Shown here: in pieces, positions 1 through 64,000 of the stretch | Numbering within the stretch: position 1 is the stretch's first letter | How the letters are laid out: every line of letters starts with the position of its first letter | NCBI RefSeq assembly: GCF_023016285.1 | Contig: NZ_CP095413.1 | Span: 2,294,001-2,358,000, forward strand | DNA: 64,000 bases | DNA from: Muricauda sp. SCSIO 64092 | Lineage (GTDB): Bacteria > Bacteroidota > Bacteroidia > Flavobacteriales > Flavobacteriaceae | Reading direction: 5' to 3' | The notes under the pieces: model-generated | Seen by the model: only the letters and a program-made list of their open reading frames with translations | Told to the model about the DNA's origin: nothing | The model's database searches: none | Program-made: the position numbers and the translations under genes

Positions 1-1128
1 GGGGAAGTACAATTTGGTTTCTGGGCGTATGAAGTAGTAAAACACCGGTGAAAATAGCAACTGCCCCAGAATAGCGGTAATGCTGACCAAGCCCGTAATC
101 GATCCCTGGAGGATTCCTTGTTCCTTTACCGATACCTGATTGGAAATAATGCCCTGTACCGTTGGCCCAGCTACCCCTCCAAGGGCATAGGGAATCAAAA
201 ATGCATAGAGCATCCAAGGTTCACTGGCCTGGGAAAATAAAAACATCCCGAGGGTCCACAATAGAAATCCAAAGGTGACCACATTACGTTTCCCAAACCA
301 CCCAATGGCCTTACCGATCAGGAATCCCTGGACAAAGGCAACCAAAAGTCCTACCACAACCAGGGAAAGACCTATCTGTTTGGGATTCCAATCAAAACTT
401 TCGATACAAAAGTACGACCACACGGATGGCAACGCCTGCCCTGCCAGGTTGGCCAGGAAAAATGCAGCGATCAACAACAAAACCCCTTTATAGTTCTTTA
501 GGGCAACCAAGGATACGCCGGGTACCATCTTTAAAACATTGATCGGTCTTCGGTTTTCCTTACTCAAAGACTCGGGAACCACGAACCATCCGAACAGAAA
601 ATTTGCAAATGTCAGTCCGGCTGCAATGTAAAACGGCAATCGAATATCGATATCACCAAAATATCCTCCAATACCAGGGCCAATAATAAAGCCCAGGCCA
701 AAGGCCGCACCAATAAGTCCAAAGTTTTTGGCTTTTTCCTCCATGGTACTGATATCTGCAATATAAGCTGATGCGACCGTAAAACTCGCTCCCGTAATCC
801 CGGCCAGAAAACGACCAATGAACAGCCAGAGGATGGTTGGTGCCCAAGCATGGATCAAGTAATCGATACTCAGTCCCAAAAGGGAAAGCAGTAGGATCGG
901 TTTACGGCCATACCAATCGGAAATCTCGCCCAAAACCGGGGAAAACAGGAATTGCATTCCTGCAAAGGCCGTTGTTAACCACATGCCATAGATAACCGCC
1001 ATATGATTGCCCTCTCCGGTTAATTGCATGATAAACTCCGGAATAATGGGCAGGATGATGCCAATACCTATGACATCCACTAAAATTGTGATGAAAATAA
1101 AAAGTAAGGCCGTCTTTTTTGATTTCAT
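1..1128 (-). CDS. MFS transporter, TetA/TCR-like drug exporter (partial)
   Basis: The frame is open from an ATG to the window edge, so the C-terminus lies outside; about 376 codons are visible of a family usually near 400. It is a polytopic membrane protein of the major facilitator superfamily. The first helix reads ITILVDVIGIGIILPIIPEF, and the loop after helix 2 contains motif A (GEISDWYGRKPILL), typical of the proton-coupled 12-TM exporters related to TetA. The stretch FIGRFLAGITGAS matches the helix 4/5 antiporter signature. It follows atpG on the same strand after a hairpin, so it probably is not part of the ATP synthase mRNA proper. The substrate cannot be told from sequence; tetracycline export is only one possibility for this family. 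Confidence 0.85.
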   Translation of the reverse strand, partial: MKSKKTALLFIFITILVDVIGIGIILPIIPEFIMQLTGEGNHMAVIYGMWLTTAFAGMQFLFSPVLGEISDWYGRKPILLLSLLGLSIDYLIHAWAPTILWLFIGRFLAGITGASFTVASAYIADISTMEEKAKNFGLIGAAFGLGFIIGPGIGGYFGDIDIRLPFYIAAGLTFANFLFGWFVVPESLSKENRRPINVLKMVPGVSLVALKNYKGVLLLIAAFFLANLAGQALPSVWSYFCIESFDWNPKQIGLSLVVVGLLVAFVQGFLIGKAIGWFGKRNVVTFGFLLWTLGMFLFSQASEPWMLYAFLIPYALGGVAGPTVQGIISNQVSVKEQGILQGSITGLVSITAILGQLLFSPVFYYFIRPETKLYFP

Positions 1129-1137
1129 GCAAAATGA

Positions 1138-1161
1138 AAGCCCCACAAGGAGGTGGGGCTT
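1138..1161 (-). terminator. Hairpin after atpG, just upstream of MFS gene
   Basis: A perfect 9-bp stem (AAGCCCCAC paired with GTGGGGCTT) with a 6-nt loop lies between atpG and the MFS start codon. On the minus strand it is followed by an interrupted T stretch. It probably ends or attenuates the atp operon transcript. It sits only 9 nt before the MFS ATG, so it also covers the position where a ribosome would load. Confidence 0.6.
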
Positions 1162-1196
1162 AGTTATGTTTTGGAATGGTTATTTCCGTTTCTATT

Positions 1197-2057
1197 TTAG
1201 TCGTTCAATGCTTCGGCGCCACCAACAATCTCCAATATTTCACCTGTAATTGCGGCCTGCCTTGCTTTGTTGTAGGTCAATGTTAATTGGTCCTTAAGCT
1301 CCCCGGCATTATCGGTTGCCTTATGCATTGCCGTCATACGGGCCCCATGCTCACTTGCAAAGGAATCCCGAATGGCTTTATACAATTGGGTTTTCAGTGA
1401 TTTTGGAATCAACTGCTCCACAATTCCCGCTTTATCCGGCTCAAAGATATAATCGGCACTGGCGTTTACATCCCCTTCAACGGGAACAATGGGTAAAAAC
1501 TGCTCCGTAGTTACGATTTGGGTCGCTGCGTTTTTAAATCGGTTGTAGACCAGTTCTATCCGGTCATACTCCCCTGTGGTAAAACGTTGCATTAAATCTT
1601 CCGCTATTACGGTGACATTCTCAAATGTCAGCTTGTCAAAGATGCTGCTCTGATTGGAAATGATATTGAATTTCTTTCCCAGAATATCATTTCCTTTTTT
1701 ACCAATGGTAATATAATCTACCTGTTTGCCGCCGTATTTCCCATGATAAAGGGAAACGGATTCCTTGATGATATTTGAATTGAAGGCCCCACAAAGTCCA
1801 CGGTTGGAGGTAATGGAAACCACAAGCACTTTCTTGACCTCACGATTATCCGTGTACTTGGCCCCAACATCCCCATCCAGGCTACCACTAAGGTTTTGCA
1901 ATAGCTCGGTCAACTTATTGGCGTAAGGACGCATTGCCGTTATGGCATCTTGGGCCTTTTTCAACTTGGCAGCGGAAACCATTTTCATGGCACTCGTTAT
2001 CTGCATGGTCGACTTTACCGATGCAATCCTATTACGTATTTCTTTTAAGTTTGCCAT
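1197..2057 (-). CDS. atpG: F1 ATP synthase subunit gamma
   Basis: Central rotor stalk of F1, coupling c-ring rotation to catalysis in the alpha3beta3 head. The 286-residue length is normal. The N-terminal coiled coil begins MANLKEIRNRIASVKSTMQI and the C-terminal helix ends with the conserved ITGEILEIVGGAEAL segment; both ends of gamma insert into the head. The ATG is preceded by an AAGGA-type site. It is the last synthase gene of this operon; atpD and atpC are not in the window, which is the usual Bacteroidota arrangement. Its upstream spacer is occupied by a broken four-helix-bundle gene and heptamer arrays, so the leader of atpG derives partly from an inserted element. Confidence 0.98.
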   Translation of the reverse strand: MANLKEIRNRIASVKSTMQITSAMKMVSAAKLKKAQDAITAMRPYANKLTELLQNLSGSLDGDVGAKYTDNREVKKVLVVSITSNRGLCGAFNSNIIKESVSLYHGKYGGKQVDYITIGKKGNDILGKKFNIISNQSSIFDKLTFENVTVIAEDLMQRFTTGEYDRIELVYNRFKNAATQIVTTEQFLPIVPVEGDVNASADYIFEPDKAGIVEQLIPKSLKTQLYKAIRDSFASEHGARMTAMHKATDNAGELKDQLTLTYNKARQAAITGEILEIVGGAEALND

Positions 2058-2067
2058 TCCTTTCTTC

Positions 2068-2102
2068 AGTTATGGGTTATGAGTGCAGAGTTATGAGTTT
2101 TT
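2068..2102. repeat. Heptanucleotide array, left end of S23-type insertion
   Basis: Five units of period 7 with consensus AGTTATG on the plus strand (third unit AGTGCAG, last unit degenerate). Read on the minus strand the units are CATAACT-like. The array overlaps the end of the broken S23 gene and ends just 10 nt upstream of the atpG start codon. It is the inverted counterpart of the array on the other side of that gene. Confidence 0.75.
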
Positions 2103-2429
2103 GATAATCTTAACCAAGATACGAATCAACTCATTGCACTTTTCCATCATATTTTCTGGCACTTCTCTTCCTGTGGCTTCCAAAATTTCCAGCCATTACA
2201 TGGTTTCATCAGCTTCCTTGAGTGCAGTGCCAAACTTATTTTTGAAATCTTTTGTACTTACGCCTCTTTGTGCCTCTCTGGTATTTGCGCCTATACTGGT
2301 TCCGCTCCTTAGTAATTGAGAAGCAAGTTCAAAATCTTTGTTTTTTTTAAGTTTATCGCAGTAATCAACTATGCCACAAGCAAACTGAAAGCTCTTAATG
2401 CGTATAGGACTTTCGTTCAACTTACTCAT
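2091..2429 (-). pseudogene. Four-helix-bundle (S23/IVP family) protein gene, nonsense-interrupted
   Basis: The reading frame from ATG to the TAA at 2091-2093 encodes about 112 residues, the normal length for the S23 ribosomal intervening-sequence/four-helix-bundle family. Family landmarks are visible: an N-terminal segment with FQFACGIVDYCDKL, then SQLLRSGTSIGANTREAQ and FGTALKEADETM. Immediately after ETM the frame hits TAA where family members usually have a tyrosine (YWLELL-like); the remaining 34 residues (WLEILEATGREVPENMMEKC and onwards) continue in the same frame. One TAT/TAC to TAA change explains this. It lies between atpA and atpG and is bounded by inverted heptamer arrays. A truncated 77-residue product, read-through or a base-call error cannot be excluded. 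Confidence 0.85.
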
Positions 2430-2452
2430 AACTCTTAACTCTGCACTCCTAA
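2425..2452. repeat. Heptanucleotide array, right end of S23-type insertion
   Basis: Four units of period 7, each starting CTC and ending AA or CA (consensus CTCNTAA). They contain the S23 start codon at one side and the atpA stop codon at the other. Unit for unit it is the reverse complement of the array at 2068-2102, including the odd CTGCACT-like unit shared by both. The atpA reading frame ends inside the array, so the insertion may have replaced the last codon or two of atpA. Confidence 0.75.
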
Positions 2453-4029
2453 CTGGTGTACTTACTTGATAAATCTTTACAAACCGAAGTCAAGGTATCG
2501 ATTACCTCATCCGTTAGCTTCCCGGATTTTAGCGTATCCAAAACTCCCCTATGCTTGGCATTCAAGAACTCCAAATAGTCCCTTTCAAATTCTTTTACCT
2601 TATTTACAGGAACATCCCTCAACAAGTTTTTGGAACCTGCGAAAATAATTGCGACCTGATCTTCAACCGTAAATGGATCATTTTGGGCCTGTTTCAGGAT
2701 CTCAACGTTTCTACGTCCTTTTTCAATTACGTTCATTGTCGCCGCATCCAAATCCGAACCGAACTTGGCAAAAGCTTCCAACTCCCGGAACTGTGCCTGG
2801 TCCAGTTTTAAGGTACCGGCCACTTTCTTCATGGATTTGATCTGCGCCGAACCTCCCACACGTGATACCGAAATACCCACGTTGATTGCAGGACGGACCC
2901 CTTGGTTGAACAAGTCCTGCTCCAGGAATATCTGACCATCCGTAATGGAAATTACGTTTGTTGGAATATAAGCGGAAACGTCACCTGCCTGTGTTTCAAT
3001 AATGGGCAGTGCCGTTAAAGAACCCCCACCCTTTACTTTGTCTTTCAACGCATCAGGAAGATCGTTCATGTTTTGGGCCACGGTATCGTCATTAATGACT
3101 TTTGCCGCGCGTTCCAATAATCTTGAGTGCAAATAGAACACGTCACCTGGATAGGCTTCACGCCCCGGTGGCCTTCTTAACAATAGGGATACCTCACGAT
3201 AGGCAACCGCTTGTTTTGACAAATCATCATAGATGATCAGTGCAGGTCGTCCGGTATCCCGGAAATATTCTCCAATTGCAGCACCGGCAAAAGGGGCATA
3301 TACCTGCATTGGTGCGGGATCGGAGGCATTTGCAGCTACAATGGTGGTGTAGGCCAAGGCACCTTTATCTTCCAATGTTTTTGCGATACCTGCAATCGTA
3401 GAGGCCTTCTGACCAATAGCCACATAGATACAATATACGGGCTCTCCCGCATCGTAAAATTCCTTTTGGTTAAGAATGGTATCGATACAAACCGTTGTTT
3501 TTCCTGTTTGGCGGTCACCGATTACCAACTCCCGTTGTCCACGACCAATTGGAATCATCGCATCAATGGCCTTTACTCCAGTTTGTAAAGGCTCATTTAC
3601 CGGTTGTCTGTAGATTACCCCGGGTGCTTTTCGCTCCAATGGCATTTCATAGGTTTCACCAGCAATTGGACCTTTACCATCGATGGGTGTACCCAAAGTA
3701 TCCACAACACGGCCCACAATACCTTCTCCAACGTTGATGGAGGCAATACGTTGTGTCCTTTTTACGGTAGCCCCTTCCAAAATCTCCTTGGATGGCCCCA
3801 ACAATACCACACCCACATTGTCTTCTTCCAGGTTCAACACAATACCTTGCATTCCACCATCAAACTCCACCAACTCGCCGTATTCCGCATTGGAAAGACC
3901 ATATGCCCTGGCAATACCGTCCCCCACTTGGAGTACGGTACCTACCTCATCCAGGGAAGCGGTTGCTTCGAAACCTGATAATTGCTTTTTCAATATTGCT
4001 GAAACCTCAGCTGCTTTTACTCCCGCCAT
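2449..4029 (-). CDS. atpA: F1 ATP synthase subunit alpha
   Basis: Non-catalytic nucleotide-binding subunit of the F1 head. The 526 residues include an N-terminal beta-barrel, the P-loop GDRQTGKT at about 171-178, the Walker B region ALIIYDD at about 263-269, and the alpha/beta signature [20 protein letters not shown] near 282-301. The [10 protein letters not shown] segment carries the conserved arginine that reaches into the catalytic site of beta. The start ATG is preceded by a heptamer array rather than a normal leader, and the stop codon lies inside another heptamer array. It sits between atpH and atpG in the usual order. Confidence 0.98.
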
Positions 4030-4033
4030 AATT

Positions 4034-4068
4034 TAAGATATAAGACGTAAGACATAAGATGTAAGACA
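4034..4068. repeat. Five tandem heptamers in the atpH-atpA spacer
   Basis: Five perfect-period 7-nt units with consensus TAAGACA (third-, sixth- and seventh-position variants such as TAAGATG and TAAGACG). They fill almost the whole leader of atpA, ending 4 nt before its start codon. The unit differs in sequence from the arrays around the S23 pseudogene but has the same period. No gene is inside this one. Confidence 0.8.
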
Positions 4069-4084
4069 TCGGTATGTCCGTTGA

Positions 4085-4624
4085 TTATAGACTATTTGTA
4101 AATTCTCGTTTTATTGTATTCAATTTGTTCGCCACACTGGCATCGTACTGTAAATCCCCGACCCTTAAAATGAATCCACCTACAATACTTTCATCAATCT
4201 TGTTCTCCAGGGAAACCTTATTGCCCGTAAGCTCCTTTACTTTGGAAAGCACCTTTTTTTCCAGTGCTGGCGTAAGGGGGACAGCTGTGGTAACCACGGC
4301 CGTATCTTCTCCTTTCATCTTTTCGTACTGAATGATGTACTTGTACGCCACTTCCTGTAACAAGTCGATACGTTTATTATCCGCCAAGGTGTTTACAAGT
4401 CCCAGGGTAATTTCATTACTCCCTTTAAAAATCGCCGAAAGGGAGTTTTTCTTGACCTCATTTTTTACGATTGGGCTTGTCAAAAGTTGCTGTAGCTCCG
4501 GATGGTCCGAAATGGTTTCGGCAATCTTGCGCATATCCGTATCTACCTTGTCCGCAACTTTTTGCTCCACGGCATAATCCAAGGTTGCTTTTGCGTATCG
4601 TATGGCCGCCCTGCTATTACTCAT
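4085..4624 (-). CDS. atpH: F1 ATP synthase subunit delta
   Basis: Peripheral-stalk subunit linking the b dimer to the top of F1 (the OSCP homologue). The 179-residue length is standard. The N-terminal helical domain begins SRAAIRYAKATLDYAVEQ and the C-terminal half contains the conserved SLENKIDESIVGGFILRVGD segment near residues 142-160. It follows atpF and precedes atpA as in other bacteria. Both flanking spacers hold heptamer-type repeats. Confidence 0.97.
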   Translation of the reverse strand: MSNSRAAIRYAKATLDYAVEQKVADKVDTDMRKIAETISDHPELQQLLTSPIVKNEVKKNSLSAIFKGSNEITLGLVNTLADNKRIDLLQEVAYKYIIQYEKMKGEDTAVVTTAVPLTPALEKKVLSKVKELTGNKVSLENKIDESIVGGFILRVGDLQYDASVANKLNTIKREFTNSL

Positions 4625-4636
4625 TTTACGTGCTAT

Positions 4637-4710
4637 GGTTAACGGTTTGTGGGTTAATGGTTATCTGGTAACCGGAAAATGGAATCGGTCCTTTACCAGT
4701 GACCATTAAC
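4637..4710. repeat. Imperfect palindrome with GGTT units in the atpF-atpH spacer
   Basis: Four GGTT cores and a fifth GGTA recur at 7-8 nt spacing from 4637 to 4670. The arm GTTAATGGTTATCTGGTAA (4653-4671) is mirrored by TTACCAGTGACCATTAAC (4693-4710) with three differences, giving a long hairpin with a loop of about 21 nt. It lies in the 107-nt gap between two synthase genes and resembles the S23-flanking arrays in period and inverted layout, but is empty. Confidence 0.65.
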
Positions 4711-4731
4711 TTTCGAACCTCTTTCTATTTA

Positions 4732-5232
4732 CTAATTCAACTTAACGTCGCCCAACATGTCCTCGACTACCTTTAGTTGTTTCTTCTTGTCGGACAGTTC
4801 CCCTTTGATTACTTTTTCCGCAATATCCACGGAAAGGGTGGCCACTTGTTCCTTAATGTCCGCAACGGCGGCTTTCTTCTCACTTTCTATGGCCGCTTGC
4901 GCTTGTTTTAGCATCTTATCCCCTTCCACCTGTGCCTGTTCCTTGGCATCTGCAATCATTTTCTCCTTGATTTCACGGGCCTCCTTCAACATCTTCTCAC
5001 GTTCTGCCCGGGCTTCCTGCAAAAGGTTTTCGCTATCCGCGGTAACGTTCTGCATTTCCTTTTTCGCATCCTCCGCTGCTTGAAGGGCATTTTTGATCCC
5101 TTCTTCGCGATCATTGACCGCATTTAGAATGGGTTTCCATGCAAACTTCCAAAGTAGCCATAGCAATAAAAGGAACAGTAGTGTTTGCCAAAAAAACAGC
5201 CCTAATGAAAACTCCTCCAATAATTTTTCCAT
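4732..5232 (-). CDS. atpF: F0 ATP synthase subunit b
   Basis: Membrane-anchored peripheral stalk subunit. One N-terminal transmembrane helix (about residues 11-30, containing LFFWQTLLFLLLLWLLWKF) is followed by a long charged, alanine- and lysine-rich coiled coil, and the protein ends in the delta-binding region. I chose the ATG that gives MEKLLEEFSLGLFFWQ (166 residues), because Bacteroidota b subunits start this way and an AAAGAG stretch precedes it; an upstream TTG would add 11 residues. It lies after atpE and before atpH. Confidence 0.96.
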   Translation of the reverse strand: MEKLLEEFSLGLFFWQTLLFLLLLWLLWKFAWKPILNAVNDREEGIKNALQAAEDAKKEMQNVTADSENLLQEARAEREKMLKEAREIKEKMIADAKEQAQVEGDKMLKQAQAAIESEKKAAVADIKEQVATLSVDIAEKVIKGELSDKKKQLKVVEDMLGDVKLN

Positions 5233-5270
5233 CTCTTTTTCTTTATCTCTTAATGTTTTAAACAAGCAAG

Positions 5271-5293
5271 GGCTGCAACCAACCGTTGCAGCC
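5271..5293 (-). promoter_or_regulatory. Intercistronic hairpin between atpE and atpF
   Basis: A perfect 9-bp GC-rich stem (GGCTGCAAC and GTTGCAGCC, 5-nt loop) begins 20 nt after the atpE stop codon. On the transcribed strand no T run follows, so it is unlikely to be a strong terminator. A likely role is to protect the 3' end of a processed upstream mRNA, which would favour production of the many-copy c subunit; this role is inference. Confidence 0.5.
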
Positions 5294-5313
5294 TTTTGCT
5301 TTTAGATGACTGA

Positions 5314-5505
5314 TTATACCGCAAAAAGGGCAGCAAAACCAATACCTTCAATCAATGCAGCTGCAATCAACATCGCTGTTTGGATTTTACCGTATGCTTC
5401 GGGCTGACGTGCGATGGCTTCCATTGCGGAACCACCAATCCTACCAATACCCAAACCAACACCGATAACTACCAAACCTGCACCTACCATTACTGGAATT
5501 TCCAT
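5314..5505 (-). CDS. atpE: F0 ATP synthase subunit c
   Basis: Proteolipid that forms the rotating ring in the membrane. It is 63 residues long, with two glycine/alanine-rich transmembrane helices joined by the polar loop RQPE (residues 33-36). The proton-carrying carboxylate is Glu53 in LIEGIGFAALF. The residues that create a sodium site in Na+-type c subunits are not apparent, so proton coupling is assumed. The gene lies between atpB and atpF and is followed by a stable hairpin. Confidence 0.97.
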   Translation of the reverse strand: MEIPVMVGAGLVVIGVGLGIGRIGGSAMEAIARQPEAYGKIQTAMLIAAALIEGIGFAALFAV

Positions 5506-5582
5506 GTCTATCTAGTTTAAAAATTAAAAATTCAACACTTATCCATCGGTCAGTTCAACTCCATGAATGACCAAACTATTTT

Positions 5583-6719
5583 TTAATGGGCCACCTCGGC
5601 TTCATGTCCATGATCGTGCTCGTGTTCCTCGGAGGCAAAACCGAAGTAAAGCGCACTCAACATGGTGAATATATAGGCTTGTAACAATGCCACAAGTACC
5701 TCGATCAACATTATGGCGAAAGCCAGGCCAAATGACAGCGGACTTCCAAGCCAGCTCTTAAAAATGAACATCAACCCAATCAAACTTCCAATAACAATGT
5801 GTCCGGCCTGCATGTTCGCATACAATCGAATCAACAGTGAAAAGGGTTTAATGATCAATCCCAATAACTCTATCGGAACCAAAATGATATACAATGGTAT
5901 TTTTCCATACCAGGGAAGGGAATCACCCAAAGGGTTAAATTGGTGCATCCAATAATCCTTGGTTCCCGTAAAATTTGTAATTAAAAACGTTAATATGGCC
6001 AGGGCAGTGGTAATGGCAATGTTTCCAGTGACATTAATTCCAAGCGGTGTCATCCCAAACATGTTCAAAAACCATATAAAGAAGAAGATGGTCAACAGAA
6101 AGGGCATGTATTTTTTATAGCGCTTTTCGCCTATATTGGGCCGTGCAATATCGTCCCTAATATAAAGGACGATGGGTTCAAAAAACCTTCCCGCCCCAGT
6201 TGGGATACCGTTATTTTTTGTGTACGATCGCGCCAAACTGGAAAAAAGCCAAAGCATCAACAAACCTGTTACGATAATCATTACCACATTCTTGGTAATG
6301 GAAAAATCAAAGGGTTTTATGTTGGTAGGGTGGTGGCTTTCGTCATAATCAATGGTGCCGTTGGCATCCGTCCTATAAATTTTGCCGTGATAGAGCTTAT
6401 AGTAATTTCCATCCACTTCGGCCAAGGTCTCCCCGTGGTGGAACTTGGTGGAAGAAAAGACTTTTAGCCCATCATCCCAGAGTATCACGGGCAAGGGAAA
6501 GCCCACGTATTTGTGGTCGCCATTTTCCTTGGTATAGGAAAAAAGGGAGAAGTCGTGGGAATCCTGTAAATGGTGATGGATGTATTCCTTGATTTCGGTC
6601 TTAAGGTCCTTACCATGACCTTCCTCGCCATGTTTGTCCTCCTTTTCTTTTCCGAAGGAAATTTGACTTAGAATCAATACAGAAAAAAGAAGAAAACTCT
6701 TCAAAAACGTTTTTCGCAT
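5583..6719 (-). CDS. atpB: F0 ATP synthase subunit a
   Basis: Stator subunit forming the two proton half-channels. Counting from the chosen ATG (378 residues) there is a signal-peptide-like N-terminus (about 1-23), then an unusually long soluble segment rich in His, Glu and Asp (about 24-140), then the membrane part. The essential arginine is R298 in LLIRLYANMQAGH. The C-terminus ends in a His/Glu-rich tail (EEHEHDHGHEAEVAH). Long periplasmic N-terminal extensions are common in Bacteroidota a subunits. An upstream TTG would add 12 residues without improving the signal peptide. Confidence 0.96.
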   Translation of the reverse strand: MRKTFLKSFLLFSVLILSQISFGKEKEDKHGEEGHGKDLKTEIKEYIHHHLQDSHDFSLFSYTKENGDHKYVGFPLPVILWDDGLKVFSSTKFHHGETLAEVDGNYYKLYHGKIYRTDANGTIDYDESHHPTNIKPFDFSITKNVVMIIVTGLLMLWLFSSLARSYTKNNGIPTGAGRFFEPIVLYIRDDIARPNIGEKRYKKYMPFLLTIFFFIWFLNMFGMTPLGINVTGNIAITTALAILTFLITNFTGTKDYWMHQFNPLGDSLPWYGKIPLYIILVPIELLGLIIKPFSLLIRLYANMQAGHIVIGSLIGLMFIFKSWLGSPLSFGLAFAIMLIEVLVALLQAYIFTMLSALYFGFASEEHEHDHGHEAEVAH

Positions 6720-6752
6720 TTCGCTGGAACTAACGGTCTTTAAAAATCGGTG

Positions 6753-6760
6753 CAAATGTA
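6753..6760 (-). promoter_or_regulatory. Candidate promoter -7 box upstream of atpB
   Basis: On the minus strand the octamer TACATTTG matches the Bacteroidota -7 consensus TAnnTTTG and would start transcription about 30 nt before the atpB ATG. No good TTG -33 box is at the usual distance, so support is limited. If real, it lets the synthase genes be transcribed apart from sprE and the bactofilin gene. Confidence 0.4.
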
Positions 6761-6827
6761 AGTCTTTCCCTTAAAAGGAAAAAAGCTTTGTTGCTTTATT
6801 TTTAGTGATTTGGGTCGGGTGAAAAAT

Positions 6828-7229
6828 TCAGGAATCGGATACTTGATTCAACATTTTTGATGCAAAATAGGTTTCCAAAACCAGGGCGGTCAAATAGGGG
6901 ACAAAAAAAGCTGCGAATTCCGCACGTTGGATCTCCCCATCAGCCCGGTAAACCGGGTAGAAAACAATGAAGAATACCACAAACTTTATTAGGCTTCCCC
7001 CCATGAATAAAAAACCCAATGCATTTTTTAGCTTTTTCCTGGCATAGTACAATCCTATAAAAATTCCGACGGCCAATACAAAGTTTATACTGTAGGAGGC
7101 AACCAGCATATTGTCCAAAGGGGCAAGATCAAGGTTCTTCAAAACAAAATAATGAAGCATAAAAGCAAGAAGTAACGCCCCAAATAGAATTAAGGTGAAT
7201 TGTCTTGGTAGTTTTGTCCCTACGTTCAA
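6828..7229 (-). CDS. DUF6168-like small membrane protein of the atp locus
   Basis: A protein of about 133 residues with four predicted hydrophobic helices (FTLILFGALLLAFMLHYFVL, then SYSINFVLAVGIFIGLYY, then a helix around FLFMGGSLIKFVVFFIVF, and a last one near FVPYLTALVLET). It sits between atpZ and atpB, where flavobacteria usually carry a DUF6168 family protein. No ATG gives this product; I use a TTG whose bases overlap the atpZ stop codon (TTGA), suggesting coupled translation. A role in F0 assembly, like AtpI, is a guess from position. Confidence 0.75.
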   Translation of the reverse strand: MNVGTKLPRQFTLILFGALLLAFMLHYFVLKNLDLAPLDNMLVASYSINFVLAVGIFIGLYYARKKLKNALGFLFMGGSLIKFVVFFIVFYPVYRADGEIQRAEFAAFFVPYLTALVLETYFASKMLNQVSDS

Positions 7230-7456
7230 TTGTTCAATCTTTTCAATTGCTGCAAAACTACCCAAATAGAAATAGCCACACCCAAAAGCGTGGCTATTAC
7301 GGTAAAATATTTTTTTTCGGTTTCGTAATGTGCATCCAACCAATTACCTCCTTTTACGGCAAGGTAAATGATAATGCCCATTTCAAATGCAATGCCGGAT
7401 AGGGCCGCTGCATTTTTAAAGCCATTGTTTTTCTTAGGAGACTTTTGCTGGTTCAT
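7226..7456 (-). CDS. atpZ: AtpZ/AtpI family protein
   Basis: A 76-residue protein with two transmembrane helices (roughly 18-34 around SGIAFEMGIIIYLAV, and 50-68 around FTVIATLLGVAISIWVVL) and the WLD motif between them, as in AtpZ/AtpI proteins encoded ahead of F0 genes. AtpI has been linked to c-ring assembly and, in some bacteria, AtpZ/I to magnesium or calcium uptake. Its start lies inside the bactofilin gene (23-nt overlap) and its end overlaps the next gene, so it is tightly coupled to both. Confidence 0.85.
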   Translation of the reverse strand: MNQQKSPKKNNGFKNAAALSGIAFEMGIIIYLAVKGGNWLDAHYETEKKYFTVIATLLGVAISIWVVLQQLKRLNN

Positions 7457-7856
7457 TCACTTTGGGAGGCTGCAATTTATGGGTTGCCGTACTTGTTCCT
7501 TTTCCCATGCTACAGGAAGCATTAAAAGTAGCCCCCGGTTCCACTGCCAATTTGGAAACGTTTACGGTTCCCTCAATTTTGGCCGTGGTCTTTAGGGACA
7601 ATAGTTCGGACACAAAAAGTTCGCCATTAAAGCTACCTTCAATATCTGCATTCACGCATTCCACTTTTCCCTTGATAAGGCCATCCTTACCAATAACTAC
7701 CTTTCCGGAGGTTTTTACATTTCCTTCAAGTTTACCATCAATTCTAAAATCTGCCTCGGAGGTGATATCTCCTTTAATTACGGTGTTTTTCTCGATTCTG
7801 TTGGGCTGTCCGCCAAAGTTTTCCATAGGTCGGGGCTTTTTGTTGTCTGAGAACAT
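7434..7856 (-). CDS. Bactofilin (polymer-forming cytoskeletal protein)
   Basis: A 140-residue bactofilin (DUF583). After a proline-rich, probably disordered N-terminus (about 1-25), a right-handed beta-helix is visible as repeated short hydrophobic strands with glycine turns (TVIKGDITSEADFRIDG, then KVVIGKDGLIKGKVECVNAD). Bactofilins self-assemble without nucleotide into filaments or membrane patches that position envelope enzymes. Here it is flanked by sprE and atpZ, suggesting a link to the envelope or to placement of membrane machinery. Confidence 0.9.
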   Translation of the reverse strand: MFSDNKKPRPMENFGGQPNRIEKNTVIKGDITSEADFRIDGKLEGNVKTSGKVVIGKDGLIKGKVECVNADIEGSFNGELFVSELLSLKTTAKIEGTVNVSKLAVEPGATFNASCSMGKGTSTATHKLQPPKVNEPAKVS

Positions 7857-7860
7857 CTGT

Positions 7861-10410
7861 TCACGGTTTTGGGGTTAACAATTGTGCTTTGTAAGCATCT
7901 AAATTCTTATGGATCAGGATGGTTTGGTAATTCTTGGACAAAATTACAAAATTCTCATCCTTGATTCGGTAGTCCTTATTCTTTTTTATGAGTTCGGAAA
8001 AACCCAGGGCAAAATCCTTGGATCGGAACCCATGGACTACGACAAACTGGTCTTCCAAATTATAGATATCCTTTGATACCCTATTGCTGTATCGTAACTC
8101 TTCAATGGCATCCTCCAATCGCTTTTGAAGCTTCAATGCTTTCCCATCATCCTTAATTTTAAATGGGAACACCACTTTCCAATTACCCGTTCCCGTACTT
8201 CCTTCTTCCGGGGAGAATTCTTTGGATTCCAATTTGGGCAACTGTTCGGCAACAATCTGCTCCGCTTTTTTCCCTTCGGGATTGTTGGGATAGGTCAATG
8301 CCACATAGTTCAATGCTTCCTTGTAGGGTTCAAAACCTTGCAGGCGACCAATGGCATTGGCCTTCAATAATTCAAACTTTGGGACAATGGGATCACCCGT
8401 GAACACATTGATGTATTCCTGGGATTGGGTAACGACCTCCAAAAACCGTTGTTCCCCATATTTTTTGAACAGTTGGGCATACCGCGCCTCCGGGCCTTGC
8501 GCGTCATTGGTCAAAATTGCTTCAGGATTCAGTAAAATTGTGGCATATCTACTATCGGGGTGGTTCTTCAAAATGTCCTGCTTCATTTCCACGGCCAAAG
8601 GGCTACCGGTCTCCTCATAAATCTTATAAAGGTTGTACTTGGATGGCATTATCAATCGCTCTTCAGGATTTCCCTTTAAAACCTTTTCCAGTTTCGCTGC
8701 GGCCAAAAGGTTTTCCCTGAATTTTTCCTTGTAGATCAACCCCAGTTGGTAATTGGCAAAATTCCGTTCCCCAATCAAACTGTCAATAACTGCAGCGTCC
8801 TTGGGCAATTGCTCCATGTAAAATGCCACGGAATACTTTTCTTCTTCCGTAGCGGGTCCATTATCCCCATCGGCCACTGGGTTGCCCGTTGCTTCCGAGG
8901 GTATCACACGGGTTTTATTGCTCCAGCGCCAATCATCCTCCAAGGGGCGTTCTCCCCAACGGGTTCTGAACTCATTCTTCCCATAGCCCAGACTGGTGAC
9001 GTTATAAAAATAGAACTTGCCCTTGTTCTCCTTTCCACCTTGGGTTTCGGCAAAGGCAGCATAACCTGCTTTCGCCTTTTTTTCCTTTTCGGCCTCCAGG
9101 GCGGCAGCCTCCTCCTTTAATCCTTGGATATACTCCTCAAAATAGGCCGTCCGTTCTTCCTCGGGCATACGATATAGCGTAATGACGCTATCCGCATATT
9201 GCACGACATCCTCATATTTGATGACATCTTCCAGATTGTCGAACTTCTTTTTGATGCGACGGTATTTTTTTGTGTTTTCCGCCAAATTGGTCAAGGTGCT
9301 GTCATAATATGCACCTGCCTTTTTGTATTCTTTTTGGTTGAAATTATGTTCCCCCAGGGTTTCATAGTTCCTGGCATTGAGTTTGGTGTCCTGCTGTGTG
9401 GTCCGGAGCGATTTATTGTAATAGGCCAATGCTATACTATCCGAGCCCGTTTTTAAATGGTAATTCGCAATCTGATGATATATTTTATCCAAAAAAGGGC
9501 GGTTTTCGCGGTCTTCTTCCAAATCCGTTAAATACTCCAACAAGGGTTCTTGGTTTTCCGCGGTAATCGCTGTGTTCTGAATTTTATTTAAATGGGCGTT
9601 GATCATGTATACCCTGGGCGATTTTCTATTTAAGGCGATTACCTTGTCAAAGGCATAATTGGCACTGTCCTTAAGTCCCAATTGATCGTACAATTGTCCA
9701 ATGATGAACAGGTAGCGACCGCGCTCTTCATTCTTTTTGGTATAGGCCTGCGCCACCTTCAATTTTTGAATGGCCGAATCCGTGGCATTCAGGTGTAGGT
9801 AACTCTGTGCCATAACGGCATGGGTATCGGCGTATTCCTGGTCCTTTAGCCGCTCAAACTTCAAAAGTCGTTTTAGGTTCTTAAGGGCCACCTCAGGATT
9901 GTCCAAGCGCATATTGGTTTTTTCCCTCCAAATGGTCGCTTCGTTCAATTTGTCACTCTCCACATATTTCCTTAAGATGTAATTGAAGGCTTCCAGAGCT
10001 GGGATATAGCGCTGATCAAAATAGCGTGCTTTGCCCAGCAGCAAAAAGGCCTCATCCGTTTGGGGGTTGCGCTCCTCATCCTTAATGTCCATACTGTGCT
10101 TTTGGATGGCTTTGGTGGCCTTCTCCTCGGCAATGACAAAGTTGGGATTGTTGTCTTCCGAATCCAGTTTAATCTCATCCGTTACTTCCAACCGCTCTAC
10201 GGGCAACACTTCCCAAAAGTCGTCACGATACGATGCGTTGAGTTCCTCCCTTCCCTGTTCAAAAGCCAAATTTCCGTTGTACAGCACGTTGTATTTTGTG
10301 GTCACGGCGTGCCAGTTACGATTGATAAACGCATCCTTCTTGGTGGAACACGCCAAACAAAGCAAGAGTAGCCCTATCGCTGGAAGTATGGATTTAAAAT
10401 GAAGCTTCAA
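7861..10410 (-). CDS. sprE: SprE/PorW-like tetratricopeptide lipoprotein of the type IX secretion/gliding system
   Basis: An 849-residue protein beginning with a lipoprotein signal (GLLLLCLAC, Cys21) followed by STKKDAFINRNWHAVTTKYN, closely resembling the N-termini of SprE (Flavobacterium johnsoniae) and PorW (Porphyromonas gingivalis). Multiple TPR-like repeats follow (for example DEAFLLLGKARYFDQRYIPA). SprE/PorW is needed for type IX secretion and gliding and is thought to act at the outer membrane/periplasm. The start is TTG; I see no in-frame ATG giving a signal peptide. It heads the run bactofilin-atpZ-DUF6168-atpB. Confidence 0.85.
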   Translation of the reverse strand: MKLHFKSILPAIGLLLLCLACSTKKDAFINRNWHAVTTKYNVLYNGNLAFEQGREELNASYRDDFWEVLPVERLEVTDEIKLDSEDNNPNFVIAEEKATKAIQKHSMDIKDEERNPQTDEAFLLLGKARYFDQRYIPALEAFNYILRKYVESDKLNEATIWREKTNMRLDNPEVALKNLKRLLKFERLKDQEYADTHAVMAQSYLHLNATDSAIQKLKVAQAYTKKNEERGRYLFIIGQLYDQLGLKDSANYAFDKVIALNRKSPRVYMINAHLNKIQNTAITAENQEPLLEYLTDLEEDRENRPFLDKIYHQIANYHLKTGSDSIALAYYNKSLRTTQQDTKLNARNYETLGEHNFNQKEYKKAGAYYDSTLTNLAENTKKYRRIKKKFDNLEDVIKYEDVVQYADSVITLYRMPEEERTAYFEEYIQGLKEEAAALEAEKEKKAKAGYAAFAETQGGKENKGKFYFYNVTSLGYGKNEFRTRWGERPLEDDWRWSNKTRVIPSEATGNPVADGDNGPATEEEKYSVAFYMEQLPKDAAVIDSLIGERNFANYQLGLIYKEKFRENLLAAAKLEKVLKGNPEERLIMPSKYNLYKIYEETGSPLAVEMKQDILKNHPDSRYATILLNPEAILTNDAQGPEARYAQLFKKYGEQRFLEVVTQSQEYINVFTGDPIVPKFELLKANAIGRLQGFEPYKEALNYVALTYPNNPEGKKAEQIVAEQLPKLESKEFSPEEGSTGTGNWKVVFPFKIKDDGKALKLQKRLEDAIEELRYSNRVSKDIYNLEDQFVVVHGFRSKDFALGFSELIKKNKDYRIKDENFVILSKNYQTILIHKNLDAYKAQLLTPKP

Positions 10411-10617
10411 AATGTGACAATCTTTCCTATGAAGGATAACTTAAAAAAGCATTGTTTAGTATAGGAAATTCAAATTACGTCAAGATAAATAAACTTTCTT
10501 TTGACAAATCCAACAACTTACAACACTTTAGGTGCTTGGATGGTTTTTTTAACTTTTAAAACTTGATGTATTTGCTTATTTTTATTGTAGGAAAATTCTT
10601 TAATATTAAATCTTATC

Positions 10618-11343
10618 ATGAAAACAAATCTATGCCTATTTTCAATTTCTTTACTGATCCTCGCTTTCGTCTCATGCGAAAAAGATGAAGTGTCCAATGA
10701 CAATACTTTCGAAAGTCAAGAATTGGATTCATCCTTACAAAGTACGTCTTTGATCTCCTTACCCCCCTGTACCATTGATGGGCCTGATTGTGGGAACCCA
10801 AATTCCACTGTGACATTTACTTATGACTCGGATACAAACAATCAAAACATAACTTGGTCCGTAGCGCAAGGCAATATGACCCTAACAGGTGGTCAAGGCA
10901 CGAATCAAGCAACATTCTCATTGGCAAGTAATTTTTCCGGTGGAGCTGTAAATGTTACGGCGGGGCTTTGCAATCTAACCAAAACTATTCTCAAGTGCCC
11001 CCAAATACAACCCTGCGGTGTTTCCGTCACCAGTGTCTACGAAGTCAATGCTCTAGGTAGTAATAATGTGGCCTTTTATACGGTTCCAACATTGAGCTCC
11101 GGCTGGTCAATAACCAGTAGTACTTTTGTTGTTACCAGGGATTCCGGTATCATATCAACACATTCGGGCACTCTTAATTCTTTTGGATATCCCCAAATAA
11201 TAATTTCAGTTCCATGTAGTCCATCAAGTGGCCGAGTAGATAAAGTTAAGGTAACGGTTAACGCCTCTTCGGGCTCGAATTCCTGTTCGGTCACCGTAGA
11301 GGAAGATTTCTTTTCTGTATGTGGAACTGGTGGTTTTAATTAA
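10618..11343 (+). CDS. Putative lipoprotein, unknown function
   Basis: A 241-residue protein with a clear lipoprotein signal (lipobox FVSC, Cys20), then a low-complexity Ser/Asp/Glu linker to about residue 45. The rest is rich in Thr, Ser, Val, Gly and Asn with alternating hydrophobic pattern, suggesting two Ig-like or PKD-like beta domains; several paired cysteines (PPCTIDGPDCG; LCNLTKTILKC; VPCSPSSG) could form disulfides. It stands alone, divergent from sprE, and is followed by a MITE-like palindrome. I do not recognise a specific family. Confidence 0.7.
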   Translation: MKTNLCLFSISLLILAFVSCEKDEVSNDNTFESQELDSSLQSTSLISLPPCTIDGPDCGNPNSTVTFTYDSDTNNQNITWSVAQGNMTLTGGQGTNQATFSLASNFSGGAVNVTAGLCNLTKTILKCPQIQPCGVSVTSVYEVNALGSNNVAFYTVPTLSSGWSITSSTFVVTRDSGIISTHSGTLNSFGYPQIIISVPCSPSSGRVDKVKVTVNASSGSNSCSVTVEEDFFSVCGTGGFN

Positions 11344-11360
11344 AAAAGCAGGAATTTTTT

Positions 11361-11523
11361 AGAGCCTGTTTAGGAATTTGTGATTGGAATTGTTATTGGC
11401 CATTTTTGGTGCGGAACGAGGCAAAATTTTTGTGCATAGCCATAGTTATGGACTAAAATTTTAACAATGTGCCGTGCAAAAAGGGACATAAGAAAACAAT
11501 TGACAAATTCCCAAACAGGCTCT
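11361..11523. mobile_element. MITE-like palindromic element
   Basis: The outer arms AGAGCCTGTTTAGGAATTTG and its inverted copy at 11503-11523 match over 21 bp with one mismatch. The 163-bp unit is palindromic over much of its length: AATTGTTATTGG pairs loosely with the region before 11500, GGCAAAATTTT with TAAAATTTTAACAATGTGCC, and the centre is CCATAGTTATGG near 11440. There is no open frame inside. This is the structure of a non-autonomous miniature inverted-repeat element or a long structured RNA; it occupies the gap between the lipoprotein gene and the regulator gene. Confidence 0.7.
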
Positions 11524-11537
11524 TAGTATCCATAAAA

Positions 11538-11561
11538 AGGGGCGGGATTGTACCCGCCCCT
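11538..11561 (-). terminator. Rho-independent terminator for the AraC-type regulator gene
   Basis: A 9-bp GC-rich stem (AGGGGCGGG with CCCGCCCCT, 6-nt loop) is followed on the minus strand by TTTTT. It lies 86 nt downstream of the regulator gene stop codon and could also stop transcription from the plus strand weakly. Confidence 0.75.
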
Positions 11562-11646
11562 CTTATTCCAGTTAAATAAGTGAAAGATATGCAGCTTTGC
11601 CTCATTAAAAAAACGCTCTCGTTAACCTTTTGCACATTTCAAGCGC

Positions 11647-12660
11647 TTACCAGGCAGAGGGGCGCTCAAAACGGGTCACGCCACGGTTGTATTTTGACTT
11701 ATATGCCACAGGTGATAAACCCACATATTTTTTGAATACGGTCCTGAAAGCCTTCTGATCGGCATAACCCACTTGGTACATCACTTCGTTCACATTTTTT
11801 TGGGTGGACTCCAAACTTCGCTTGGCCGCTTCCATTTTAACCCGCTGAATATATTCCAAGGGGGTGTTCTGTGTGGCTTTTTTAAATCGTCGCACAAAAT
11901 TCCGTCGGCTGATCGCAAACTTTAGGGCCAGGGCTTCCACTGAAATCCTTTCGTTGACATTTCCTTCAATATACAACTGCGCTTGTCGTATGGCTTCATC
12001 CTCATGATCCTTCTGACCCTGGAATATGGCAAATTGATTTTGATTGTCACGGTCAAATTCTATTTCAAAAAATTTGGAGATATATACGGCTGCCCCACGG
12101 CCACAGTATTTTTCCACCAGATGTAACATAAGGTTCAAAAACGAATAGGCGCCCCCACTGGTATAGATGCCATCCTCTTCAGTAACCACTTTATTGGACA
12201 CCAAATTCACTTGTGGAAACAATTGGGCAAACAAATCCATGGCAGCCCAATGGGTCGAACATTGCTTGTTGTCCACCAAACCGGTCTGTGCCAAAACAAA
12301 TGCCCCCATACACATGCTGGCCACCTCGGCATTGGTCTGGGCCCGGTGCTTTAAAATCCAGGGAATAAAGGGCGCATTTTGGGCCAAATCCTCCATAAGA
12401 TTGTCCGGTCGCAGAGCTGGAATTAAAATCAGGTCCGTTTTTTCAATCTCCTCCAAAAGGCTATCGCAATGGACCCCAAAGGCTCCTTCATAGAGCGTGG
12501 CCGCTTTTTCAATGCCTACCAGGTGAAGGTCAAAATAGTTATCATTCCGTAAACCCGTCTGTATCATAAATTGGTTGGCACCCATCAATATCTTATAAGG
12601 TCCAACTATGCTACTCAAGATGGAATTCCCCTTTGGCACCAAAATGCTTACATGTTTCAT
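11647..12660 (-). CDS. GATase1-like/AraC family transcriptional regulator
   Basis: A 337-residue two-domain regulator. Residues about 1-190 form a DJ-1/PfpI-like (class I glutamine amidotransferase-like) domain with the nucleophile-elbow segment EVASMCMGAFVLAQTG. Residues about 235-330 form an AraC DNA-binding domain with two helix-turn-helix motifs (ISVEALALKFAISRRNFVRR and VNEVMYQVGYADQKAFRTVF). The architecture is that of FtrA/GlxA-type activators. It is divergent from the TfoX-like/DUF2461 operon, which is a candidate target by position only. Confidence 0.88.
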   Translation of the reverse strand: MKHVSILVPKGNSILSSIVGPYKILMGANQFMIQTGLRNDNYFDLHLVGIEKAATLYEGAFGVHCDSLLEEIEKTDLILIPALRPDNLMEDLAQNAPFIPWILKHRAQTNAEVASMCMGAFVLAQTGLVDNKQCSTHWAAMDLFAQLFPQVNLVSNKVVTEEDGIYTSGGAYSFLNLMLHLVEKYCGRGAAVYISKFFEIEFDRDNQNQFAIFQGQKDHEDEAIRQAQLYIEGNVNERISVEALALKFAISRRNFVRRFKKATQNTPLEYIQRVKMEAAKRSLESTQKNVNEVMYQVGYADQKAFRTVFKKYVGLSPVAYKSKYNRGVTRFERPSAW

Positions 12661-12735
12661 GTTTGTGCGTATTTGAACTAAAGGTAATTATCCTTTTTGG
12701 CACAATCAACCCTCAAAAGTGTCGGATTTCACCAT

Positions 12736-12765
12736 TTGCCCCCATTGAGGGCATCCCTAGCTTTG
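12736..12765 (+). promoter_or_regulatory. Bacteroidota-type promoter for the TfoX-like/DUF2461 operon
   Basis: TTTG with its TTG at 12736-12738 is followed after 19 nt by TAGCTTTG (12758-12765), a full match to TTTG-N19-TAnnTTTG. The octamer ends only 4 nt before the ATG of the next gene, so the mRNA would start at or within about 2 nt of the start codon. Confidence 0.65.
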
Positions 12766-12769
12766 GGAT

Positions 12770-13096
12770 ATGGAATTTGAAATCTTTCTAGGGATTTGCC
12801 AAACGTTTTGTGCATTACACCCGCAGGGGGTGGAAGGCAGGATGATGCGTTCCCCAGCCCTTTGCTTTGAGGGAAAGGTATTTGCCTTCTATTCCCAAAA
12901 CAGGGGAATGGTATTTAGACTGGGGAAGGATTATCCCATAGACCGAATCAAAAAACCACTACAGGAATTCAATCCCTTTAAGAACAAAGGGCCATTGACC
13001 GGCTGGTACGAGCTTCCCTTTTCCAACAAATACCATTGGGAAGAAATGACCCAATTGGCTCTTGACACTATCCGAAACCAAAAAACAAAGGTATGA
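12770..13096 (+). CDS. Small TfoX N-terminal-domain-like protein
   Basis: A 108-residue soluble protein. The middle and C-terminal part (RMMRSPALCFEGKVFAFYS, MVFRLGKDYPIDRI, GPLTGWYELPF, then a final helix) follows the pattern of TfoX/Sxy N-terminal-like domains, small alpha/beta proteins often annotated without function. It overlaps the next gene by 4 nt (ATGA), indicating an operon with the DUF2461 gene. I cannot assign an activity; assignment to the TfoX-like family is moderate. Confidence 0.65.
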   Translation: MEFEIFLGICQTFCALHPQGVEGRMMRSPALCFEGKVFAFYSQNRGMVFRLGKDYPIDRIKKPLQEFNPFKNKGPLTGWYELPFSNKYHWEEMTQLALDTIRNQKTKV

Positions 13097-13770
13097 TCAC
13101 AGCTTCCTACAGCACCTTTTTTAAGGAACTGGCCCAAAACAATACCAAGGAATGGTTCCACGCCAATAAGAGGCGTTATGAAACGGATGTAAAAGGCCCT
13201 TTTTTGGAATTGTTGGAGACCCTACTTCCACAATTGAAACTATGGGATGGCCAAATGGTTGATGACCCCAAAAAAGCCCTTTTCAGAATCCATAGGGACA
13301 TTCGGTTTTCCAAGGATAAATCCCCTTACCATACCATTATGAAGGCCGGTTTTTCCCCAGGAGGAAAAAAATCGGAAAAGCCCGGATATTATTTGGGTAT
13401 CGATGCCGAACATATACATGTGGGGGGTGGCCTTTTTATGGTAAGCCCAACGCAACTCAAAAAAGTACGCCAACATATTGCCAAGAATCCAAAGCAACTT
13501 ATAGGGCTTGTGGAAACCCCAACATTCAGGAGGGCATTTGGTCTCTTAAAAGGGGAAAGGGCAAAGCGATTGGATAAGGAATTCAAGGCCATTGCGGAGC
13601 AATGTGACTACTTGTTCCATAAACAATTTTATGCCTTTGCCGAATTTCCCGTGTCCAATTTTTATGGGTCGGAACGTCTGGTAGCTGAAATAGTGGAGCA
13701 TTTTGAAATTTTAACGCCGCTAAACACCTATCTGGGCAAAGCCCTCGAAAATCAGGAGTATTATTTATGA
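13093..13770 (+). CDS. DUF2461 family protein
   Basis: A 225-residue member of DUF2461 (TIGR02453). Typical segments are the N-terminal FFKELAQNNTKEWFHANKRR, the motif LFRIHRDIRFSKDKSPYHT near residues 60-78, and GGGLFMVSP around 112-120. The family is widespread but biochemically uncharacterised. Its start overlaps the TfoX-like gene and the next gene follows after 20 nt, so the three are probably co-transcribed. Confidence 0.88.
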   Translation: MITASYSTFFKELAQNNTKEWFHANKRRYETDVKGPFLELLETLLPQLKLWDGQMVDDPKKALFRIHRDIRFSKDKSPYHTIMKAGFSPGGKKSEKPGYYLGIDAEHIHVGGGLFMVSPTQLKKVRQHIAKNPKQLIGLVETPTFRRAFGLLKGERAKRLDKEFKAIAEQCDYLFHKQFYAFAEFPVSNFYGSERLVAEIVEHFEILTPLNTYLGKALENQEYYL

Positions 13771-13790
13771 ATCAATAAAAACGAAGACAA

Positions 13791-14162
13791 ATGACAACAC
13801 AGGAAGTTGCCGACAAATTGGTCGGTTATTGTAGGAAGGGCCAATTTGAAAACGCCATGAAAACGCTTTACGGTCCCAATATTGTTAGTATTGAGCCTAA
13901 AGGGGCACCCATGGAACGGGTGGAAGGTTTTGAGGAAGTCCTAAAAAAAGCGGCGTTTTTTAATGATATGGTCGAGGAATTTCATGGGAATGAAGTGTCC
14001 GACTCCATAGTGGCCGATAATTTCTTTTCATGTTATATGAAAATGGATGCCACTTTTAAGGAGGGGGGAAGACAATCGATGGAAGAAATCTGTCTGTACC
14101 AGGTAAAGGATGGTAAAATCGTGCAGGAAGAATTTTTCTATACCCCCAATCCGCAGGGATAG
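13791..14162 (+). CDS. SnoaL-like/NTF2-fold protein
   Basis: A 123-residue protein with the cone-shaped NTF2-fold pattern: an N-terminal helix (TTQEVADKLVGYCRKGQFEN), a short strand with MKTLYGPNIVSIEPKGAPM, and a C-terminal set of strands ending IVQEEFFYTPNPQG. Such proteins range from ketosteroid isomerase-like enzymes to binding proteins; no catalytic residues can be pinned down here. It is the last gene of a three-gene unit. Confidence 0.8.
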   Translation: MTTQEVADKLVGYCRKGQFENAMKTLYGPNIVSIEPKGAPMERVEGFEEVLKKAAFFNDMVEEFHGNEVSDSIVADNFFSCYMKMDATFKEGGRQSMEEICLYQVKDGKIVQEEFFYTPNPQG

Positions 14163-14207
14163 GTAAAAGGGGTCCCATAAAACCCCATAAAACGGATTTT
14201 GTAAGTC

Positions 14208-14251
14208 CGAACCTTTTTGGAGTTCGAAAGACCTATCTTCAAAAAGGTTCG
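14208..14251. terminator. Candidate bidirectional terminator between convergent genes
   Basis: A perfect 12-bp inverted repeat (CGAACCTTTTTG and CAAAAAGGTTCG) separated by 20 nt lies between the NTF2-like gene and the ABC transporter gene, which converge. The T and A runs are inside the stem rather than after it, so termination strength is uncertain. Confidence 0.45.
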
Positions 14252-14313
14252 AGCCTACATGGGAAACCTATTTTCCGGACAGTTTAAATGCGGGGGGCTG
14301 AGCCGGGAGCTTT

Positions 14314-15009
14314 TTATCCCCCGAAGAAGGTCTCCAATTCTTTAAGCGTCTCTGCGGAAGTTTCGATATCCTTGACAATTTCGCCTTTGTTCAACACCAC
14401 AATGCGCTCGCAAACCTCGGTAACATGCATCAAATCATGGCTCGATACTAAAACGGTTACCCCTTCCGTTGCGGCCAGTTCCTTGATAATGGACTTGAGC
14501 CGTATCTGGGTGGTGGGATCCAAATTGGCAAAAGGTTCATCGAGGATGACCACTTCCGGATTACCAATGAAACTGGCGACAATGCCCGCCTTTTTTTGAT
14601 TTCCTTTTGACAGGTCCCTAAGGTATTTTTTCTGGCCCAGGATTTCACCGTGAAAAAAATCCTCGAACTGTGACAGTAAGGCATCCACATCGGCTTTGTT
14701 TCTTCCTCGAAGCTCACCGATAAAGTAAAAATATTCCTCCGGCGTCAGGTATCCTATCAAAAAAGTCTCATCGATAAAGGCCGTTGTGAAGGGTTTCCAT
14801 GCCTCGCTTTTGTTTACCTGAACTTCGTTGTTTTCTATATGCCCGGTAGTTGGGGGAATTAAATCCAATAACAAGCTGAACAATGTAGTCTTGCCGGCAC
14901 CATTGTTGCCCACAAGGCCAAAACTTTGTCCTTTCGGGATTTCCAGGGTCTCAATGTTCAAAACCGTATTTGGACCGTAATTTTTTTTCAGATTATGAAC
15001 TGCTATCAT
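14314..15009 (-). CDS. ABC transporter ATP-binding protein
   Basis: A 231-residue single ABC ATPase domain. Walker A is GNNGAGKT at about 34-41, the signature is LSKGNQKK at about 133-140 (a departure from LSGGQ seen in many ABC-2 type exporters), Walker B is VVILDEP at about 153-159, and the H-loop is in SSHDLMHV. It lies 27 nt after the DUF5687 permease gene on the same strand, and the two probably form one exporter. The substrate is unknown. Confidence 0.93.
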   Translation of the reverse strand: MIAVHNLKKNYGPNTVLNIETLEIPKGQSFGLVGNNGAGKTTLFSLLLDLIPPTTGHIENNEVQVNKSEAWKPFTTAFIDETFLIGYLTPEEYFYFIGELRGRNKADVDALLSQFEDFFHGEILGQKKYLRDLSKGNQKKAGIVASFIGNPEVVILDEPFANLDPTTQIRLKSIIKELAATEGVTVLVSSHDLMHVTEVCERIVVLNKGEIVKDIETSAETLKELETFFGG

Positions 15010-15036
15010 GATTGGGTATTTTCTATATTGAGTTGA

Positions 15037-16506
15037 TTATCCATTTTTTTGTTGAAATCCTTGAAGCATTGCATGTTTTTTGTGGGCATACTGTTCGGTT
15101 ACCAAATCCAACAATCTCCCCTTAAAGGCGTAGCCCAAAATTCCCAGGCCTACAAGGACCGAAATGGCAATTTCAAAGGATATCAAAAAATGCAATAGGG
15201 TGAATAACGCGATGGGCAGCCCAAGCACGGGAAGCATGATCAAAAACTGCACGGCACTGGTCCCCTGCATATTTCCAAACGGGCTTTGGTCCAATTCAAT
15301 CCTTTTTTTGTTAAAGGACCCAAAGTATAGGATCACCGGGATGTTTATTCCTAGATTATAGACGGCACAGGCCGTGTTCACCAAAAACACCTTCCATCCA
15401 AAATACACATAGGGAATGGTCAAAAAGAACATGACCACCACACTAACGGTGATAAGGAGCGCCTTGGACTCCAGGTACTTTCGCAACGGAATGTTCTGGG
15501 ACATCATCATTCCATAATAAGCGCTGTCCCAAGCCGGTATAAACTGGCCGAAATTCGCCAAAAAGATACCGGTCATAAAAATGCCCAAAAACACGTGCAT
15601 CCCTACCATATTGGCATAGACTTCCTGGGTATAGAAAATAAGGCCATAAAAAACGAACAACAGGGATATCCAAACCTGGGTTTTGGTCCGTTTGTTTCGC
15701 CATATCAATCGTAAATCCAATTGTAAAAATGGGGCCATCTCACCAAAGCGTCTGGTCCAGGCCAAATTGGTCGATTTTGCCTCCTTTGTCTTTCCTTTTA
15801 AAGCACCGTCCAAATACAATACACGTTGTAGGTATTTAAAATTGAGGAAATACAGGACAACCAGAATCCCCAATGGGGCGAGAACCGAGATGGGGTAGGC
15901 ATAGAGGGCATGAAAAATAGATCCAAAAATGGCCTTTATGGAAATGATCCCAAAATATTCCAATCCCCAAAAGGCCACCAATGCCCCAATAATAATTCCT
16001 AGGGCCACATCACTCTTATTGATCAAAAAATTGAGAAAGTTGGCACAAAGGGCGATTACCGTCATGGCCAAAAGCCATACCAATACATTCAACGCGGGAT
16101 ATCCCTTGGCCAACAGGACAATGGCAAAGGGGACAAAAGTCACCAAAGTGAGCAGATTGAAGCCGGAAAAAACCGATTTGCCCAAGATATAATTGACAAT
16201 CTTGGATTTTGGAATATTGTTGATCAGCAATGGTTTAATTTCCATTACGGGCAGTTTTTGCATGAAATACCTAAAAAACAGTTCCGCCAAAACCCAGTAG
16301 ACCAGAAATTGGCTCAAAACCCACATCGGCCCTTGATCTGGCACTAATTTTCTTAGGATAAAATATAGAGTACCTCCCAGTATTCCCAGGGAAGCCAAAA
16401 GATAAAGGCCCATAAAGGCCATAAATATTTTAATCCCCACACTTTTTCCGAACGAAGCCGAACGGAAAAATGCTTTCCATTGCAATTGAATAAATCGTTT
16501 GAACAT
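15037..16506 (-). CDS. DUF5687 family ABC-2-type permease
   Basis: A 489-residue polytopic membrane protein starting MFKRFIQLQWKAFFRSASFG, as in DUF5687 proteins of Bacteroidota. About ten to twelve hydrophobic helices are visible, with a short soluble loop around residues 225-262 (QRVLYLDGALKGKTKEAKST). Its downstream partner is an ABC ATPase. The pair resembles exporters whose substrate is not known; it is likely an integral inner-membrane component. Confidence 0.87.
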   Translation of the reverse strand: MFKRFIQLQWKAFFRSASFGKSVGIKIFMAFMGLYLLASLGILGGTLYFILRKLVPDQGPMWVLSQFLVYWVLAELFFRYFMQKLPVMEIKPLLINNIPKSKIVNYILGKSVFSGFNLLTLVTFVPFAIVLLAKGYPALNVLVWLLAMTVIALCANFLNFLINKSDVALGIIIGALVAFWGLEYFGIISIKAIFGSIFHALYAYPISVLAPLGILVVLYFLNFKYLQRVLYLDGALKGKTKEAKSTNLAWTRRFGEMAPFLQLDLRLIWRNKRTKTQVWISLLFVFYGLIFYTQEVYANMVGMHVFLGIFMTGIFLANFGQFIPAWDSAYYGMMMSQNIPLRKYLESKALLITVSVVVMFFLTIPYVYFGWKVFLVNTACAVYNLGINIPVILYFGSFNKKRIELDQSPFGNMQGTSAVQFLIMLPVLGLPIALFTLLHFLISFEIAISVLVGLGILGYAFKGRLLDLVTEQYAHKKHAMLQGFQQKNG

Positions 16507-16584
16507 AGGTTGGTGTTTAGTTCGCGATGTTAGTGTCTAAATTAATCGAATTGTTACATAATTCATTTCTATTTTAAAATTTCC

Positions 16585-16612
16585 TTGAATGCGTTGTGTT
16601 TATTTAGCTTTG
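16585..16612 (+). promoter_or_regulatory. Promoter of the PaaE-like gene
   Basis: TTG (16585-16587), 17 nt, then TAGCTTTG (16605-16612), which matches the flavobacterial TTG/TAnnTTTG consensus. The start codon lies 14 nt after the -7 box, implying a leader of about 12 nt. Confidence 0.6.
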
Positions 16613-16626
16613 CAAAAATTTTTGCT

Positions 16627-17676
16627 ATGAGCGATTTTCACGCCTTAAAAGTTGCATCGGTTGACGCATTGACGCCCAATGCCGTAGCGCTTTCTTTTGA
16701 TGTCCCGACCGAACTGCGGGAAACCTTTGCTTTTCTGCCGGGACAGTATATCACCCTAAAAAAGGAAATGGACGATAAGGAGGTTCGTAGGGCCTATTCC
16801 ATTTCCTCTGCCCCTTCTTCGGGAAAACTGACCGTGGGCATCAAAAAAATGCCGAATGGTACATTTTCAAAATATGCCAATGGATCCATTTCCCCCGGCG
16901 ATGTCCTAGAGGTAATGCCCCCGGAAGGACGTTTTGTTTTTGAGCCCAATAGTGAAACAAAGACCATTGCCGCCTTTGCGGCTGGAAGTGGCATTACACC
17001 CATTATGAGTATTGCGCAAAGTGTATTGGAAGCCAACGAAAAAAATAGGTTTGTCCTGGTCTTTGGAAATCAAAATCCGGAAGAGACCATGTACAGAAGG
17101 CAATTGCTCGATCTTCAAGAAAAGTATACAAATCGATTTTTTATCCAGTGGGTCTACAGCAGGAGCAGTGAGATTGATTGCCTTTTTGGCCGAATAGAAA
17201 ATGCCACTGTCAATTTAGTCCTAAAAAACAAGTTCAAGGAATTGGACTTTGATACCTTTTACCTCTGTGGCCCGGAGCAAATGATTACCACAGTTTCCAA
17301 TTCCCTGAAAAACAACGGCATTGCCGAGGAAAAAATCCTGTACGAACTCTTTACCTCATCCGATTCTGAAGTGAACCAAGTTGAAGGTTTGGATGGAAAG
17401 ACCAAGGTTACCGTGGTATTGGATGATGAAGAACAGGAGTTTACCATGGATCAAAAGGAATTGGTGTTGGATGCCGTTCTAAAAAATGATATTGATGCGC
17501 CCTACTCTTGCCAAGGTGGGGTGTGCAGTTCCTGTATAGCAAGGATACTGGAAGGAGAGGCGGAGATGGTCAAAAATCAAATCCTCACGGATAGTGAAGT
17601 TGCCGAGGGGTTGATCCTTACCTGTCAGGCCCATGCCAAAACTCCCGTCTTAAAGGTGGATTATGATGATGTCTGA
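16627..17676 (+). CDS. PaaE-type ferredoxin-NAD(P)H reductase with C-terminal 2Fe-2S domain
   Basis: A 349-residue electron-transfer protein with three modules. An FAD domain carries RAYSIS at about 55-60; an NAD(P)H domain carries GSGITP at about 120-125 and YLCGP later; a plant-type ferredoxin domain at the C-terminus binds 2Fe-2S through C295, C300, C303 and C333. This is the order found in PaaE/PaaK, the reductase of phenylacetyl-CoA epoxidase, but no paaABC genes are nearby, so it may feed another oxygenase or desaturase. The ATG used is the first that gives the conserved N-terminus; a TTG 42 nt upstream is unlikely because the promoter overlaps it. Confidence 0.9.
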   Translation: MSDFHALKVASVDALTPNAVALSFDVPTELRETFAFLPGQYITLKKEMDDKEVRRAYSISSAPSSGKLTVGIKKMPNGTFSKYANGSISPGDVLEVMPPEGRFVFEPNSETKTIAAFAAGSGITPIMSIAQSVLEANEKNRFVLVFGNQNPEETMYRRQLLDLQEKYTNRFFIQWVYSRSSEIDCLFGRIENATVNLVLKNKFKELDFDTFYLCGPEQMITTVSNSLKNNGIAEEKILYELFTSSDSEVNQVEGLDGKTKVTVVLDDEEQEFTMDQKELVLDAVLKNDIDAPYSCQGGVCSSCIARILEGEAEMVKNQILTDSEVAEGLILTCQAHAKTPVLKVDYDDV

Positions 17677-17788
17677 CCTTTACAGGTCTTAAGGTCATCC
17701 AAATGGCATTATCCGGGTTCCGGTAGGAATCGGTATCATACGTTTTTCCAAAAAAAGGCTTCACCAAAGGGAAAGGCCCTATTTTTTG

Positions 17789-18595
17789 TTATTTGGTGTT
17801 GGGCGCTGCCGTTTGTGATTCCCCGGAAAGAAATCCCTCAATAGCCCCCATACCATAATCATAACCTAAATTATAGGCTTTCTCAATGTTTTTTTTATCA
17901 AAAACCCCGATGGTCTCCAACTCTTTTGGCTCAATGGCAATATCACATGCCGCCAGTTTGTCCTTGCAAGAGGCATAGATGGCTAAACTGGTGACGCGCG
18001 TTCCCAGTTGCCACGCGTTCTTTAAGTCTTTTTTCTGTAGTTCCCCCGCAATGGAAACATTGCATCCAATGATGATATCGCACTTCCCATCCACATATTC
18101 CTTGGGAAAATTGTTCATCACCCCACCATCGGCATATAGGATTCCCCCTATTTCAACGGGACTGAAGACCGGGGTCAACGCCGCCGATGCCAACAACGGA
18201 CGGATCAATGTTCCCGAATCAAAGGCCACCTCTTTTCCGTTCATAAGATCGGTTGCCAGAACAAACAGCTTCCGCTTTAGGGAAGCAAAGGAATTTTCCG
18301 GGAAATACTTTTTAAAAATGTCAAAATACCGATCGGTATCGATAAATCCCGGCTTGTTGAACGTAAAGAAACTATATTGGAACAGGGGGGTGTCCTTAAA
18401 AAACTGCAACATCTCATCTATACTGTTCGCATTGGCATATAAAGCGCCGACCAAAGCCCCTACACTGCTTCCAGAAATTACATTGGCCTCCAATCCATGC
18501 GCTTCCATCGCTTTTAACAATCCTATATGGGCCATGCCCCGTATGCCGCCTCCGGATAGGACCAACCCAATGCTTCTTCCTTCAAGATTTTTCAT
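17789..18595 (-). CDS. Patatin-like phospholipase
   Basis: A 268-residue cytosolic patatin domain protein. It has the oxyanion motif SGGGIRG (14-20), the nucleophile motif GSSVG with Ser44, and the Asp156 of the DGG motif, which together form the Ser-Asp dyad of patatin acyl hydrolases. No signal peptide is seen. The size fits the short RssA/YchK-like group. It converges with the reductase gene and stands alone as a transcription unit. Confidence 0.93.
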   Translation of the reverse strand: MKNLEGRSIGLVLSGGGIRGMAHIGLLKAMEAHGLEANVISGSSVGALVGALYANANSIDEMLQFFKDTPLFQYSFFTFNKPGFIDTDRYFDIFKKYFPENSFASLKRKLFVLATDLMNGKEVAFDSGTLIRPLLASAALTPVFSPVEIGGILYADGGVMNNFPKEYVDGKCDIIIGCNVSIAGELQKKDLKNAWQLGTRVTSLAIYASCKDKLAACDIAIEPKELETIGVFDKKNIEKAYNLGYDYGMGAIEGFLSGESQTAAPNTK

Positions 18596-18714
18596 TTCAA
18601 TACGGTATTGCTATTCAAAATTATGGTCTTTCCCAATTTTAGCTGTAATGAAATATCAATTTTTCGACTAAACCTGTATACTTATTTTGTTGTAAGTTTA
18701 CGTAAACGCTATTT

Positions 18715-19410
18715 GTGTTCGAAAACCAAACAAATACCGCCGTTTTACTATTTGCCCTAAGTGCTTCCGAAGAGTCAAAATACAAGCACATCCAAAAGGG
18801 CGGGTTGCTCTTTCACGTGCTTACTGGACAAACATTGTCCGAGGTAAAAAAAGCCGGGCTTCCTTATTTCCATTTTGATGAAAAACTACAAAAAGGAAGT
18901 TCTTTCGGGGAACGGTTTTCCAATGCCATCCAAAATCTTTTCGACAAAGGTTTTAAAAATGTTATTGCCCTTGGCAACGACTGCCCCCAGATAACCAGGA
19001 AGCATATCCAATCTGCCGCCCTGCAATTGTCTTCTGGGCAAAATGTCATTGCCCCTTCCAAGGATGGCGGTTTTAATCTTTTGGGAATACAAAGGGATGC
19101 GTTTGGAAAACAGGATTTTGAACAGCTCCCCTGGCAAACCGAACAACTCCTATCCAAGACCCTGGTTTATTTTGGGCAACGTGGACAACAGCCAAAATTG
19201 CTCCGGGTGTTTTCTGATATTGACACCGTGGCCGATATCGCTTTCCTTCTCAAAACCGTAAGATCATTTTCCAACCGACTTCGCAACGTATTGATGGAGG
19301 TACTTCAAACGGTCCAGCACCATTGGCTTTATTCCTTCAGGTATACAAACCTTGCATTTTTTGCACTCCCCTTCAACAAAGGTTCTCCCCTTTCCCTCCC
19401 TTCACACTGA
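18715..19410 (+). CDS. DUF2064 (TIGR04282-type) transferase of the arsenosugar locus
   Basis: A 231-residue protein of the nucleotide-diphospho-sugar transferase-like DUF2064 family, known as rSAM/selenodomain-associated transferase 1. Landmarks are SSFGERFSNAIQNLFDKG, VIALGNDCPQ (residues about 83-92) and SKDGGFNLLGI. The start is GTG; no nearby ATG fits. The usual second transferase (TIGR04283) is absent. The gene points toward the ArsS/ArsM genes 60 nt to 1.5 kb downstream, which supports a role in building arsenosugars; the chemistry is not proven for this protein. Confidence 0.82.
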   Translation: MFENQTNTAVLLFALSASEESKYKHIQKGGLLFHVLTGQTLSEVKKAGLPYFHFDEKLQKGSSFGERFSNAIQNLFDKGFKNVIALGNDCPQITRKHIQSAALQLSSGQNVIAPSKDGGFNLLGIQRDAFGKQDFEQLPWQTEQLLSKTLVYFGQRGQQPKLLRVFSDIDTVADIAFLLKTVRSFSNRLRNVLMEVLQTVQHHWLYSFRYTNLAFFALPFNKGSPLSLPSH

Positions 19411-19468
19411 TTTTTTCACTTTTTAATTCACTGATAATCTGCCCGTACATGGGCATAACATACAACTT

Positions 19469-19804
19469 ATGGCAAACTCATATTATGACCCGGCCGACTT
19501 GAAAAAGTTTGGCAAAATCACGGAATGGAGCGAGGAACTGGGCACAAAATTTTTTGATTATTACGGTAAGGTTTTTGAAGAAGGCGCACTAAGTGCTAGG
19601 GAAAAGTCCTTGATCGCCCTGGCCGTGGCCCATGTGGTAAAATGCCCCTATTGTATAGACGCCTACACAAAGGATGGGCTCCAAAGGGGTATCACCAAAG
19701 AGGAAATGATGGAAGCCGTGCATGCAGGAGCTGCCATAGAAAGTGGCGCCACCCTTGTACATGGTGTACAGATGATGAACAAATACAACAAATTATCAAT
19801 GTAA
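19469..19804 (+). CDS. Arsenosugar-associated peroxidase-like (AhpD/CMD fold) protein
   Basis: A 111-residue carboxymuconolactone decarboxylase-fold protein with the redox motif CPYC (C59, C62) followed by IDAYTKDG, as in AhpD-type alkylhydroperoxidases. A protein of this type regularly precedes arsS and is annotated as arsenosugar biosynthesis-associated peroxidase-like. It lies 6 nt upstream of arsS, so the two are co-translated. Its activity in this pathway is not known. Confidence 0.88.
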   Translation: MANSYYDPADLKKFGKITEWSEELGTKFFDYYGKVFEEGALSAREKSLIALAVAHVVKCPYCIDAYTKDGLQRGITKEEMMEAVHAGAAIESGATLVHGVQMMNKYNKLSM

Positions 19805-19810
19805 TAGCTT

Positions 19811-20899
19811 ATGTCCCAGAGTATTTTGCACGAAGTCAAAAAAGCTTCAAAAAAATCGCTGAAGGCGAGGGAAAACGAGTTGGCATCGGTCAACAAACAA
19901 CTGGAAATCCTCAACGGGGGCATTTTCGCCGATGGGGAACTTCCTTATTTCAAGGATAAGATTGCCAAAACCGGTCATTTTCCCCTACGCCCCAAAAAGC
20001 TGGAAATCCTCCAGATCAATGTGGGCTATATGTGCAACCAGGTTTGTGAGCACTGCCATGTGGATGCGGGACCGGACCGAAAGGAAATCATGACCCGTGA
20101 AACCATGGAGCAATGCTTGGAGGTCATCAAGAATACCGGGGCCCATACTTTGGACTTAACGGGTGGCGCCCCGGAAATGAACCCAAATTTTAGATGGTTT
20201 GTAGAAGAAGCCGCCAAAGCGGGGATACAGGATTTTATTGTCCGTTCCAACCTTACCATCATCAGGGCAAACAAAAAATACCATGACCTTCCCGAGTTTT
20301 TTAAAAAACACAATGTACATGTCGTTTCTTCCATGCCGCACTATACCCGTGGGAAAACGGACAAACAACGTGGTGATGGGGTCTTTGACAAGTCCATCAG
20401 GGCCTTGCAGGAACTCAATGCCGTGGGTTACGGTATGCCGGACAGTCCACTGCGGTTGGATTTGGTCTACAACCCTTCCGGCGCTTTTTTGCCCGGTGAC
20501 CAAATGGCCTTGGAAAACGATTTTAAAAAGGCTTTGGATGAAGATTTTGGCATTCAGTTCCACAACCTATTTGCCATTACCAACTTGCCCATTTCCCGCT
20601 TTTTGGATTACCTCATCGCCTCGGAAAACTATGAGGATTATATGTATGCACTGGTTGAAGCCTATAATCCCGATGCCGTATCCCATGTAATGTGCACCAA
20701 TACCATTTCCATAAGTTGGGATGGATGGTTGTACGATTGCGACTTTAACCAAATGTTGGACCTAAAAGTGGCGAGCAAGGTAAAACATATTAGTGCGTAC
20801 AACGAAGATATATTGAACGACAGGAATATCACCATCTCCCAACACTGCTATGGATGCACCGCCGGAGCCGGAAGTAGTTGTCAGGGCACCGTAGCCTAA
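19811..20899 (+). CDS. arsS: Arsenosugar biosynthesis radical SAM protein ArsS
   Basis: A 362-residue radical SAM enzyme. The 4Fe-4S/SAM site is C75, C79 and C82 in MCNQVCEHCHVDAGPDR. The C-terminal domain carries further cysteines (HCYGCTAGAGSSC: C346, C349, C357), typical of this family, some members of which contain selenocysteine; here all are ordinary Cys codons and no in-frame TGA is present. ArsS is proposed to join the 5'-deoxyadenosyl group to dimethylarsenic on the way to arsenosugars. Next to it lies arsM. Confidence 0.92.
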   Translation: MSQSILHEVKKASKKSLKARENELASVNKQLEILNGGIFADGELPYFKDKIAKTGHFPLRPKKLEILQINVGYMCNQVCEHCHVDAGPDRKEIMTRETMEQCLEVIKNTGAHTLDLTGGAPEMNPNFRWFVEEAAKAGIQDFIVRSNLTIIRANKKYHDLPEFFKKHNVHVVSSMPHYTRGKTDKQRGDGVFDKSIRALQELNAVGYGMPDSPLRLDLVYNPSGAFLPGDQMALENDFKKALDEDFGIQFHNLFAITNLPISRFLDYLIASENYEDYMYALVEAYNPDAVSHVMCTNTISISWDGWLYDCDFNQMLDLKVASKVKHISAYNEDILNDRNITISQHCYGCTAGAGSSCQGTVA

Positions 20900-20925
20900 T
20901 CAAAATAACAGTAAACAAAAAACGT

Positions 20926-21894
20926 ATGAGTTACTTAGAAACAACCAACGATTTATATAGGGAAGCTGCCCTAACCCCAGATGTAGGATTATGTTGCACA
21001 ACCAATCCCATATGGGAACTACCGGGATTGAAGATTCCAAAAATTATGCAGGAAATGAACTATGGATGCGGTAGCACAGTGCATGCCCGTGATCTTTCCA
21101 ATAATCCAAAAATGCTTTATGTTGGTGTAGGTGGGGGAATGGAACTGTTGCAGTTTGCTTACTTCAACCGCCAAAAAAGTGGGGTTATCGGTGTTGATGT
21201 GGTGGACGAAATGTTGGAAGCCAGTAGGCAAAACTTCAAAGTGGCCGAAAAAGAAAACGATTGGTTTAGGTCGGACTTTGTGGAACTACGTAGGGGAGAT
21301 GCGCTTCATCTTCCGGTTGAGGACAACACTATTGATGTTGCGGCCCAGAATTGCCTGTTCAATATTTTCAAGGAGGAAGATTTAAAGCGGGCCATTGAAG
21401 AAATGTACCGCGTGTTAAAACCACATGGCAAATTGGTGATGAGCGACCCCACCTGTGAACAGGAAATGAATGAGACCCTCCGCAATGACGACAGATTACG
21501 CGCACTGTGCTTAAGTGGAAGCCTCCCCATCCAACAATACGTTAAGGCATTGACCGATGTTGGTTTTGGCACTATAGAGATCAGGGCAAGAAAACCCTAT
21601 CGTATCCTCGACCCCAAGAACTATCCTACCAATGAATTGATCTATATTGAATCCATTGAAGTAGCTGCAATCAAAGATTCCATGCCGGACGATGGTCCTT
21701 GTGTATTCACTGGAAAGGCCGCCATTTACTTTGGCAATCAGGATTATTTTGACGATAACAAAGGCCATGTATTGCTTAAAAACCAACCTTTGGCCATTTG
21801 CGATAAAACTGCAGGGGCACTGGCATCATTGGAAAGGGAAGATATTTTTATCAGCAAATCTACCTACCACTATGATGGTGGGGGGTGCTGTTAA
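20926..21894 (+). CDS. arsM: Arsenosugar-type arsenite methyltransferase ArsM
   Basis: A 322-residue SAM-dependent methyltransferase. The SAM motif I is YVGVGGGMELL at about 65-75 and the acidic strand 2 is VIGVDVVDEM. Cysteine sites include C23-C24 (GLCCTTN), C48 (YGCGS), and others in QNCLFN, DPTCEQ and ALCLSG, consistent with As(III) binding; it ends GGGCC. It follows arsS by 26 nt. The ATG giving MSYLETTND was chosen since an upstream in-frame start would lie within arsS. Confidence 0.88.
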   Translation: MSYLETTNDLYREAALTPDVGLCCTTNPIWELPGLKIPKIMQEMNYGCGSTVHARDLSNNPKMLYVGVGGGMELLQFAYFNRQKSGVIGVDVVDEMLEASRQNFKVAEKENDWFRSDFVELRRGDALHLPVEDNTIDVAAQNCLFNIFKEEDLKRAIEEMYRVLKPHGKLVMSDPTCEQEMNETLRNDDRLRALCLSGSLPIQQYVKALTDVGFGTIEIRARKPYRILDPKNYPTNELIYIESIEVAAIKDSMPDDGPCVFTGKAAIYFGNQDYFDDNKGHVLLKNQPLAICDKTAGALASLEREDIFISKSTYHYDGGGCC

Positions 21895-22217
21895 GAAATT
21901 ATATTGAGGTTTGTTGGCGCATCGTGGCTTTAATTCAAGGCTTGCTTAAGTGCGTTTTCCATTCACATCCTTCTTGGGCATTGGGATAGATCGTTCTTGT
22001 ACCAAATAGGTGCTTGGACGTTTCGTTTTATCCGAAAAACGTTGCCCTTAAACGAGAAATCATTTTTAGCGGTCGGCCAATTGTTTCCAAAACAATCGGA
22101 ATACTAACCTCATATCGATTTTTTATCGCGCTTTGTCCCATAAGATTTATCCTACAATGATATAATTGGAGCTTTGTAGTGTCCGGAGGTTTTAGATTCG
22201 GGCCAAACCCAAATCCT
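21895..22217. other. 323-bp intergenic region between arsM and the TetR gene
   Basis: No gene was found here. The perfect dyad TTGTTTCCAAAACAA (22081-22095), a 6-bp stem with 3-nt centre, lies about 120 bp before the TetR gene and could be an operator or a weak structure. A CGTTTTATCCGAAAAACG imperfect hairpin near 22025-22045 might help end the arsM transcript. Confidence 0.35.
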
Positions 22218-22829
22218 ATGGAAACTACCCTACAGCACAGTAAAGCATTGCATTTGTATCGCGCTAAAGGTCTTGAACTCTTTTACAAGAATGGATACTG
22301 CAATACTTCCTTGGAGGAACTATGTGACTCCCTTTCCCTCTCCAAAAAAGTTTTTATTGACAGCTTTATGTCCAAAGAAGATTTTTTTATCGGGATTGCC
22401 CAGAGCCTTATCCTTCAAAATACCCTTAACCTGCTTATTGAACCCGTAGCCTACAAGCAAAGTCCATTTCCATTGATTTTGGACGTCATCGATCTGGAAC
22501 TTGAAAAGGCCATTAACAGCGTAGCCGACAATGGTAGCATGCTGTTCAACTTTATTACTGAATTCAACAATAAAAACCATCGCATCAACAAATACCTCAA
22601 GGACATCCTAAAAATCTGGGAAATCAATCTGGTCTCCCTATTGCGAAAGGGACAATTGGACGGTTACGTAAACAAGGATGTGGATTGCAATGGTGTTGCC
22701 AATTATATCATATCTTCCTATATGGGCGCCCGGACATTAATGGTAGAGGGAAATTCGCAGTTATTGGCAAATCAGTATATACAACAGCTCCGTTATTACT
22801 TTTACAGCATCTCCAATAAATACAATTAA
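22218..22829 (+). CDS. TetR/AcrR family transcriptional regulator
   Basis: A 203-residue protein whose N-terminal part has the TetR helix-turn-helix layout (LELFYKNGYCNTSLEELCDS followed by LSLSKKVFIDSF), followed by an all-helical ligand/dimer domain. The ATG giving METTLQHSK was chosen over a GTG 39 nt upstream. Its stop codon overlaps the stop of the convergent GT9 gene within the sequence TTAA. No obvious target operon lies in front of it except the arsenosugar genes upstream on the same strand; regulation of these is speculation. Confidence 0.8.
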   Translation: METTLQHSKALHLYRAKGLELFYKNGYCNTSLEELCDSLSLSKKVFIDSFMSKEDFFIGIAQSLILQNTLNLLIEPVAYKQSPFPLILDVIDLELEKAINSVADNGSMLFNFITEFNNKNHRINKYLKDILKIWEINLVSLLRKGQLDGYVNKDVDCNGVANYIISSYMGARTLMVEGNSQLLANQYIQQLRYYFYSISNKYN

Positions 22830-23887
22830 ACCTTAACCCTTTCCAAGACTTCAACAAGCTTGTTTGCAACTGCCGTTGGCGGAATTGAATTAATGGCATC
22901 TTTGTAATGCTCGGGGTATTTGTTTCCATAAACTGAAGTTGGAATCCCTGGGTAATTCTTTCGATCGGGAACCATACCGTTTTCCAAAGGCTGTTGGTAG
23001 GGAGCAAATCCTGCGAAAGGATGGGTAACCCCCCAAACAGTAACCACGGGAACACCATAATTTGCCGCCAGATGGCCATTTCCACTATCCATGGCCAACA
23101 TAACGTCCAAATGGGATATCAAGGCCAATTCCTCTTTAAAGGTAAGCTTGCCAGCGACCGATTGTACTTGATCATCAAATTTTTCCTGGAGCATCCCCAA
23201 TTGTTCCACCTCTGTTTTTCCTCCCCCAAACAACAAAATGCTACAATCTATTTTGGATTGCAGTAGTGCTATCACCTCCTCAATTAAGTCCAATCGGTAT
23301 ATTTTGCTGGGATAGGCTGCAAACGGGGCTATTCCAATGTGTTTCTTCTTTTGGGGCTTATAAAAATTCGCTGCGTTTCCGGACAACTCCTGTTTTGGCA
23401 AACAATGGTCTTCTTCTCCCCCAATTGGAAAACCCAATTTTTCAAAGACCTCCCGATAGCGTTCCATAGTCGATTTTAAGGGTGCGAATATTTTGTTTTT
23501 CGTCCTTGTCAGCTTTTTTTTCGCGCTACGTCCTTTATCAATTTTTTGTGTCGGGATGCCAATCGTCATAAAGAAAAACCGCAGCAGGCTACTTCTTAGC
23601 ACATGATGTAAATCGGCCACATGGGTCACGGAAAGCTTTTTCAGCTCCCTAAAAAGCTTCCAAAGTCCAAAAACACCTTTGTGTTCCGTTTTTACATTTG
23701 CCGAAAACACACTGACCCCTTCCACGGAATTGAAAATGGGCAAAAGCTGTGGTTTGGTCAGAACCGTGACCTTAACCTCAGGATGGTTTCTTTGTAAGGC
23801 AAGAACCACTGGAACGGTCATCGCAACATCTCCCATTGCGGAGAGACGAATGATCAAAATATGTGGAACATTAGCCCTTTTGGCCAC
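22826..23887 (-). CDS. Glycosyltransferase family 9 (heptosyltransferase-like)
   Basis: A 353-residue GT9 protein. The N-terminus LIIRLSAMGDVAMTVPVVLA is the family hallmark, and the C-terminal domain carries the acceptor/donor site segment LAMDSGNGHLAANYGVPVVTVWG. Such enzymes add heptose or related sugars to lipopolysaccharide core. Start is GTG, overlapping the end of the DUF4254 gene by 17 nt, so the two are coupled. The set DUF6427-DUF4254-GT9 on this strand forms an operon probably acting in lipid A/core assembly. Confidence 0.9.
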   Translation of the reverse strand: MAKRANVPHILIIRLSAMGDVAMTVPVVLALQRNHPEVKVTVLTKPQLLPIFNSVEGVSVFSANVKTEHKGVFGLWKLFRELKKLSVTHVADLHHVLRSSLLRFFFMTIGIPTQKIDKGRSAKKKLTRTKNKIFAPLKSTMERYREVFEKLGFPIGGEEDHCLPKQELSGNAANFYKPQKKKHIGIAPFAAYPSKIYRLDLIEEVIALLQSKIDCSILLFGGGKTEVEQLGMLQEKFDDQVQSVAGKLTFKEELALISHLDVMLAMDSGNGHLAANYGVPVVTVWGVTHPFAGFAPYQQPLENGMVPDRKNYPGIPTSVYGNKYPEHYKDAINSIPPTAVANKLVEVLERVKV

Positions 23888-24476
23888 GAAGGACAGGGTT
23901 TAGTTCATCATCATTGTACATTTTCATCTGTTTGTACACCTTCATATATTTTCTGCCATTTTCAATATCATGAATCAATTGATCAATAGCAGTGGAAAGG
24001 TCATTGCGTTGTTCTTGGAGCACATCCAGTTTCTTTTGACATTGCCTTATATGTTCACTGGTGGCGTCTTCCCTGTCCACCTCTTCTTTCATATGATAGA
24101 TTTTCAAGGCCAGGATGGACAATCTATCAATGGCCCAGGCCGGACTTTCCGTATTGATACCGGCACCTTCCAGAATTTGGACCGACCGGTATTTGTTCAA
24201 AAAATAGCTGTCTATGTACTCTACCAAATCCGTTCTGTCCTGATTGCTCGCATCAATTTTTCGTTTTAGTTCCAAGGCTGCAACGGGTTCTATTTTTGGA
24301 TCTCGGATCAAATCCTCATAATGCCACTGCACCGTATCTATCCAATTCTTTCTGTACAACAGGTGTTCTATACTATCTGAAGGGTAGGGATTTGTAAAAG
24401 GTTGGTTTACATCATCCAAAACATGGTACTTTTTTATGCTTTCTTCAAAAATGAAAATGGCGGTATCTGTGAACAT
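23871..24476 (-). CDS. DUF4254 family protein
   Basis: A 201-residue mostly helical cytosolic protein matching DUF4254 (segments EHLLYRKNWIDTVQWHYEDL and WAIDRLSILALKIYHM). The function is unknown; the genes are regularly next to GT9 heptosyltransferases in Bacteroidota, as here. The C-terminal part (about 140-190) looks like a coiled coil. Confidence 0.85.
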   Translation of the reverse strand: MFTDTAIFIFEESIKKYHVLDDVNQPFTNPYPSDSIEHLLYRKNWIDTVQWHYEDLIRDPKIEPVAALELKRKIDASNQDRTDLVEYIDSYFLNKYRSVQILEGAGINTESPAWAIDRLSILALKIYHMKEEVDREDATSEHIRQCQKKLDVLQEQRNDLSTAIDQLIHDIENGRKYMKVYKQMKMYNDDELNPVLRGQKG

Positions 24477-24500
24477 ATTGTTGTTTTTTGCAAAGATACA

Positions 24501-25424
24501 TTATTGAAACAGCCTTATCACAAAGCTGAGTATGGGAAGGGCTATACACGCAATGATCAATGTTTCCTTGAACCTTTGCTTTTTTATGGTCTCGATATAA
24601 TTGGCCAAGAACACCGAAGCCGCAAAAAAAGAAAGGAGCTCCATCCCACTTTCGTTGCCACTGGAAAGTACCAATAGCAAAACTGTCAAAACCAAATAAG
24701 CAAAGGTCAACCGCAATGACAAGGTTCTCCCCAACCTTCGATACCCCATTTTTCCAAATACCACAAAAACAGGAATTAAGATCAATATGAGGTAAATTAT
24801 AATTCCATAATTGGGTTGAAGAAAAAAGTGCAAGGAGGTAGAAAACCGGTAATGTGAATGGAAAAAACCGGGGTCGACCAAAACCTGCATACTTGCCAAA
24901 ACCAACAAAAGGACACAGCACAAGGCAGCTAAGGGCATCAACCAGAATCGCAATTGTCTGCCGCAAAAAAAACCAATGGCAATATAAAGGGGAACAAGAA
25001 AAAGAATTGCCCAGTCCACAAACAAGCTGGCCACCAAGGTCCACAATGCCGACTCAAACACTTTTTCCTTTTGGTTTTTTTCGCTTTTCAACGCCAACGC
25101 CCTGTCCCAGGACATGACCAAAAAAAAATTACAGAATATGATCTTGGTATTCTCCAGGACATCAAAAAAAACAAAGAGCAATAAGGAAAAAAACAACATG
25201 GCAAAGGAATTGTCCAGTGTCAATTTCTTTTTCTGTACAATATTGCCCAAAAGAAAAATGGAGAGCACCAGGGACACCGACGCCAGAATCCGTTCAAAAA
25301 CTTCAGCGTAGTTCAACTGGAAACCATGGAGCTTAAAAGTCGCCGCCCAGAAAAGTAACATGGCCAATCCCAGCAACACCAGAAAGTTTATAGGTTTTGT
25401 CTTGTCGAAAAAAGTAGAAATCAT
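24501..25424 (-). CDS. DUF6427 family membrane protein
   Basis: A 307-residue polytopic inner-membrane protein with roughly eight to ten helices, beginning MISTFFDKTKPINFLVLLGL. It fits DUF6427, a flavobacterial membrane family of unknown function. It heads a three-gene unit with DUF4254 and GT9 and is divergent from the DUF6341 gene. A role in envelope polysaccharide or lipid handling is suggested only by neighbours. Confidence 0.78.
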   Translation of the reverse strand: MISTFFDKTKPINFLVLLGLAMLLFWAATFKLHGFQLNYAEVFERILASVSLVLSIFLLGNIVQKKKLTLDNSFAMLFFSLLLFVFFDVLENTKIIFCNFFLVMSWDRALALKSEKNQKEKVFESALWTLVASLFVDWAILFLVPLYIAIGFFCGRQLRFWLMPLAALCCVLLLVLASMQVLVDPGFFHSHYRFSTSLHFFLQPNYGIIIYLILILIPVFVVFGKMGYRRLGRTLSLRLTFAYLVLTVLLLVLSSGNESGMELLSFFAASVFLANYIETIKKQRFKETLIIACIALPILSFVIRLFQ

Positions 25425-25457
25425 GTCTTCTTTTCGGACTTATTAATTGGCTTTTAT

Positions 25458-25465
25458 TACTTTTG
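25458..25465 (+). promoter_or_regulatory. Candidate -7 box for the DUF6341 gene
   Basis: TACTTTTG matches TAnnTTTG and ends 19 nt before the ATG. A TTG sits too close upstream to be a normal -33 box, so support rests on the -7 element alone. Confidence 0.4.
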
Positions 25466-25484
25466 CGAAGTAAATATAGCTAAG

Positions 25485-25706
25485 ATGAGCAGGTTTTTTT
25501 ATGGTATTGAAGACTTATTCGTAAACGTACTTTTTTGGCCTTTTGACTTTTTCCGCTTCATGGAAAGCTGGTGGACCTCCAATGCCATCAATTGGATTTT
25601 CATGATCATGGGTCTTGTGGCCATGGTCTATTGGATGGGACAGCTTAAGATTTTCGATTCCAATGGGGAAGAGGACAAGAGCATTACCTCACACTCCTAT
25701 CTTTAG
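25485..25706 (+). CDS. Small DUF6341-like membrane protein
   Basis: A 73-residue protein with one or two hydrophobic segments (LFVNVLFWPFDFFRFM and WIFMIMGLVAMVYWMGQL) and a short acidic C-terminal tail. It corresponds to a small conserved flavobacterial protein (DUF6341) found divergent from DUF6427 genes. Function unknown; the coding call rests on conservation of this gene pair and a credible start with an upstream promoter box. Confidence 0.72.
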   Translation: MSRFFYGIEDLFVNVLFWPFDFFRFMESWWTSNAINWIFMIMGLVAMVYWMGQLKIFDSNGEEDKSITSHSYL

Positions 25707-25759
25707 CTTCAACTAGCCTTAGCGACCGAAATATAAGCGTTTCTGGTTTCCTGGGTTTT

Positions 25760-27031
25760 TTATAGGTCAAACCCGATATCCTTGCGGTAGTACATCCCAT
25801 CAAAACACAGTTTTTCCAAATTGGAATAGGATAAAGCCAAACCTTCTTCATGGTCCTTACCGAATGATGTCATGGCCAATACCCTACCTCCGTTTGAAAC
25901 TACCTTATCCTCCATCTTCTTTGTCCCTGCATGAAAAACAATGGAATTGTCAATCGACTCAAGGCCCAGGATTTCCTTGCCTTTTTCGTAGGCTTCCGGA
26001 TACCCTCCTGAAACTGCAATAACCGTGGTGGCCGCACGGTCATCGATTTTCAATTCAACTTTGTCCAAGGCTTTGTCCATCACGGCCCTGAATACCTCGA
26101 CCAAATCATTTTTTATCCTTGGGATGACCACTTCAGTCTCTGGATCCCCCATACGAACGTTATATTCTATAACTTTTGGTTCCCCACCAACTTTGATCAA
26201 GCCAATAAACAGAAATCCAACATAAGGAATCCCGTCTTTTTTTAATCCTTTTATGGTGGGTTTTACAATACGTTCTTCTATCTTTTTATAAAATACATCG
26301 TCTACAAAGGGAACGGGGGAAATTGCGCCCATTCCGCCCGTATTGAGGCCTGTATCGCCTTCCCCTATACGCTTGTAGTCCTTGGCCATGGGCAGTATCT
26401 TATAATGTTCCCCATCGGTAAGTACAAAACAGCTCAGTTCCGTTCCATCCAAAAATTCTTCAATGACCACTGTTCGACTGGCATCACCAAATTTTGAATC
26501 GACCAGCATGGTCCTTAGTTCGTTTTTGGCCTCTTTTAGGTCATTCAAAATCAACACTCCCTTCCCTGCGGCCAATCCATCTGCCTTTAACACGTAGGGT
26601 GGTTCCAAAGATTCAAGGAACTTGTACCCTTCCTCCAGTCCATCGGCCGAAAAACTTTGATATGCCGCCGTGGGAATGCTGTGGCGAAACATGAATTCTT
26701 TTGCAAACTCTTTGCTGCCCTCCAGTGTGGCCGCTAATTTTTGGGGTCCTATTACCGTGACGTTCTTAAGTGACTCCTCTTTTAGGAAAAAATCATGGAT
26801 CCCTTCCACCAAAGGAACTTCGGGCCCAACAACCACAAGGGTTATGCCTTCTTTCAGGACCAACTGTTTGATGCCCTCAAAATCAGAAACCCCAATATCG
26901 CTATTTGTGGCGATGGTTGCGGTCCCCGCATTACCGGGTGCAACAAAAAGGTTGGTGCTATTTTTACTTTGGGAAAGTTTCCATGCTAACGTGTGCTCAC
27001 GACCTCCAGAGCCCAGGACAAGTATGTTCAT
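25760..27031 (-). CDS. purD: Phosphoribosylamine-glycine ligase
   Basis: Purine biosynthesis enzyme joining glycine to phosphoribosylamine with ATP. The 423-residue length is standard. The N-terminal Rossmann-like domain starts MNILVLGSGGREHTLAWKLS; the ATP-grasp domain contains PPYVLKADGLAAGKGVLI at about 150 and the family signature RMGDPETEVVIPRI near residue 297. It stands alone between the DUF6341 gene and the polysaccharide locus with its own promoter box. Confidence 0.97.
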   Translation of the reverse strand: MNILVLGSGGREHTLAWKLSQSKNSTNLFVAPGNAGTATIATNSDIGVSDFEGIKQLVLKEGITLVVVGPEVPLVEGIHDFFLKEESLKNVTVIGPQKLAATLEGSKEFAKEFMFRHSIPTAAYQSFSADGLEEGYKFLESLEPPYVLKADGLAAGKGVLILNDLKEAKNELRTMLVDSKFGDASRTVVIEEFLDGTELSCFVLTDGEHYKILPMAKDYKRIGEGDTGLNTGGMGAISPVPFVDDVFYKKIEERIVKPTIKGLKKDGIPYVGFLFIGLIKVGGEPKVIEYNVRMGDPETEVVIPRIKNDLVEVFRAVMDKALDKVELKIDDRAATTVIAVSGGYPEAYEKGKEILGLESIDNSIVFHAGTKKMEDKVVSNGGRVLAMTSFGKDHEEGLALSYSNLEKLCFDGMYYRKDIGFDL

Positions 27032-27044
27032 TCAGAAATTTTTT

Positions 27045-27052
27045 CAAATGTA
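27045..27052 (-). promoter_or_regulatory. Candidate -7 box for purD
   Basis: On the minus strand TACATTTG matches TAnnTTTG and ends 13 nt before the purD ATG, giving an expected leader of about 11 nt. No clear TTG is at -33. No purine riboswitch-like fold was seen in the short leader. Confidence 0.45.
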
Positions 27053-27124
27053 CTTACAATGAAACGAACATGAATTTTTTTGATCAAAAATTCACACAGT
27101 GATAATGATTAAAATAAATTCATG

Positions 27125-27161
27125 TGAGAACGAGTGCAACGAGTGGTCGCATGAGTTCTCA
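27125..27161. repeat. Intergenic dyad upstream of purD
   Basis: TGAGAAC and GTTCTCA form a 7-bp stem around a 23-nt loop that contains the direct repeat CGAGTG-CAA-CGAGTG. It lies in the 201-bp gap between purD and uxs and could be a terminator for the uxs transcript or a dispersed repeat; the sequence alone does not decide. Confidence 0.4.
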
Positions 27162-27232
27162 AATTTTTAAGTAGCTTATTTATAGGTAATTAAAAATTTT
27201 AAACACATGAAAAAATAAGAAGGTAAATCCGT

Positions 27233-28219
27233 CTATTTTCTGTTGACTTTTGAGAAATCCCGATGCTCTGTTTTTTCAAGATCCTCTTTTGAAAGGGTCT
27301 TGAAATATTCAAAGGTTTTCCGCATGCCTTCCCCCCGGCCAACCTTAGGTTCCCAACCCAATATTTCCTTCGCTTTTGAAATATCCGGTTGGCGCTGCAT
27401 GGGATCATCCTTGGGGAGGGGCTTGTAGACTATTTTTTGATCTGTCCCCGTCAGTTTTATGATCTCCTCGGCAAACTGTTTAATTGTAATTTCATTGGGG
27501 TTTCCAATGTTCATGGGTAGGGTATAGTCACTCATCAACAACCGATATATGCCCTCTATTTCATCATCCACAAAACAGAACGATCTTGTTTGGGAACCAT
27601 CTCCAAAAACGGTCAAATCCTCACCACGCAAGGCTTGACCCATAAAAGCGGGAATGACACGGCCATCGTTCAAACGCATTCGTGGACCATAGGTATTAAA
27701 AATACGCACGATCCGTGTGTCCAAACCATGAAAGCGATGATAGGCCATGGTAATGGATTCTTGGAAGCGTTTCGCTTCATCATAAACCCCCCTGGGCCCA
27801 ATGGTATTTACGTTTCCATAGTATTCTTCCGTCTGCGGATGCACCAAGGGATCACCGTAGATCTCAGAAGTGGAAGCAATCATAAATCGGGCTCCCTTTT
27901 CCTTTGCAAGCCCTAAAAGGTTATGGGTTCCCAAAGCACCCACTTTTAAGGTCTGTATCGGAATTTTTAAATAATCTATTGGACTGGCAGGCGAAGCAAA
28001 ATGAAGGATGTAATCCAGCTCCCCCGGAACATGCACAAACTTGGTGACATCATGGTGGTGAAACTCAAAGTTTTCCAAGGGCATTAAATGCCCAATGTTT
28101 TTTAAATCCCCTGTGATGAGGTTGTCCATCGCAATAACATGGTGTCCCTCGGCGATGAAACGGTCACATAAATGAGAGCCTAGGAAGCCAGCGGCGCCTG
28201 TGATTAGTGTTTTTTTCAT
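27233..28219 (-). CDS. uxs: UDP-glucuronate decarboxylase (UDP-xylose synthase)
   Basis: An extended short-chain dehydrogenase of 328 residues making UDP-xylose from UDP-glucuronate. The NAD site is [11 protein letters not shown] at 7-17, and the catalytic YxxxK is Y146-K150 in GVYDEAKRF. The segments [20 protein letters not shown] and [13 protein letters not shown] are characteristic of UXS rather than epimerases. It lies 3 nt after ugd, whose product is its substrate. A decayed second copy of the first third of this gene is found 1.7 kb away. Confidence 0.92.
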
Positions 28220-28222
28220 GTT

Positions 28223-29626
28223 CTAATCTAAATTACTGTCTCCAATTTTATAATAAACAAAACCTATCTCTTGCAATTGCTTTCCATCCAAAACGCCCCT
28301 CCCATCAAAAATAAACGCAGGTTTCAACATGTCCTGAAATATTCTTTTCCAATCATAGGTCGTAAACTCATTCCATTCAGTTAAAATTGCTACAGCATGT
28401 GCGCCCTTGCAAGTTTCGTATGGATCGTTGTTCACTTTCAATAAGTCTCGATTCTCTTTTTCCGGCCTTGTTCCCAAATAGTCCAAATCTGCATAAATAC
28501 GTTCTTCAGATACTTTAGGGTCATACACAGAGATGTTTGCCTGTTCAGACAATAAATTATCAGCTACATAAATCGCTGCCGACTCTCGAGTATCATTGGT
28601 GTCTTTTTTGAAAGCCCATCCCAAAAAAGCAATTTTCTTGCCCGAGACCGTGTTATACAGCGTACTTATGATATTGTCGGAAAAGCGATTTTTTTGATGG
28701 TCGTTCATTATAATGACCTGCTCCCAATAATTGGCCACCTCGTTAAGCCCATAACTCTTTGCAATGTATACGAGGTTCAATATATCTTTCTGAAAACAAG
28801 ACCCCCCAAAACCAACGGAGGCCTTCAAAAACTTTGGGCCAATCCTACTGTCCATTCCTATGGCCTTTGCCACTTCATTAACGTCTGCGCCCGTCTTTTC
28901 ACAAAGCTCTGACATGGCATTGATTGAGGACACACGCTGGGCCAAAAAAGCGTTTGCCGTCAATTTTGACAGCTCAGATGACCACACATTTGTGGTTAGA
29001 ATTTGTTCCCTTGGAATCCAGTTGGCATAGATACCGACCAATGCTTGAATGGCTTCCTGGCCTTCTGGTGAAGTTTCTCCGCCTATAAGAACACGATCTG
29101 GATTCAACAAATCTGAAACTGCAGTTCCTTCGGCCAAAAACTCAGGGTTGGACAATACCTGGAATTTTACATTGTTTCCTGTATTATCCAAAATACTTCT
29201 AATTGCGGAAGCCGTTCGTACTGGCAGCGTTGATTTTTCCACTACGATCTTATCTTCTTTTGCCACCCTTGCTATTTGACGGGCACAAAGCTCAACATAT
29301 TTTAAATCGGCAGCCATCCCTTTTCCCTTGCCATAGGTTTTGGTAGGGGTATTAACCGAAATGAAAATCATTTCTGCCTTGGCAATACCTTTATCCACTT
29401 CGGTGGAAAAAAAGAGGTTTACCCCGCGGGCATCTTTCACGACCCCAGCAAGTCCAGGCTCATAAATTGGCAATTTATCAAGGTCTGGATCATTCCAGGC
29501 GTCAATTCTTTTTTGGTTTAAATCGACAACCGTCACCTTTACGTGGGGACATTTTTGGGCAATTACCGCCATTGTCGGGCCGCCAACATAACCGGCCCCG
29601 ATACAGCAAATGTTCTTTACCTGCAT
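28223..29626 (-). CDS. ugd: UDP-glucose 6-dehydrogenase, eukaryote-like type
   Basis: A 467-residue NAD-dependent enzyme oxidising UDP-glucose to UDP-glucuronate. The Rossmann motif GAGYVGGPT is at about 10-18 and the catalytic cysteine is C277 in [11 protein letters not shown]. The length and N-terminus ([20 protein letters not shown]) resemble the animal/plant form more than the shorter enterobacterial form; this form is common in Bacteroidota. It is directly followed by uxs, so the pair supplies UDP-GlcA and UDP-Xyl to the polysaccharide locus. Confidence 0.95.
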
Positions 29627-29651
29627 GAAAAATCAATGGTTTTTAGAAAAG

Positions 29652-29659
29652 CAAAAATA
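29652..29659 (-). promoter_or_regulatory. Candidate -7 box for ugd-uxs
   Basis: On the minus strand TATTTTTG matches TAnnTTTG and ends 25 nt before the ugd ATG. A -33 TTG is not evident. It would separate ugd-uxs from the long transcript upstream. Confidence 0.4.
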
Positions 29660-29919
29660 CTATTCTAAACATACCTTTTAATCAGAATGAAGGTTTTTTT
29701 GAAATCAATATGCCTTTTCTTCTCCTTTGAAGCCTTGGGAATTGTTTGAAAAAAGATTCCTATATCCAAAAACAAGGATTGGTTTTCCACATAAAAACAT
29801 TGTATTTAATTTGGTTCTGAACAAGGGCACGTTTCCACCTCCCCTCAATACCCCCTTACCTGCGGTCGGTCCACCGGCCAAAAAGCTTTGATAGGGCAGG
29901 GATATTGTGGCAAAACAAG

Positions 29920-30282
29920 GTCTCCATATACCTCGGAACTTGAGCTGCCAAAATTCCAGCATCATGGGCCTTCGCCAATCCCAATTGGTTAAGTGCGCCC
30001 ATGCAGTCCCCTTTTAAAATCCCTATTGGGATTTTCAAATAGTCTATTGCGCTAACAGGTCAGGCAAAGTGGAGGATGTGATCCAGTTGGCCCGTCATGC
30101 ACAAACTTGATAACATTATGATGGTAAAACCCAACGTTTTCCAAAGGCATTAAATGCCCAGTATTTTAGACCTCCAGCTAGGGGATTGTCCATCGCTATG
30201 ACACGGGAGGCTCCGCAATGAAATGGTCACACAAATGGGAGCCAAGGAAGCCGGCAGCACCGGTGATTAGTGTTGTTTTCAA
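29920..30282 (-). pseudogene. Decayed N-terminal fragment of a second uxs gene
   Basis: Read on the minus strand this stretch begins [26 protein letters not shown] and continues in shifted frames through a segment matching the intact uxs ([28 protein letters not shown] against [28 protein letters not shown], shown here only in part), ending near the TSEIYGDP region. The ATG has become TTG, small indels follow codon 24, and everything after about codon 125 is gone. It starts inside the stop codon of the WecA-type gene (TTGA), so an ancestral operon probably ran wecA-uxs. The remaining 200 nt to the ugd promoter show no recognisable gene. Confidence 0.85.
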
Positions 30283-31430
30283 GTGGAATCTTTTTGCTTT
30301 TTTTGAGTTGTCTTTGTTTTTCCTTTTAGTGATTCTATTTTTCGCTTTAGGAGAATCTTTTGTTTGAGCGTGGTGAAATTATAGTTGTATTTAAAGAACA
30401 CATATGCCAGGAAAATAACCACTGTCACCAACATAATGACCATGCCCAGATTTTTTGCTTTGCTTCCAAGTATAATAAAAAGGACAACAAAGATGATATT
30501 AAAACAGCCTATTATGAAACTGGCTTGTTTATGTGAAAGTCCCCAAAAATCAATGAGCACATGGTGTATGTGATTCCTGTCAGGTGAAAATGGTCCCTTT
30601 TTATTGGCAAGTCGTATAGTAAAAACCCTTGCTGTATCAAATAGGGGTACTATTAAAATACTAATTGCAATTAATGGTGCATTTTCCAACAGGAAGGGCA
30701 ATCCTTCATACGACTCAGGTTTCAAAGCTAGGAACTTTAGAGTAAGAATACTAATAATAAAACCAACAATCAAAGACCCCGTATCGCCCATAAAAATCTT
30801 TTTGTCTGATGAGACATTAAACCCAAAAAAAGCCATTAGGCATGCGTTCATAGTAATAGCAATTAGGGCAAAAAAGTATTCTTCCGAAAGGTAAAAAATT
30901 GTTGTATAAATGATCATAATAACAATTCCCACAATGGATGCTAAGCCATCTATGCCATCAATTAAGTTATAGGAATTAATAATAGTCAACATTAAGAAGC
31001 CCGCTATTGCCAAATACAGAAAGAATGGGATTTCGTAGATATTCAAAAAACCATTCAGTGATTCTATCACAAAACCATCATTGGCCAAAACGAAAGTTAT
31101 AGCACAGACTTGTGCAATCAACTTTGAACCCGGAGAGAGTACCACCAGATCATCTTTTAAACCAATTATGAATAAAATGGTCAATCCTGGTATTATATAA
31201 ATGTCTTCTCCTGAAACATGCCAGTTCTTTATAAAAAAAAACGCAAAAATTAATGTAAAATAGAAAGATACTCCTCCTAAAGTTGGAGTTCTATCCCTAT
31301 GTGAGCTCCTATTATTGGGATTATCCATCAACCTTTTATATTCTACCACTCCAATGATTTTTGGAATTGTAAGATACACCAATAGAAAAGCCCCGATAAA
31401 AATCAGTATGGCAGTTTCCAGAAAGTTCAT
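30279..31430 (-). CDS. WecA/TagO-type undecaprenyl-phosphate sugar-1-phosphate transferase
   Basis: A 383-residue polytopic enzyme of the MraY/WecA family that loads the first sugar phosphate onto the lipid carrier. Family motifs are present: LKDDLVVL (about 91-98), NLIDGIDGLAS (155-165) and FMGDTGSL (213-220); a cytoplasmic HIHH stretch lies near residue 290. These fit HexNAc-1-P transferases, but the exact sugar is uncertain. It is the last intact gene of the long cluster, after the WbuB-like transferase gene. Confidence 0.9.
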   Translation of the reverse strand: MNFLETAILIFIGAFLLVYLTIPKIIGVVEYKRLMDNPNNRSSHRDRTPTLGGVSFYFTLIFAFFFIKNWHVSGEDIYIIPGLTILFIIGLKDDLVVLSPGSKLIAQVCAITFVLANDGFVIESLNGFLNIYEIPFFLYLAIAGFLMLTIINSYNLIDGIDGLASIVGIVIMIIYTTIFYLSEEYFFALIAITMNACLMAFFGFNVSSDKKIFMGDTGSLIVGFIISILTLKFLALKPESYEGLPFLLENAPLIAISILIVPLFDTARVFTIRLANKKGPFSPDRNHIHHVLIDFWGLSHKQASFIIGCFNIIFVVLFIILGSKAKNLGMVIMLVTVVIFLAYVFFKYNYNFTTLKQKILLKRKIESLKGKTKTTQKKQKDST

Positions 31431-31447
31431 TCTTCAAAGGTAGAAAA

Positions 31448-32647
31448 CTAGACTGAGTCCTTTATAAATAATAGCATATCCTCGGCAAGATTGGCTCTGT
31501 CAAAATCCGCAATCATGTCATCAAAGGCGTATTTCTTGTTTTCTTGAGCCATAATCCAATGCGCTTTCTCGATGAAATCCGTCATATTTTCCGGCTCAAA
31601 AGGGATTCCAATATCATATTTTTCGACCAAATCCCTAGACTCTCCTTCTACGCCAAGTAGAATAGGCTTATGCATTGCTGCCAATTCGAAAATTTTAGAT
31701 GGGATAACCGTTTTAAAGGTATCAGACTTTCTCAAGTTTACCAAAGCTGCATCCAATATGGAAATATATCGTCCAACCTCATTCTTAAGAACGGGGTCTA
31801 ACATTGTTACATTTACCAAGTTCATTTCTTTTTTTTGTTCAAGCAATTTTTCCTTTTCTGCACCGGTCCCCAAAAAAAGAAAATGCATTCTATCTTCCTT
31901 TATTTTTACAGCACATTTAAGTACGAAATCCAATGCATGTGCCATCCCATGTGTGCCAATGTATCCAATAACGTATTTGTTGTTCAAATTTAGTTCTTTG
32001 AGCAAAGTTGAATCTTTGCTTCTCGGAGAAAAGAGATTTGTGTTAACTCCATTTTTTACAATTGCTATTTTAGAATCTTTTATCCCATGCCTTTCTTTTA
32101 ATATAGCTTTAAAAGAATCTGTAACGGTTACAATTTTCCATGCTGATTTATACATTCTCCTTTCAAGAAACTCAAAATATTTTATCACCGGATTGTCCTC
32201 CATCGCTCCTACTGCTTTTATAGATTCCGGCCAAAGATCCCGAATCTCCATAACCCATTTTTTTCTCTTCCAAAATGCCAACCATCTGCCGGATATTACG
32301 GTGAAAAACTGTGGAGAAGTAGCTATAATCAAATCTGTTTTAATAAATAGGCCAGCAAAAAAAGACATGAACATGAAGCTTGCATAGTCAATTATTCTTT
32401 TAACAAAACCTTTATTTGCAGTTATGTAAGTCCAAACTCGAATTACCTGAATGCCATCGATTACTTCCTTTCGATATAGTTTATTCTTGTAGCCCTTGTA
32501 TACTTTTCCTTCAGGAAAATTTGGAGCACATGTAATTACCGTGACTTCTTCTCCATTTTTCACCCATTCTTTACAGTGCTCATAAGTTCTGGTAGCCGGT
32601 GCATTCACCTCTGGGGGAAAGTTGTCCGTCAAAAAAAGTATTTTCAT
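31448..32647 (-). CDS. WbuB-like family 4 glycosyltransferase
   Basis: A 399-residue GT-B enzyme starting MKILFLTDNFPPEVNAPATR, like WbuB/WbjE-type fucosaminyl transferases of O-antigen clusters. Further landmarks are MEIRDLWPESIKAVGAM near residue 140 and VIGYIGTHGMAHALDF at the start of the C-terminal domain. The retaining GT4 E-x7-E region is replaced by KIFELAAMHKPILLGVEGE. It sits between the heparinase-like gene (4-nt overlap) and the WecA-type gene, as in many clusters where it adds the second sugar. Donor specificity is unproven. Confidence 0.87.
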   Translation of the reverse strand: MKILFLTDNFPPEVNAPATRTYEHCKEWVKNGEEVTVITCAPNFPEGKVYKGYKNKLYRKEVIDGIQVIRVWTYITANKGFVKRIIDYASFMFMSFFAGLFIKTDLIIATSPQFFTVISGRWLAFWKRKKWVMEIRDLWPESIKAVGAMEDNPVIKYFEFLERRMYKSAWKIVTVTDSFKAILKERHGIKDSKIAIVKNGVNTNLFSPRSKDSTLLKELNLNNKYVIGYIGTHGMAHALDFVLKCAVKIKEDRMHFLFLGTGAEKEKLLEQKKEMNLVNVTMLDPVLKNEVGRYISILDAALVNLRKSDTFKTVIPSKIFELAAMHKPILLGVEGESRDLVEKYDIGIPFEPENMTDFIEKAHWIMAQENKKYAFDDMIADFDRANLAEDMLLFIKDSV

Positions 32648-34230
32648 AACAAGATGGTAGTCGTTAATTCTTTTGAGAATGACACACAGATTTTTTTGGA
32701 TACTTCAGTTTTATTAAAGCCAACGCAGTATTTGTAGTCTTCTATCTTAATGTCGTTGATTTCTCCTTCAAAATCTAAGGAAACATTCATTTTTCCAAAA
32801 GACACATGTCTATTGTTTAAGACAATATCCTTTATTGATGGATGAATATGAAAAAATGCTTGAGATTCTATCTTCTTACTTTTATTTGACAAAATCCTAT
32901 CATTTATGATAATCCTTTCGGTTGCGCTAAAACTTCTCTTGTGAATCAATCCCATAGACGAATAACCGTCGTGTGAAGCTGAAACCATATTTGCACTTTC
33001 CCTTAGGTTAACAATTTTAGCTCTCTTTGCTACTCTGAATCCTCCCCAAACCTGGGTTTGCTCATGAGCTCCAATTTTTACCGTATTATGCGCCGATGTT
33101 TCTCGTTCACTTTGACGCAGATCATTCTTTTTATATGTCGAGGTTCCTGTATCTACGATAAAAGGTTTTTCATTGATTTGTAATTCAAAACTGAAGGTGT
33201 CCGAATGGGCATGCCCTGGTTGATAATCCGGGCCAACATTTCCAACATCTACAAAAAGTTCATAGTTGAATTTATTGAACTTTCGATATCCAGAATCTGA
33301 CAGCTCACTTTTTGGCCATTTTAAACCAAGGTTTTTTGCATAATCAAAAAGTTTATTTGAAGATGGTGCAATTCCATAAGCGCTATCATTTACCATAGGA
33401 ATATTACCATTGTAAAAAGTAACCGTCTGAAGCCAAGAAAGCATTTTGGATGCTTTTCCTTTGAGAAAGGGAAGCAAATCATCCGTTTGCCACATATTCA
33501 GTTGAGCTAGGTTTATGCAATCCAACAAACGGTGCAATAAAATTTGATGATACATTGGTGAGAGCTCAAAATGTGCGCCGTCTCCCAAAACCTGTTCTTT
33601 TAATTCTAAAATAAGAATTGATTTTGCTTTTTCGTAAATTTTATCGTCCTTGAAATAATAGGCGCCAAAAAAAAGAGAATACCCATTTTCCAGCAAATGG
33701 TTGCCAAGCAAATGGTATTCTAGGTTATGAAGGAGAATTTGGTATTGATTGTAAAGGTTTTGATTTATCTTTTTTTCGGAAATATCATTCTTTGATATGA
33801 ATTTAATCCAGTTGATGCCACGCAGAGAGATTGGGTAGGGTTCCAAACCATCTTTTATTTCTTTTTCATTCGCAATATAATCCCAAATTAACCTTAATGC
33901 TTTTGCCTTCTCCACATTTTCTTGGTTCAGAAAATCGAAATAGTTTAGATTATAGGTCCAAAGTTTCCCATAGCCATTAAAATTCCAGTCAATACTTCCT
34001 TTGAAATCCTTCTTAAGATTTAAGAAACGAAAACTGTTCTCGTCAATATAGGACATAGGGTCTGGAATACCTCCTTCCCAAAGTAATGTTGGAGATTTTG
34101 TTAGTAAAGCGATATCATAATTTCTTTTGAAAAATTTATTTTTAACGAAATAATGTAATCGATAATAAACCTGTTTGGGCCTTAAAAACTTAAGTGTATA
34201 GAATAGCAATATTAGTCTACCTCTATCCAT
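32644..34230 (-). CDS. Heparinase II/III-like protein
   Basis: A 528-residue protein with an N-terminal alpha/alpha toroid (for example EYHLLGNHLLENGYSLFFGA) and a C-terminal beta-sandwich region containing QPGHAHSDTFSFELQIN and TGTSTYKKNDLRQSERETSAHNTV. This is the layout of heparinase II/III-type lyases. No signal peptide is evident, and homologues inside O-antigen/capsule loci are usually cytosolic partners of a bi-domain oxidoreductase. That partner gene upstream is broken here. The activity might be trimming or modification of uronic-acid-containing glycan; this is inferred. Confidence 0.82.
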   Translation of the reverse strand: MDRGRLILLFYTLKFLRPKQVYYRLHYFVKNKFFKRNYDIALLTKSPTLLWEGGIPDPMSYIDENSFRFLNLKKDFKGSIDWNFNGYGKLWTYNLNYFDFLNQENVEKAKALRLIWDYIANEKEIKDGLEPYPISLRGINWIKFISKNDISEKKINQNLYNQYQILLHNLEYHLLGNHLLENGYSLFFGAYYFKDDKIYEKAKSILILELKEQVLGDGAHFELSPMYHQILLHRLLDCINLAQLNMWQTDDLLPFLKGKASKMLSWLQTVTFYNGNIPMVNDSAYGIAPSSNKLFDYAKNLGLKWPKSELSDSGYRKFNKFNYELFVDVGNVGPDYQPGHAHSDTFSFELQINEKPFIVDTGTSTYKKNDLRQSERETSAHNTVKIGAHEQTQVWGGFRVAKRAKIVNLRESANMVSASHDGYSSMGLIHKRSFSATERIIINDRILSNKSKKIESQAFFHIHPSIKDIVLNNRHVSFGKMNVSLDFEGEINDIKIEDYKYCVGFNKTEVSKKICVSFSKELTTTILL

Positions 34231-35162
34231 TTACCTTGTTTCAACGATTCAATGGCAGGGAATGAGGCCCTGGTCGTGTTAACAATCTCATCAAAAGGAA
34301 TAATTGCTTTTCCTCCTTTTTGTTGCTGTCTTATCAGTTCTTGAAATTGGTTGAAGTGTCCTTTATCCTGTTTTGAAGAGGAATTTTTCCCTTTTTTAAA
34401 TCCATAAGACTTTAATTTTCTCCAATTATCCATTATTAGAGTACGCTCCTGCGAATATACCTCAATACGTTCTTTTGCATAGGCCTTACTACCATTGGCA
34501 AAATAATTGATTGTTGCGTTGGAGCCATTCTCGTATCGCAATAAAATGCTTGCGTTGTCAGTATTCTCCTGTGGATTCTTGCCCATGGCATTCATACAAA
34601 CTGCTTTTTCCCGACTTCCGGCGAAATACGTGCACAAATCAATATAATGACAGGCCTCGCCTATAATTCGACCACCACCAACTTCCATATCATGCACCCA
34701 TATATCAGTTGGAATAAAGCCTGCGTTCATAGTGGCCAAAATATACACTGGGGTGTTGTCACTCCCTAAAGCTTTCTTCCTTTTTTTGGCCAATAGGGCA
34801 AAACGTCTATTAAGTCCTACGCTTAACGACACATTTTGTTTGCGGTGCTCCTCTATTATTGCATCAAGTTCTGTTTGCGTCAAGGCCAATGGTTTTTCAA
34901 CAAATACACTTTTCTTTGCCTTTAAGCACCCCATTACAATATTGGAGTGCATATATATGTCGTATAATAACCAAATCTTTCTCATTATCTTTCAAGATTT
35001 CTTCCTACTTGGAAGTAGAATCGCCAATGGCATGACGTTTTGCCGAAACGTTTAAAAAAAACCTCCCAAACTAGCAAGAAATTTGATATGCTCATTTAGC
35101 TGTTTTAAGTTTGGACATATGGTCAAATTCGTAAAACTTTCAGCTTTGATAATTCCAACAAC
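34212..35162 (-). pseudogene. Gfo/Idh/MocA half of a bi-domain oxidoreductase, degenerate
   Basis: The 3' part is an open frame with VFVEKPLALTQTELDAIIEE, GGGRIIGEACHYIDLCTYFA and a normal C-terminus. Upstream the sequence still reads as the same protein but is broken: VVGIIKAESFTNLTICPNLK (first strand of the NAD fold, with the GAGNFT motif damaged) runs to a stop after a run of eight T; the middle part (RHAIGDSTSK, stop, EEILKDNEKDLVII) is in another frame; then the frame shifts back before NIVMGCLKAKKS. Intact homologues of about 700 residues have an additional N-terminal zinc-dehydrogenase domain, which is absent. It overlaps the heparinase-like gene by 19 nt. Confidence 0.82.
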
Positions 35163-35185
35163 TCCTTTTTACTTTTAATGGATTT

Positions 35186-36523
35186 TTATACATTAACCTT
35201 TAATAATACTTTTCCTGAAATCGATTTTATTGGGGAGTCTATTTTTTTAAATTCAAAAAAAATATTGACGTTTTTGGCATCAAAATAGCTTTCGGCTAGT
35301 TCTGAATTGACATTCTTGTTCGTGACATACAGAATAGTGGCCTTCCCAATTTCTTTTTGGCAGACCTGAATATAATCACAATAGTCAAAAAGCTTATGAT
35401 GCCTTCCAAATAAAAGTCCCGTAAGAGAAATCTTTTTATTGTTCTTATCAAATATGAAATCTGATTTTCTGCCTTCCAATATAGAAAACTTGGACAGTAC
35501 TTTTTCTTTTTCCTCAACCACAAGAACTTTGTCTTCAGTATTATACCTTATTAATGGGGTTGCAAAGCTATGATATGATGTTCCTATCAATTCATTATCT
35601 ACAACTTCAGCATAGCCATAAGATTGCAACACCTTATAGGTGTTTTCTTCTATATCCTCAAAAGCAATGACACATCTTTCCGTATGACCATAAAAAGCTT
35701 GAGAGGTTATGTTAAAACAATACTTTTCTATATATTGACGCATATAATTATAAGGGTATTCCGAACAATAAAAAACTGATTCTAAGTCGTTATATAATTT
35801 TTTGTGTAAGTCTGGTCTCAGTTCCCTTATTTTTTTGGAAAACTCAAAAATAGCGCTAGGATACCCATGTAAAAACTTTATTTTGTACTTCAAAACAAAA
35901 TGTTGTAATTTACTTAAGACCAAAGAGTAATCAGAATAAATATCCACATAGATGGAATTTCTTAAAAAATCATATTGAACAAGATTATTTATATTGCTTC
36001 TACCTACAAAAACCATTTTTAAATCTGATATTTTATAGCCTTTATAAGCCCAAAAATGATTAAGGTGTGCCATCTCATGGCCCAGTGCATAAGAATTGGT
36101 ATATAGTGATAAGGGAGTACCTGTTGAGCCACCGGTATTACTTTTTGCAATCCCTTTCATCAAAAACGAACGCTGTTGTAAATCATATTGCTGTAGCGTC
36201 TTCTTAGTAATGATAGGAATTTCCTTAATGTCATCAAATGAGTTTAACTCTACCGGATTGTAATGCATTTTGCCATAATAATCTTTGTAAAAAGTGATAT
36301 TGTTATATGCAAAATCTACTATTTTCTTTACTTTTTCAAAAATAAAGGTCTTTGTTAGTTCTTCATTTCCTTTCTGCAACCTTGCTATTTCATTTTTCGC
36401 TAATCTATACGATTTATATACTCCAGGCCGTATCTCGTAAGGGATATGGGAAATTAAAACTCCCGGTCCAACCCCAATCGGGATTTTTTTTAAATTGTTT
36501 TTAAGGTAATTTGCAATTTTCAC
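35186..36523 (-). CDS. CapK/PaaK-like adenylate-forming enzyme
   Basis: A 445-residue member of the phenylacetate-CoA ligase-like/CapK family. The ATP-binding loop KSNTGGSTGTPLSLY is at about 127-141, and the C-terminal region has AEVVDNELIGTSYHSFATPL and the RYNTEDKV segment. CapK-like proteins recur in capsule/O-antigen loci and are thought to activate an acid for decorating a sugar; no acceptor or carrier protein is obvious here. Start is GTG, because no suitable ATG precedes the conserved region. Confidence 0.83.
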   Translation of the reverse strand: MKIANYLKNNLKKIPIGVGPGVLISHIPYEIRPGVYKSYRLAKNEIARLQKGNEELTKTFIFEKVKKIVDFAYNNITFYKDYYGKMHYNPVELNSFDDIKEIPIITKKTLQQYDLQQRSFLMKGIAKSNTGGSTGTPLSLYTNSYALGHEMAHLNHFWAYKGYKISDLKMVFVGRSNINNLVQYDFLRNSIYVDIYSDYSLVLSKLQHFVLKYKIKFLHGYPSAIFEFSKKIRELRPDLHKKLYNDLESVFYCSEYPYNYMRQYIEKYCFNITSQAFYGHTERCVIAFEDIEENTYKVLQSYGYAEVVDNELIGTSYHSFATPLIRYNTEDKVLVVEEKEKVLSKFSILEGRKSDFIFDKNNKKISLTGLLFGRHHKLFDYCDYIQVCQKEIGKATILYVTNKNVNSELAESYFDAKNVNIFFEFKKIDSPIKSISGKVLLKVNV

Positions 36524-36573
36524 TTCTTAACTAATTCTATTATACTGGACAATAAAGTACTAAGCCAAAAACA

Positions 36574-37614
36574 TCAGAGAGAATTCAACTGTGCCAACAA
36601 CCTATTATAAATAACTTTGTCATCGAAAGATTCAAATCTTTTTACTGCATTCTCAGAAAGAATTCTATAATTCTCGTCATTAAATCTTAACATGGCTTTT
36701 AAAAGCTTTTTAGAGTTTTTAATCGGCACTAAAAAACCGTTGTATCCGTCTTCAATTACTTCTGGAATAGCATTCCAATATGTTGATATTGCCGGTAAGC
36801 CAATAGACATTGCCTCTATAAGTACCCCTGGATGACCTTCTCCATCATGATAACTTGGCAATAAAACAACATCATATTGTGCCAAGGTTGTTATGATTTC
36901 ATCAGGAGACAGGATTCCTTTATACTTAATGATTGAATTTTCTACTGTATTAATATCAAGGTTGTCCATTATTGGGCCGTAGATATCTATTTTAAATGAT
37001 TGTGGAAGCCCTGTCGAAGCCTTGGCAATTTCGAAAATTCCTTTTGTCTTTTTAACATGACCAATAAATACAAACTTTTGGCGATAAGAAAGTTCCCTTT
37101 TTAAAAGTACTTGATTTTGTTTACTCCGTACATTGGGAAGCCAAAAAAGTTTATGAAAACCAATAGATTTAAGAAATTGAATATTCTGTTTTGTTTCTAC
37201 TATCAATAAATCAGATTTAAGAAATGTCGTTTTTGCAATAATCCTTAAAGAAGAGAACTTATTTAAGTACAAATACTCAAAATTGCCCCCAAAAATCCTG
37301 AATACAACTTTTTTTGAAAATAATTTGGCTAATATATAAATCATGGGGCTCAGAAAAAAAGCTCCGTTTCTGGAAACGTTCAACATGACCAATGCACTAC
37401 TGTCAATATTGATTAAAAAACAGTAAATAGAATAAAAATAATTTCTAAAAAGCGAGAGGCTTCCTGAGTATCTATTAAGTTGTATGAACAAATAATCTAC
37501 ATTATGATTTTTAATGAAATCTATTAAGGATTTCATAAGTATCGTTGTGCCCCCATAAGTTTTAGGCTTATTCTCGATTGGGATAGCTCCAAGAATTAAA
37601 AATTTCCGTTTCAT
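36574..37614 (-). CDS. Glycosyltransferase family 4
   Basis: A 346-residue GT-B glycosyltransferase. The C-terminal donor domain has FVFIGHVKKTKGIFEIAKA (about 180-198) and SYHDGEGHPGVLIEAMSIGL, containing the EGHPGVLIEA motif of GT4 retaining enzymes. The N-terminal acceptor domain includes TYGGTTILMKSLIDF. The linkage and sugar are unknown. It is preceded by a lipoprotein gene and its ATG overlaps a small open tail (see separate entry). Confidence 0.87.
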   Translation of the reverse strand: MKRKFLILGAIPIENKPKTYGGTTILMKSLIDFIKNHNVDYLFIQLNRYSGSLSLFRNYFYSIYCFLINIDSSALVMLNVSRNGAFFLSPMIYILAKLFSKKVVFRIFGGNFEYLYLNKFSSLRIIAKTTFLKSDLLIVETKQNIQFLKSIGFHKLFWLPNVRSKQNQVLLKRELSYRQKFVFIGHVKKTKGIFEIAKASTGLPQSFKIDIYGPIMDNLDINTVENSIIKYKGILSPDEIITTLAQYDVVLLPSYHDGEGHPGVLIEAMSIGLPAISTYWNAIPEVIEDGYNGFLVPIKNSKKLLKAMLRFNDENYRILSENAVKRFESFDDKVIYNRLLAQLNSL

Positions 37615-37730
37615 TTATCTAAAAACCAGAAGTCTGCGACTTCATAATTGGCAATCTCGTGGGTGCTGTTGGTTTGAAAAGTATCATCCAAATCTTTTAC
37701 TATTCTATGATATTTCTCCCCGAATAAGGT
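37611..37730 (-). other. Open tail in a second frame ending at the GT4 start
   Basis: Thirty-nine codons without a start (…GEKYHRIVKDLDDTFQTN… ending ADFWFLDK) run in a different frame from the end of the lipoprotein gene to a TGA that overlaps the GT4 ATG as ATGA. The composition looks protein-like. It may be the original C-terminus of the lipoprotein (or another gene) separated by a frameshift, or a chance frame. Confidence 0.35.
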
Positions 37731-38290
37731 TTAGGGTTCTCAGTTAAGCTATCTAGCCTTTCCAGTTGTGCCCCCCATATGTAGGCCTTTTTGAGTGTTG
37801 CACCTTTAACCATTCCATTTCCTGGATAAACTACGATATCACCCATACTATCTTGACTTACTCTTACAATTGCCCTTGTCCATACCTGACTGTTAATTTT
37901 AACCAATTTATTATTGTATTCCCCATTTTTCCCTTTTGAAAAAGCAGTTATGGGAAATGTTCCTTCTTGCCCCCTTATAGCTTTAATGTATATGGAAAAA
38001 ACGTAATATCCTTGATCAAGTTCTGGTATCATTTGATATATCCTTGATTTCTTATTTTTGGTCAAATCTATTAGGTCTGCCGATGGCCTTATTTCTGGGG
38101 ACTCGACACAATTATCCTCAACTATCACATCTTCTCTAGTCCATACCATGTCGGAAAAATCCTCAGTATACTCAAGAAGATTGATTGAGGTGGTGCCAGT
38201 ATGTATGTTTGTCTCAATCGTTGATTTTTTGTCCTCGCCACACGACAAAACAAATAATATAAGAGTTGTTTTTGTTAAAAAAAATCTCAT
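37700..38290 (-). CDS. Lipoprotein with carbohydrate-binding-like fold in the polysaccharide locus
   Basis: A 196-residue protein with a lipobox (FVLSC, Cys17) and a mature part that reads like the beta-sandwich carbohydrate-binding modules of phage and surface proteins: NLLEYTEDFSDMVWTREDV, then GYYVFSIYIKAIRGQEG, and a final KKAYIWGAQLERLDS. No enzyme motif is visible. Its place inside a glycan assembly cluster is unusual. The end of the frame is in doubt because a protein-like tail in another frame follows. Confidence 0.7.
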   Translation of the reverse strand: MRFFLTKTTLILFVLSCGEDKKSTIETNIHTGTTSINLLEYTEDFSDMVWTREDVIVEDNCVESPEIRPSADLIDLTKNKKSRIYQMIPELDQGYYVFSIYIKAIRGQEGTFPITAFSKGKNGEYNNKLVKINSQVWTRAIVRVSQDSMGDIVVYPGNGMVKGATLKKAYIWGAQLERLDSLTENPKPYSGRNIIE

Positions 38291-38423
38291 TTAAAAAGAT
38301 TTAAATATCGATTCAATAATTGCACCAAATGTAATACTCCCCATTATCTGGAACAAAATTGCTTGGGGAGAAATCACTCTTTATTTATTGTGTTATAATC
38401 AAGATTTCAAAAAGGGCGAGTCT

Positions 38424-39617
38424 TCATTTTTTGTTTTCAATAACCAATAATGAATAAAATAGGGCATAAAACAATACTCCCCAAATTCTAGCTAAATACA
38501 CCTCAGTAAGACAACAAATACTAAACAGGGTCAAAAAAATTAGGCTTAAAACATTATTATTTGATATTGCCCTATAGAACCCAAACCCTATCATACTTAG
38601 CCATGACAAAATACCCAAAATACCCGATGCTATTAATATCTGTAAATATTGATTATGGGCATTATAATGTTCAAAATAAGGTCGGGCCAAATAATGGTTT
38701 TTATAGCACTCATCCAAAAATAATTGGGTATTGCTGAAACCTATCCCAAAGACCTTTGGGTTTTCCAAAAAAATCCGCCATGCACAACTCCAAGAATGAA
38801 ACCTTAATGATAGCCCATCTGTAAAATTATTAAACAGCCTATCTTTAATTATTAAATAACTATTAGTATCCGCTGTTAAAAAAAAAAGTGAGCTAAAAGC
38901 TAAAATAAATGCTACATAGCCAAGTTGTTTTTTTATTTTTTGTCTGAAGACCTTGATGAAAACATAAAGTATCAAACATATCATAAAAGCCACAATAGGG
39001 GTTCTTGATTGCAAAAAAATCAAAGAGGTTATCAAGAAAATTTGAAAAATAACTATTGTTATCTTATACAACAATTTATCATTTCTCAGGAAGGCCTCGA
39101 AAAGTATAAAAAACGCCATTACGACGAATTGAGCCAAATATACGGGATGAATACCACCAATAGGTTGGGTAAACAATGAGTAACTAATCGCAGCGTCCGA
39201 AGGTTCAAAAAACAATAATTGAAACCAACATATCAACAAACCAATGATAACACCGGAACAAAAACCAAATAATACAATCTGTTGATTTTTTGCATTTCGG
39301 GTTTTATGTAATATTAATGGTACTAGTAGTAGTAACAAGTATTTTCCCATTTTACCAAAATGATTGTCGATTGAACTTTTCTCAACAAGAAAGATTCCTG
39401 TTAAAAAAATCAAAATGTTCATGGACAATAATATCCATGCATAATCAGAAGTAACCCTTTTGATTGACTCTTTTTTAATTAAGAAAAGGCTTGTAGCTAT
39501 CGACAAAATCAAAGCAATATTACTATATCTGTTTTCATAGGGAATTGAAAAGGCCAGAAGAGAAATACTTAATATATATAGTCTATTTGAGTCACTATTC
39601 TTTATCGTAGATCTCAT
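38424..39617 (-). CDS. O-antigen ligase/polymerase family membrane protein
   Basis: A 397-residue polytopic protein with about ten to twelve helices and the large periplasmic loop of the Wzy_C/WaaL family around residues 250-310, including RFHSWSCAWRIFLENPKVFG and HYNAHNQYLQILIASG, whose His/Asn pattern matches O-antigen ligases. It probably ligates the glycan to its lipid or cell-surface acceptor, or polymerises repeats. A second polytopic protein of the same general class lies 1.2 kb upstream. The coding region is clearly AT-rich. Confidence 0.8.
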   Translation of the reverse strand: MRSTIKNSDSNRLYILSISLLAFSIPYENRYSNIALILSIATSLFLIKKESIKRVTSDYAWILLSMNILIFLTGIFLVEKSSIDNHFGKMGKYLLLLLVPLILHKTRNAKNQQIVLFGFCSGVIIGLLICWFQLLFFEPSDAAISYSLFTQPIGGIHPVYLAQFVVMAFFILFEAFLRNDKLLYKITIVIFQIFLITSLIFLQSRTPIVAFMICLILYVFIKVFRQKIKKQLGYVAFILAFSSLFFLTADTNSYLIIKDRLFNNFTDGLSLRFHSWSCAWRIFLENPKVFGIGFSNTQLFLDECYKNHYLARPYFEHYNAHNQYLQILIASGILGILSWLSMIGFGFYRAISNNNVLSLIFLTLFSICCLTEVYLARIWGVLFYALFYSLLVIENKK

Positions 39618-39637
39618 TTCGTGTTTTTAAAAATATG

Positions 39638-39799
39638 TTATTGCGCCGATTGCCCAGATAAGATATTATTTAAGTCCTCAACCATTTGCCGTTGATGTGT
39701 AGAGTAAAAACTGTTTTCACTTGTTTTAAAATACTGGAAAGATATGACCAAACGAATTATGTTGTCTCCAAGCCATAATATTTCTCGTCTTTTTTTCAT
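39638..39799 (-). CDS. Small 53-residue ORF coupled to the upstream glycosyltransferase gene
   Basis: The ATG overlaps the stop of the preceding glycosyltransferase gene (ATGA on the minus strand), and the frame runs 53 codons to TAA, 20 nt before the O-antigen ligase-like gene. The protein begins MKKRREILWLGDNIIRL and ends VEDLNNILSGQSAQ; it is basic at the N-terminus, has no transmembrane helix, and I recognise no family. It could be a real small protein or the remnant tail of a lost gene. Confidence 0.45.
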   Translation of the reverse strand: MKKRREILWLGDNIIRLVISFQYFKTSENSFYSTHQRQMVEDLNNILSGQSAQ

Positions 39800-40803
39800 C
39801 TCTTATTTTTTATCTCAAATATGTTTTTTATGGCAGAAGCATAATAGGACCTGTTGTAGTATTCCTTAAAAAAAGATTGAAATTCCTTATATAAATTTGA
39901 ATTATCAATATTTTCTCTGTCAAACTCACATATTAAGGAAGCTATCTTGTGCTCATCATAAGATTCTTTAATTGGTATGCAATATTTCATTTTATTGAAC
40001 CTTTCTGAAAAATCCCCAATGGTTTCGCTATAAATAGGGATTAATCCACTGGCCATGTATGAGTTCATTTTGGTAGGAGAAGCAACATTATTTACAATGT
40101 GGTTGTCCCGAAGTAAGAAACCGTACTTGTAATTTAACAATTCCTTTTGTAACTCAGAGACACCTACACATTTACATTCGACAACGTCTTGAAGATTGTT
40201 TTCAACAAGTATTTTCATGGCTTTACTACGCTCTTTGGTCAAAAGAACTAGTTTAAATTGATTATCCATTTTTTTAAGAACCCCAAAAGTTTTTACAATA
40301 AATTCTACTTTTTGCCAAGGGGCGATAGAACCTGCATACACTATAGTTTTATTCTTCTTTTTTTTAAGAATCCCTTTTGAGATTTCCAAATTAAAACAAG
40401 GCATTACATAAAAATTGTTTCCTCTATAATTATACTTCTTCTTATAATGCTTATACATTTTTTGTGACACAAAAAAATTAAAATGTGAGAACTTTAAAGT
40501 CAAATGCTCAACCAGGGACAGGAGATAAAATTTGTACTTTTGTTTGTGCTTCATTAGTGATTCTTCGGGCGCTACTCCCTGAAACCAATTCATACACTTT
40601 AGGAAAGGATATCTTAATTTAACCCTAAGAAAATCAACACTTGTAATGGTAATGACAACATGGCCCCTACTAATATCCGATAGTTTATTTGTAATAGGTA
40701 AATTACGATTGGTATTCAGTGATTCGTTAATGATAGTAACATATAAAAAAGTTGCTTCATTCAATTCTTGTTTGTCCCTGGTGTAGAATATTATGTTTTC
40801 CAT
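39796..40803 (-). CDS. Putative glycosyltransferase (GT-B fold)
   Basis: A 335-residue protein. The second half reads as a GT4-type donor domain: KTIVYAGSIAPWQKVEFIVK (about 174-193), then FKLVLLTKERSKA, and NNVASPTKMNSYMASGLIPI in place of the usual E-x7-E motif. The first half includes CMNWFQGVAPEESLM. The family match is weak in the N-terminal half, so the call is based on fold pattern and location. Its start lies within the end of the Wzy-like gene (47-nt overlap). Confidence 0.75.
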   Translation of the reverse strand: MENIIFYTRDKQELNEATFLYVTIINESLNTNRNLPITNKLSDISRGHVVITITSVDFLRVKLRYPFLKCMNWFQGVAPEESLMKHKQKYKFYLLSLVEHLTLKFSHFNFFVSQKMYKHYKKKYNYRGNNFYVMPCFNLEISKGILKKKKNKTIVYAGSIAPWQKVEFIVKTFGVLKKMDNQFKLVLLTKERSKAMKILVENNLQDVVECKCVGVSELQKELLNYKYGFLLRDNHIVNNVASPTKMNSYMASGLIPIYSETIGDFSERFNKMKYCIPIKESYDEHKIASLICEFDRENIDNSNLYKEFQSFFKEYYNRSYYASAIKNIFEIKNKR

Positions 40804-41977
40804 TTTTTTTTGTTGATTTATATAGTAGCATCATATTTATCGCTAAAAAAGTTAAAAAGGGGGACAGCTCTACCATCAACGAGATTATGATGAGACTATA
40901 CATTGAGGCTTTGATCAAATTAGAAACAGGACTTTTATAAAACCTTATGATTAGAAAAATAATTGGCACTAAAAAAAACAATCCACAACTAACCAAATAC
41001 TCAAAAAAAATGGCTTTTGGTGTTGCATACAATTCATTTTTCAATGTTCCAGTAATTTCAATTCCTGTCATTTGGGCTTGTACACTATTTGAGGTCATTT
41101 TTAAGATGTATTCTGGATGAAATGCCCCAAATCCAGTTCCAAGCAAATTCTCGCCAAACAACTGGACAGCTGTAAGAAAAGAACTAAAGCGCAAGGTAAA
41201 AGATGTCCATATTTGGTTTTTCTCCGTTAATCCCCCAATACCATATTCACGTAATACCGTAATGAAATGATTAATGCTATTAAGTTGTGGTATCCGTAAA
41301 ATAAAAGGTAGCGATACAATCCCAACAAGGACAATACCCATTACTGTTCTTTTTAATTTTTTGTTTTCGGACTTAAAAACAAAATAAAGCAACATTAAAG
41401 GTAAAACTAAGATTTGAGCTTTAGACCTTATAAATAGTCCTAGTATTATAAAAAGGATAATCCAAAATCTAGATTTCTTACTAATCTTATAATATTCCAA
41501 TAATAATGGTAGCATAAAAACATAGTACATGCCTGCAGCACTGTGCTCTGATGCAAGCATTGTTACCCTCTCGAAAGGAGCTTCTAAAAATTGAAAAAGA
41601 CCTGCAATGGTTAGCGGTACAGAGATATAGTAGACAAACCTCAAAATTTGCTGATAAGATAATCTACATACATATATTAGTATTCCTATCGAAAAGAAAA
41701 TTCGAATCCAAAAAAATCGAATTCTATATAAGATGTCCGAAGTATAGATGGAGTCATATTTTGATATTAAAATATTCCAAAAGGAAATAAGAGTACCCGA
41801 TGTAAAGACAAAAGAAAACAATATCACAAGAATAGCAGGGTATTTTAGACTTTTCAATTTTAAAGCGCAATAACCAGCTATAAAAAAACTGAAATAAGTA
41901 TAGCCCAAGGTGAAAATAGCGATGCTGAATGATATTAAAATCATTTCAAAATCAAACAGCATTTGTTTTTTTTTCAT
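40757..41977 (-). CDS. Wzy-like O-antigen polymerase
   Basis: A 406-residue very hydrophobic protein with about ten to twelve transmembrane helices and one large loop (roughly 235-320, containing GIGGLTEKNQIWTSFTLRFS and LGTGFGAFHPEYILKM). Wzy polymerases diverge strongly in sequence, so the call rests on topology and on position next to Wzx and glycosyltransferase genes. It overlaps the GT2 gene by 4 nt and the following glycosyltransferase gene by 47 nt. It would polymerise the lipid-linked repeats flipped by Wzx. Confidence 0.72.
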   Translation of the reverse strand: MKKKQMLFDFEMILISFSIAIFTLGYTYFSFFIAGYCALKLKSLKYPAILVILFSFVFTSGTLISFWNILISKYDSIYTSDILYRIRFFWIRIFFSIGILIYVCRLSYQQILRFVYYISVPLTIAGLFQFLEAPFERVTMLASEHSAAGMYYVFMLPLLLEYYKISKKSRFWIILFIILGLFIRSKAQILVLPLMLLYFVFKSENKKLKRTVMGIVLVGIVSLPFILRIPQLNSINHFITVLREYGIGGLTEKNQIWTSFTLRFSSFLTAVQLFGENLLGTGFGAFHPEYILKMTSNSVQAQMTGIEITGTLKNELYATPKAIFFEYLVSCGLFFLVPIIFLIIRFYKSPVSNLIKASMYSLIIISLMVELSPFLTFLAINMMLLYKSTKKNGKHNILHQGQTRIE

Positions 41978-42867
41978 TTAGTATAAGACAACAAAGTTTT
42001 TGTAAAATATTTGAGGCTAAATTTCACATATCTCACAACGAAAAAAAAATAGGGAAAAAAACCGATAGAATGTTTTTTCAAGAACCGAAAACTTATTCTT
42101 AAGTTTTTAAAGGATCTTATATCATTTAAATACCACAAATAATTTTTGAACGAGTAAACATCTTTTTTTCCCGTGTTTTCATGAAGATTCCAAGCTTTCA
42201 AATCCGGATATACGTGAAGGTCATAGCCCGCGTCCTTAGCCCTCAAGAAAAGGTCGGTATCTCCATCATACTGCGGAAAGCTTTTTGCATCGCACAAGCC
42301 AATTTCTCCGAACATGGCGACCGGCATAATAACCGCCATGCCCCCGCACCAATCCACTTTGGTAATCTTCTCAAATTTGGGGCCATCCTTTTTTCCGGTG
42401 CCAATGTTCACCTTTTTATCCGTTTTGGGATTGTAGGTGCCTCCAAAGGAGAAAATCAGGTCAGGAGTGTTCTTACGGTACATTTTTGAGGTCAAAATAG
42501 TCCTGTCGTTGGTGGTTTGAAGAATACGGTGTAGCGTCACAAAGTAGTCGCTCTCTATATACAAGTCTTTGTTCCAAAACAAAATATGGGAGTGTTCCGA
42601 TGCTTTGAGCATATGTTCAATACCCATGTTGATTGCCGCTGACCAAAACAAGTTACCATCCCCCTTCAAAACGGTGACATCGTGGTGATTTTCCGCAAGC
42701 CATTCAGATGTGCCGTCGGTCGATCCATCATCAATGACAATTATCTCCGAGTTCATTCGAGTATCGATAATAGTATGGTAATGCACCAAGGCCTTTTTGA
42801 GGTTTTTGATACACTGTTTGGTATAAAAAATCTGGTTGTAGACTGGTATTAAGATTGCAAGCCCCAT
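41974..42867 (-). CDS. Family 2 glycosyltransferase
   Basis: A 297-residue GT-A enzyme of the GT2 family, rhamnosyltransferase-like. N-terminal LAILIPVYNQIFYTKQCIKN, the nucleotide-binding IIVIDDGSTDGTSEWLAE at about 43-60, a catalytic-type KDLYI in place of the usual DDD box, and WCGGMAVIMPV. I used the ATG giving MGLAILIPVYNQ; a TTG 9 nt upstream is also possible. It lies 12 nt after wzx. Confidence 0.88.
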   Translation of the reverse strand: MGLAILIPVYNQIFYTKQCIKNLKKALVHYHTIIDTRMNSEIIVIDDGSTDGTSEWLAENHHDVTVLKGDGNLFWSAAINMGIEHMLKASEHSHILFWNKDLYIESDYFVTLHRILQTTNDRTILTSKMYRKNTPDLIFSFGGTYNPKTDKKVNIGTGKKDGPKFEKITKVDWCGGMAVIMPVAMFGEIGLCDAKSFPQYDGDTDLFLRAKDAGYDLHVYPDLKAWNLHENTGKKDVYSFKNYLWYLNDIRSFKNLRISFRFLKKHSIGFFPYFFFVVRYVKFSLKYFTKTLLSYTK

Positions 42868-42878
42868 TATCTTCAATT

Positions 42879-44237
42879 TCAGTTAGTTGCCATTCCTGAT
42901 TCGTTCCTGAGCCACTTGATTTCCTTAATAACTTGAAATGGTCCCAGGGCACAGAAAAGGAAAAGGCTAATAATCGTTGCCAAAACCACTCCATTCAAGC
43001 CTAGGTTCAATTCGTTAACAAAGTATATCGATAAAGGAATATTAATCAGAGCTCCGATAATCGAGGTATAAAGTTGCATATTGGTTTTCCCTATCCCATT
43101 GGTGAAGTAGGCCAAGATTGAATGTATTATACTGAAAAAAATCAGCACGGCCATAAAAATATAGTTAGAGGTTAATAAATCGAGCGAATCATTATCTATC
43201 CAAAAATCAATTACAACATCGCCCATAAGAATCAACGCTGTCAAGCCCCCTAGATACCCACCACAAAGTATCAGTAAGTTTTTCATGGTCTTTTCAATCC
43301 ATTTATGGTCCTTTTTTTGATAGGCCTCGGTATACATGGACCACAATGGGGCATTGATCAAGGTGTGGAAAATCATTACAACATTGAAGTAACGGTACAC
43401 TACGTCATATCGGGCAACTTCACTTCTATCAGTTAATTGAAGTAAAATGAACCTATCGGTGGTCAAGATAACCATCATGGTTACCTGTAATAGAAAAAAT
43501 CGAAGACCTAGTACTATGATGGGCGACAGTTTTTGCTTATCATAGTACTTGAGTCTTGGGACTAAGTTTTTATTTTTTGAAAAATACCAAATCGTTAGGG
43601 CCAAATTACTTATAAACATGGATAGGCCATACCCCAAGGCCAACAAATGAAGGTTTGAGGTGCTTAAAGTGATTAATAAAAGCACCACAACTAAGGAAAG
43701 TAATTGTGTCAAGAATTGGTTTACTACTGCTAAAGAGGCCCGTTGCACCGCATTGAACACAGCATTGATTAGTGACAGCACAAAATTTGAAAGCGTAAAA
43801 AAAAGGATAATCAACACCAATTTTGCCAAAAAAGAATTGTTATAGTCATAGACATTGAACAGTCGTTGCCAGTCAATCAAGCCAGAAAAGGCCAATACAA
43901 CTAAATATACCATAGAGGCAAAGAAAAAAAGCGCAATATATCCCGAAGAGATATAGGCACGCGCGTCGTCCCAGTTTTCTTCGCTCAAGCTTTCCGCCAG
44001 CTTGTTTTTTACCCCATTGGCAATACCCAAGTCAAAAAAGACAATCCAATGTAAAAAAGAGAGTATGACAGACCAAAGTCCGTAATCGGCAATATCCAGG
44101 TACTTTAACAAGAACCTAACAAGAAGAAAGGAAATAAGAATGGAAAAAAACTTAAAAAGGAATGAAACCTTAACTTGTTTTATGAAGTTCAGGCTACGCC
44201 ATTGTAATTTGTCAAGTTCATTACCCAAGAACTTCAT
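42879..44237 (-). CDS. Wzx-like polysaccharide flippase
   Basis: A 452-residue protein with about twelve to fourteen transmembrane helices, of the MATE/MVF-type oligosaccharide flippase family (segment SILISFLLVRFLLKYLDIAD then YGLWSVILSFLHW near the N-terminus). It should flip undecaprenyl-linked repeats to the periplasmic face. The ATG giving [10 protein letters not shown] was chosen; it lies inside the end of colD. Neighbours are colD and a GT2 gene. Confidence 0.87.
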   Translation of the reverse strand: MKFLGNELDKLQWRSLNFIKQVKVSFLFKFFSILISFLLVRFLLKYLDIADYGLWSVILSFLHWIVFFDLGIANGVKNKLAESLSEENWDDARAYISSGYIALFFFASMVYLVVLAFSGLIDWQRLFNVYDYNNSFLAKLVLIILFFTLSNFVLSLINAVFNAVQRASLAVVNQFLTQLLSLVVVLLLITLSTSNLHLLALGYGLSMFISNLALTIWYFSKNKNLVPRLKYYDKQKLSPIIVLGLRFFLLQVTMMVILTTDRFILLQLTDRSEVARYDVVYRYFNVVMIFHTLINAPLWSMYTEAYQKKDHKWIEKTMKNLLILCGGYLGGLTALILMGDVVIDFWIDNDSLDLLTSNYIFMAVLIFFSIIHSILAYFTNGIGKTNMQLYTSIIGALINIPLSIYFVNELNLGLNGVVLATIISLFLFCALGPFQVIKEIKWLRNESGMATN

Positions 44238-45381
44238 AAAGATATTCAATTTCCTTGTTCAAGGGTACTTGATGATTGCCTACGAATAGCCCATGGTCGT
44301 CTAGGTGCCTTGCATTTTTCAAGTCGCCGAATATTTCATACTTGAAATATTTGAGCACCTCATTTTTTGTAAAATTACCTGTTACGATTGGTCGGCATTC
44401 AATATGTTTTTCGCGAAGTTGGTCAACCACTTCTGCACGTTTGAGGTCTGAACCTGGTTTGATAATCAAACTGAACCCAAACCAACTACTGTTGTCTTGG
44501 TCCTTTTGAATAAGGAAATGCTCATGATTTTTGAACAATGACACAAAATATTCTGCATTCCTCCGTCTTTGCTGCAAAAAGCTAGGGAGTTTTTTCAATT
44601 GTTCCTGGCCTATGGCACCGCTCATTTCTAGAGGTCTTACATTATAGCCTGGCAAAAGGAATCTAAATGACTCCGAAAACCAATCTTTGCCTTTGTTTGA
44701 AATTTTGTTTTCGTCCGGCAAATTTCGAGTCCATCCATGAGCACGAATCGATAGCAAAACATGATACAATTCTTCGTCATCCGTAACGATAAGGCCCCCT
44801 TCCATAGTGGACATGTGGTGTGAAAAAAAAGTAGAAAAAGTGCCCATCACCCCAAAGGTGCCTGTTTGCTTTCCCTTGAACTGTGCCCCCATCGATTCGC
44901 AGTTATCTTCAACCAAAAGTATCCGCCGGTCTCCGATGATGTCAGCAATGCAATCAAAGTTGTTGGGATTGCCCAACAAATTAACGGCCATAATCATTTT
45001 TGTCTTGGAGTTGACAGCTTGCTCCAAAGCATCAAGATCGAAATTCAGTGTTTCTAAATCGATATCAACAAACTTAAGTTTCAATCCATATTGGTATAAG
45101 GGATAGTAGGTGGTCGACCAAGAAACGGCTGGTACAATGACCTCATCTCCCTTTTTAAGTTTGGGTTGCTTCGTATAAAATAGGGCAGCCACAGCCAAGA
45201 GATTGGCAGATGAACCAGAATTCACCATAACTGAATACTTTGAGCCAACATATTCGGCAAATTGGGTCTCAAAACCGCTAACACCTTTTGACATGGTATA
45301 CATGTCACTATCAATAACGGATTGAATAGCCCTCAATTCTTTGTCATCCCATGTTGAGGAAGCCAAACTGTACTTAATCAT
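44221..45381 (-). CDS. colD: GDP-4-keto-6-deoxymannose 3-dehydratase (ColD type)
   Basis: A 386-residue member of the DegT/DnrJ/EryC1 aminotransferase fold. At the place where aminotransferases have the PLP-binding lysine it has histidines: [13 protein letters not shown]188-H189. That is the hallmark of ColD (active-site His188 in the E. coli enzyme) and of the related E1 dehydratase. ColD removes the 3-OH of GDP-4-keto-6-deoxymannose using PMP and glutamate. Directly upstream are gmd, which makes that substrate, and a ColC-like gene, so the trio fits GDP-L-colitose synthesis. A perosamine synthase is ruled out by the missing lysine. Confidence 0.85.
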
Positions 45382-46298
45382 TTTATAGTTTTTTTAAAAT
45401 ATTCATATGTTTTTTTTATGCCTATTTCTATACTGGTTGATGGTGCCCAGCCGAACTTTCTTAGTTTAGAATCATCAACTAATTTTTGCCTCATGCCCGA
45501 CGGTTTAGTCAAATCATGGGTAAAGCGTCCTTCATATCCAATCACCTTTGCAATAATGCGGTAATATTCTTCAATTGTCCAATCACGGCCGATACCTACA
45601 TTGATGTTTTGAGGCATTTTTTTAAAGTTGTTTATGGCATACCCTATAAAATCTGCCAAATCTGCAGCGTACATAAACTCCCTTCTCGATTGACCATCCC
45701 CCCAAATAACAACTTCATTTGCTTCTTTCTCTTTAGCTTCATGTATTTTTCGAATCACTGCAGGAATCATGTGTGAAAACTCCAAAGAAAATTTATCGTG
45801 TCGGCCGTAGAGGTTGCAAGGGATGATTGTCTTGTATCTTAAGTCTTTTGAAGTTTCACTTATGTATTGGCATAGTTTGGTCACCATAATCTTGGCGAAA
45901 GCGTAGCCTTCATTCGTAGGTTCTAGAGGTCCAGTCAAGATAGTTTCCTCTTTTAATGGGTTTTCACCCTCTTTTGGATACATACATGAACTTGCTATGT
46001 TCAGGAACTTTTGGACTCCGCTTTCCTTTGCTGCCAAAACAACGTTTCTTCCCATATCTAGGTTGTCTATCATAAACCCAATTGGATTATTTATGTTTGC
46101 TTGTATGCCTCCTACCAGTCCTGCCGCATGAATAATCAAATCAGGTTCCTCTTTTTTTATATACGCTTTGGTCATCTCATAATCGCGCAAATCCAATGCT
46201 GTACTTCTTGGATGTAACAATTTGTGATTCCGGGTAAAAGGATGTTCGAGAATGTTGCTGCCCACCATTCCTGTTGAGCCCGTTAAGAGAATCTTCAT
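45378..46298 (-). CDS. colC: ColC/Fcl-like GDP-sugar epimerase-reductase
   Basis: A 306-residue extended SDR with the NAD(P) motif TGSTGMVGSNI (6-16), the SSC motif IASSCMYP (103-105 SSC), and the catalytic Y132-K136 in EGYAFAKIM. GDP-fucose synthase (Fcl) and GDP-L-colitose synthase (ColC) share this fold and chemistry (5-epimerisation then 4-reduction). I prefer ColC because its start overlaps with colD by 4 nt and no other use of a ColD product is seen. Fcl making GDP-fucose in parallel is the alternative. Confidence 0.8.
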   Translation of the reverse strand: MKILLTGSTGMVGSNILEHPFTRNHKLLHPRSTALDLRDYEMTKAYIKKEEPDLIIHAAGLVGGIQANINNPIGFMIDNLDMGRNVVLAAKESGVQKFLNIASSCMYPKEGENPLKEETILTGPLEPTNEGYAFAKIMVTKLCQYISETSKDLRYKTIIPCNLYGRHDKFSLEFSHMIPAVIRKIHEAKEKEANEVVIWGDGQSRREFMYAADLADFIGYAINNFKKMPQNINVGIGRDWTIEEYYRIIAKVIGYEGRFTHDLTKPSGMRQKLVDDSKLRKFGWAPSTSIEIGIKKTYEYFKKTIK

Positions 46299-46301
46299 TT
46301 A

Positions 46302-47417
46302 TTATTCATAATAGTTCTTAACCCGATATCCCCCTTTTTGAAGGTATTGCTGTTTTTGCATTACTTTGAGGTCACTCGCCATCATATCCTTAACCAACAT
46401 GTTAATATCATATTCTGGCACCCATCCCAGTTTGTTTTTGGCCTTTGAAGCGTCTCCGATCAATAAATCAACCTCTGTAGGCCTGAAATATCTAGGGTCT
46501 ACATTGAGTACCTCTTTTCCAATTGGGAGTTGGTAGTCTGGATGGTTACACGCCTTCACGTACCCTTTTTCATCCACTCCTTTACCTTTGAATTCCAATT
46601 CAATGCCAACCTCAGCAAAACTGAGACGAACAAATTCCCTGACTGGGGTAGTGGTGCCGGTGGCAATCACCCAATCTTCTGGTTCATCGGCCTGTAAAAT
46701 CATCCACATCATTCGGACATAGTCTTTTGCATGACCCCAATCACGCTGCGCATCTAAATTGCCCAAATAGAATTTATCTTGTAGTCCCAAAGCTATTCTA
46801 GACGTTGCGCGAGTAATCTTTCTGGTAACGAACGTCTCGCCTCTTATAGGCGATTCATGATTGAAAAGAATGCCATTGCAAGCGAACATATTATACGCTT
46901 CCCTATAATTGATGGTAATCCAATAAGCGTACATTTTGGCAACGGCATAAGGACTTCTGGGATAAAAAGGGGTGGTTTCAGACTGTGGCACCTCTTGTAC
47001 TTTTCCATAAAGTTCTGAGGTCGAAGCTTGATAGATTTTGGTTTTCTTTTCAAGGGACAATAAACGAACAGCATCCAAAATTCTCAAAGTACCCAATGCA
47101 TCTGTATTAGCCGTGTATTCAGGAATTGCAAATGAAACATGAACGTGACTCATGGCAGCCAAATTGTAAATTTCATCAGGTTGGATTTGTTGTATGAGCC
47201 TAATAAGGTTTGTACTGTCGGTCATGTCCCCATAATGCAAAAAATATTTTTGACGTTCAATATGGGGGTCTTCATAAATATGATCTATTCTTTGGGTGTT
47301 AAACAATGAAGATCTTCTTTTTATACCATGTACTTCATAGCCTTTTTTAAGTAGAAATTCACTCAAATATGCTCCGTCCTGTCCTGTAATACCTGTTATC
47401 AACGCCTTTTTTTTCAT
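46302..47417 (-). CDS. gmd: GDP-mannose 4,6-dehydratase
   Basis: A 371-residue SDR enzyme with N-terminal [20 protein letters not shown] and the catalytic [10 protein letters not shown] segment; the STSELYGKV and [17 protein letters not shown] motifs are specific for GMD. It converts GDP-mannose to GDP-4-keto-6-deoxymannose, the branch point for fucose, perosamine or colitose. It lies 3 nt before colC. No mannose-1-phosphate guanylyltransferase is in the window, so GDP-mannose must come from elsewhere. Confidence 0.96.
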
Positions 47418-47426
47418 GAACTGTTT

Positions 47427-48662
47427 TTATTTTTCTTTAAGGAATTGTTCATTTCTTATCCCACAAAAATCCAACACCATTTTGTCGGCAGAGAGTTCTA
47501 ATGTTTTAAACTCTTTATGTCCCACCAAAAACGCTATGATATCAGCATTTTTTGCAGCCTCTTTCTGGTTCGTAAGCTTAAAAACTTTATGTGTCTTAAT
47601 ATTTGGTTCAACTATATAGTACTCTTCATCATTGGCATTTTGAAGTACTTTTTGTACAATATACTTGGCTGGAGATTCCCTTAAATCATCAATGTTAGGT
47701 TTAAAAGCTAATCCCATTAGGGCAATTCTGGGTTTTCTTCCATTGGTTAATTGAAATTCCAGTCCAGCCGTTTTTATTTTTTCTGCACACCAAAAAGATT
47801 TGTAGTTGTTTATCTCTCTTGCCTTACCTATCAGTTGAGACTCCATAGGGTAATCTGACACAATAAAATATGGGTCAACGGCAATACAATGTCCTCCTAC
47901 GCCACAGCCTGGTTGCAATATGTTAACCCGTGGATGTTTGTTTGCCAGTTCAATTAGTTCCCAAACATTGATATCTGCCTTATCACAAATCAGGGACAGC
48001 TCATTTGCAAAAGCAATTTGTACATCTCTTGAGGAATTTTCAACAAGCTTACACATTTCCGCAGTACGGGCGTTGGTTTTATGTAATTCTCCCTTAATAA
48101 AGCGTTTATAGAATTCAATCGCTTTATTGGTCGATTTTTCGTCAACTCCGCCAATAACCCTGTCATTGTTCACCAATTCAAACATAACGTTCCCGGGCAA
48201 TACACGTTCCGGACAATAGGCAATATGCAATTTCCCTTTGAGTTCCGGCCTGATTCCATAAATCAAATCCATCATTTTTTCAGTAGTTCCAATCGGAGAG
48301 GTGGATTCAATGATGTACAAATCCCCCTCCTTCAATAAGGGGACAATGGCTTCTGTAGCTGCTTGAACAAAAGAGATGTCAGGTTCGTTCTTATCTTTAA
48401 ACGGAGTGGGTACCACAATCAGATAGTTGTTGGCATCCACTGGGGAAATACCCGCCACCAGAAAACCTTCCTTAACAGCTGTTTCAACCGCTTCGTCCAG
48501 TTCGGGTTCAACGATATGTATTTTTCCAGCATTTATGGTGTCAACAACTTGGGGGTTAATATCCACACCATGGACTCTGATTCCATTCTTGGCTATTAAT
48601 GCGGCCGTAGGAAGGCCAATATAACCTAGCCCCAACATGACTACTTCCGGACTTTTTCCCAT
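47427..48662 (-). CDS. wecC: UDP-N-acetyl-D-mannosamine dehydrogenase
   Basis: A 411-residue nucleotide-sugar dehydrogenase of the WecC type. The Rossmann motif GLGYIGLPTA is at 11-20, and the catalytic cysteine is C259 in PGCGVGGHCIAVDPYF. The length and VPTPFK segment separate it from UDP-glucose dehydrogenase. It oxidises UDP-ManNAc to UDP-ManNAcA. Its start codon overlaps the wecB stop, so WecB product passes to it directly. Confidence 0.93.
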   Translation of the reverse strand: MGKSPEVVMLGLGYIGLPTAALIAKNGIRVHGVDINPQVVDTINAGKIHIVEPELDEAVETAVKEGFLVAGISPVDANNYLIVVPTPFKDKNEPDISFVQAATEAIVPLLKEGDLYIIESTSPIGTTEKMMDLIYGIRPELKGKLHIAYCPERVLPGNVMFELVNNDRVIGGVDEKSTNKAIEFYKRFIKGELHKTNARTAEMCKLVENSSRDVQIAFANELSLICDKADINVWELIELANKHPRVNILQPGCGVGGHCIAVDPYFIVSDYPMESQLIGKAREINNYKSFWCAEKIKTAGLEFQLTNGRKPRIALMGLAFKPNIDDLRESPAKYIVQKVLQNANDEEYYIVEPNIKTHKVFKLTNQKEAAKNADIIAFLVGHKEFKTLELSADKMVLDFCGIRNEQFLKEK

Positions 48663-49789
48663 TATATTATTTTAGATATATAGTTCAAAATTTTTTCACA
48701 GGCCCTGCCATCTCCGTAAGGGTTATGGAGTTTGCTCATGCTTGAATAAGCTTCCTTGTTCTCCAAAAGCTTTCTTGATTCAGAAATAATCCGGTTTGTA
48801 TCCGTCCCTACTAGAACAACAGTCCCTGCATCAACCGCTTCTGGTCTTTCCGTGGTGTTTCTCATTACTAAAACCGGCTTGCCCAAACTAGGGGCTTCCT
48901 CTTGAACACCCCCACTATCTGTAACTATCATATAAGACTTGTTCATTAACCAGACGAAGGCTGGGTACGAAAGAGGATCAATCAATTTGATGTTTTCGAC
49001 ATTTCCCAAAATATCATGAACCGGTCTTTGTACGTTCGGGTTCAGGTGGACAGGGTAAACAATTTGAATATTTGAATAGGCCATGGCCAATTGTTTCAAA
49101 GCTTCACAAATATTGATGAATCCCTGCCCGTGGTTTTCCCTTCTATGTCCAGTGACCAATACTATCCTTTTTTGTGTATCCAAGGTTTCCCTCAATTGCT
49201 CTACTTCGGAATCGTGAAAATCGCTGGAGGTCACTTTTTCAACACTGTATTTTAAAGCGTCAATGACCGTATTGCCTGTGACCAGGATGGTTTCTCCATT
49301 CTGGTTTTCATTAAGTAAGTTTTTTTTGGACGTTTTTGTCGGGGCAAAGTGAAAATCAGAAATCACACTGGTAACGTTTCTATTCATTTCTTCTGGAAAT
49401 GGAGATCGCAGATTAAAGGTTCTTAACCCCGCTTCAACATGACAAATCTTAGCGCCAAAATAAAAGGCGGCCAAACTTGAAGCCATTGTTGTTGTAGTAT
49501 CCCCATGCACATATACATAATTTGGCCTATATTCCTCAAGTACGGGTTTGAGCTGGGTAACAATGTCAGCCGTAAGGGTATATAAATTCTGGTTTGGTCT
49601 CATTAGGTTTAAATCAAAATCAGGGGCTATTTCAAAAAAGGATAGCACCTGATCTAACATTTCCCTATGTTGCGCCGTAACACAAACTTTAGTTTCAAAT
49701 TTCTTTGGGTATTTTTCAAATTCTTTGACTAAAGGAGCCATCTTAATGGCTTCTGGCCGTGTCCCGAATACAATGAGGTTTTTGATCAT
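48662..49789 (-). CDS. wecB: UDP-N-acetylglucosamine 2-epimerase (non-hydrolysing)
   Basis: A 375-residue GT-B-like epimerase converting UDP-GlcNAc to UDP-ManNAc. Recognised by [19 protein letters not shown] at the N-terminus, [18 protein letters not shown] near residue 93, the [10 protein letters not shown] segment and [20 protein letters not shown]. Non-hydrolysing type is inferred from the gene pairing with wecC. It follows the Wzz-like gene by 12 nt. Confidence 0.95.
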
Positions 49790-49801
49790 TTTTGCCCCGT
49801 T

Positions 49802-50845
49802 TTATATAGAATGCTTTTTTAAAAAAGTGTTCAATTGAACGAGTAAAAGAACAAATAATACTATCCCTAGGAAAAGTATTGGTAAAACAAATCTGTAGCT
49901 CCTCCAAATCCCCTTAATCCTTACCCCTCTTGTTGGAAAATCACTGATGACATTCAAAATTGCAGACTTGTTCGCCCTTTCGAGATTCAATGATACCAAT
50001 CTGTTTTTTAAAATGTCGCGCTCTTGAACCAGCGCCAGCTCCTTATTCTGGGCTTCGCCATTCTCTGCTAAATTAATATTGGTTCCTTGCATTGGTTTGT
50101 CCGCTTCTTTTTCCAGTACCCTTTTGTACAATTGCTGTAACGAATCTATCTCAGAGAGTTGTTGGTTATAAATCTTCTCCTGTAAATCCAAATTCTCATC
50201 ATTGATTTCCTTCTGTAGCTTAAAGTAATCGTTGGCTGAAATTGAACCAACAATGGCGTCTTGTATTTTTTTAGCTATGGAATTGTCAGTACTCACTATT
50301 GATATTTGATGAAACCTAGCATCCATGGAGTTAAAGTTCTCCAAATACCTCTGATAGTCCAATGCTTTTACCGTTGTGGTGTCCAACTCTCGAATGAATT
50401 CATCAAAAAGTTTGATTTTTTGATTTTCATCGGAATAGGAGTCCACAAAAACTTTCTTTATAGTCGTGGCCTCACTAACGGAAATTTCCAATGCCCTTGA
50501 TAGTGTCAATGAGTCCCTAGCCATGGCCAAATCATTGTAAAAATCAATGTTGTTATATAATTGTTGCACACTGTTAAAGTTAGGCTCCACCACCATTTTG
50601 GAAATATACATCGGAGTCTTATATGAATCGGCCAAGAACCCTCCTACAGCCCCAACGATAACGGTAATCGCCAAGACAACAAAATTCTTTTGCAGAAAAA
50701 GAAGGAAAGTAATTATAGCATGAAAAATTCCGCTGAAAATTAATCCAATGAAATTGAACAGTTTTTGAAAACCTCTTCCAATCAATTGAAAAAGTTGTCC
50801 CAAATCAATTTCATCTGAAGTGTTTTTATTTGTTTGCTCAGCCAT
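49802..50845 (-). CDS. Wzz-like chain length determinant/co-polymerase
   Basis: A 347-residue bitopic inner-membrane protein: transmembrane helix 1 at about 54-72 (NFVVLAITVIVGAVGGFLAD), a long periplasmic helical domain with coiled-coil character (about 73-315), and helix 2 near the C-terminus (VLPILFLGIVLFVLLLVQL). This is the polysaccharide co-polymerase layout. No cytoplasmic tyrosine kinase domain is attached. It probably sets the number of repeats polymerised by Wzy. An extra hydrophobic stretch lies at about residues 31-52. Confidence 0.8.
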   Translation of the reverse strand: MAEQTNKNTSDEIDLGQLFQLIGRGFQKLFNFIGLIFSGIFHAIITFLLFLQKNFVVLAITVIVGAVGGFLADSYKTPMYISKMVVEPNFNSVQQLYNNIDFYNDLAMARDSLTLSRALEISVSEATTIKKVFVDSYSDENQKIKLFDEFIRELDTTTVKALDYQRYLENFNSMDARFHQISIVSTDNSIAKKIQDAIVGSISANDYFKLQKEINDENLDLQEKIYNQQLSEIDSLQQLYKRVLEKEADKPMQGTNINLAENGEAQNKELALVQERDILKNRLVSLNLERANKSAILNVISDFPTRGVRIKGIWRSYRFVLPILFLGIVLFVLLLVQLNTFLKKHSI

Positions 50846-50848
50846 TGT

Positions 50849-52534
50849 CTATGAATTGAATAGTTGTTCCAAAATTTTATCTGTTATTAAATAGGTCGGT
50901 TTTACCCCTGCGGTCCCCAACCCTCCGGATGCCAGGGTACTGCCCGTTTCCAAAGGGTTGTCCGAAGCATAATACGCATACCTGACCTTAATATCCTTAC
51001 GTATGCTTTTACGAATCTTGGAGGCAGATTGGATGGCCTTTTGGTAATGAACACCCTCCATCTCCAATCCTATGACATTCCAAGTGGATTCGTAGAAAAA
51101 CCGTAATATATCTTTATTTTGCAATGAGGTTCCCAGAACCGTTACCATAGTGCCTTCAAAAACTTGTAATCCATAGCCTTCAAAATCAGCTGCACAGAGC
51201 TCATTTTTAAAGGGGTAATTGTCCGCCGTACCTTCAAAAATATGTGCTGAAGGAATCATCAAGTCTCCTTTTTTGCCATCCAAAATTCCCGCTTTGCCCA
51301 TTATGGAAATGGAATGGACGTCCAAAAAATGTTTTTTTCCATCAACCTCATAAGGTTTCAACAACTCATCAATGGTCTCAAAAGCTTGTTCACCAAATGC
51401 ATAATCCATGACAAATATAAGGGGTTTGCCGACCTTATCCTTTGTTTTTGGAAACGCATAACAGCAAGCAGCTTCATTGAACTTTGCCGTATCGAAAAGC
51501 TGTACATCAATGTTTGCCCCTGAGGTATCATCAATATAGACCATTCCATTTTCCACTGCCACCTTCAAAACCTTTTCTTGAAGCGCCTCCTTTTTGTTAA
51601 GACTAAGGGTTTTGTAAATGTCCAGGGGCGCTGTTTTTGGTAGCTCGTCCTTTAGTGCATTTCGGGCAAAAAGCGTGTTCATAACGCTGTGCATATTCGC
51701 GCTGATAATATGTATGGGACGGTTGATCAAATCCAATTCGAGCATTTTTTCCTTAACGGTGATTGCCCAGCGCTCCCCATGGATATGGTGCCCCAAACTT
51801 TCCCTGAGCAAAGGACTGAACGTAATGGTCCTTTTATTTCCCGTAGTCTGTTCTTCAATGGACAGTTTTCCCAGCCAATAGATAATTTCAAGAAAACGGT
51901 CTTTTTGCTTTTCCGTACTTAGCTTGTTGTGCACTTCCACAACTTCCTCAAAAGTCCTTCCCAGGATATTGGCGGCATGGATCAAGGCAACTTCCCTGGC
52001 GTGCTCGGTTTTCTTCCTGCTTTGCACAAAGGCAACCAATTTATCCCAATCCCGAACGGTGGATTGATCTTCCTCAAAAAAGACCCGTTCACAAATTTTG
52101 TTCGATTCTATAAAGAGAAAGGTAAGATGGGTGAGAATATCATAAATATCCGATCGCCCCCTGGTAATCTCAATGTTCATCTGTTCCTCGTCGATCCGAT
52201 AACAGTTCCTTCTTCTTTTTGGGGGAATAATCGGCTTTAAATGTGATTTTGAGAAGCCCTCATCAGACGTTAAATTGATAAAGCGGCATTGCTCTATCCC
52301 ATCGGGTAAACGTTCCAAAACATAAATCAATCCATTGAGCTCCCCCTTTTCCTCTGCCACTGAGCCATATATTTCCGGCCTAAGGACAAGAAGTGCATTT
52401 TTAAGGGCATTCCCAGAGACTCCGGAGGGTTTGTAAAACCCCCGGTTGAACAAATGCCTCATGGTCACGTACAAACGTTCAATGGCGTTTGTGGATTCCT
52501 GAGCCCTTGTTGTTTCCTTTGTTTTGGCGTCCAT
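50849..52534 (-). CDS. DUF6909 family protein, possibly nucleoside-phosphorylase-like
   Basis: A 561-residue cytosolic protein matching the flavobacterial DUF6909 family. The N-terminal half is largely helical; the C-terminal third contains stretches like those of the purine-nucleoside-phosphorylase fold: SIMGKAGILDGKKGDLMIPS, TMVTVLGTSLQNKDILRFFY and NVIGLEMEGVHYQKAI, the last resembling the EMEG motif of that superfamily. The resemblance is my reading, not a search result. The ATG giving MDAKTKETT was chosen over a TTG 18 nt upstream. It leads the long polysaccharide transcript, 3 nt before the Wzz-like gene. Confidence 0.72.
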   Translation of the reverse strand: MDAKTKETTRAQESTNAIERLYVTMRHLFNRGFYKPSGVSGNALKNALLVLRPEIYGSVAEEKGELNGLIYVLERLPDGIEQCRFINLTSDEGFSKSHLKPIIPPKRRRNCYRIDEEQMNIEITRGRSDIYDILTHLTFLFIESNKICERVFFEEDQSTVRDWDKLVAFVQSRKKTEHAREVALIHAANILGRTFEEVVEVHNKLSTEKQKDRFLEIIYWLGKLSIEEQTTGNKRTITFSPLLRESLGHHIHGERWAITVKEKMLELDLINRPIHIISANMHSVMNTLFARNALKDELPKTAPLDIYKTLSLNKKEALQEKVLKVAVENGMVYIDDTSGANIDVQLFDTAKFNEAACCYAFPKTKDKVGKPLIFVMDYAFGEQAFETIDELLKPYEVDGKKHFLDVHSISIMGKAGILDGKKGDLMIPSAHIFEGTADNYPFKNELCAADFEGYGLQVFEGTMVTVLGTSLQNKDILRFFYESTWNVIGLEMEGVHYQKAIQSASKIRKSIRKDIKVRYAYYASDNPLETGSTLASGGLGTAGVKPTYLITDKILEQLFNS

Positions 52535-52549
52535 GTAATTATTTCCGCA

Positions 52550-52557
52550 CAAAAATA
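52550..52557 (-). promoter_or_regulatory. Candidate -7 box for the polysaccharide operon
   Basis: On the minus strand TATTTTTG matches TAnnTTTG and ends 15 nt before the DUF6909 start codon. A clear TTG at -33 is lacking. From here to the WecA-type gene all genes lie on one strand with short gaps or overlaps, so this could drive most of the 22-kb cluster. Confidence 0.4.
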
Positions 52558-52614
52558 CATGAATTGGACAGAACTAAACCCTATCCTCCAGTTGTTTGGA
52601 AAAAAGCTAAACTA

Positions 52615-52631
52615 GAACTCGTCTTGAGTTC
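52615..52631 (-). terminator. Possible terminator after the GH3 gene
   Basis: GAACTC and GAGTTC form a 6-bp stem with a 5-nt loop; on the minus strand a run of six T begins about 14 nt later. It would separate the M23-GH3 unit from the polysaccharide transcript. The stem is short and the T run distant. Confidence 0.35.
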
Positions 52632-52644
52632 ATAAAATTTACTG

Positions 52645-54141
52645 CTAAATGGTATAGGATTGAAGCGAATCTGCCAGTTTTCGATCGTTGGACAAGCGCT
52701 GGATCTTGTTCTGGCCCCCCAATTTTCCAATGGACTTCATATAGTTCTTGAATCCGTCCTTTTCAATACAGGATACTTTTAGGGTCTGAAGGATTTTTCC
52801 GTCAATCAAATCAAAGTAATAGCTGTTTTGGTCCTGGAGGGATTGATCCAGAATTGCTATGAACTTTTCCATGTCCGAAGGAAGCTTCCCAAATTCTATC
52901 AACCATTCGTGATAGGGAAGTTCGCCATCCGCTGGTGTAATTTGTGGGGCCACGGTAAACTCGTTCACTTCCGCATCCGTGTTTTCAATGCCTTCCTGCA
53001 TTGCCTGTTCCACTTCCTTGGCGATAACGTGTTCCCCAAAAGCGGAAATAAAGTGCTTAATTCGCCCCGACACTATTACTTTAAAGGGTTCCAAAGAAAT
53101 AAACTGAACGGTATCCCCTAGGTTATAGCTCCAAAGCCCGGCATCCGTGCTAATGATCATAACATAATTGACGCCCAATTCCACCTCCCCAATGGTTAGG
53201 CGTTCAGGGGCCGGCCCAAAAAAATCGTCTGCTTTTACAAACTCGTAAAAGATACCTGAATTCAAAAGTAAAAGCATCCCTTTTTCCTTTTGAGTATCCT
53301 GATAGGCAAAGAACCCTTCGCTTGCCGGAAAAAGCTCAATGCTGTCCACGGGCCTACCTATCAACCCTTCAAACTTGGCCCTGTACGGTTCATAATTCAC
53401 TCCCCCATAAATGAAGAGCTCAAAATTCTTAAAGAGCGCTCCAACGTCCTTACCGTGTTTTTCCTTAAGCTTTTCAAAATACATTTGTACCCAGGAAGGT
53501 ATTCCCGCAATGACGGTCATATCCTCATTTTCGGTCTCCTCAATAATGGCGTTCACCTTGGTTTCCCAGTCTTCAATACAATTGGTCTCCCAACTTGGCA
53601 AACGGTTTTTTTGCAGGTAGTTGGGGACATAATGGGCAGATATGCCAGATAGCCTCCCCATTTTTATACCTCCAATCTCATCAAGTTCCGGGCTGCCCTG
53701 CAGGAAAATCATCCTTCCATCCACAAACTTGGAATTTCGGGTTTCATGAATATAGGTCAGGATGGCGTCCCTGGACGCATTTACCTGATGTTTAATGGAT
53801 TCCTTGGTAATGGGAATGTACTTTGCTCCCGATGTAGTGCCTGAGGTCTTGGCAAAATACGCGGGCTTCCCCGGCCAGAGGATATCCGTTTTTCCTTCTT
53901 TGATCAGCTCTACATAAGGTTTTAGTTGCTCGTAATCCCTTATGGGAACGTTCTTGACAAAGTCCTGATGGGTTTTGATATTGGAAAAATCATGGTCGCT
54001 CCCAAACTGTGTCCCTTTGGCACGTGCAATCAATTCTTCAAAAACCCGCTTCTGGGTGGTAACGGGATTCGCTATCCATTTCAGATTTCTCCTTACGATC
54101 CTACGGGCAAAAATTTTGGCGGCAAACGACTTTAGGGACAT
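52645..54141 (-). CDS. GH3 family (auxin-responsive promoter-like) acyl-adenylating protein
   Basis: A 498-residue member of the GH3 branch of adenylate-forming enzymes. The ATP-loop reads FAKTSGTTSGAKYIPIT at about 90-107; later come ELFPASEGFFAYQ and LGDTVQFISL. Plant GH3 proteins join amino acids to hormones; bacterial members have no assigned substrate. I used the ATG giving MSLKSFAAKIFARR; an upstream start would run into the M23 gene. It follows the M23 peptidase gene by 4 nt on the same strand. Confidence 0.88.
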   Translation of the reverse strand: MSLKSFAAKIFARRIVRRNLKWIANPVTTQKRVFEELIARAKGTQFGSDHDFSNIKTHQDFVKNVPIRDYEQLKPYVELIKEGKTDILWPGKPAYFAKTSGTTSGAKYIPITKESIKHQVNASRDAILTYIHETRNSKFVDGRMIFLQGSPELDEIGGIKMGRLSGISAHYVPNYLQKNRLPSWETNCIEDWETKVNAIIEETENEDMTVIAGIPSWVQMYFEKLKEKHGKDVGALFKNFELFIYGGVNYEPYRAKFEGLIGRPVDSIELFPASEGFFAYQDTQKEKGMLLLLNSGIFYEFVKADDFFGPAPERLTIGEVELGVNYVMIISTDAGLWSYNLGDTVQFISLEPFKVIVSGRIKHFISAFGEHVIAKEVEQAMQEGIENTDAEVNEFTVAPQITPADGELPYHEWLIEFGKLPSDMEKFIAILDQSLQDQNSYYFDLIDGKILQTLKVSCIEKDGFKNYMKSIGKLGGQNKIQRLSNDRKLADSLQSYTI

Positions 54142-54145
54142 AACG

Positions 54146-55015
54146 CTAATTGAAGTCAATAAAATCTGCAGGGTCCTTTGGTTTTCCGTCCAGCCATAGT
54201 TCAAAATGAAGGTGGGGACCTGTGGTGAGTTCCCCGGTATTGCCAACGGATGCAATAACTTCCCCAGAGCGTACCAGATCCCCTTGGGACTTGCTTAAGG
54301 AGCCATTGTGCTTATAAACGGAAATAATGTTGTCCCGGTGCTCAAGGATAATGACATAGCCCGTTTCTGCCGTCCATTCCGAAAAAATCACGGTTCCATC
54401 CGCAACTGCTTTTACAGGGGAGCCCTGAGCTGCGACAACATCAATGGCGAAATGCTTTTTTTCCGCATCAAAACCTTGGGATATGGTCCCTGTGACCGGG
54501 GGGAAAAGCGCATTGCCAAAATCCTCGAGATTTCGTTCGAACAAATTGTATTTATCCTCCAAGGCCACTTCTTCCCGCAATCTTAAATCTTGTTCAATGG
54601 GATCCAGGTTAACTTTTGAAGGGTCCAATTTATAACGTTCAAAAAGGGAATCGCGATTGGTTTCATTATTCTCCACCTCCCCACGGAGTACCAACCGCAC
54701 ATTGTCTAAATACCTATTGGTATAATTAAGGACGGTGACCAGGGAATCGGTTCTATAGGTAAGTTCGGTGGCCTGTCTTTTGAGCCTTGTTGAGGAATAT
54801 CCGGGAATATACTCACGGAGTGGGGTAAAGGCTATCAATAAAGTGGTCAGGCCAATTAAGACAATAATGAATAGCGTACCGGTAACAAAAACATTGAGTC
54901 TGTTCAGTTTAAAGGAAATCTTCTCTTCGAAGGTACTCTCATTAAGTATCACCAATCGATACTTATGCAGCAGTTTCTTTTTGATTTCCCTTCCCTTCCT
55001 TTTCTTGTTTGCCAT
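54146..55015 (-). CDS. M23 family metallopeptidase (murein hydrolase-like)
   Basis: A 289-residue bitopic protein: basic N-terminus, one transmembrane helix (about 45-65, VFVTGTLFIIVLIGLTTLLI), a periplasmic coiled-coil stretch, and a C-terminal LytM/M23 domain with both zinc motifs, HFAIDVVA (HxxxD) and HLHFELW (HxH). The catalytic residues look intact, so it may cleave peptidoglycan cross-links. The ATG giving MANKKRKGREIKKK lies 5 nt after a -7 promoter box, which argues against the longer upstream frame. Confidence 0.92.
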   Translation of the reverse strand: MANKKRKGREIKKKLLHKYRLVILNESTFEEKISFKLNRLNVFVTGTLFIIVLIGLTTLLIAFTPLREYIPGYSSTRLKRQATELTYRTDSLVTVLNYTNRYLDNVRLVLRGEVENNETNRDSLFERYKLDPSKVNLDPIEQDLRLREEVALEDKYNLFERNLEDFGNALFPPVTGTISQGFDAEKKHFAIDVVAAQGSPVKAVADGTVIFSEWTAETGYVIILEHRDNIISVYKHNGSLSKSQGDLVRSGEVIASVGNTGELTTGPHLHFELWLDGKPKDPADFIDFN

Positions 55016-55020
55016 GGACG

Positions 55021-55054
55021 CAAAGATAATTTTAGATTTGACTTGTTGGGCCAA
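55021..55054 (-). promoter_or_regulatory. Promoter of the M23-GH3 unit
   Basis: On the minus strand TTG (55052-55054) is followed after 23 nt by TATCTTTG (55021-55028), matching the flavobacterial consensus. The -7 box ends 5 nt before the ATG, so the transcript would have almost no leader. Confidence 0.55.
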
Positions 55055-55197
55055 AACACCGAAGTTGTAAAAGTTTTTGGAATTTACAAGTAGTTTTATG
55101 CTTTCCTTTACAATGTTTATGGCCCAATTTCGTTCTTTAACAGCAAAGCACATGGGTTTTTTGTATTTTTACAACCTTAACAAAAGAATTTAACAAT

Positions 55198-55392
55198 ATG
55201 ATTTCCCTATCTTTTTTTCTAGGTATGCTTGGTCCTTGGCAAATTGTCCTTATAGTTGTAGTGGTTCTTTTGCTTTTCGGAGGAAAGAAAATCCCTGAGC
55301 TTATGCGAGGGCTTGGTAGTGGTATCAAAGAGTTCAAGGATGCCTCAAAGGAAGATGAAAAGTTGGAGGATAAAAATGGGGCAAGCTCCTAA
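55198..55392 (+). CDS. tatA: Twin-arginine translocase subunit TatA/TatE
   Basis: A 64-residue protein with a short N-terminal transmembrane helix ([20 protein letters not shown]), the conserved [20 protein letters not shown] hinge and amphipathic helix, and an acidic tail. It forms the pore ring of the Tat exporter; tatC is not in the window. It is divergent from the M23 gene and upstream of an OmpA-type gene. Confidence 0.93.
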
Positions 55393-55582
55393 AAGGAACT
55401 TTCTTACGTTATCCTTGATTTAAAATCTTCTGGAATTTCGCTTTTACAGCACTTATTTTCCATTTCACAACAAAAATTAATTTACTTATAACCAAGGCCT
55501 TAATTTGGCGTTAACGTTTTGGCAGGTATCCGTTGAATTTCGTTGTCGCAAGGATTCATGCCCAGTCCTAATCTTTAATGTA

Positions 55583-57637
55583 ATGAGGCTTTTCTTGGTA
55601 TCCCTTTTTTCTCTTGGCTTAATCTCCCTAAAAGCCCAAGAGGTTACCGTTACCGATCTTCAAACAACTATGGAGGAAGAGGTATCGCCCAACCCCACTA
55701 TTGATGAAGCAGGTACTGCTGATTTTGTTCACAAGACCACTACCTCATCCCCAACCCAAAATAGAACGGCCAAAAAGCTACTAAAAATAGCAGATAAGGC
55801 ATTTGATAATATGTGGTATTCGGAAGCTGCTGAACACTATGAACAGGCTTTTTCCTATATGAATGGTGTTCCGGCCATGCAAACGCTGCAAAAAGCTGCG
55901 GACTCCTATTATTTTATAGGGGATATGGAAAATGCTTCCAGATGGTATACAGTCCTTTTTGAAAATTATGAAGATGTTCTATCCAAAGATGACCTATTCA
56001 AATATTCACATGTCCTTAAGGGCATTGGAAGAAAGCAAAATGCAGATAGGGTCCTAACTATTATAGCCGGAAAGGATTTTGAAAATACGACCCCAAGTTA
56101 TCTCAAGTACCGGGAACAGATTGTGCTCAAAAACCTAAAGATAAACACCAAGTATTCGGAATTCAGTCCCATCCCCAAACCTGATGGGCGAATTGTTTTT
56201 TCTTCTTCGGCCGACACGGGATTCTTAAAAACCAAACGGTATAAATGGAACAATCAACCCTTTCTGGATCTTTACGAGGCCAAAACAAAAGGGGATGGTT
56301 ACGAGTTCAGTGATGTGAAAAAACTGTCAAAGACCATAAACACAAAGCATCATGAAGCCTCTGCTTCCTTTTCTCCGGATGGAAATACCATGTACTTTAC
56401 CAGAAACAATAACAACAGGAAAAAAAGGGATAAAAAGAACGTTAACCATTTAAAGATCTTTAGGTCCAAATATGACAATGAAAAATGGGGTCCGGCAAAA
56501 GAGGTTTCCTTTAACAACGAGAATTACTCCACGGGCCATCCAGCCCTTAGCAAGGACGGAAAGCAGTTGTATTTTGTCTCGGATATGCCCGGGGGGTATG
56601 GCTACACTGACCTTTATGTTGTGGATATTGATGAAAACGGTGCCTTTTCGGAGCCTAGGAACCTTGGGCCGGAAATCAATTCCAGCAGAAAGGAAATGTT
56701 CCCGTTTGTTACCGAAGATAAGCTCTACTTTTCCTCCAATAGAAAATCCGGGCTGGGCGGACTGGATATCTACCAAAGTGATATTGGGAACGGTGTTGCC
56801 GAAAAACCCATAAATCTGGGCAAACCCTTTAACAGTATTAGGGACGATTTCTCATTTATGCTCCTAAAAGACAAGGAAACCGGTTATTTGGCTTCCAACA
56901 GAAAAGGGGGGAAGGGTGATGATGACATTTATTACTTCAAAAAGGAACAGCCCGAAAATAGTATTGAAAACAGGAATCGCGTTAATGGAATGGTCATTGA
57001 TGCCGTCACCGCTGCGCCTGTGCCAAATGCGAATGTCACTTTATTCGATTCCAATAACCTTAAGATAGCTGAATTGGAAACTGGGGAAGATGGGGCTTTT
57101 AAACTTGAAAACTTGATTTCAAACTACGATTATACCCTCGCCATCACCAAAGACGATTATCAGGAAGCCCTGGAGTCCGTAACCACCAAAGACAATATTG
57201 AAATTACGTTTACACACAAACTAATGCCTGCAGATGCCATAGTGGCCCAAAATGCGGAAGGCCTTCCTGCGTTCAAGACGAAAGCCGTATACTTCAATTT
57301 TGATAGCTCCAACATCCGTGAAGATGCCAAAAAGGAATTGGATAGATTGGCAGATTACTTAGTGGACAATCAAAATATAAAACTGAAGATTGAATCGCAT
57401 ACAGATTCCAGGGGTAGTACTGTATACAATAAGTACCTATCCGGAAAACGTGCCCAGGCATCCAAGGATTATCTGTTGTCAAAAGGGGTGTCCGCCAATC
57501 AAATTGTCAGTGCCGAGGGATATGGGGAGGACCGATTGTTGAACGATTGTCATGATAGTGCCTCTTGTTCAAGGCAGGCACATCAGTTGAACAGGCGTTC
57601 GGAGTTCATTTTTGTGTACGATAAAACAACACGATAA
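55583..57637 (+). CDS. OmpA family protein with TPR, PD40 propeller and carboxypeptidase-regulatory-like domain
   Basis: A 684-residue envelope protein. After a signal peptide (about 1-19) come TPR-like helices (about 50-150), WD40-like PD40 repeats (SASFSPDGNTMYFTRNNN; YSTGHPALSKDGKQLYFVSD; YFSSNRKSGLGGLDIYQSD), a carboxypeptidase-D regulatory-like beta domain (about 475-550) and a C-terminal OmpA peptidoglycan-binding domain (FNFDSSNIREDAKKELDRL; IESHTDSRGSTVYNKYLSGK). The same order is found in PorE-type proteins of type IX secretion. Often the partner is a PorP/SprF protein, not present here. The ATG at the signal peptide was chosen over an upstream start. Confidence 0.9.
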   Translation: MRLFLVSLFSLGLISLKAQEVTVTDLQTTMEEEVSPNPTIDEAGTADFVHKTTTSSPTQNRTAKKLLKIADKAFDNMWYSEAAEHYEQAFSYMNGVPAMQTLQKAADSYYFIGDMENASRWYTVLFENYEDVLSKDDLFKYSHVLKGIGRKQNADRVLTIIAGKDFENTTPSYLKYREQIVLKNLKINTKYSEFSPIPKPDGRIVFSSSADTGFLKTKRYKWNNQPFLDLYEAKTKGDGYEFSDVKKLSKTINTKHHEASASFSPDGNTMYFTRNNNNRKKRDKKNVNHLKIFRSKYDNEKWGPAKEVSFNNENYSTGHPALSKDGKQLYFVSDMPGGYGYTDLYVVDIDENGAFSEPRNLGPEINSSRKEMFPFVTEDKLYFSSNRKSGLGGLDIYQSDIGNGVAEKPINLGKPFNSIRDDFSFMLLKDKETGYLASNRKGGKGDDDIYYFKKEQPENSIENRNRVNGMVIDAVTAAPVPNANVTLFDSNNLKIAELETGEDGAFKLENLISNYDYTLAITKDDYQEALESVTTKDNIEITFTHKLMPADAIVAQNAEGLPAFKTKAVYFNFDSSNIREDAKKELDRLADYLVDNQNIKLKIESHTDSRGSTVYNKYLSGKRAQASKDYLLSKGVSANQIVSAEGYGEDRLLNDCHDSASCSRQAHQLNRRSEFIFVYDKTTR

Positions 57638-57646
57638 AACAACACT

Positions 57647-57674
57647 AAAAAGGCGGGAAATTTCCCGCCTTTTT
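57647..57674. terminator. Bidirectional terminator between the OmpA and DUF4837 genes
   Basis: A perfect 28-nt palindrome: AAAAAGGCGGGAAA followed by its reverse complement, giving T runs on both strands. It lies 9 nt after the OmpA stop and touches the DUF4837 stop codon, so it serves both convergent genes. Confidence 0.85.
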
Positions 57675-58654
57675 TATTGCACTCTCAGTGTTTTTAGAAT
57701 GGCCTCAAGCTCAAACATATAGTCCCTTTTTTGGGTGGAAGGGGCAAAGGTAAAGCCCTCCACGATCAGCTTACGGTTATTGTTTTGATCATTCAGGATA
57801 TAGGTCAAAAATGGGCCTGCCATCGGATAACCGTTTATTTCCCATATCCCTCGGGCCTCAGCTCCCTTTAGGCCGCCAACCTCGGCAGGGAACAAATAGG
57901 GGGCAAAGGCTTTTTCCGTTATCATAAAGGTGCCATCATCCGGTCCCGGAATATATTTTTTACCTATGGAATCGCGCATGGAAACAATGTCCCGCACAAA
58001 AGTGGAATCGTTGGAAAAACTACTTTCTGGCATACTGTACACCACAATGTTCATGTTCCCTTTGGGAATTTGCCTGTCCAACCAAACAAAATTGGCCTCC
58101 TGTTTCCCCACCCTATACGCAGAAGGAATGGTCATGGACACCCCAAAAGTCTCTTGTAGCGCCTTCTCCTTGTTCAATGAGCGTTTGAATCGCTCCTGGG
58201 CTTCGGATATTTCAATCCTTTTAAATTCGGTTATGGCGTTTTCAGCTACACTTTCCAGACCGCCGACCAGTTCTGCATAATTTGTTCCTTTTACCACAGC
58301 CACTTTTTGGGGCTGGGCATATACGTCCGTTTTAACATGGGAAACCGTAACGGAATCCTGCTGCACAAACAGTACAGATCTGGAATGGGCAGTTGCCCCC
58401 AAAAATACATTGGGGGGGATTTGTGTCAAGGATAGGATGGGTTGTTCCGGCATTAAGCTCAGGGCAGGCCTCGCAAAAAGTTCACGTACCTTGTCCCCAA
58501 TGGCACCCCTCCACAGTTCATTGTCCATAACCACCATCACGGAGTTAACGCTTCCTGTGGAAGGTGGTAGAAAACGTTCTTTTTTTTTGGATTCCTTACA
58601 AGAAATGGCCACCAGCAATACCGCTGCGACCCATAGTGTTCCCAGATTTTTCAT
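57674..58654 (-). CDS. DUF4837 family lipoprotein
   Basis: A 326-residue lipoprotein (lipobox VAISC, Cys19) of the DUF4837 family, seen in the segments STGSVNSVMVVMDNELWRG and TNYAELVGGLESVAENAI. Function is unknown. It follows the LysM transglycosylase gene by 9 nt, suggesting one transcript and a role at the cell envelope. Confidence 0.85.
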   Translation of the reverse strand: MKNLGTLWVAAVLLVAISCKESKKKERFLPPSTGSVNSVMVVMDNELWRGAIGDKVRELFARPALSLMPEQPILSLTQIPPNVFLGATAHSRSVLFVQQDSVTVSHVKTDVYAQPQKVAVVKGTNYAELVGGLESVAENAITEFKRIEISEAQERFKRSLNKEKALQETFGVSMTIPSAYRVGKQEANFVWLDRQIPKGNMNIVVYSMPESSFSNDSTFVRDIVSMRDSIGKKYIPGPDDGTFMITEKAFAPYLFPAEVGGLKGAEARGIWEINGYPMAGPFLTYILNDQNNNRKLIVEGFTFAPSTQKRDYMFELEAILKTLRVQ

Positions 58655-58663
58655 GCTCCTAAT

Positions 58664-60277
58664 TTACGAAGAACAATTGCACAGTCTCAACTTTGTTCCC
58701 GGTTTCAAGTTGTTCCCGCGAATACCGTTCCATTCTCGTAAATTTTCAATACTAATTCCTGGATATTTTCTGGAAATGGTCCAAAGGGAGTCCCCAGATT
58801 GAACTTCGTGCACCTTGGAAGGGTCGTTGGGAAGTGCAATTGGTTTGGTCTTGGATTGATTCGTGGCCACCGCTTTAGATTGTGTTGTGGTAACGGGTTT
58901 TCTTGGATAAATGGTCAAGCGCTGTCCAATACGGAGGTTATTGCTTCGCAATCCGTTCCATCGTTTGATCTGACTTATGCCAACCCCGTACCGTTGGGCA
59001 ATTTTCCCCAAATAATCCCCACTTTTTACCTTATATCGAATACGATCACTACTATTGACAAGGCGTGGAAGGGGTTTTTCCTGTTTGTCCAGCTCAGTCT
59101 TTGCATAAGCGTAGATGGCCTGCTCATTGGATACGAACTTGCCCATGTGTTTCACCGGAAGGCGCAAGGTATAGGTCTTTCCCTTTACTTTGGGGATGAT
59201 ATTCAATTTATATTGTGGGTTCAGTACCTCCAGTTCTTCTTTGGAAATCCCAACCAGGCTCGAAATCTGATCAAAGGTAATGAGCTCCTTTACATGAACG
59301 GTATCGGTTTCAAAATAGGGCCTCTCAATTTTTTCCCCCTTTAAACCGTGCTCTTCGGCATACTCAAAAAGATACATGGCCGCTAAAAAAGCCGGTACGT
59401 AACCTGCCGTTTCACGTGGAAGGTTCCTACGTATGTTCCAATAGTTTTTATATCCTCCCGAGCGACGGATGGCCTTATTGACATTTCCGGGACCGGAATT
59501 GTAGGCCGCCAAGGCCAAATCCCAATCGTTGAATATGTCATACAATTTGGCCAGGTATTTTCCCGCTGCTTTGGTTGATGCAATGGGATCACTGCGGTCA
59601 TCCACATAGCTACTAACATCCAACCCGTATATCTTTCCCGTTGAAAACATAAATTGCCAAAGGCCGGTAGCACCTACCCTGGACTTTGCCCTGGGATTGA
59701 GTGCGGACTCCACAATGGCCAAATATTTCACCTCCAAAGGAATATTTTGATTGTCCAACTCTTGTTCAAACAACGGGAAATAGAATTGGCTTGCCGTTAA
59801 CATACGCTGCATTAGCCCCCTTTTTTTGGTCAAAAAGGTTTTTATCACCCGTTCCAAGGAAGGGTTGTAGGCAATGTTGAACGGTGTTTTTTCATCCAAC
59901 CGTTGTAAGCGAGCCTTTAAGGTATCCGTAGGGAGTTCCAGGAATTCCGTGGTGTCCACATCCATTCGGGTAACCTGGGCATACATTTCCTTGAAATAAT
60001 CCTCGTGTTTTGCCAGTTCCTTTAGCCAAAGGCTGTCATAAGTATAGGCTTGCTCCATATCCCTGAGCGAAGCTTGTTCGGTTTCCGTTTTTGCCACTGG
60101 AACCTGTAGGGAAGCATCTTGAATAGTGTTGTCCTGGGTTTGGAGCAGAATGGGCCGCTCCCTATTCAAGGAATCAACCGCTACATTTAGGCTATCCTTT
60201 TTTTCTTCTTGGGCACTTAGCGAATAGGGCCCAAGAAATGCACATAACAGGAATAGGGCAAAAAATCTTACGTTCAT
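58664..60277 (-). CDS. mltD: MltD-like lytic transglycosylase with LysM domains
   Basis: A 537-residue secreted enzyme: signal peptide (about 1-22, ending SLSAQ), a linker, and an SLT goose-lysozyme-like domain with the catalytic glutamate in AIVESALNPRAKSRVGATGL and the NSGPGNVNKAI motif. At the C-terminus are two clear LysM modules (YKVKSGDYLGKIAQRYGVGI and HEVQSGDSLWTISRKY), preceded by a weaker LysM-like stretch around ISSLVGISKEELEVLNP. It cleaves glycan strands of peptidoglycan and holds to them by LysM. Confidence 0.92.
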   Translation of the reverse strand: MNVRFFALFLLCAFLGPYSLSAQEEKKDSLNVAVDSLNRERPILLQTQDNTIQDASLQVPVAKTETEQASLRDMEQAYTYDSLWLKELAKHEDYFKEMYAQVTRMDVDTTEFLELPTDTLKARLQRLDEKTPFNIAYNPSLERVIKTFLTKKRGLMQRMLTASQFYFPLFEQELDNQNIPLEVKYLAIVESALNPRAKSRVGATGLWQFMFSTGKIYGLDVSSYVDDRSDPIASTKAAGKYLAKLYDIFNDWDLALAAYNSGPGNVNKAIRRSGGYKNYWNIRRNLPRETAGYVPAFLAAMYLFEYAEEHGLKGEKIERPYFETDTVHVKELITFDQISSLVGISKEELEVLNPQYKLNIIPKVKGKTYTLRLPVKHMGKFVSNEQAIYAYAKTELDKQEKPLPRLVNSSDRIRYKVKSGDYLGKIAQRYGVGISQIKRWNGLRSNNLRIGQRLTIYPRKPVTTTQSKAVATNQSKTKPIALPNDPSKVHEVQSGDSLWTISRKYPGISIENLREWNGIRGNNLKPGTKLRLCNCSS

Positions 60278-60394
60278 CGTTGTACACAGTTTGGTTCGGG
60301 ACCAACTAAAATGCAGTTTTTTTCCCTAATTCAAAAACAATAGGGTCAAAAACTAAAAAAATCGGATAAATTCCGTTAATCGATAACGTATTGA

Positions 60395-61585
60395 TTAGCC
60401 CAATATTGCAGCGATACCTGGCAGTGTTTTCCCTTCCAAACTTTCTAGCATCGCGCCACCACCGGTAGATACATAGCTGACCTTGTCCTGAAAACCAAAT
60501 TGTTTGACCGCCGCAACCGAATCACCTCCACCGACCAATGAAAAGGCCCTTTTTTGTGTAGCCTCATCAACGTAATTTCCCACAGCGATCGTTCCTTTGG
60601 CAAAGCTCTCCATTTCAAAAACACCAACCGGGCCATTCCATAAAATGGTTTTCGACTGTAAAATGACCTCTTTGAATTTCTCCAGGGTTTTTGGTCCTGC
60701 ATCCAATCCTTGCCATCCTTCCGGAATTTCGTTTACCGAAACGGTCTGTGTATTGGCCCCATTATCAAAAGCATCGGCGGCCACCACATCCACGGGTAGG
60801 TGCACCATAACATTCTTTTCCGCGGCTTTTTTTAGAATGTCCAAGGCCAGGTCCAATTTATCGTCCTCACAAATGGAGTCCCCAACCTGTCCCCCTTGCG
60901 CTTTCACGAACGTATATGTCATACCCCCGCCAATAATAAGGTGGTCTACCTTGTCCAGGATGTTCTCAATTATGGTAATTTTGGAAGAAACCTTTGCTCC
61001 CCCAAGAATTGCGGTCACCGGTTTTTCCCCGGTCTGCATTACCTTTTCTATTGCTTTTATTTCCTTGGCCAGCAAATAGCCAAAGCACTTGTTTTCCGGA
61101 AAGAATTGTGCAACAATGGTGGTTGAGGCATGTGCACGGTGGGCGGTACCGAAAGCATCGTTCACATAGACATCCCCAAATTTTGAAAGTTTTTCGGCAA
61201 AATCCTTATCGCCACTGGTTTCCTCACTGTAAAACCTAAGGTTGTCCAACAATAGAATTTCCCCACTTTGTAAGTTTCCATAGGCCTGTTCTACTTTTTC
61301 ACCCACGCAATCATCTACAAACTTTACCTGTACCCCTATGATTTCAGAGACCTTTTCACTGATATGTTTTAGGGACATATCCTCATTCCGCTGCCCTTTT
61401 GGTCTCCCCAAATGGCTCATTAAAACGGCACTGCCCCCGTCTTCCAAAACTTTTAGAATGGTAGGCTTTGCAGCTTCGATCCTACTGGTATCGGTTACAT
61501 TGAATTCCCCGTCCAAAGGCACATTAAAATCTACACGGATCAAAGCCTTTTTATCTTCAAAAATATAGTCGTCTATTGTTTTCAT
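60395..61585 (-). CDS. pgk: Phosphoglycerate kinase
   Basis: Glycolytic enzyme of 396 residues. The N-domain signature [10 protein letters not shown] is at about 20-29, [13 protein letters not shown] at about 57-69 and the GGAKVSSKI loop near 200; the C-domain has the nucleotide-binding [10 protein letters not shown]. All key features are intact. The ATG giving [16 protein letters not shown] was chosen; the upstream TTG adds eight poorly conserved residues. Confidence 0.97.
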
Positions 61586-61606
61586 AGGTTTTCTTGGTTT
61601 GAGTTT

Positions 61607-61640
61607 CAAAAGTAAGTAATTCCGAGTCCTGCCGAAACAA
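61607..61640 (-). promoter_or_regulatory. Candidate promoter of pgk
   Basis: On the minus strand TTG (61638-61640) is followed after 23 nt by TACTTTTG (61607-61614). A second possible -7 box, TAAATTTG, lies at 61638-61645 and overlaps the TTG. The region is shared with the divergent holB promoter. Confidence 0.45.
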
Positions 61641-61696
61641 ATTTAGGCCTCAATTCGGACTGGGTTTTAAATTCAAGTTAACGCCCTTAAATACGC

Positions 61697-61704
61697 TATA
61701 TTTG
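61697..61704 (+). promoter_or_regulatory. Candidate -7 box of holB
   Basis: TATATTTG matches TAnnTTTG and ends 5 nt before the ATG of holB, implying a transcript that begins within a few bases of the start codon. At -33 there is TTA rather than TTG (61678-61680). Confidence 0.5.
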
Positions 61705-61709
61705 GGTCT

Positions 61710-62858
61710 ATGCTTTTTAAAAATGCCTTAGGCCAAAAACACCTAAAAAGTCATCTGGTTACCTCTGCCGATAGGGGGCGAATTCCGCACGCCCAACTTT
61801 TTGTGGGTCCGGAAGGCTGCGGCTCCCTCCCCATTGCATTGGCCTATGCCCAATATGTTATAAGTAAGTCCCATCCCAAGGACTCTGACGCCTATAATAG
61901 TTGTTTGCATAAATGTACCACCTTTACGCATCCGGATATTCATTTTGCGTTTCCTGTTTCCAATTCCGACAAGATAAAAAGTCACGCGGTAAGCGACAAT
62001 TACCTTCAGGAATGGCGGCAGTTTTTATCGGAACAGCCTTATGGAAACCTCTTTGATTGGTACCGATTTGTGGGGATTGAAAAAAAGCAGGGACAGATTG
62101 GGGTGGACGAAGCGCAGGATATTGTCAAGAAACTCTCTTTAAAGTCTTATGAAGGCGGTTACAAAATCCTAATTGTTTGGATGGCTGAAAAAATGAATGT
62201 TGCCGCCTCCAACAAACTTCTAAAACTAATTGAAGAACCCCCTAAACAGACGGTGATCCTGTTGTTGGTCGAAGAAGAGGAACAATTGATCAGCACTATT
62301 AAATCCCGCTGTCAGGTCCTTCACTTCCCGCCATTGCCAGAAGCTATTATTGCAGAGGGTTTGGTTGAAAAAGGCTTGGATCGGGACCAGGCAAAACAAT
62401 TGGCACACGAAGCCAATGGAAACTTTAATAAGGCCTTGGATTTAATGAACCAGGATTCTGAGGACCTGATCTTTGAAAAATGGTTTGTACAGTGGGTCCG
62501 GAGTGCATTTAAGGCCAAAGGCAACAAAGCGGCCATTCGCGATCTGATCCTATGGAGCGAAGAGCTTGCCAAAGTTGGTCGTGAAGTTCAGAAAAAGTTT
62601 CTGAAATATTGTATTTCCATTATTAGACAAGCACTATTATTGAATTATAATGCGCCTGAACTGGTCTATTCCAAAATGCATATGGACAATTTTGAGCTGA
62701 AAAAATTTGCTCCATTCATTCACGAAAACAATATCCAGGCAATTTTTGGAGAATTGGAATCGGCAATGCTCCATGTGGAACGCAATGGAAATTCAAGGCT
62801 TATTTTTACGGATTTATCCATTAAATTAACCCGCCTTTTGCATGTAAAGGCTTCTTAA
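61710..62858 (+). CDS. holB: DNA polymerase III subunit delta'
   Basis: A 382-residue clamp-loader AAA+ protein. The P-loop is degenerate (GPEGCGSLP in place of GxxGxGKT), as expected for delta', which does not bind ATP productively. NVAASNKLLKLIEEPPKQTV and the SRC motif (STIKSRCQVLHF) are present; the SRC arginine acts on the neighbouring subunit. The short cysteine loop near residues 60-70 (SCLHKC) may be a reduced zinc module. It is followed by a DoxX-like gene after 12 nt. Confidence 0.92.
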   Translation: MLFKNALGQKHLKSHLVTSADRGRIPHAQLFVGPEGCGSLPIALAYAQYVISKSHPKDSDAYNSCLHKCTTFTHPDIHFAFPVSNSDKIKSHAVSDNYLQEWRQFLSEQPYGNLFDWYRFVGIEKKQGQIGVDEAQDIVKKLSLKSYEGGYKILIVWMAEKMNVAASNKLLKLIEEPPKQTVILLLVEEEEQLISTIKSRCQVLHFPPLPEAIIAEGLVEKGLDRDQAKQLAHEANGNFNKALDLMNQDSEDLIFEKWFVQWVRSAFKAKGNKAAIRDLILWSEELAKVGREVQKKFLKYCISIIRQALLLNYNAPELVYSKMHMDNFELKKFAPFIHENNIQAIFGELESAMLHVERNGNSRLIFTDLSIKLTRLLHVKAS

Positions 62859-62870
62859 ACTTCAAATACT

Positions 62871-63269
62871 ATGCACCTACATCTTGAGGGAAATTATGCC
62901 CAGGGCATTTTACTCGTTTTTTTGATCATTGTGTTTTTACAGAGCGGTATTGATAAAGTAATGGATTGGAAAGGCAACCTTTCCTGGTTAAAGGGCCATT
63001 TTGCGAAATCACCCTTTAAAAATGGGGTTCCCTTTTTGTTGGGAACCATTACCGTGATGGAAATTGCCTCGGGGCTGCTATGCGTTTTGGGATTGGTGCA
63101 TTTGCTGCTGCATGACAACGCCGTTTTTGCCTTGTATGGCGCCTTGGTTTCCGGGATTACCCTTTTAATGCTTTTATTGGGCCAGCGTGTGGCCAAAGAT
63201 TATGAGGGGGCCAAAACCATAGTCATTTATTTGGTGCCCACAGTGCTTTTGTTGTTTTTATTGCAATAA
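62871..63269 (+). CDS. DoxX-like membrane protein
   Basis: A 132-residue protein with four predicted transmembrane helices (first around GILLVFLIIVFLQSGIDK; second around LLGTITVMEIASGLLCVL), in the DoxX/SURF4-like family. The IDKVMDWKGNLSWLKGHFA stretch between helices 1 and 2 is typical. Function uncertain; some relatives act in redox stress or carotenoid/quinol-linked processes. Co-transcribed with holB by spacing. Confidence 0.82.
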   Translation: MHLHLEGNYAQGILLVFLIIVFLQSGIDKVMDWKGNLSWLKGHFAKSPFKNGVPFLLGTITVMEIASGLLCVLGLVHLLLHDNAVFALYGALVSGITLLMLLLGQRVAKDYEGAKTIVIYLVPTVLLLFLLQ

Positions 63270-63292
63270 AAAACCCTGATAATCAGGGTTTT
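63270..63292. terminator. Bidirectional terminator between DoxX-like and OmpH-like genes
   Basis: AAAACCCTGA and TCAGGGTTTT form a perfect 10-bp stem with a 3-nt loop, with A/T runs at both ends. It starts right after the DoxX gene stop and lies 20 nt from the end of the convergent gene. Confidence 0.85.
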
Positions 63293-63312
63293 ATTAGTGT
63301 TCTATACGCTTT

Positions 63313-63819
63313 TTATTGCTTGTACTTATCATTTAGTATTTTGAGGACATCAGTGGTCAGGTTTTTTGCTTCAACGCCATAAAGTACGCTTCCCCCTTCA
63401 CCTCCGGTTAGGATATACGTATAACCATTGGCCGCTCCGTAAGCTTTGATTTCTTTTTTCACCTTACTGACCACACTATCCATTTCTGTTTGACCTTCGG
63501 CTTGTAGCTGTTGTTCTTCTTGTTGCATCTGTTGTCCAAGGAACTGGCTCTTTTGTTGCAATAGCCCCAGTTCTTCCTGCGCTTTTTTCTGGGACCAACT
63601 TTGTGCTTTGGTCTGTAGGGCTTGATACTCCAGCTGAAACGCCTGGGCAATACTGTCCCGCTTCTTGTTCATGAGCTCGGCTTTGGCCTTGAACTTATTC
63701 TCCACTTCTATTTTTTCTTGATAGCCGTCCATCAATTTTACGTTGTCAACAAAACCGATCTTATCTTGTTGGCAGGAAACGAGGCCCAAAACCAGTGCAG
63801 TATAAAGGAACTTTTTCAT
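63313..63819 (-). CDS. OmpH/Skp-like periplasmic lipoprotein
   Basis: A 168-residue Skp/OmpH family protein. It has a lipobox (LGLVSC, Cys16), then IGFVDNVKLMDGYQEKIEVE and a long coiled coil rich in Gln, Glu and Lys (about 40-115), ending in the beta segment YTYILTGGEGGSVLYGVEAK and DVLKILNDKY. Skp-like chaperones escort outer-membrane proteins; the lipid anchor is a variation frequent in Bacteroidota. Confidence 0.88.
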   Translation of the reverse strand: MKKFLYTALVLGLVSCQQDKIGFVDNVKLMDGYQEKIEVENKFKAKAELMNKKRDSIAQAFQLEYQALQTKAQSWSQKKAQEELGLLQQKSQFLGQQMQQEEQQLQAEGQTEMDSVVSKVKKEIKAYGAANGYTYILTGGEGGSVLYGVEAKNLTTDVLKILNDKYKQ

Positions 63820-63839
63820 GTTTGTGTTTTATAAGCACG

Positions 63840-63847
63840 CAAAAATA
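63840..63847 (-). promoter_or_regulatory. Candidate -7 box for the OmpH-like gene
   Basis: On the minus strand TATTTTTG matches TAnnTTTG and ends 20 nt before the ATG. No convincing TTG at -33. The remaining 150 bp to the window end show no gene. Confidence 0.4.
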
Positions 63848-64000
63848 ACAAAAGCCTTGGCTCTGACCTTACACTAAAGGAAATTGTTTGTTTCGAGCGC
63901 CATAAGTATTGTTTATAAATATAGGAACAAAATATAGAGAAGGGCTATGGTTTTTGTGTAATTTAAAGAACCCTTCAGGGCGTTTCTCACAATCCCCTTA

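Follow-up and report, generated by a model that had tools for sequence, protein, structure and literature searches.

The heptamer repeats of bacteria are a puzzle of about the same age as that of the intervening sequences (IVSs) of rRNA. The cyanobacterial STRR are intergenic heptamer repeats of this kind, and the REP and REPIN palindromes, with RAYT, offer a precedent in which short palindromes exist beside a rarer protein-bearing form. As set out in the part of its description used here (PMC4990558), the IVS of Coxiella burnetii 23S rRNA is a 428-nt element with an S23-family open reading frame, itself decaying, in the loop of its complementary ends; two or three GACAGAT heptamers, their number varying by strain, precede the frame, and RNase III cleaves at the first heptamer repeat. 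The origin and role of IVSs have been an open question since about 1990, according to the same excerpt (PMC4990558). TAACTGA repeats lie between genes in Beggiatoaceae, Cyanobacteria and five Bacteroidetes and are described, in the excerpted account, as direct and as having possible translational roles (PMC4679880); the word S23 is absent from the main text of that paper. The Avd protein of diversity-generating retroelements is stated to be homologous to, or to resemble, PF05635 proteins (excerpt of PMC10053308), and the legend to one figure in a survey of CRISPR-linked proteins includes the S23 family (PMC10910872, from that part of the paper). A search of the open-access literature, a scope outside which most subscription journals and preprints lie, found no paper linking S23 genes of protein operons to inverted heptads.

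The window, that is, the whole stretch of 64,000 nt that was analysed (G000:C1:2294001-2358000), belongs to a 5.69-Mb flavobacterial genome whose nearest named relatives found are Croceivirga MAGs (AtpG 92% identical to the window's). Its minus strand carries atpA, then an S23-family frame, then atpG (Table 1). A first-pass annotation had described an S23 gene between atpA and atpG, bounded by two period-7 arrays that are reverse complements of each other, each with one odd CTGCACT-like unit, and all of this is borne out. Up to its first stop the frame matches PF05635 with 55.9 bits (cut-off 33.8). Tandem Repeats Finder places 4.6 copies of AGTTATG at 2068-2099 and 4.4 copies of ACTCTTA at 2424-2454; arms of 32 nt each (2067-2098 and 2424-2455) are 78% complementary, and one GAGTGCA/TGCACTC unit stands in each array. 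Again as annotated, both the S23 start and the atpA stop fall inside the right array. What had been overlooked is that the S23 frame is broken by an in-frame TAA, the full frame extending beyond it to 2091; the window copy thus has a broken protein gene and has kept its arms.

Table 1. Coordinates of features at the atpA-atpG junction of the window
Feature	Coordinates	Strand	Basis or remark
atpA, ATP synthase F1 alpha	2449..4029	-	last codons inside right array
Right heptad array	2424..2455		5' arm in sense of S23 and operon; holds S23 ATG (2427-2429) and atpA stop (2449-2451)
S23 / four-helix-bundle gene (PF05635), broken copy	2091..2429	-	Pfam match; 112-residue frame with one internal TAA
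In-frame TAA breaking S23	2196..2198	-	ORF list; open in G007 orthologue (L130)
Left heptad array	2067..2099		3' arm in sense of S23; between S23 and atpG
atpG, ATP synthase F1 gamma	1197..2057	-	

Taken by itself, the window locus has an arm score of 17; 2 of the 36 swapped partners tried per side do as well or better. In the predicted RNA fold of the spacer the arms pair, in the optimal structure as in the centroid one; the fold energy of the whole atpA-atpG spacer is not unusual (z -1.27). The interval contains only the S23 frame and an overlapping ORF on the opposite strand (2083-2319, +) that matches no Pfam family, and neither a transposase nor a recombinase lies inside the unit. The IVS-like architecture that had been proposed, complementary ends enclosing an S23 ORF, is present, and it sits between atpA and atpG rather than within an rRNA gene: its anatomy is that of an IVS-type S23 element, its location not that of an rRNA IVS. 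Elsewhere in the same operon, a period-7 array of the TAAGACA type lies between atpH and atpA (4030-4084), and a heptad-like stretch of the GGTTAAC type can be made out by eye between atpF and atpH (4625-4731), both of them without S23.

The protein gene has a history of its own. In the close relative G007 the orthologue has an unbroken frame and matches the S23 family profile (PF05635, TIGR02436) with 95.5 bits (cut-off 24); a sequence match leads from S23 to PDB 2rld, a relative with five chains. Among the 17 copies at atp sites, 8 have lost an intact frame through stops, frameshifts or a deletion. For 14 of the 17 (L041, L064 and L069 were omitted, their atpG not being alignable without gaps), the mean synonymous difference over 91 pairs is 0.72 for S23 and 0.78 for atpG, and the median dN/dS, over pairs with estimable dS (those with saturated synonymous sites excluded), is 0.12 versus 0.06. 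A synonymous difference near that of atpG together with this dN/dS makes the atp S23 an old gene under purifying selection. The kinship with Avd surfaces below threshold: two of the three S23 proteins tested are matched by the NCBIfam Avd model (DivGenRetAVD), the S23 of L002 at 6.5e-7, in each case below the model's cut-off. No PADLOC defence family matches the three S23 proteins tested. In this genome no reverse transcriptase stands beside an Avd-like gene, as in a diversity-generating retroelement; the single RVT_1 hit, at 987450, is ~77 kb from the nearest S23 gene.

The first-pass annotation had proposed looking for inverted heptads at other S23 genes, and they are found at many, in this genome and beyond. 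This genome has 17 S23 genes above cut-off. A first set of 37 loci was drawn from it and its relatives (47 loci lie above cut-off, from which 8 orthologues or duplicates and 2 contig-end loci were dropped; L018, below cut-off, is outside the set). The period-7 match rate in this set is 0.43 in the upstream 70 nt and 0.41 downstream, as against 0.276 within the S23 genes, and other periods, multiples of 7 excepted, give ~0.25-0.33. The arm score, which compares the left flank with the reverse complement of the right, averages 17.0 for flanks of the same locus and 10.0 for flanks of other loci, the best of 5000 permutations reaching 12.3. A second set, drawn across Bacteroidota with one locus per genome (28 of 29 used, one being at a contig end), repeats the pattern: period-7 rates of 0.39 and 0.40 versus about 0.28 in S23 coding sequence, and an arm score of 16.4 versus 9.0 on swapping (best of 5000 permutations, 11.4). 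The third lies outside Bacteroidota and comprises 16 cyanobacterial plasmids, one Treponema saccharophilum and one Chlorohelix, 18 used of 20 loci fetched, the 20 having been picked by hand from 62 hits; its rates are 0.52 and 0.51 versus about 0.28 in coding sequence, its arm score 20.9 versus 9.9, and none of 20,000 permutations reaches the observed mean. In contrast, 301 ordinary genes of this genome have rates of 0.28 and 0.27, no period-7 peak, and an arm score of 9.06 for their own flanks versus 8.95 for swapped ones. Loci and genomes within sets are not independent, and the statistics ignore kinship.

A stricter test, requiring arrays with 15 of 21 matches, finds them in this genome on 9 of 17 left flanks, 9 of 17 right flanks and both flanks of 6, compared with any array at all in 6 of 139 control spacers. 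At 20 loci of relatives the counts are 10 left, 11 right and 8 both, and at the 28 phylum-wide loci 13, 8 and 7. At periods 5, 6, 9, 10 and 11 the same test passes at most two flanks per set and side; at period 8 a few pass, outside this genome. On these counts several S23 genes here lack clear arrays, and the framing is a strong rule for sets of loci and not for every S23 gene. By eye, the arrays flanking S23 are direct rather than inverted at L187 and L302, and have a period of 8 instead of 7 at L181, L189 and L139.

What recurs across phyla is the framing and the match between the arms of one locus, with units specific to that locus: AGTTATG, AAGTTCA, GGTTGAT, GGGAACA, AATTCGT and many more. 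Averaged, the unit is ~AGTWNWN, and the consensus of the S23 arms stands slightly above column-permuted controls (2.76 versus 2.59 and 2.98 versus 2.43 bits). A combined Bacteroidota set of 74 loci (the 37 and 28 above, with 9 of 13 further loci) has detectable arrays at 38 on the 5' side and 37 on the 3' side, of a median 5.4-5.6 units within a counting window that imposes a floor of four. The arrays also have a strand polarity. G exceeds C on the left and C exceeds G on the right, placing the G-rich strand inward, in 40 of these 74 loci, and the reverse is seen in 3; the plasmid S23 loci give 13 and 1 of 20. Control spacers give 9 versus 3 of 25, which is not significant, and atp spacers without heptads give 10 versus 7 of 31, no rule. 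The polarity was considered as evidence of action at the RNA level and rejected: an inverted pair reads identically from either strand, so that the polarity indicates a G-rich strand inward and cannot separate RNA from DNA.

These facts bear first on the notion that heptad hairpins are an independent intergenic class, of processing or stability hairpins akin to REP, in whose loops S23 merely sits or was inserted. The atpA-atpG site speaks for this possible, if rather doubtful, account. Of the 110 atpA-atpG loci compared, own included (at least two pairs are apparently from the same genome), 17 have spacers of 25 nt or less, 10 of 26-49 nt, 66 of 50-145 nt and 17 of more than 250 nt; all 17 of the last carry S23. 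Among 65 distinct spacers of 50-145 nt, 34 have period 7 and no S23, compared with 2, 0, 3 and 0 at periods 5, 6, 8 and 9; the two halves of all 65 score 11.6 against their own partner versus 7.0 when swapped (0 of 20,000 permutations). These short heptad hairpins have the G-rich strand inward in 29 of 34 (reverse, 2) and a clearer consensus than the S23 arms, 5.98 versus 4.36 bits in column-permuted controls. Likewise, of eight places in this genome inspected for AGT-type arrays, some of the non-atp ones long and chimeric, only the atp one adjoins S23; heptads thus occur without an adjacent S23 gene. An independent class, however, sits poorly with the concentration of arrays at S23 genes already described, and with the rarity of AGT heptads in genomes without S23: five AGT at period 7 occur in 41 of 58 S23-bearing and 3 of 22 S23-free genomes (Fisher p=7e-6, kinship ignored), the reversed pattern, also a heptad, in 36 and 7 of these (p=0.02, kinship ignored), and a control pattern of period 9 in 6 and 1. 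As a side observation, L242 and L243 (G000:C1:3541000-3544400 and 4503900-4506900) are long chimeric heptad arrays with several unit families in a row and a near-identical junction between unit families at both places.

The first-pass annotation suggested a mobile, or at least recurrently inserted, heptamer-ended element. In the strict form of this view the arrays would be ends recognised by a recombinase, S23 would be cargo or helper, and copies would move between operons. Part of this stands. The atpA-atpG site is, as that proposal anticipated, empty or differently filled in relatives, S23 being present in 17 of the 110 spacers; in G003, whose AtpG is 99% identical, a different, REP-like hairpin occupies it, and L025 and L056 retain, by eye, the 3' end of S23 and one arm. 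In L021, L022, L024, L026 and others a REP-like hairpin, GTCATTCC...GGAATGAC, is seen in the spacer in place of S23 and heptads. Atp-type S23 (54-88% identity to the query) is found only at this site among 40 genomes, all remaining S23 matches in them having 51% identity or less. The trees of S23 and of atpA-atpG disagree (AU p 4e-46 for all 17 copies; 0.019 without L041, L109 and L118; 0.009 when L039 is dropped as well). The main source of this conflict is L109 and L118, which hold an S23 lineage different from that of relatives with related atp genes. The conflict suggests re-acquisition of S23 at the same atp site, although unequal rates could mimic it. In addition, for three of the 17 S23 sites of this genome (L003, L007 and L009) neither G003 nor G007 yields a matching S23 hit. 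At L009, S23 and the period-7 arrays preceding it are present in G001, G005 and G008, and S23 is absent in G003, G007 and G004. In this genome the S23 of L009 is itself interrupted, at about position 1746-1943 of L009, by a dispersed repeat of ~200 nt that explains most of the 27 matches of the L009 query in each of G003 and G007.

The idea of the arrays as fixed mobile ends finds no support in the form proposed, and a strict mobile element is on balance unlikely. Orthologous S23 genes occupy identical operon sites across several genera, often as long residents, and the synonymous differences at the atp site almost equal those of atpG. The arms change more than the gene. The absence of L003 in G003 and G007 is an internal deletion: both ends of the gene are kept and the middle is lost. 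No clean insertion footprint was seen. At L003, G004 has a short spacer that lacks the unit. Sites in all three states, empty, remnant and occupied, exist, and no target duplication was seen by eye. Heptads are not associated with reverse transcriptases, present in 21 of 44 genomes with heptads and 15 of 36 others. None of the transposon features tested is clearly displayed by the window unit. The Bacteroidota copies lie in line with both neighbours in 61 of 74 cases and antisense to both in 3; cyanobacterial plasmid copies occur in rows of cas and other genes, some antisense to both neighbours. On the plasmids of L302, L308, L311, L314 and L315, S23 is beside cas genes, several copies with heptad arrays, in positions between cas6 and cas4, between cas10 and a cmr3-type gene, and antisense between cas2 and cas1. 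Such copies may explain the family's appearance as CRISPR-linked.

How the arms change invites a purely mutational account, in which functionless heptads arise and are homogenised through replication slippage and template switching at quasi-palindromes, with S23 hitch-hiking. The arms were compared at the twelve S23 sites that this genome has in common with G007 or G003. The left array of L002 is shorter by 49 nt in G007 and by 21 nt in G003, and that of L004 is longer by 7 nt in G007, each a multiple of 7; changes in 7-nt steps are confined to these two loci. At L017 both arms are altered (19 and 3 nt), and G007 has AAGTTTC-type units in both arms (2 and 3 copies) where this genome has them in neither; the length change at L012 is 15-16 nt, again not a multiple of 7. 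The remaining sites show single-base changes by eye or, at L014, changes of a less clear kind. The L003 deletion junctions match the reverse complement of S23 over 23 nt in G003 and 19 nt in G007, longer than any match in 500 shuffles (at most 15 nt), which is what template switching would be expected to produce. The arms of a locus diversify together. For 16 of the 17 atp orthologues the arm score is 16.5 for own and 15.0 for swapped arms (89 of 20,000 permutations); the effect is weaker, 13.7 versus 11.7 (702 of 20,000), for ten copies between what we take from the look of the neighbouring protein to be scoA and scoB, those of this genus being left out (L012, L151 and L153 have poor arms, with scores of 9-9.5). 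G-U outnumber A-C mismatches by 95 to 74 (p=0.12; against swapped pairs p=0.30) in a test that additionally took in 12 of the 17 atp copies, the other five being already present or near-identical. The G-U excess is not significant, as the mutational account would have it, and selection for pairing at the RNA level therefore cannot be claimed. That account nevertheless leaves unexplained the period of 7 and the bias to one gene family in several phyla, and it is at odds with the polarity of the arrays and with purifying selection on S23, which together make it improbable.

TRAP-like regulation, with an S23 pentamer that binds about five heptads to control its host operon, would suit the ~AGTWNWN unit, the median array length, the five chains of 2rld and the homology to the retroelement accessory protein Avd, but is quite unlikely, because arrays are detected at only about half of the loci on either side and their length is subject to the floor of four units, the consensus of the S23 arms barely exceeds its controls, being clearer in the short hairpins only, and units vary even among orthologues.

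The window unit is thus probably a copy of a widespread, cross-phylum unit of IVS type: an imperfect hairpin with period-7 arms and an S23 gene in its loop. The prevalence of in-line copies in Bacteroidota speaks for this reading, and the antisense plasmid copies speak against it. How such a unit might be tolerated in a vital operon can be sketched by analogy with rRNA. Pairing of the arms in the host-operon transcript would lead to cleavage as in the rRNA IVS, and the cut would separate the atpA and atpG messages without harm. The S23 ring protein may bind the arms or their RNA; slippage would renew the arms, whose likeness would be maintained by copying from one side of the hairpin to the other or by selection for pairing. 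A wider notion, put forward tentatively and more doubtful than not, is that S23 and inverted heptads form a single undescribed unit across phyla, whose ring protein would recognise its own arms and might even drive their formation. The rRNA IVSs would then be copies that landed in rRNA, the short hairpins without S23 dependent or decayed forms, and many unexplained heptamer repeats of bacteria its trace. The link between S23 and heptads makes the IVS and heptamer-repeat puzzles both testable in ordinary bacteria: arms predict possible places of S23 binding and RNA cutting, and repeats predict S23 genes and vice versa. S23 genes of CRISPR-cas operons, the link further suggests, may be IVS-type residents and not parts of the defence.

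Among known systems, REP and REPIN resemble the heptad units in that short palindromes exist alongside a rarer protein-bearing form; the heptad copies differ in having a common period and polarity and not a common sequence. With the Avd of diversity-generating retroelements the unit shares a homologous protein, but no RVT_1 lies close to S23 in this genome. The TAACTGA repeats, as far as the excerpted account goes, and the STRR are likewise intergenic tandem heptamers in overlapping phyla; the TAACTGA repeats are direct, whereas the heptads here are inverted and paired around S23 genes. The nearest likeness in anatomy is to the Coxiella IVS, which in the portion of its description used here has, in about 430 nt, an S23-family ORF in the loop of complementary ends, together with heptamers. 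Its ORF is decaying, whereas the atp S23 is under purifying selection, and excision of the window unit is putative; and the window unit lies in a protein operon instead of rRNA, with both of its arms, and not only the approach to the ORF, built as heptad arrays.
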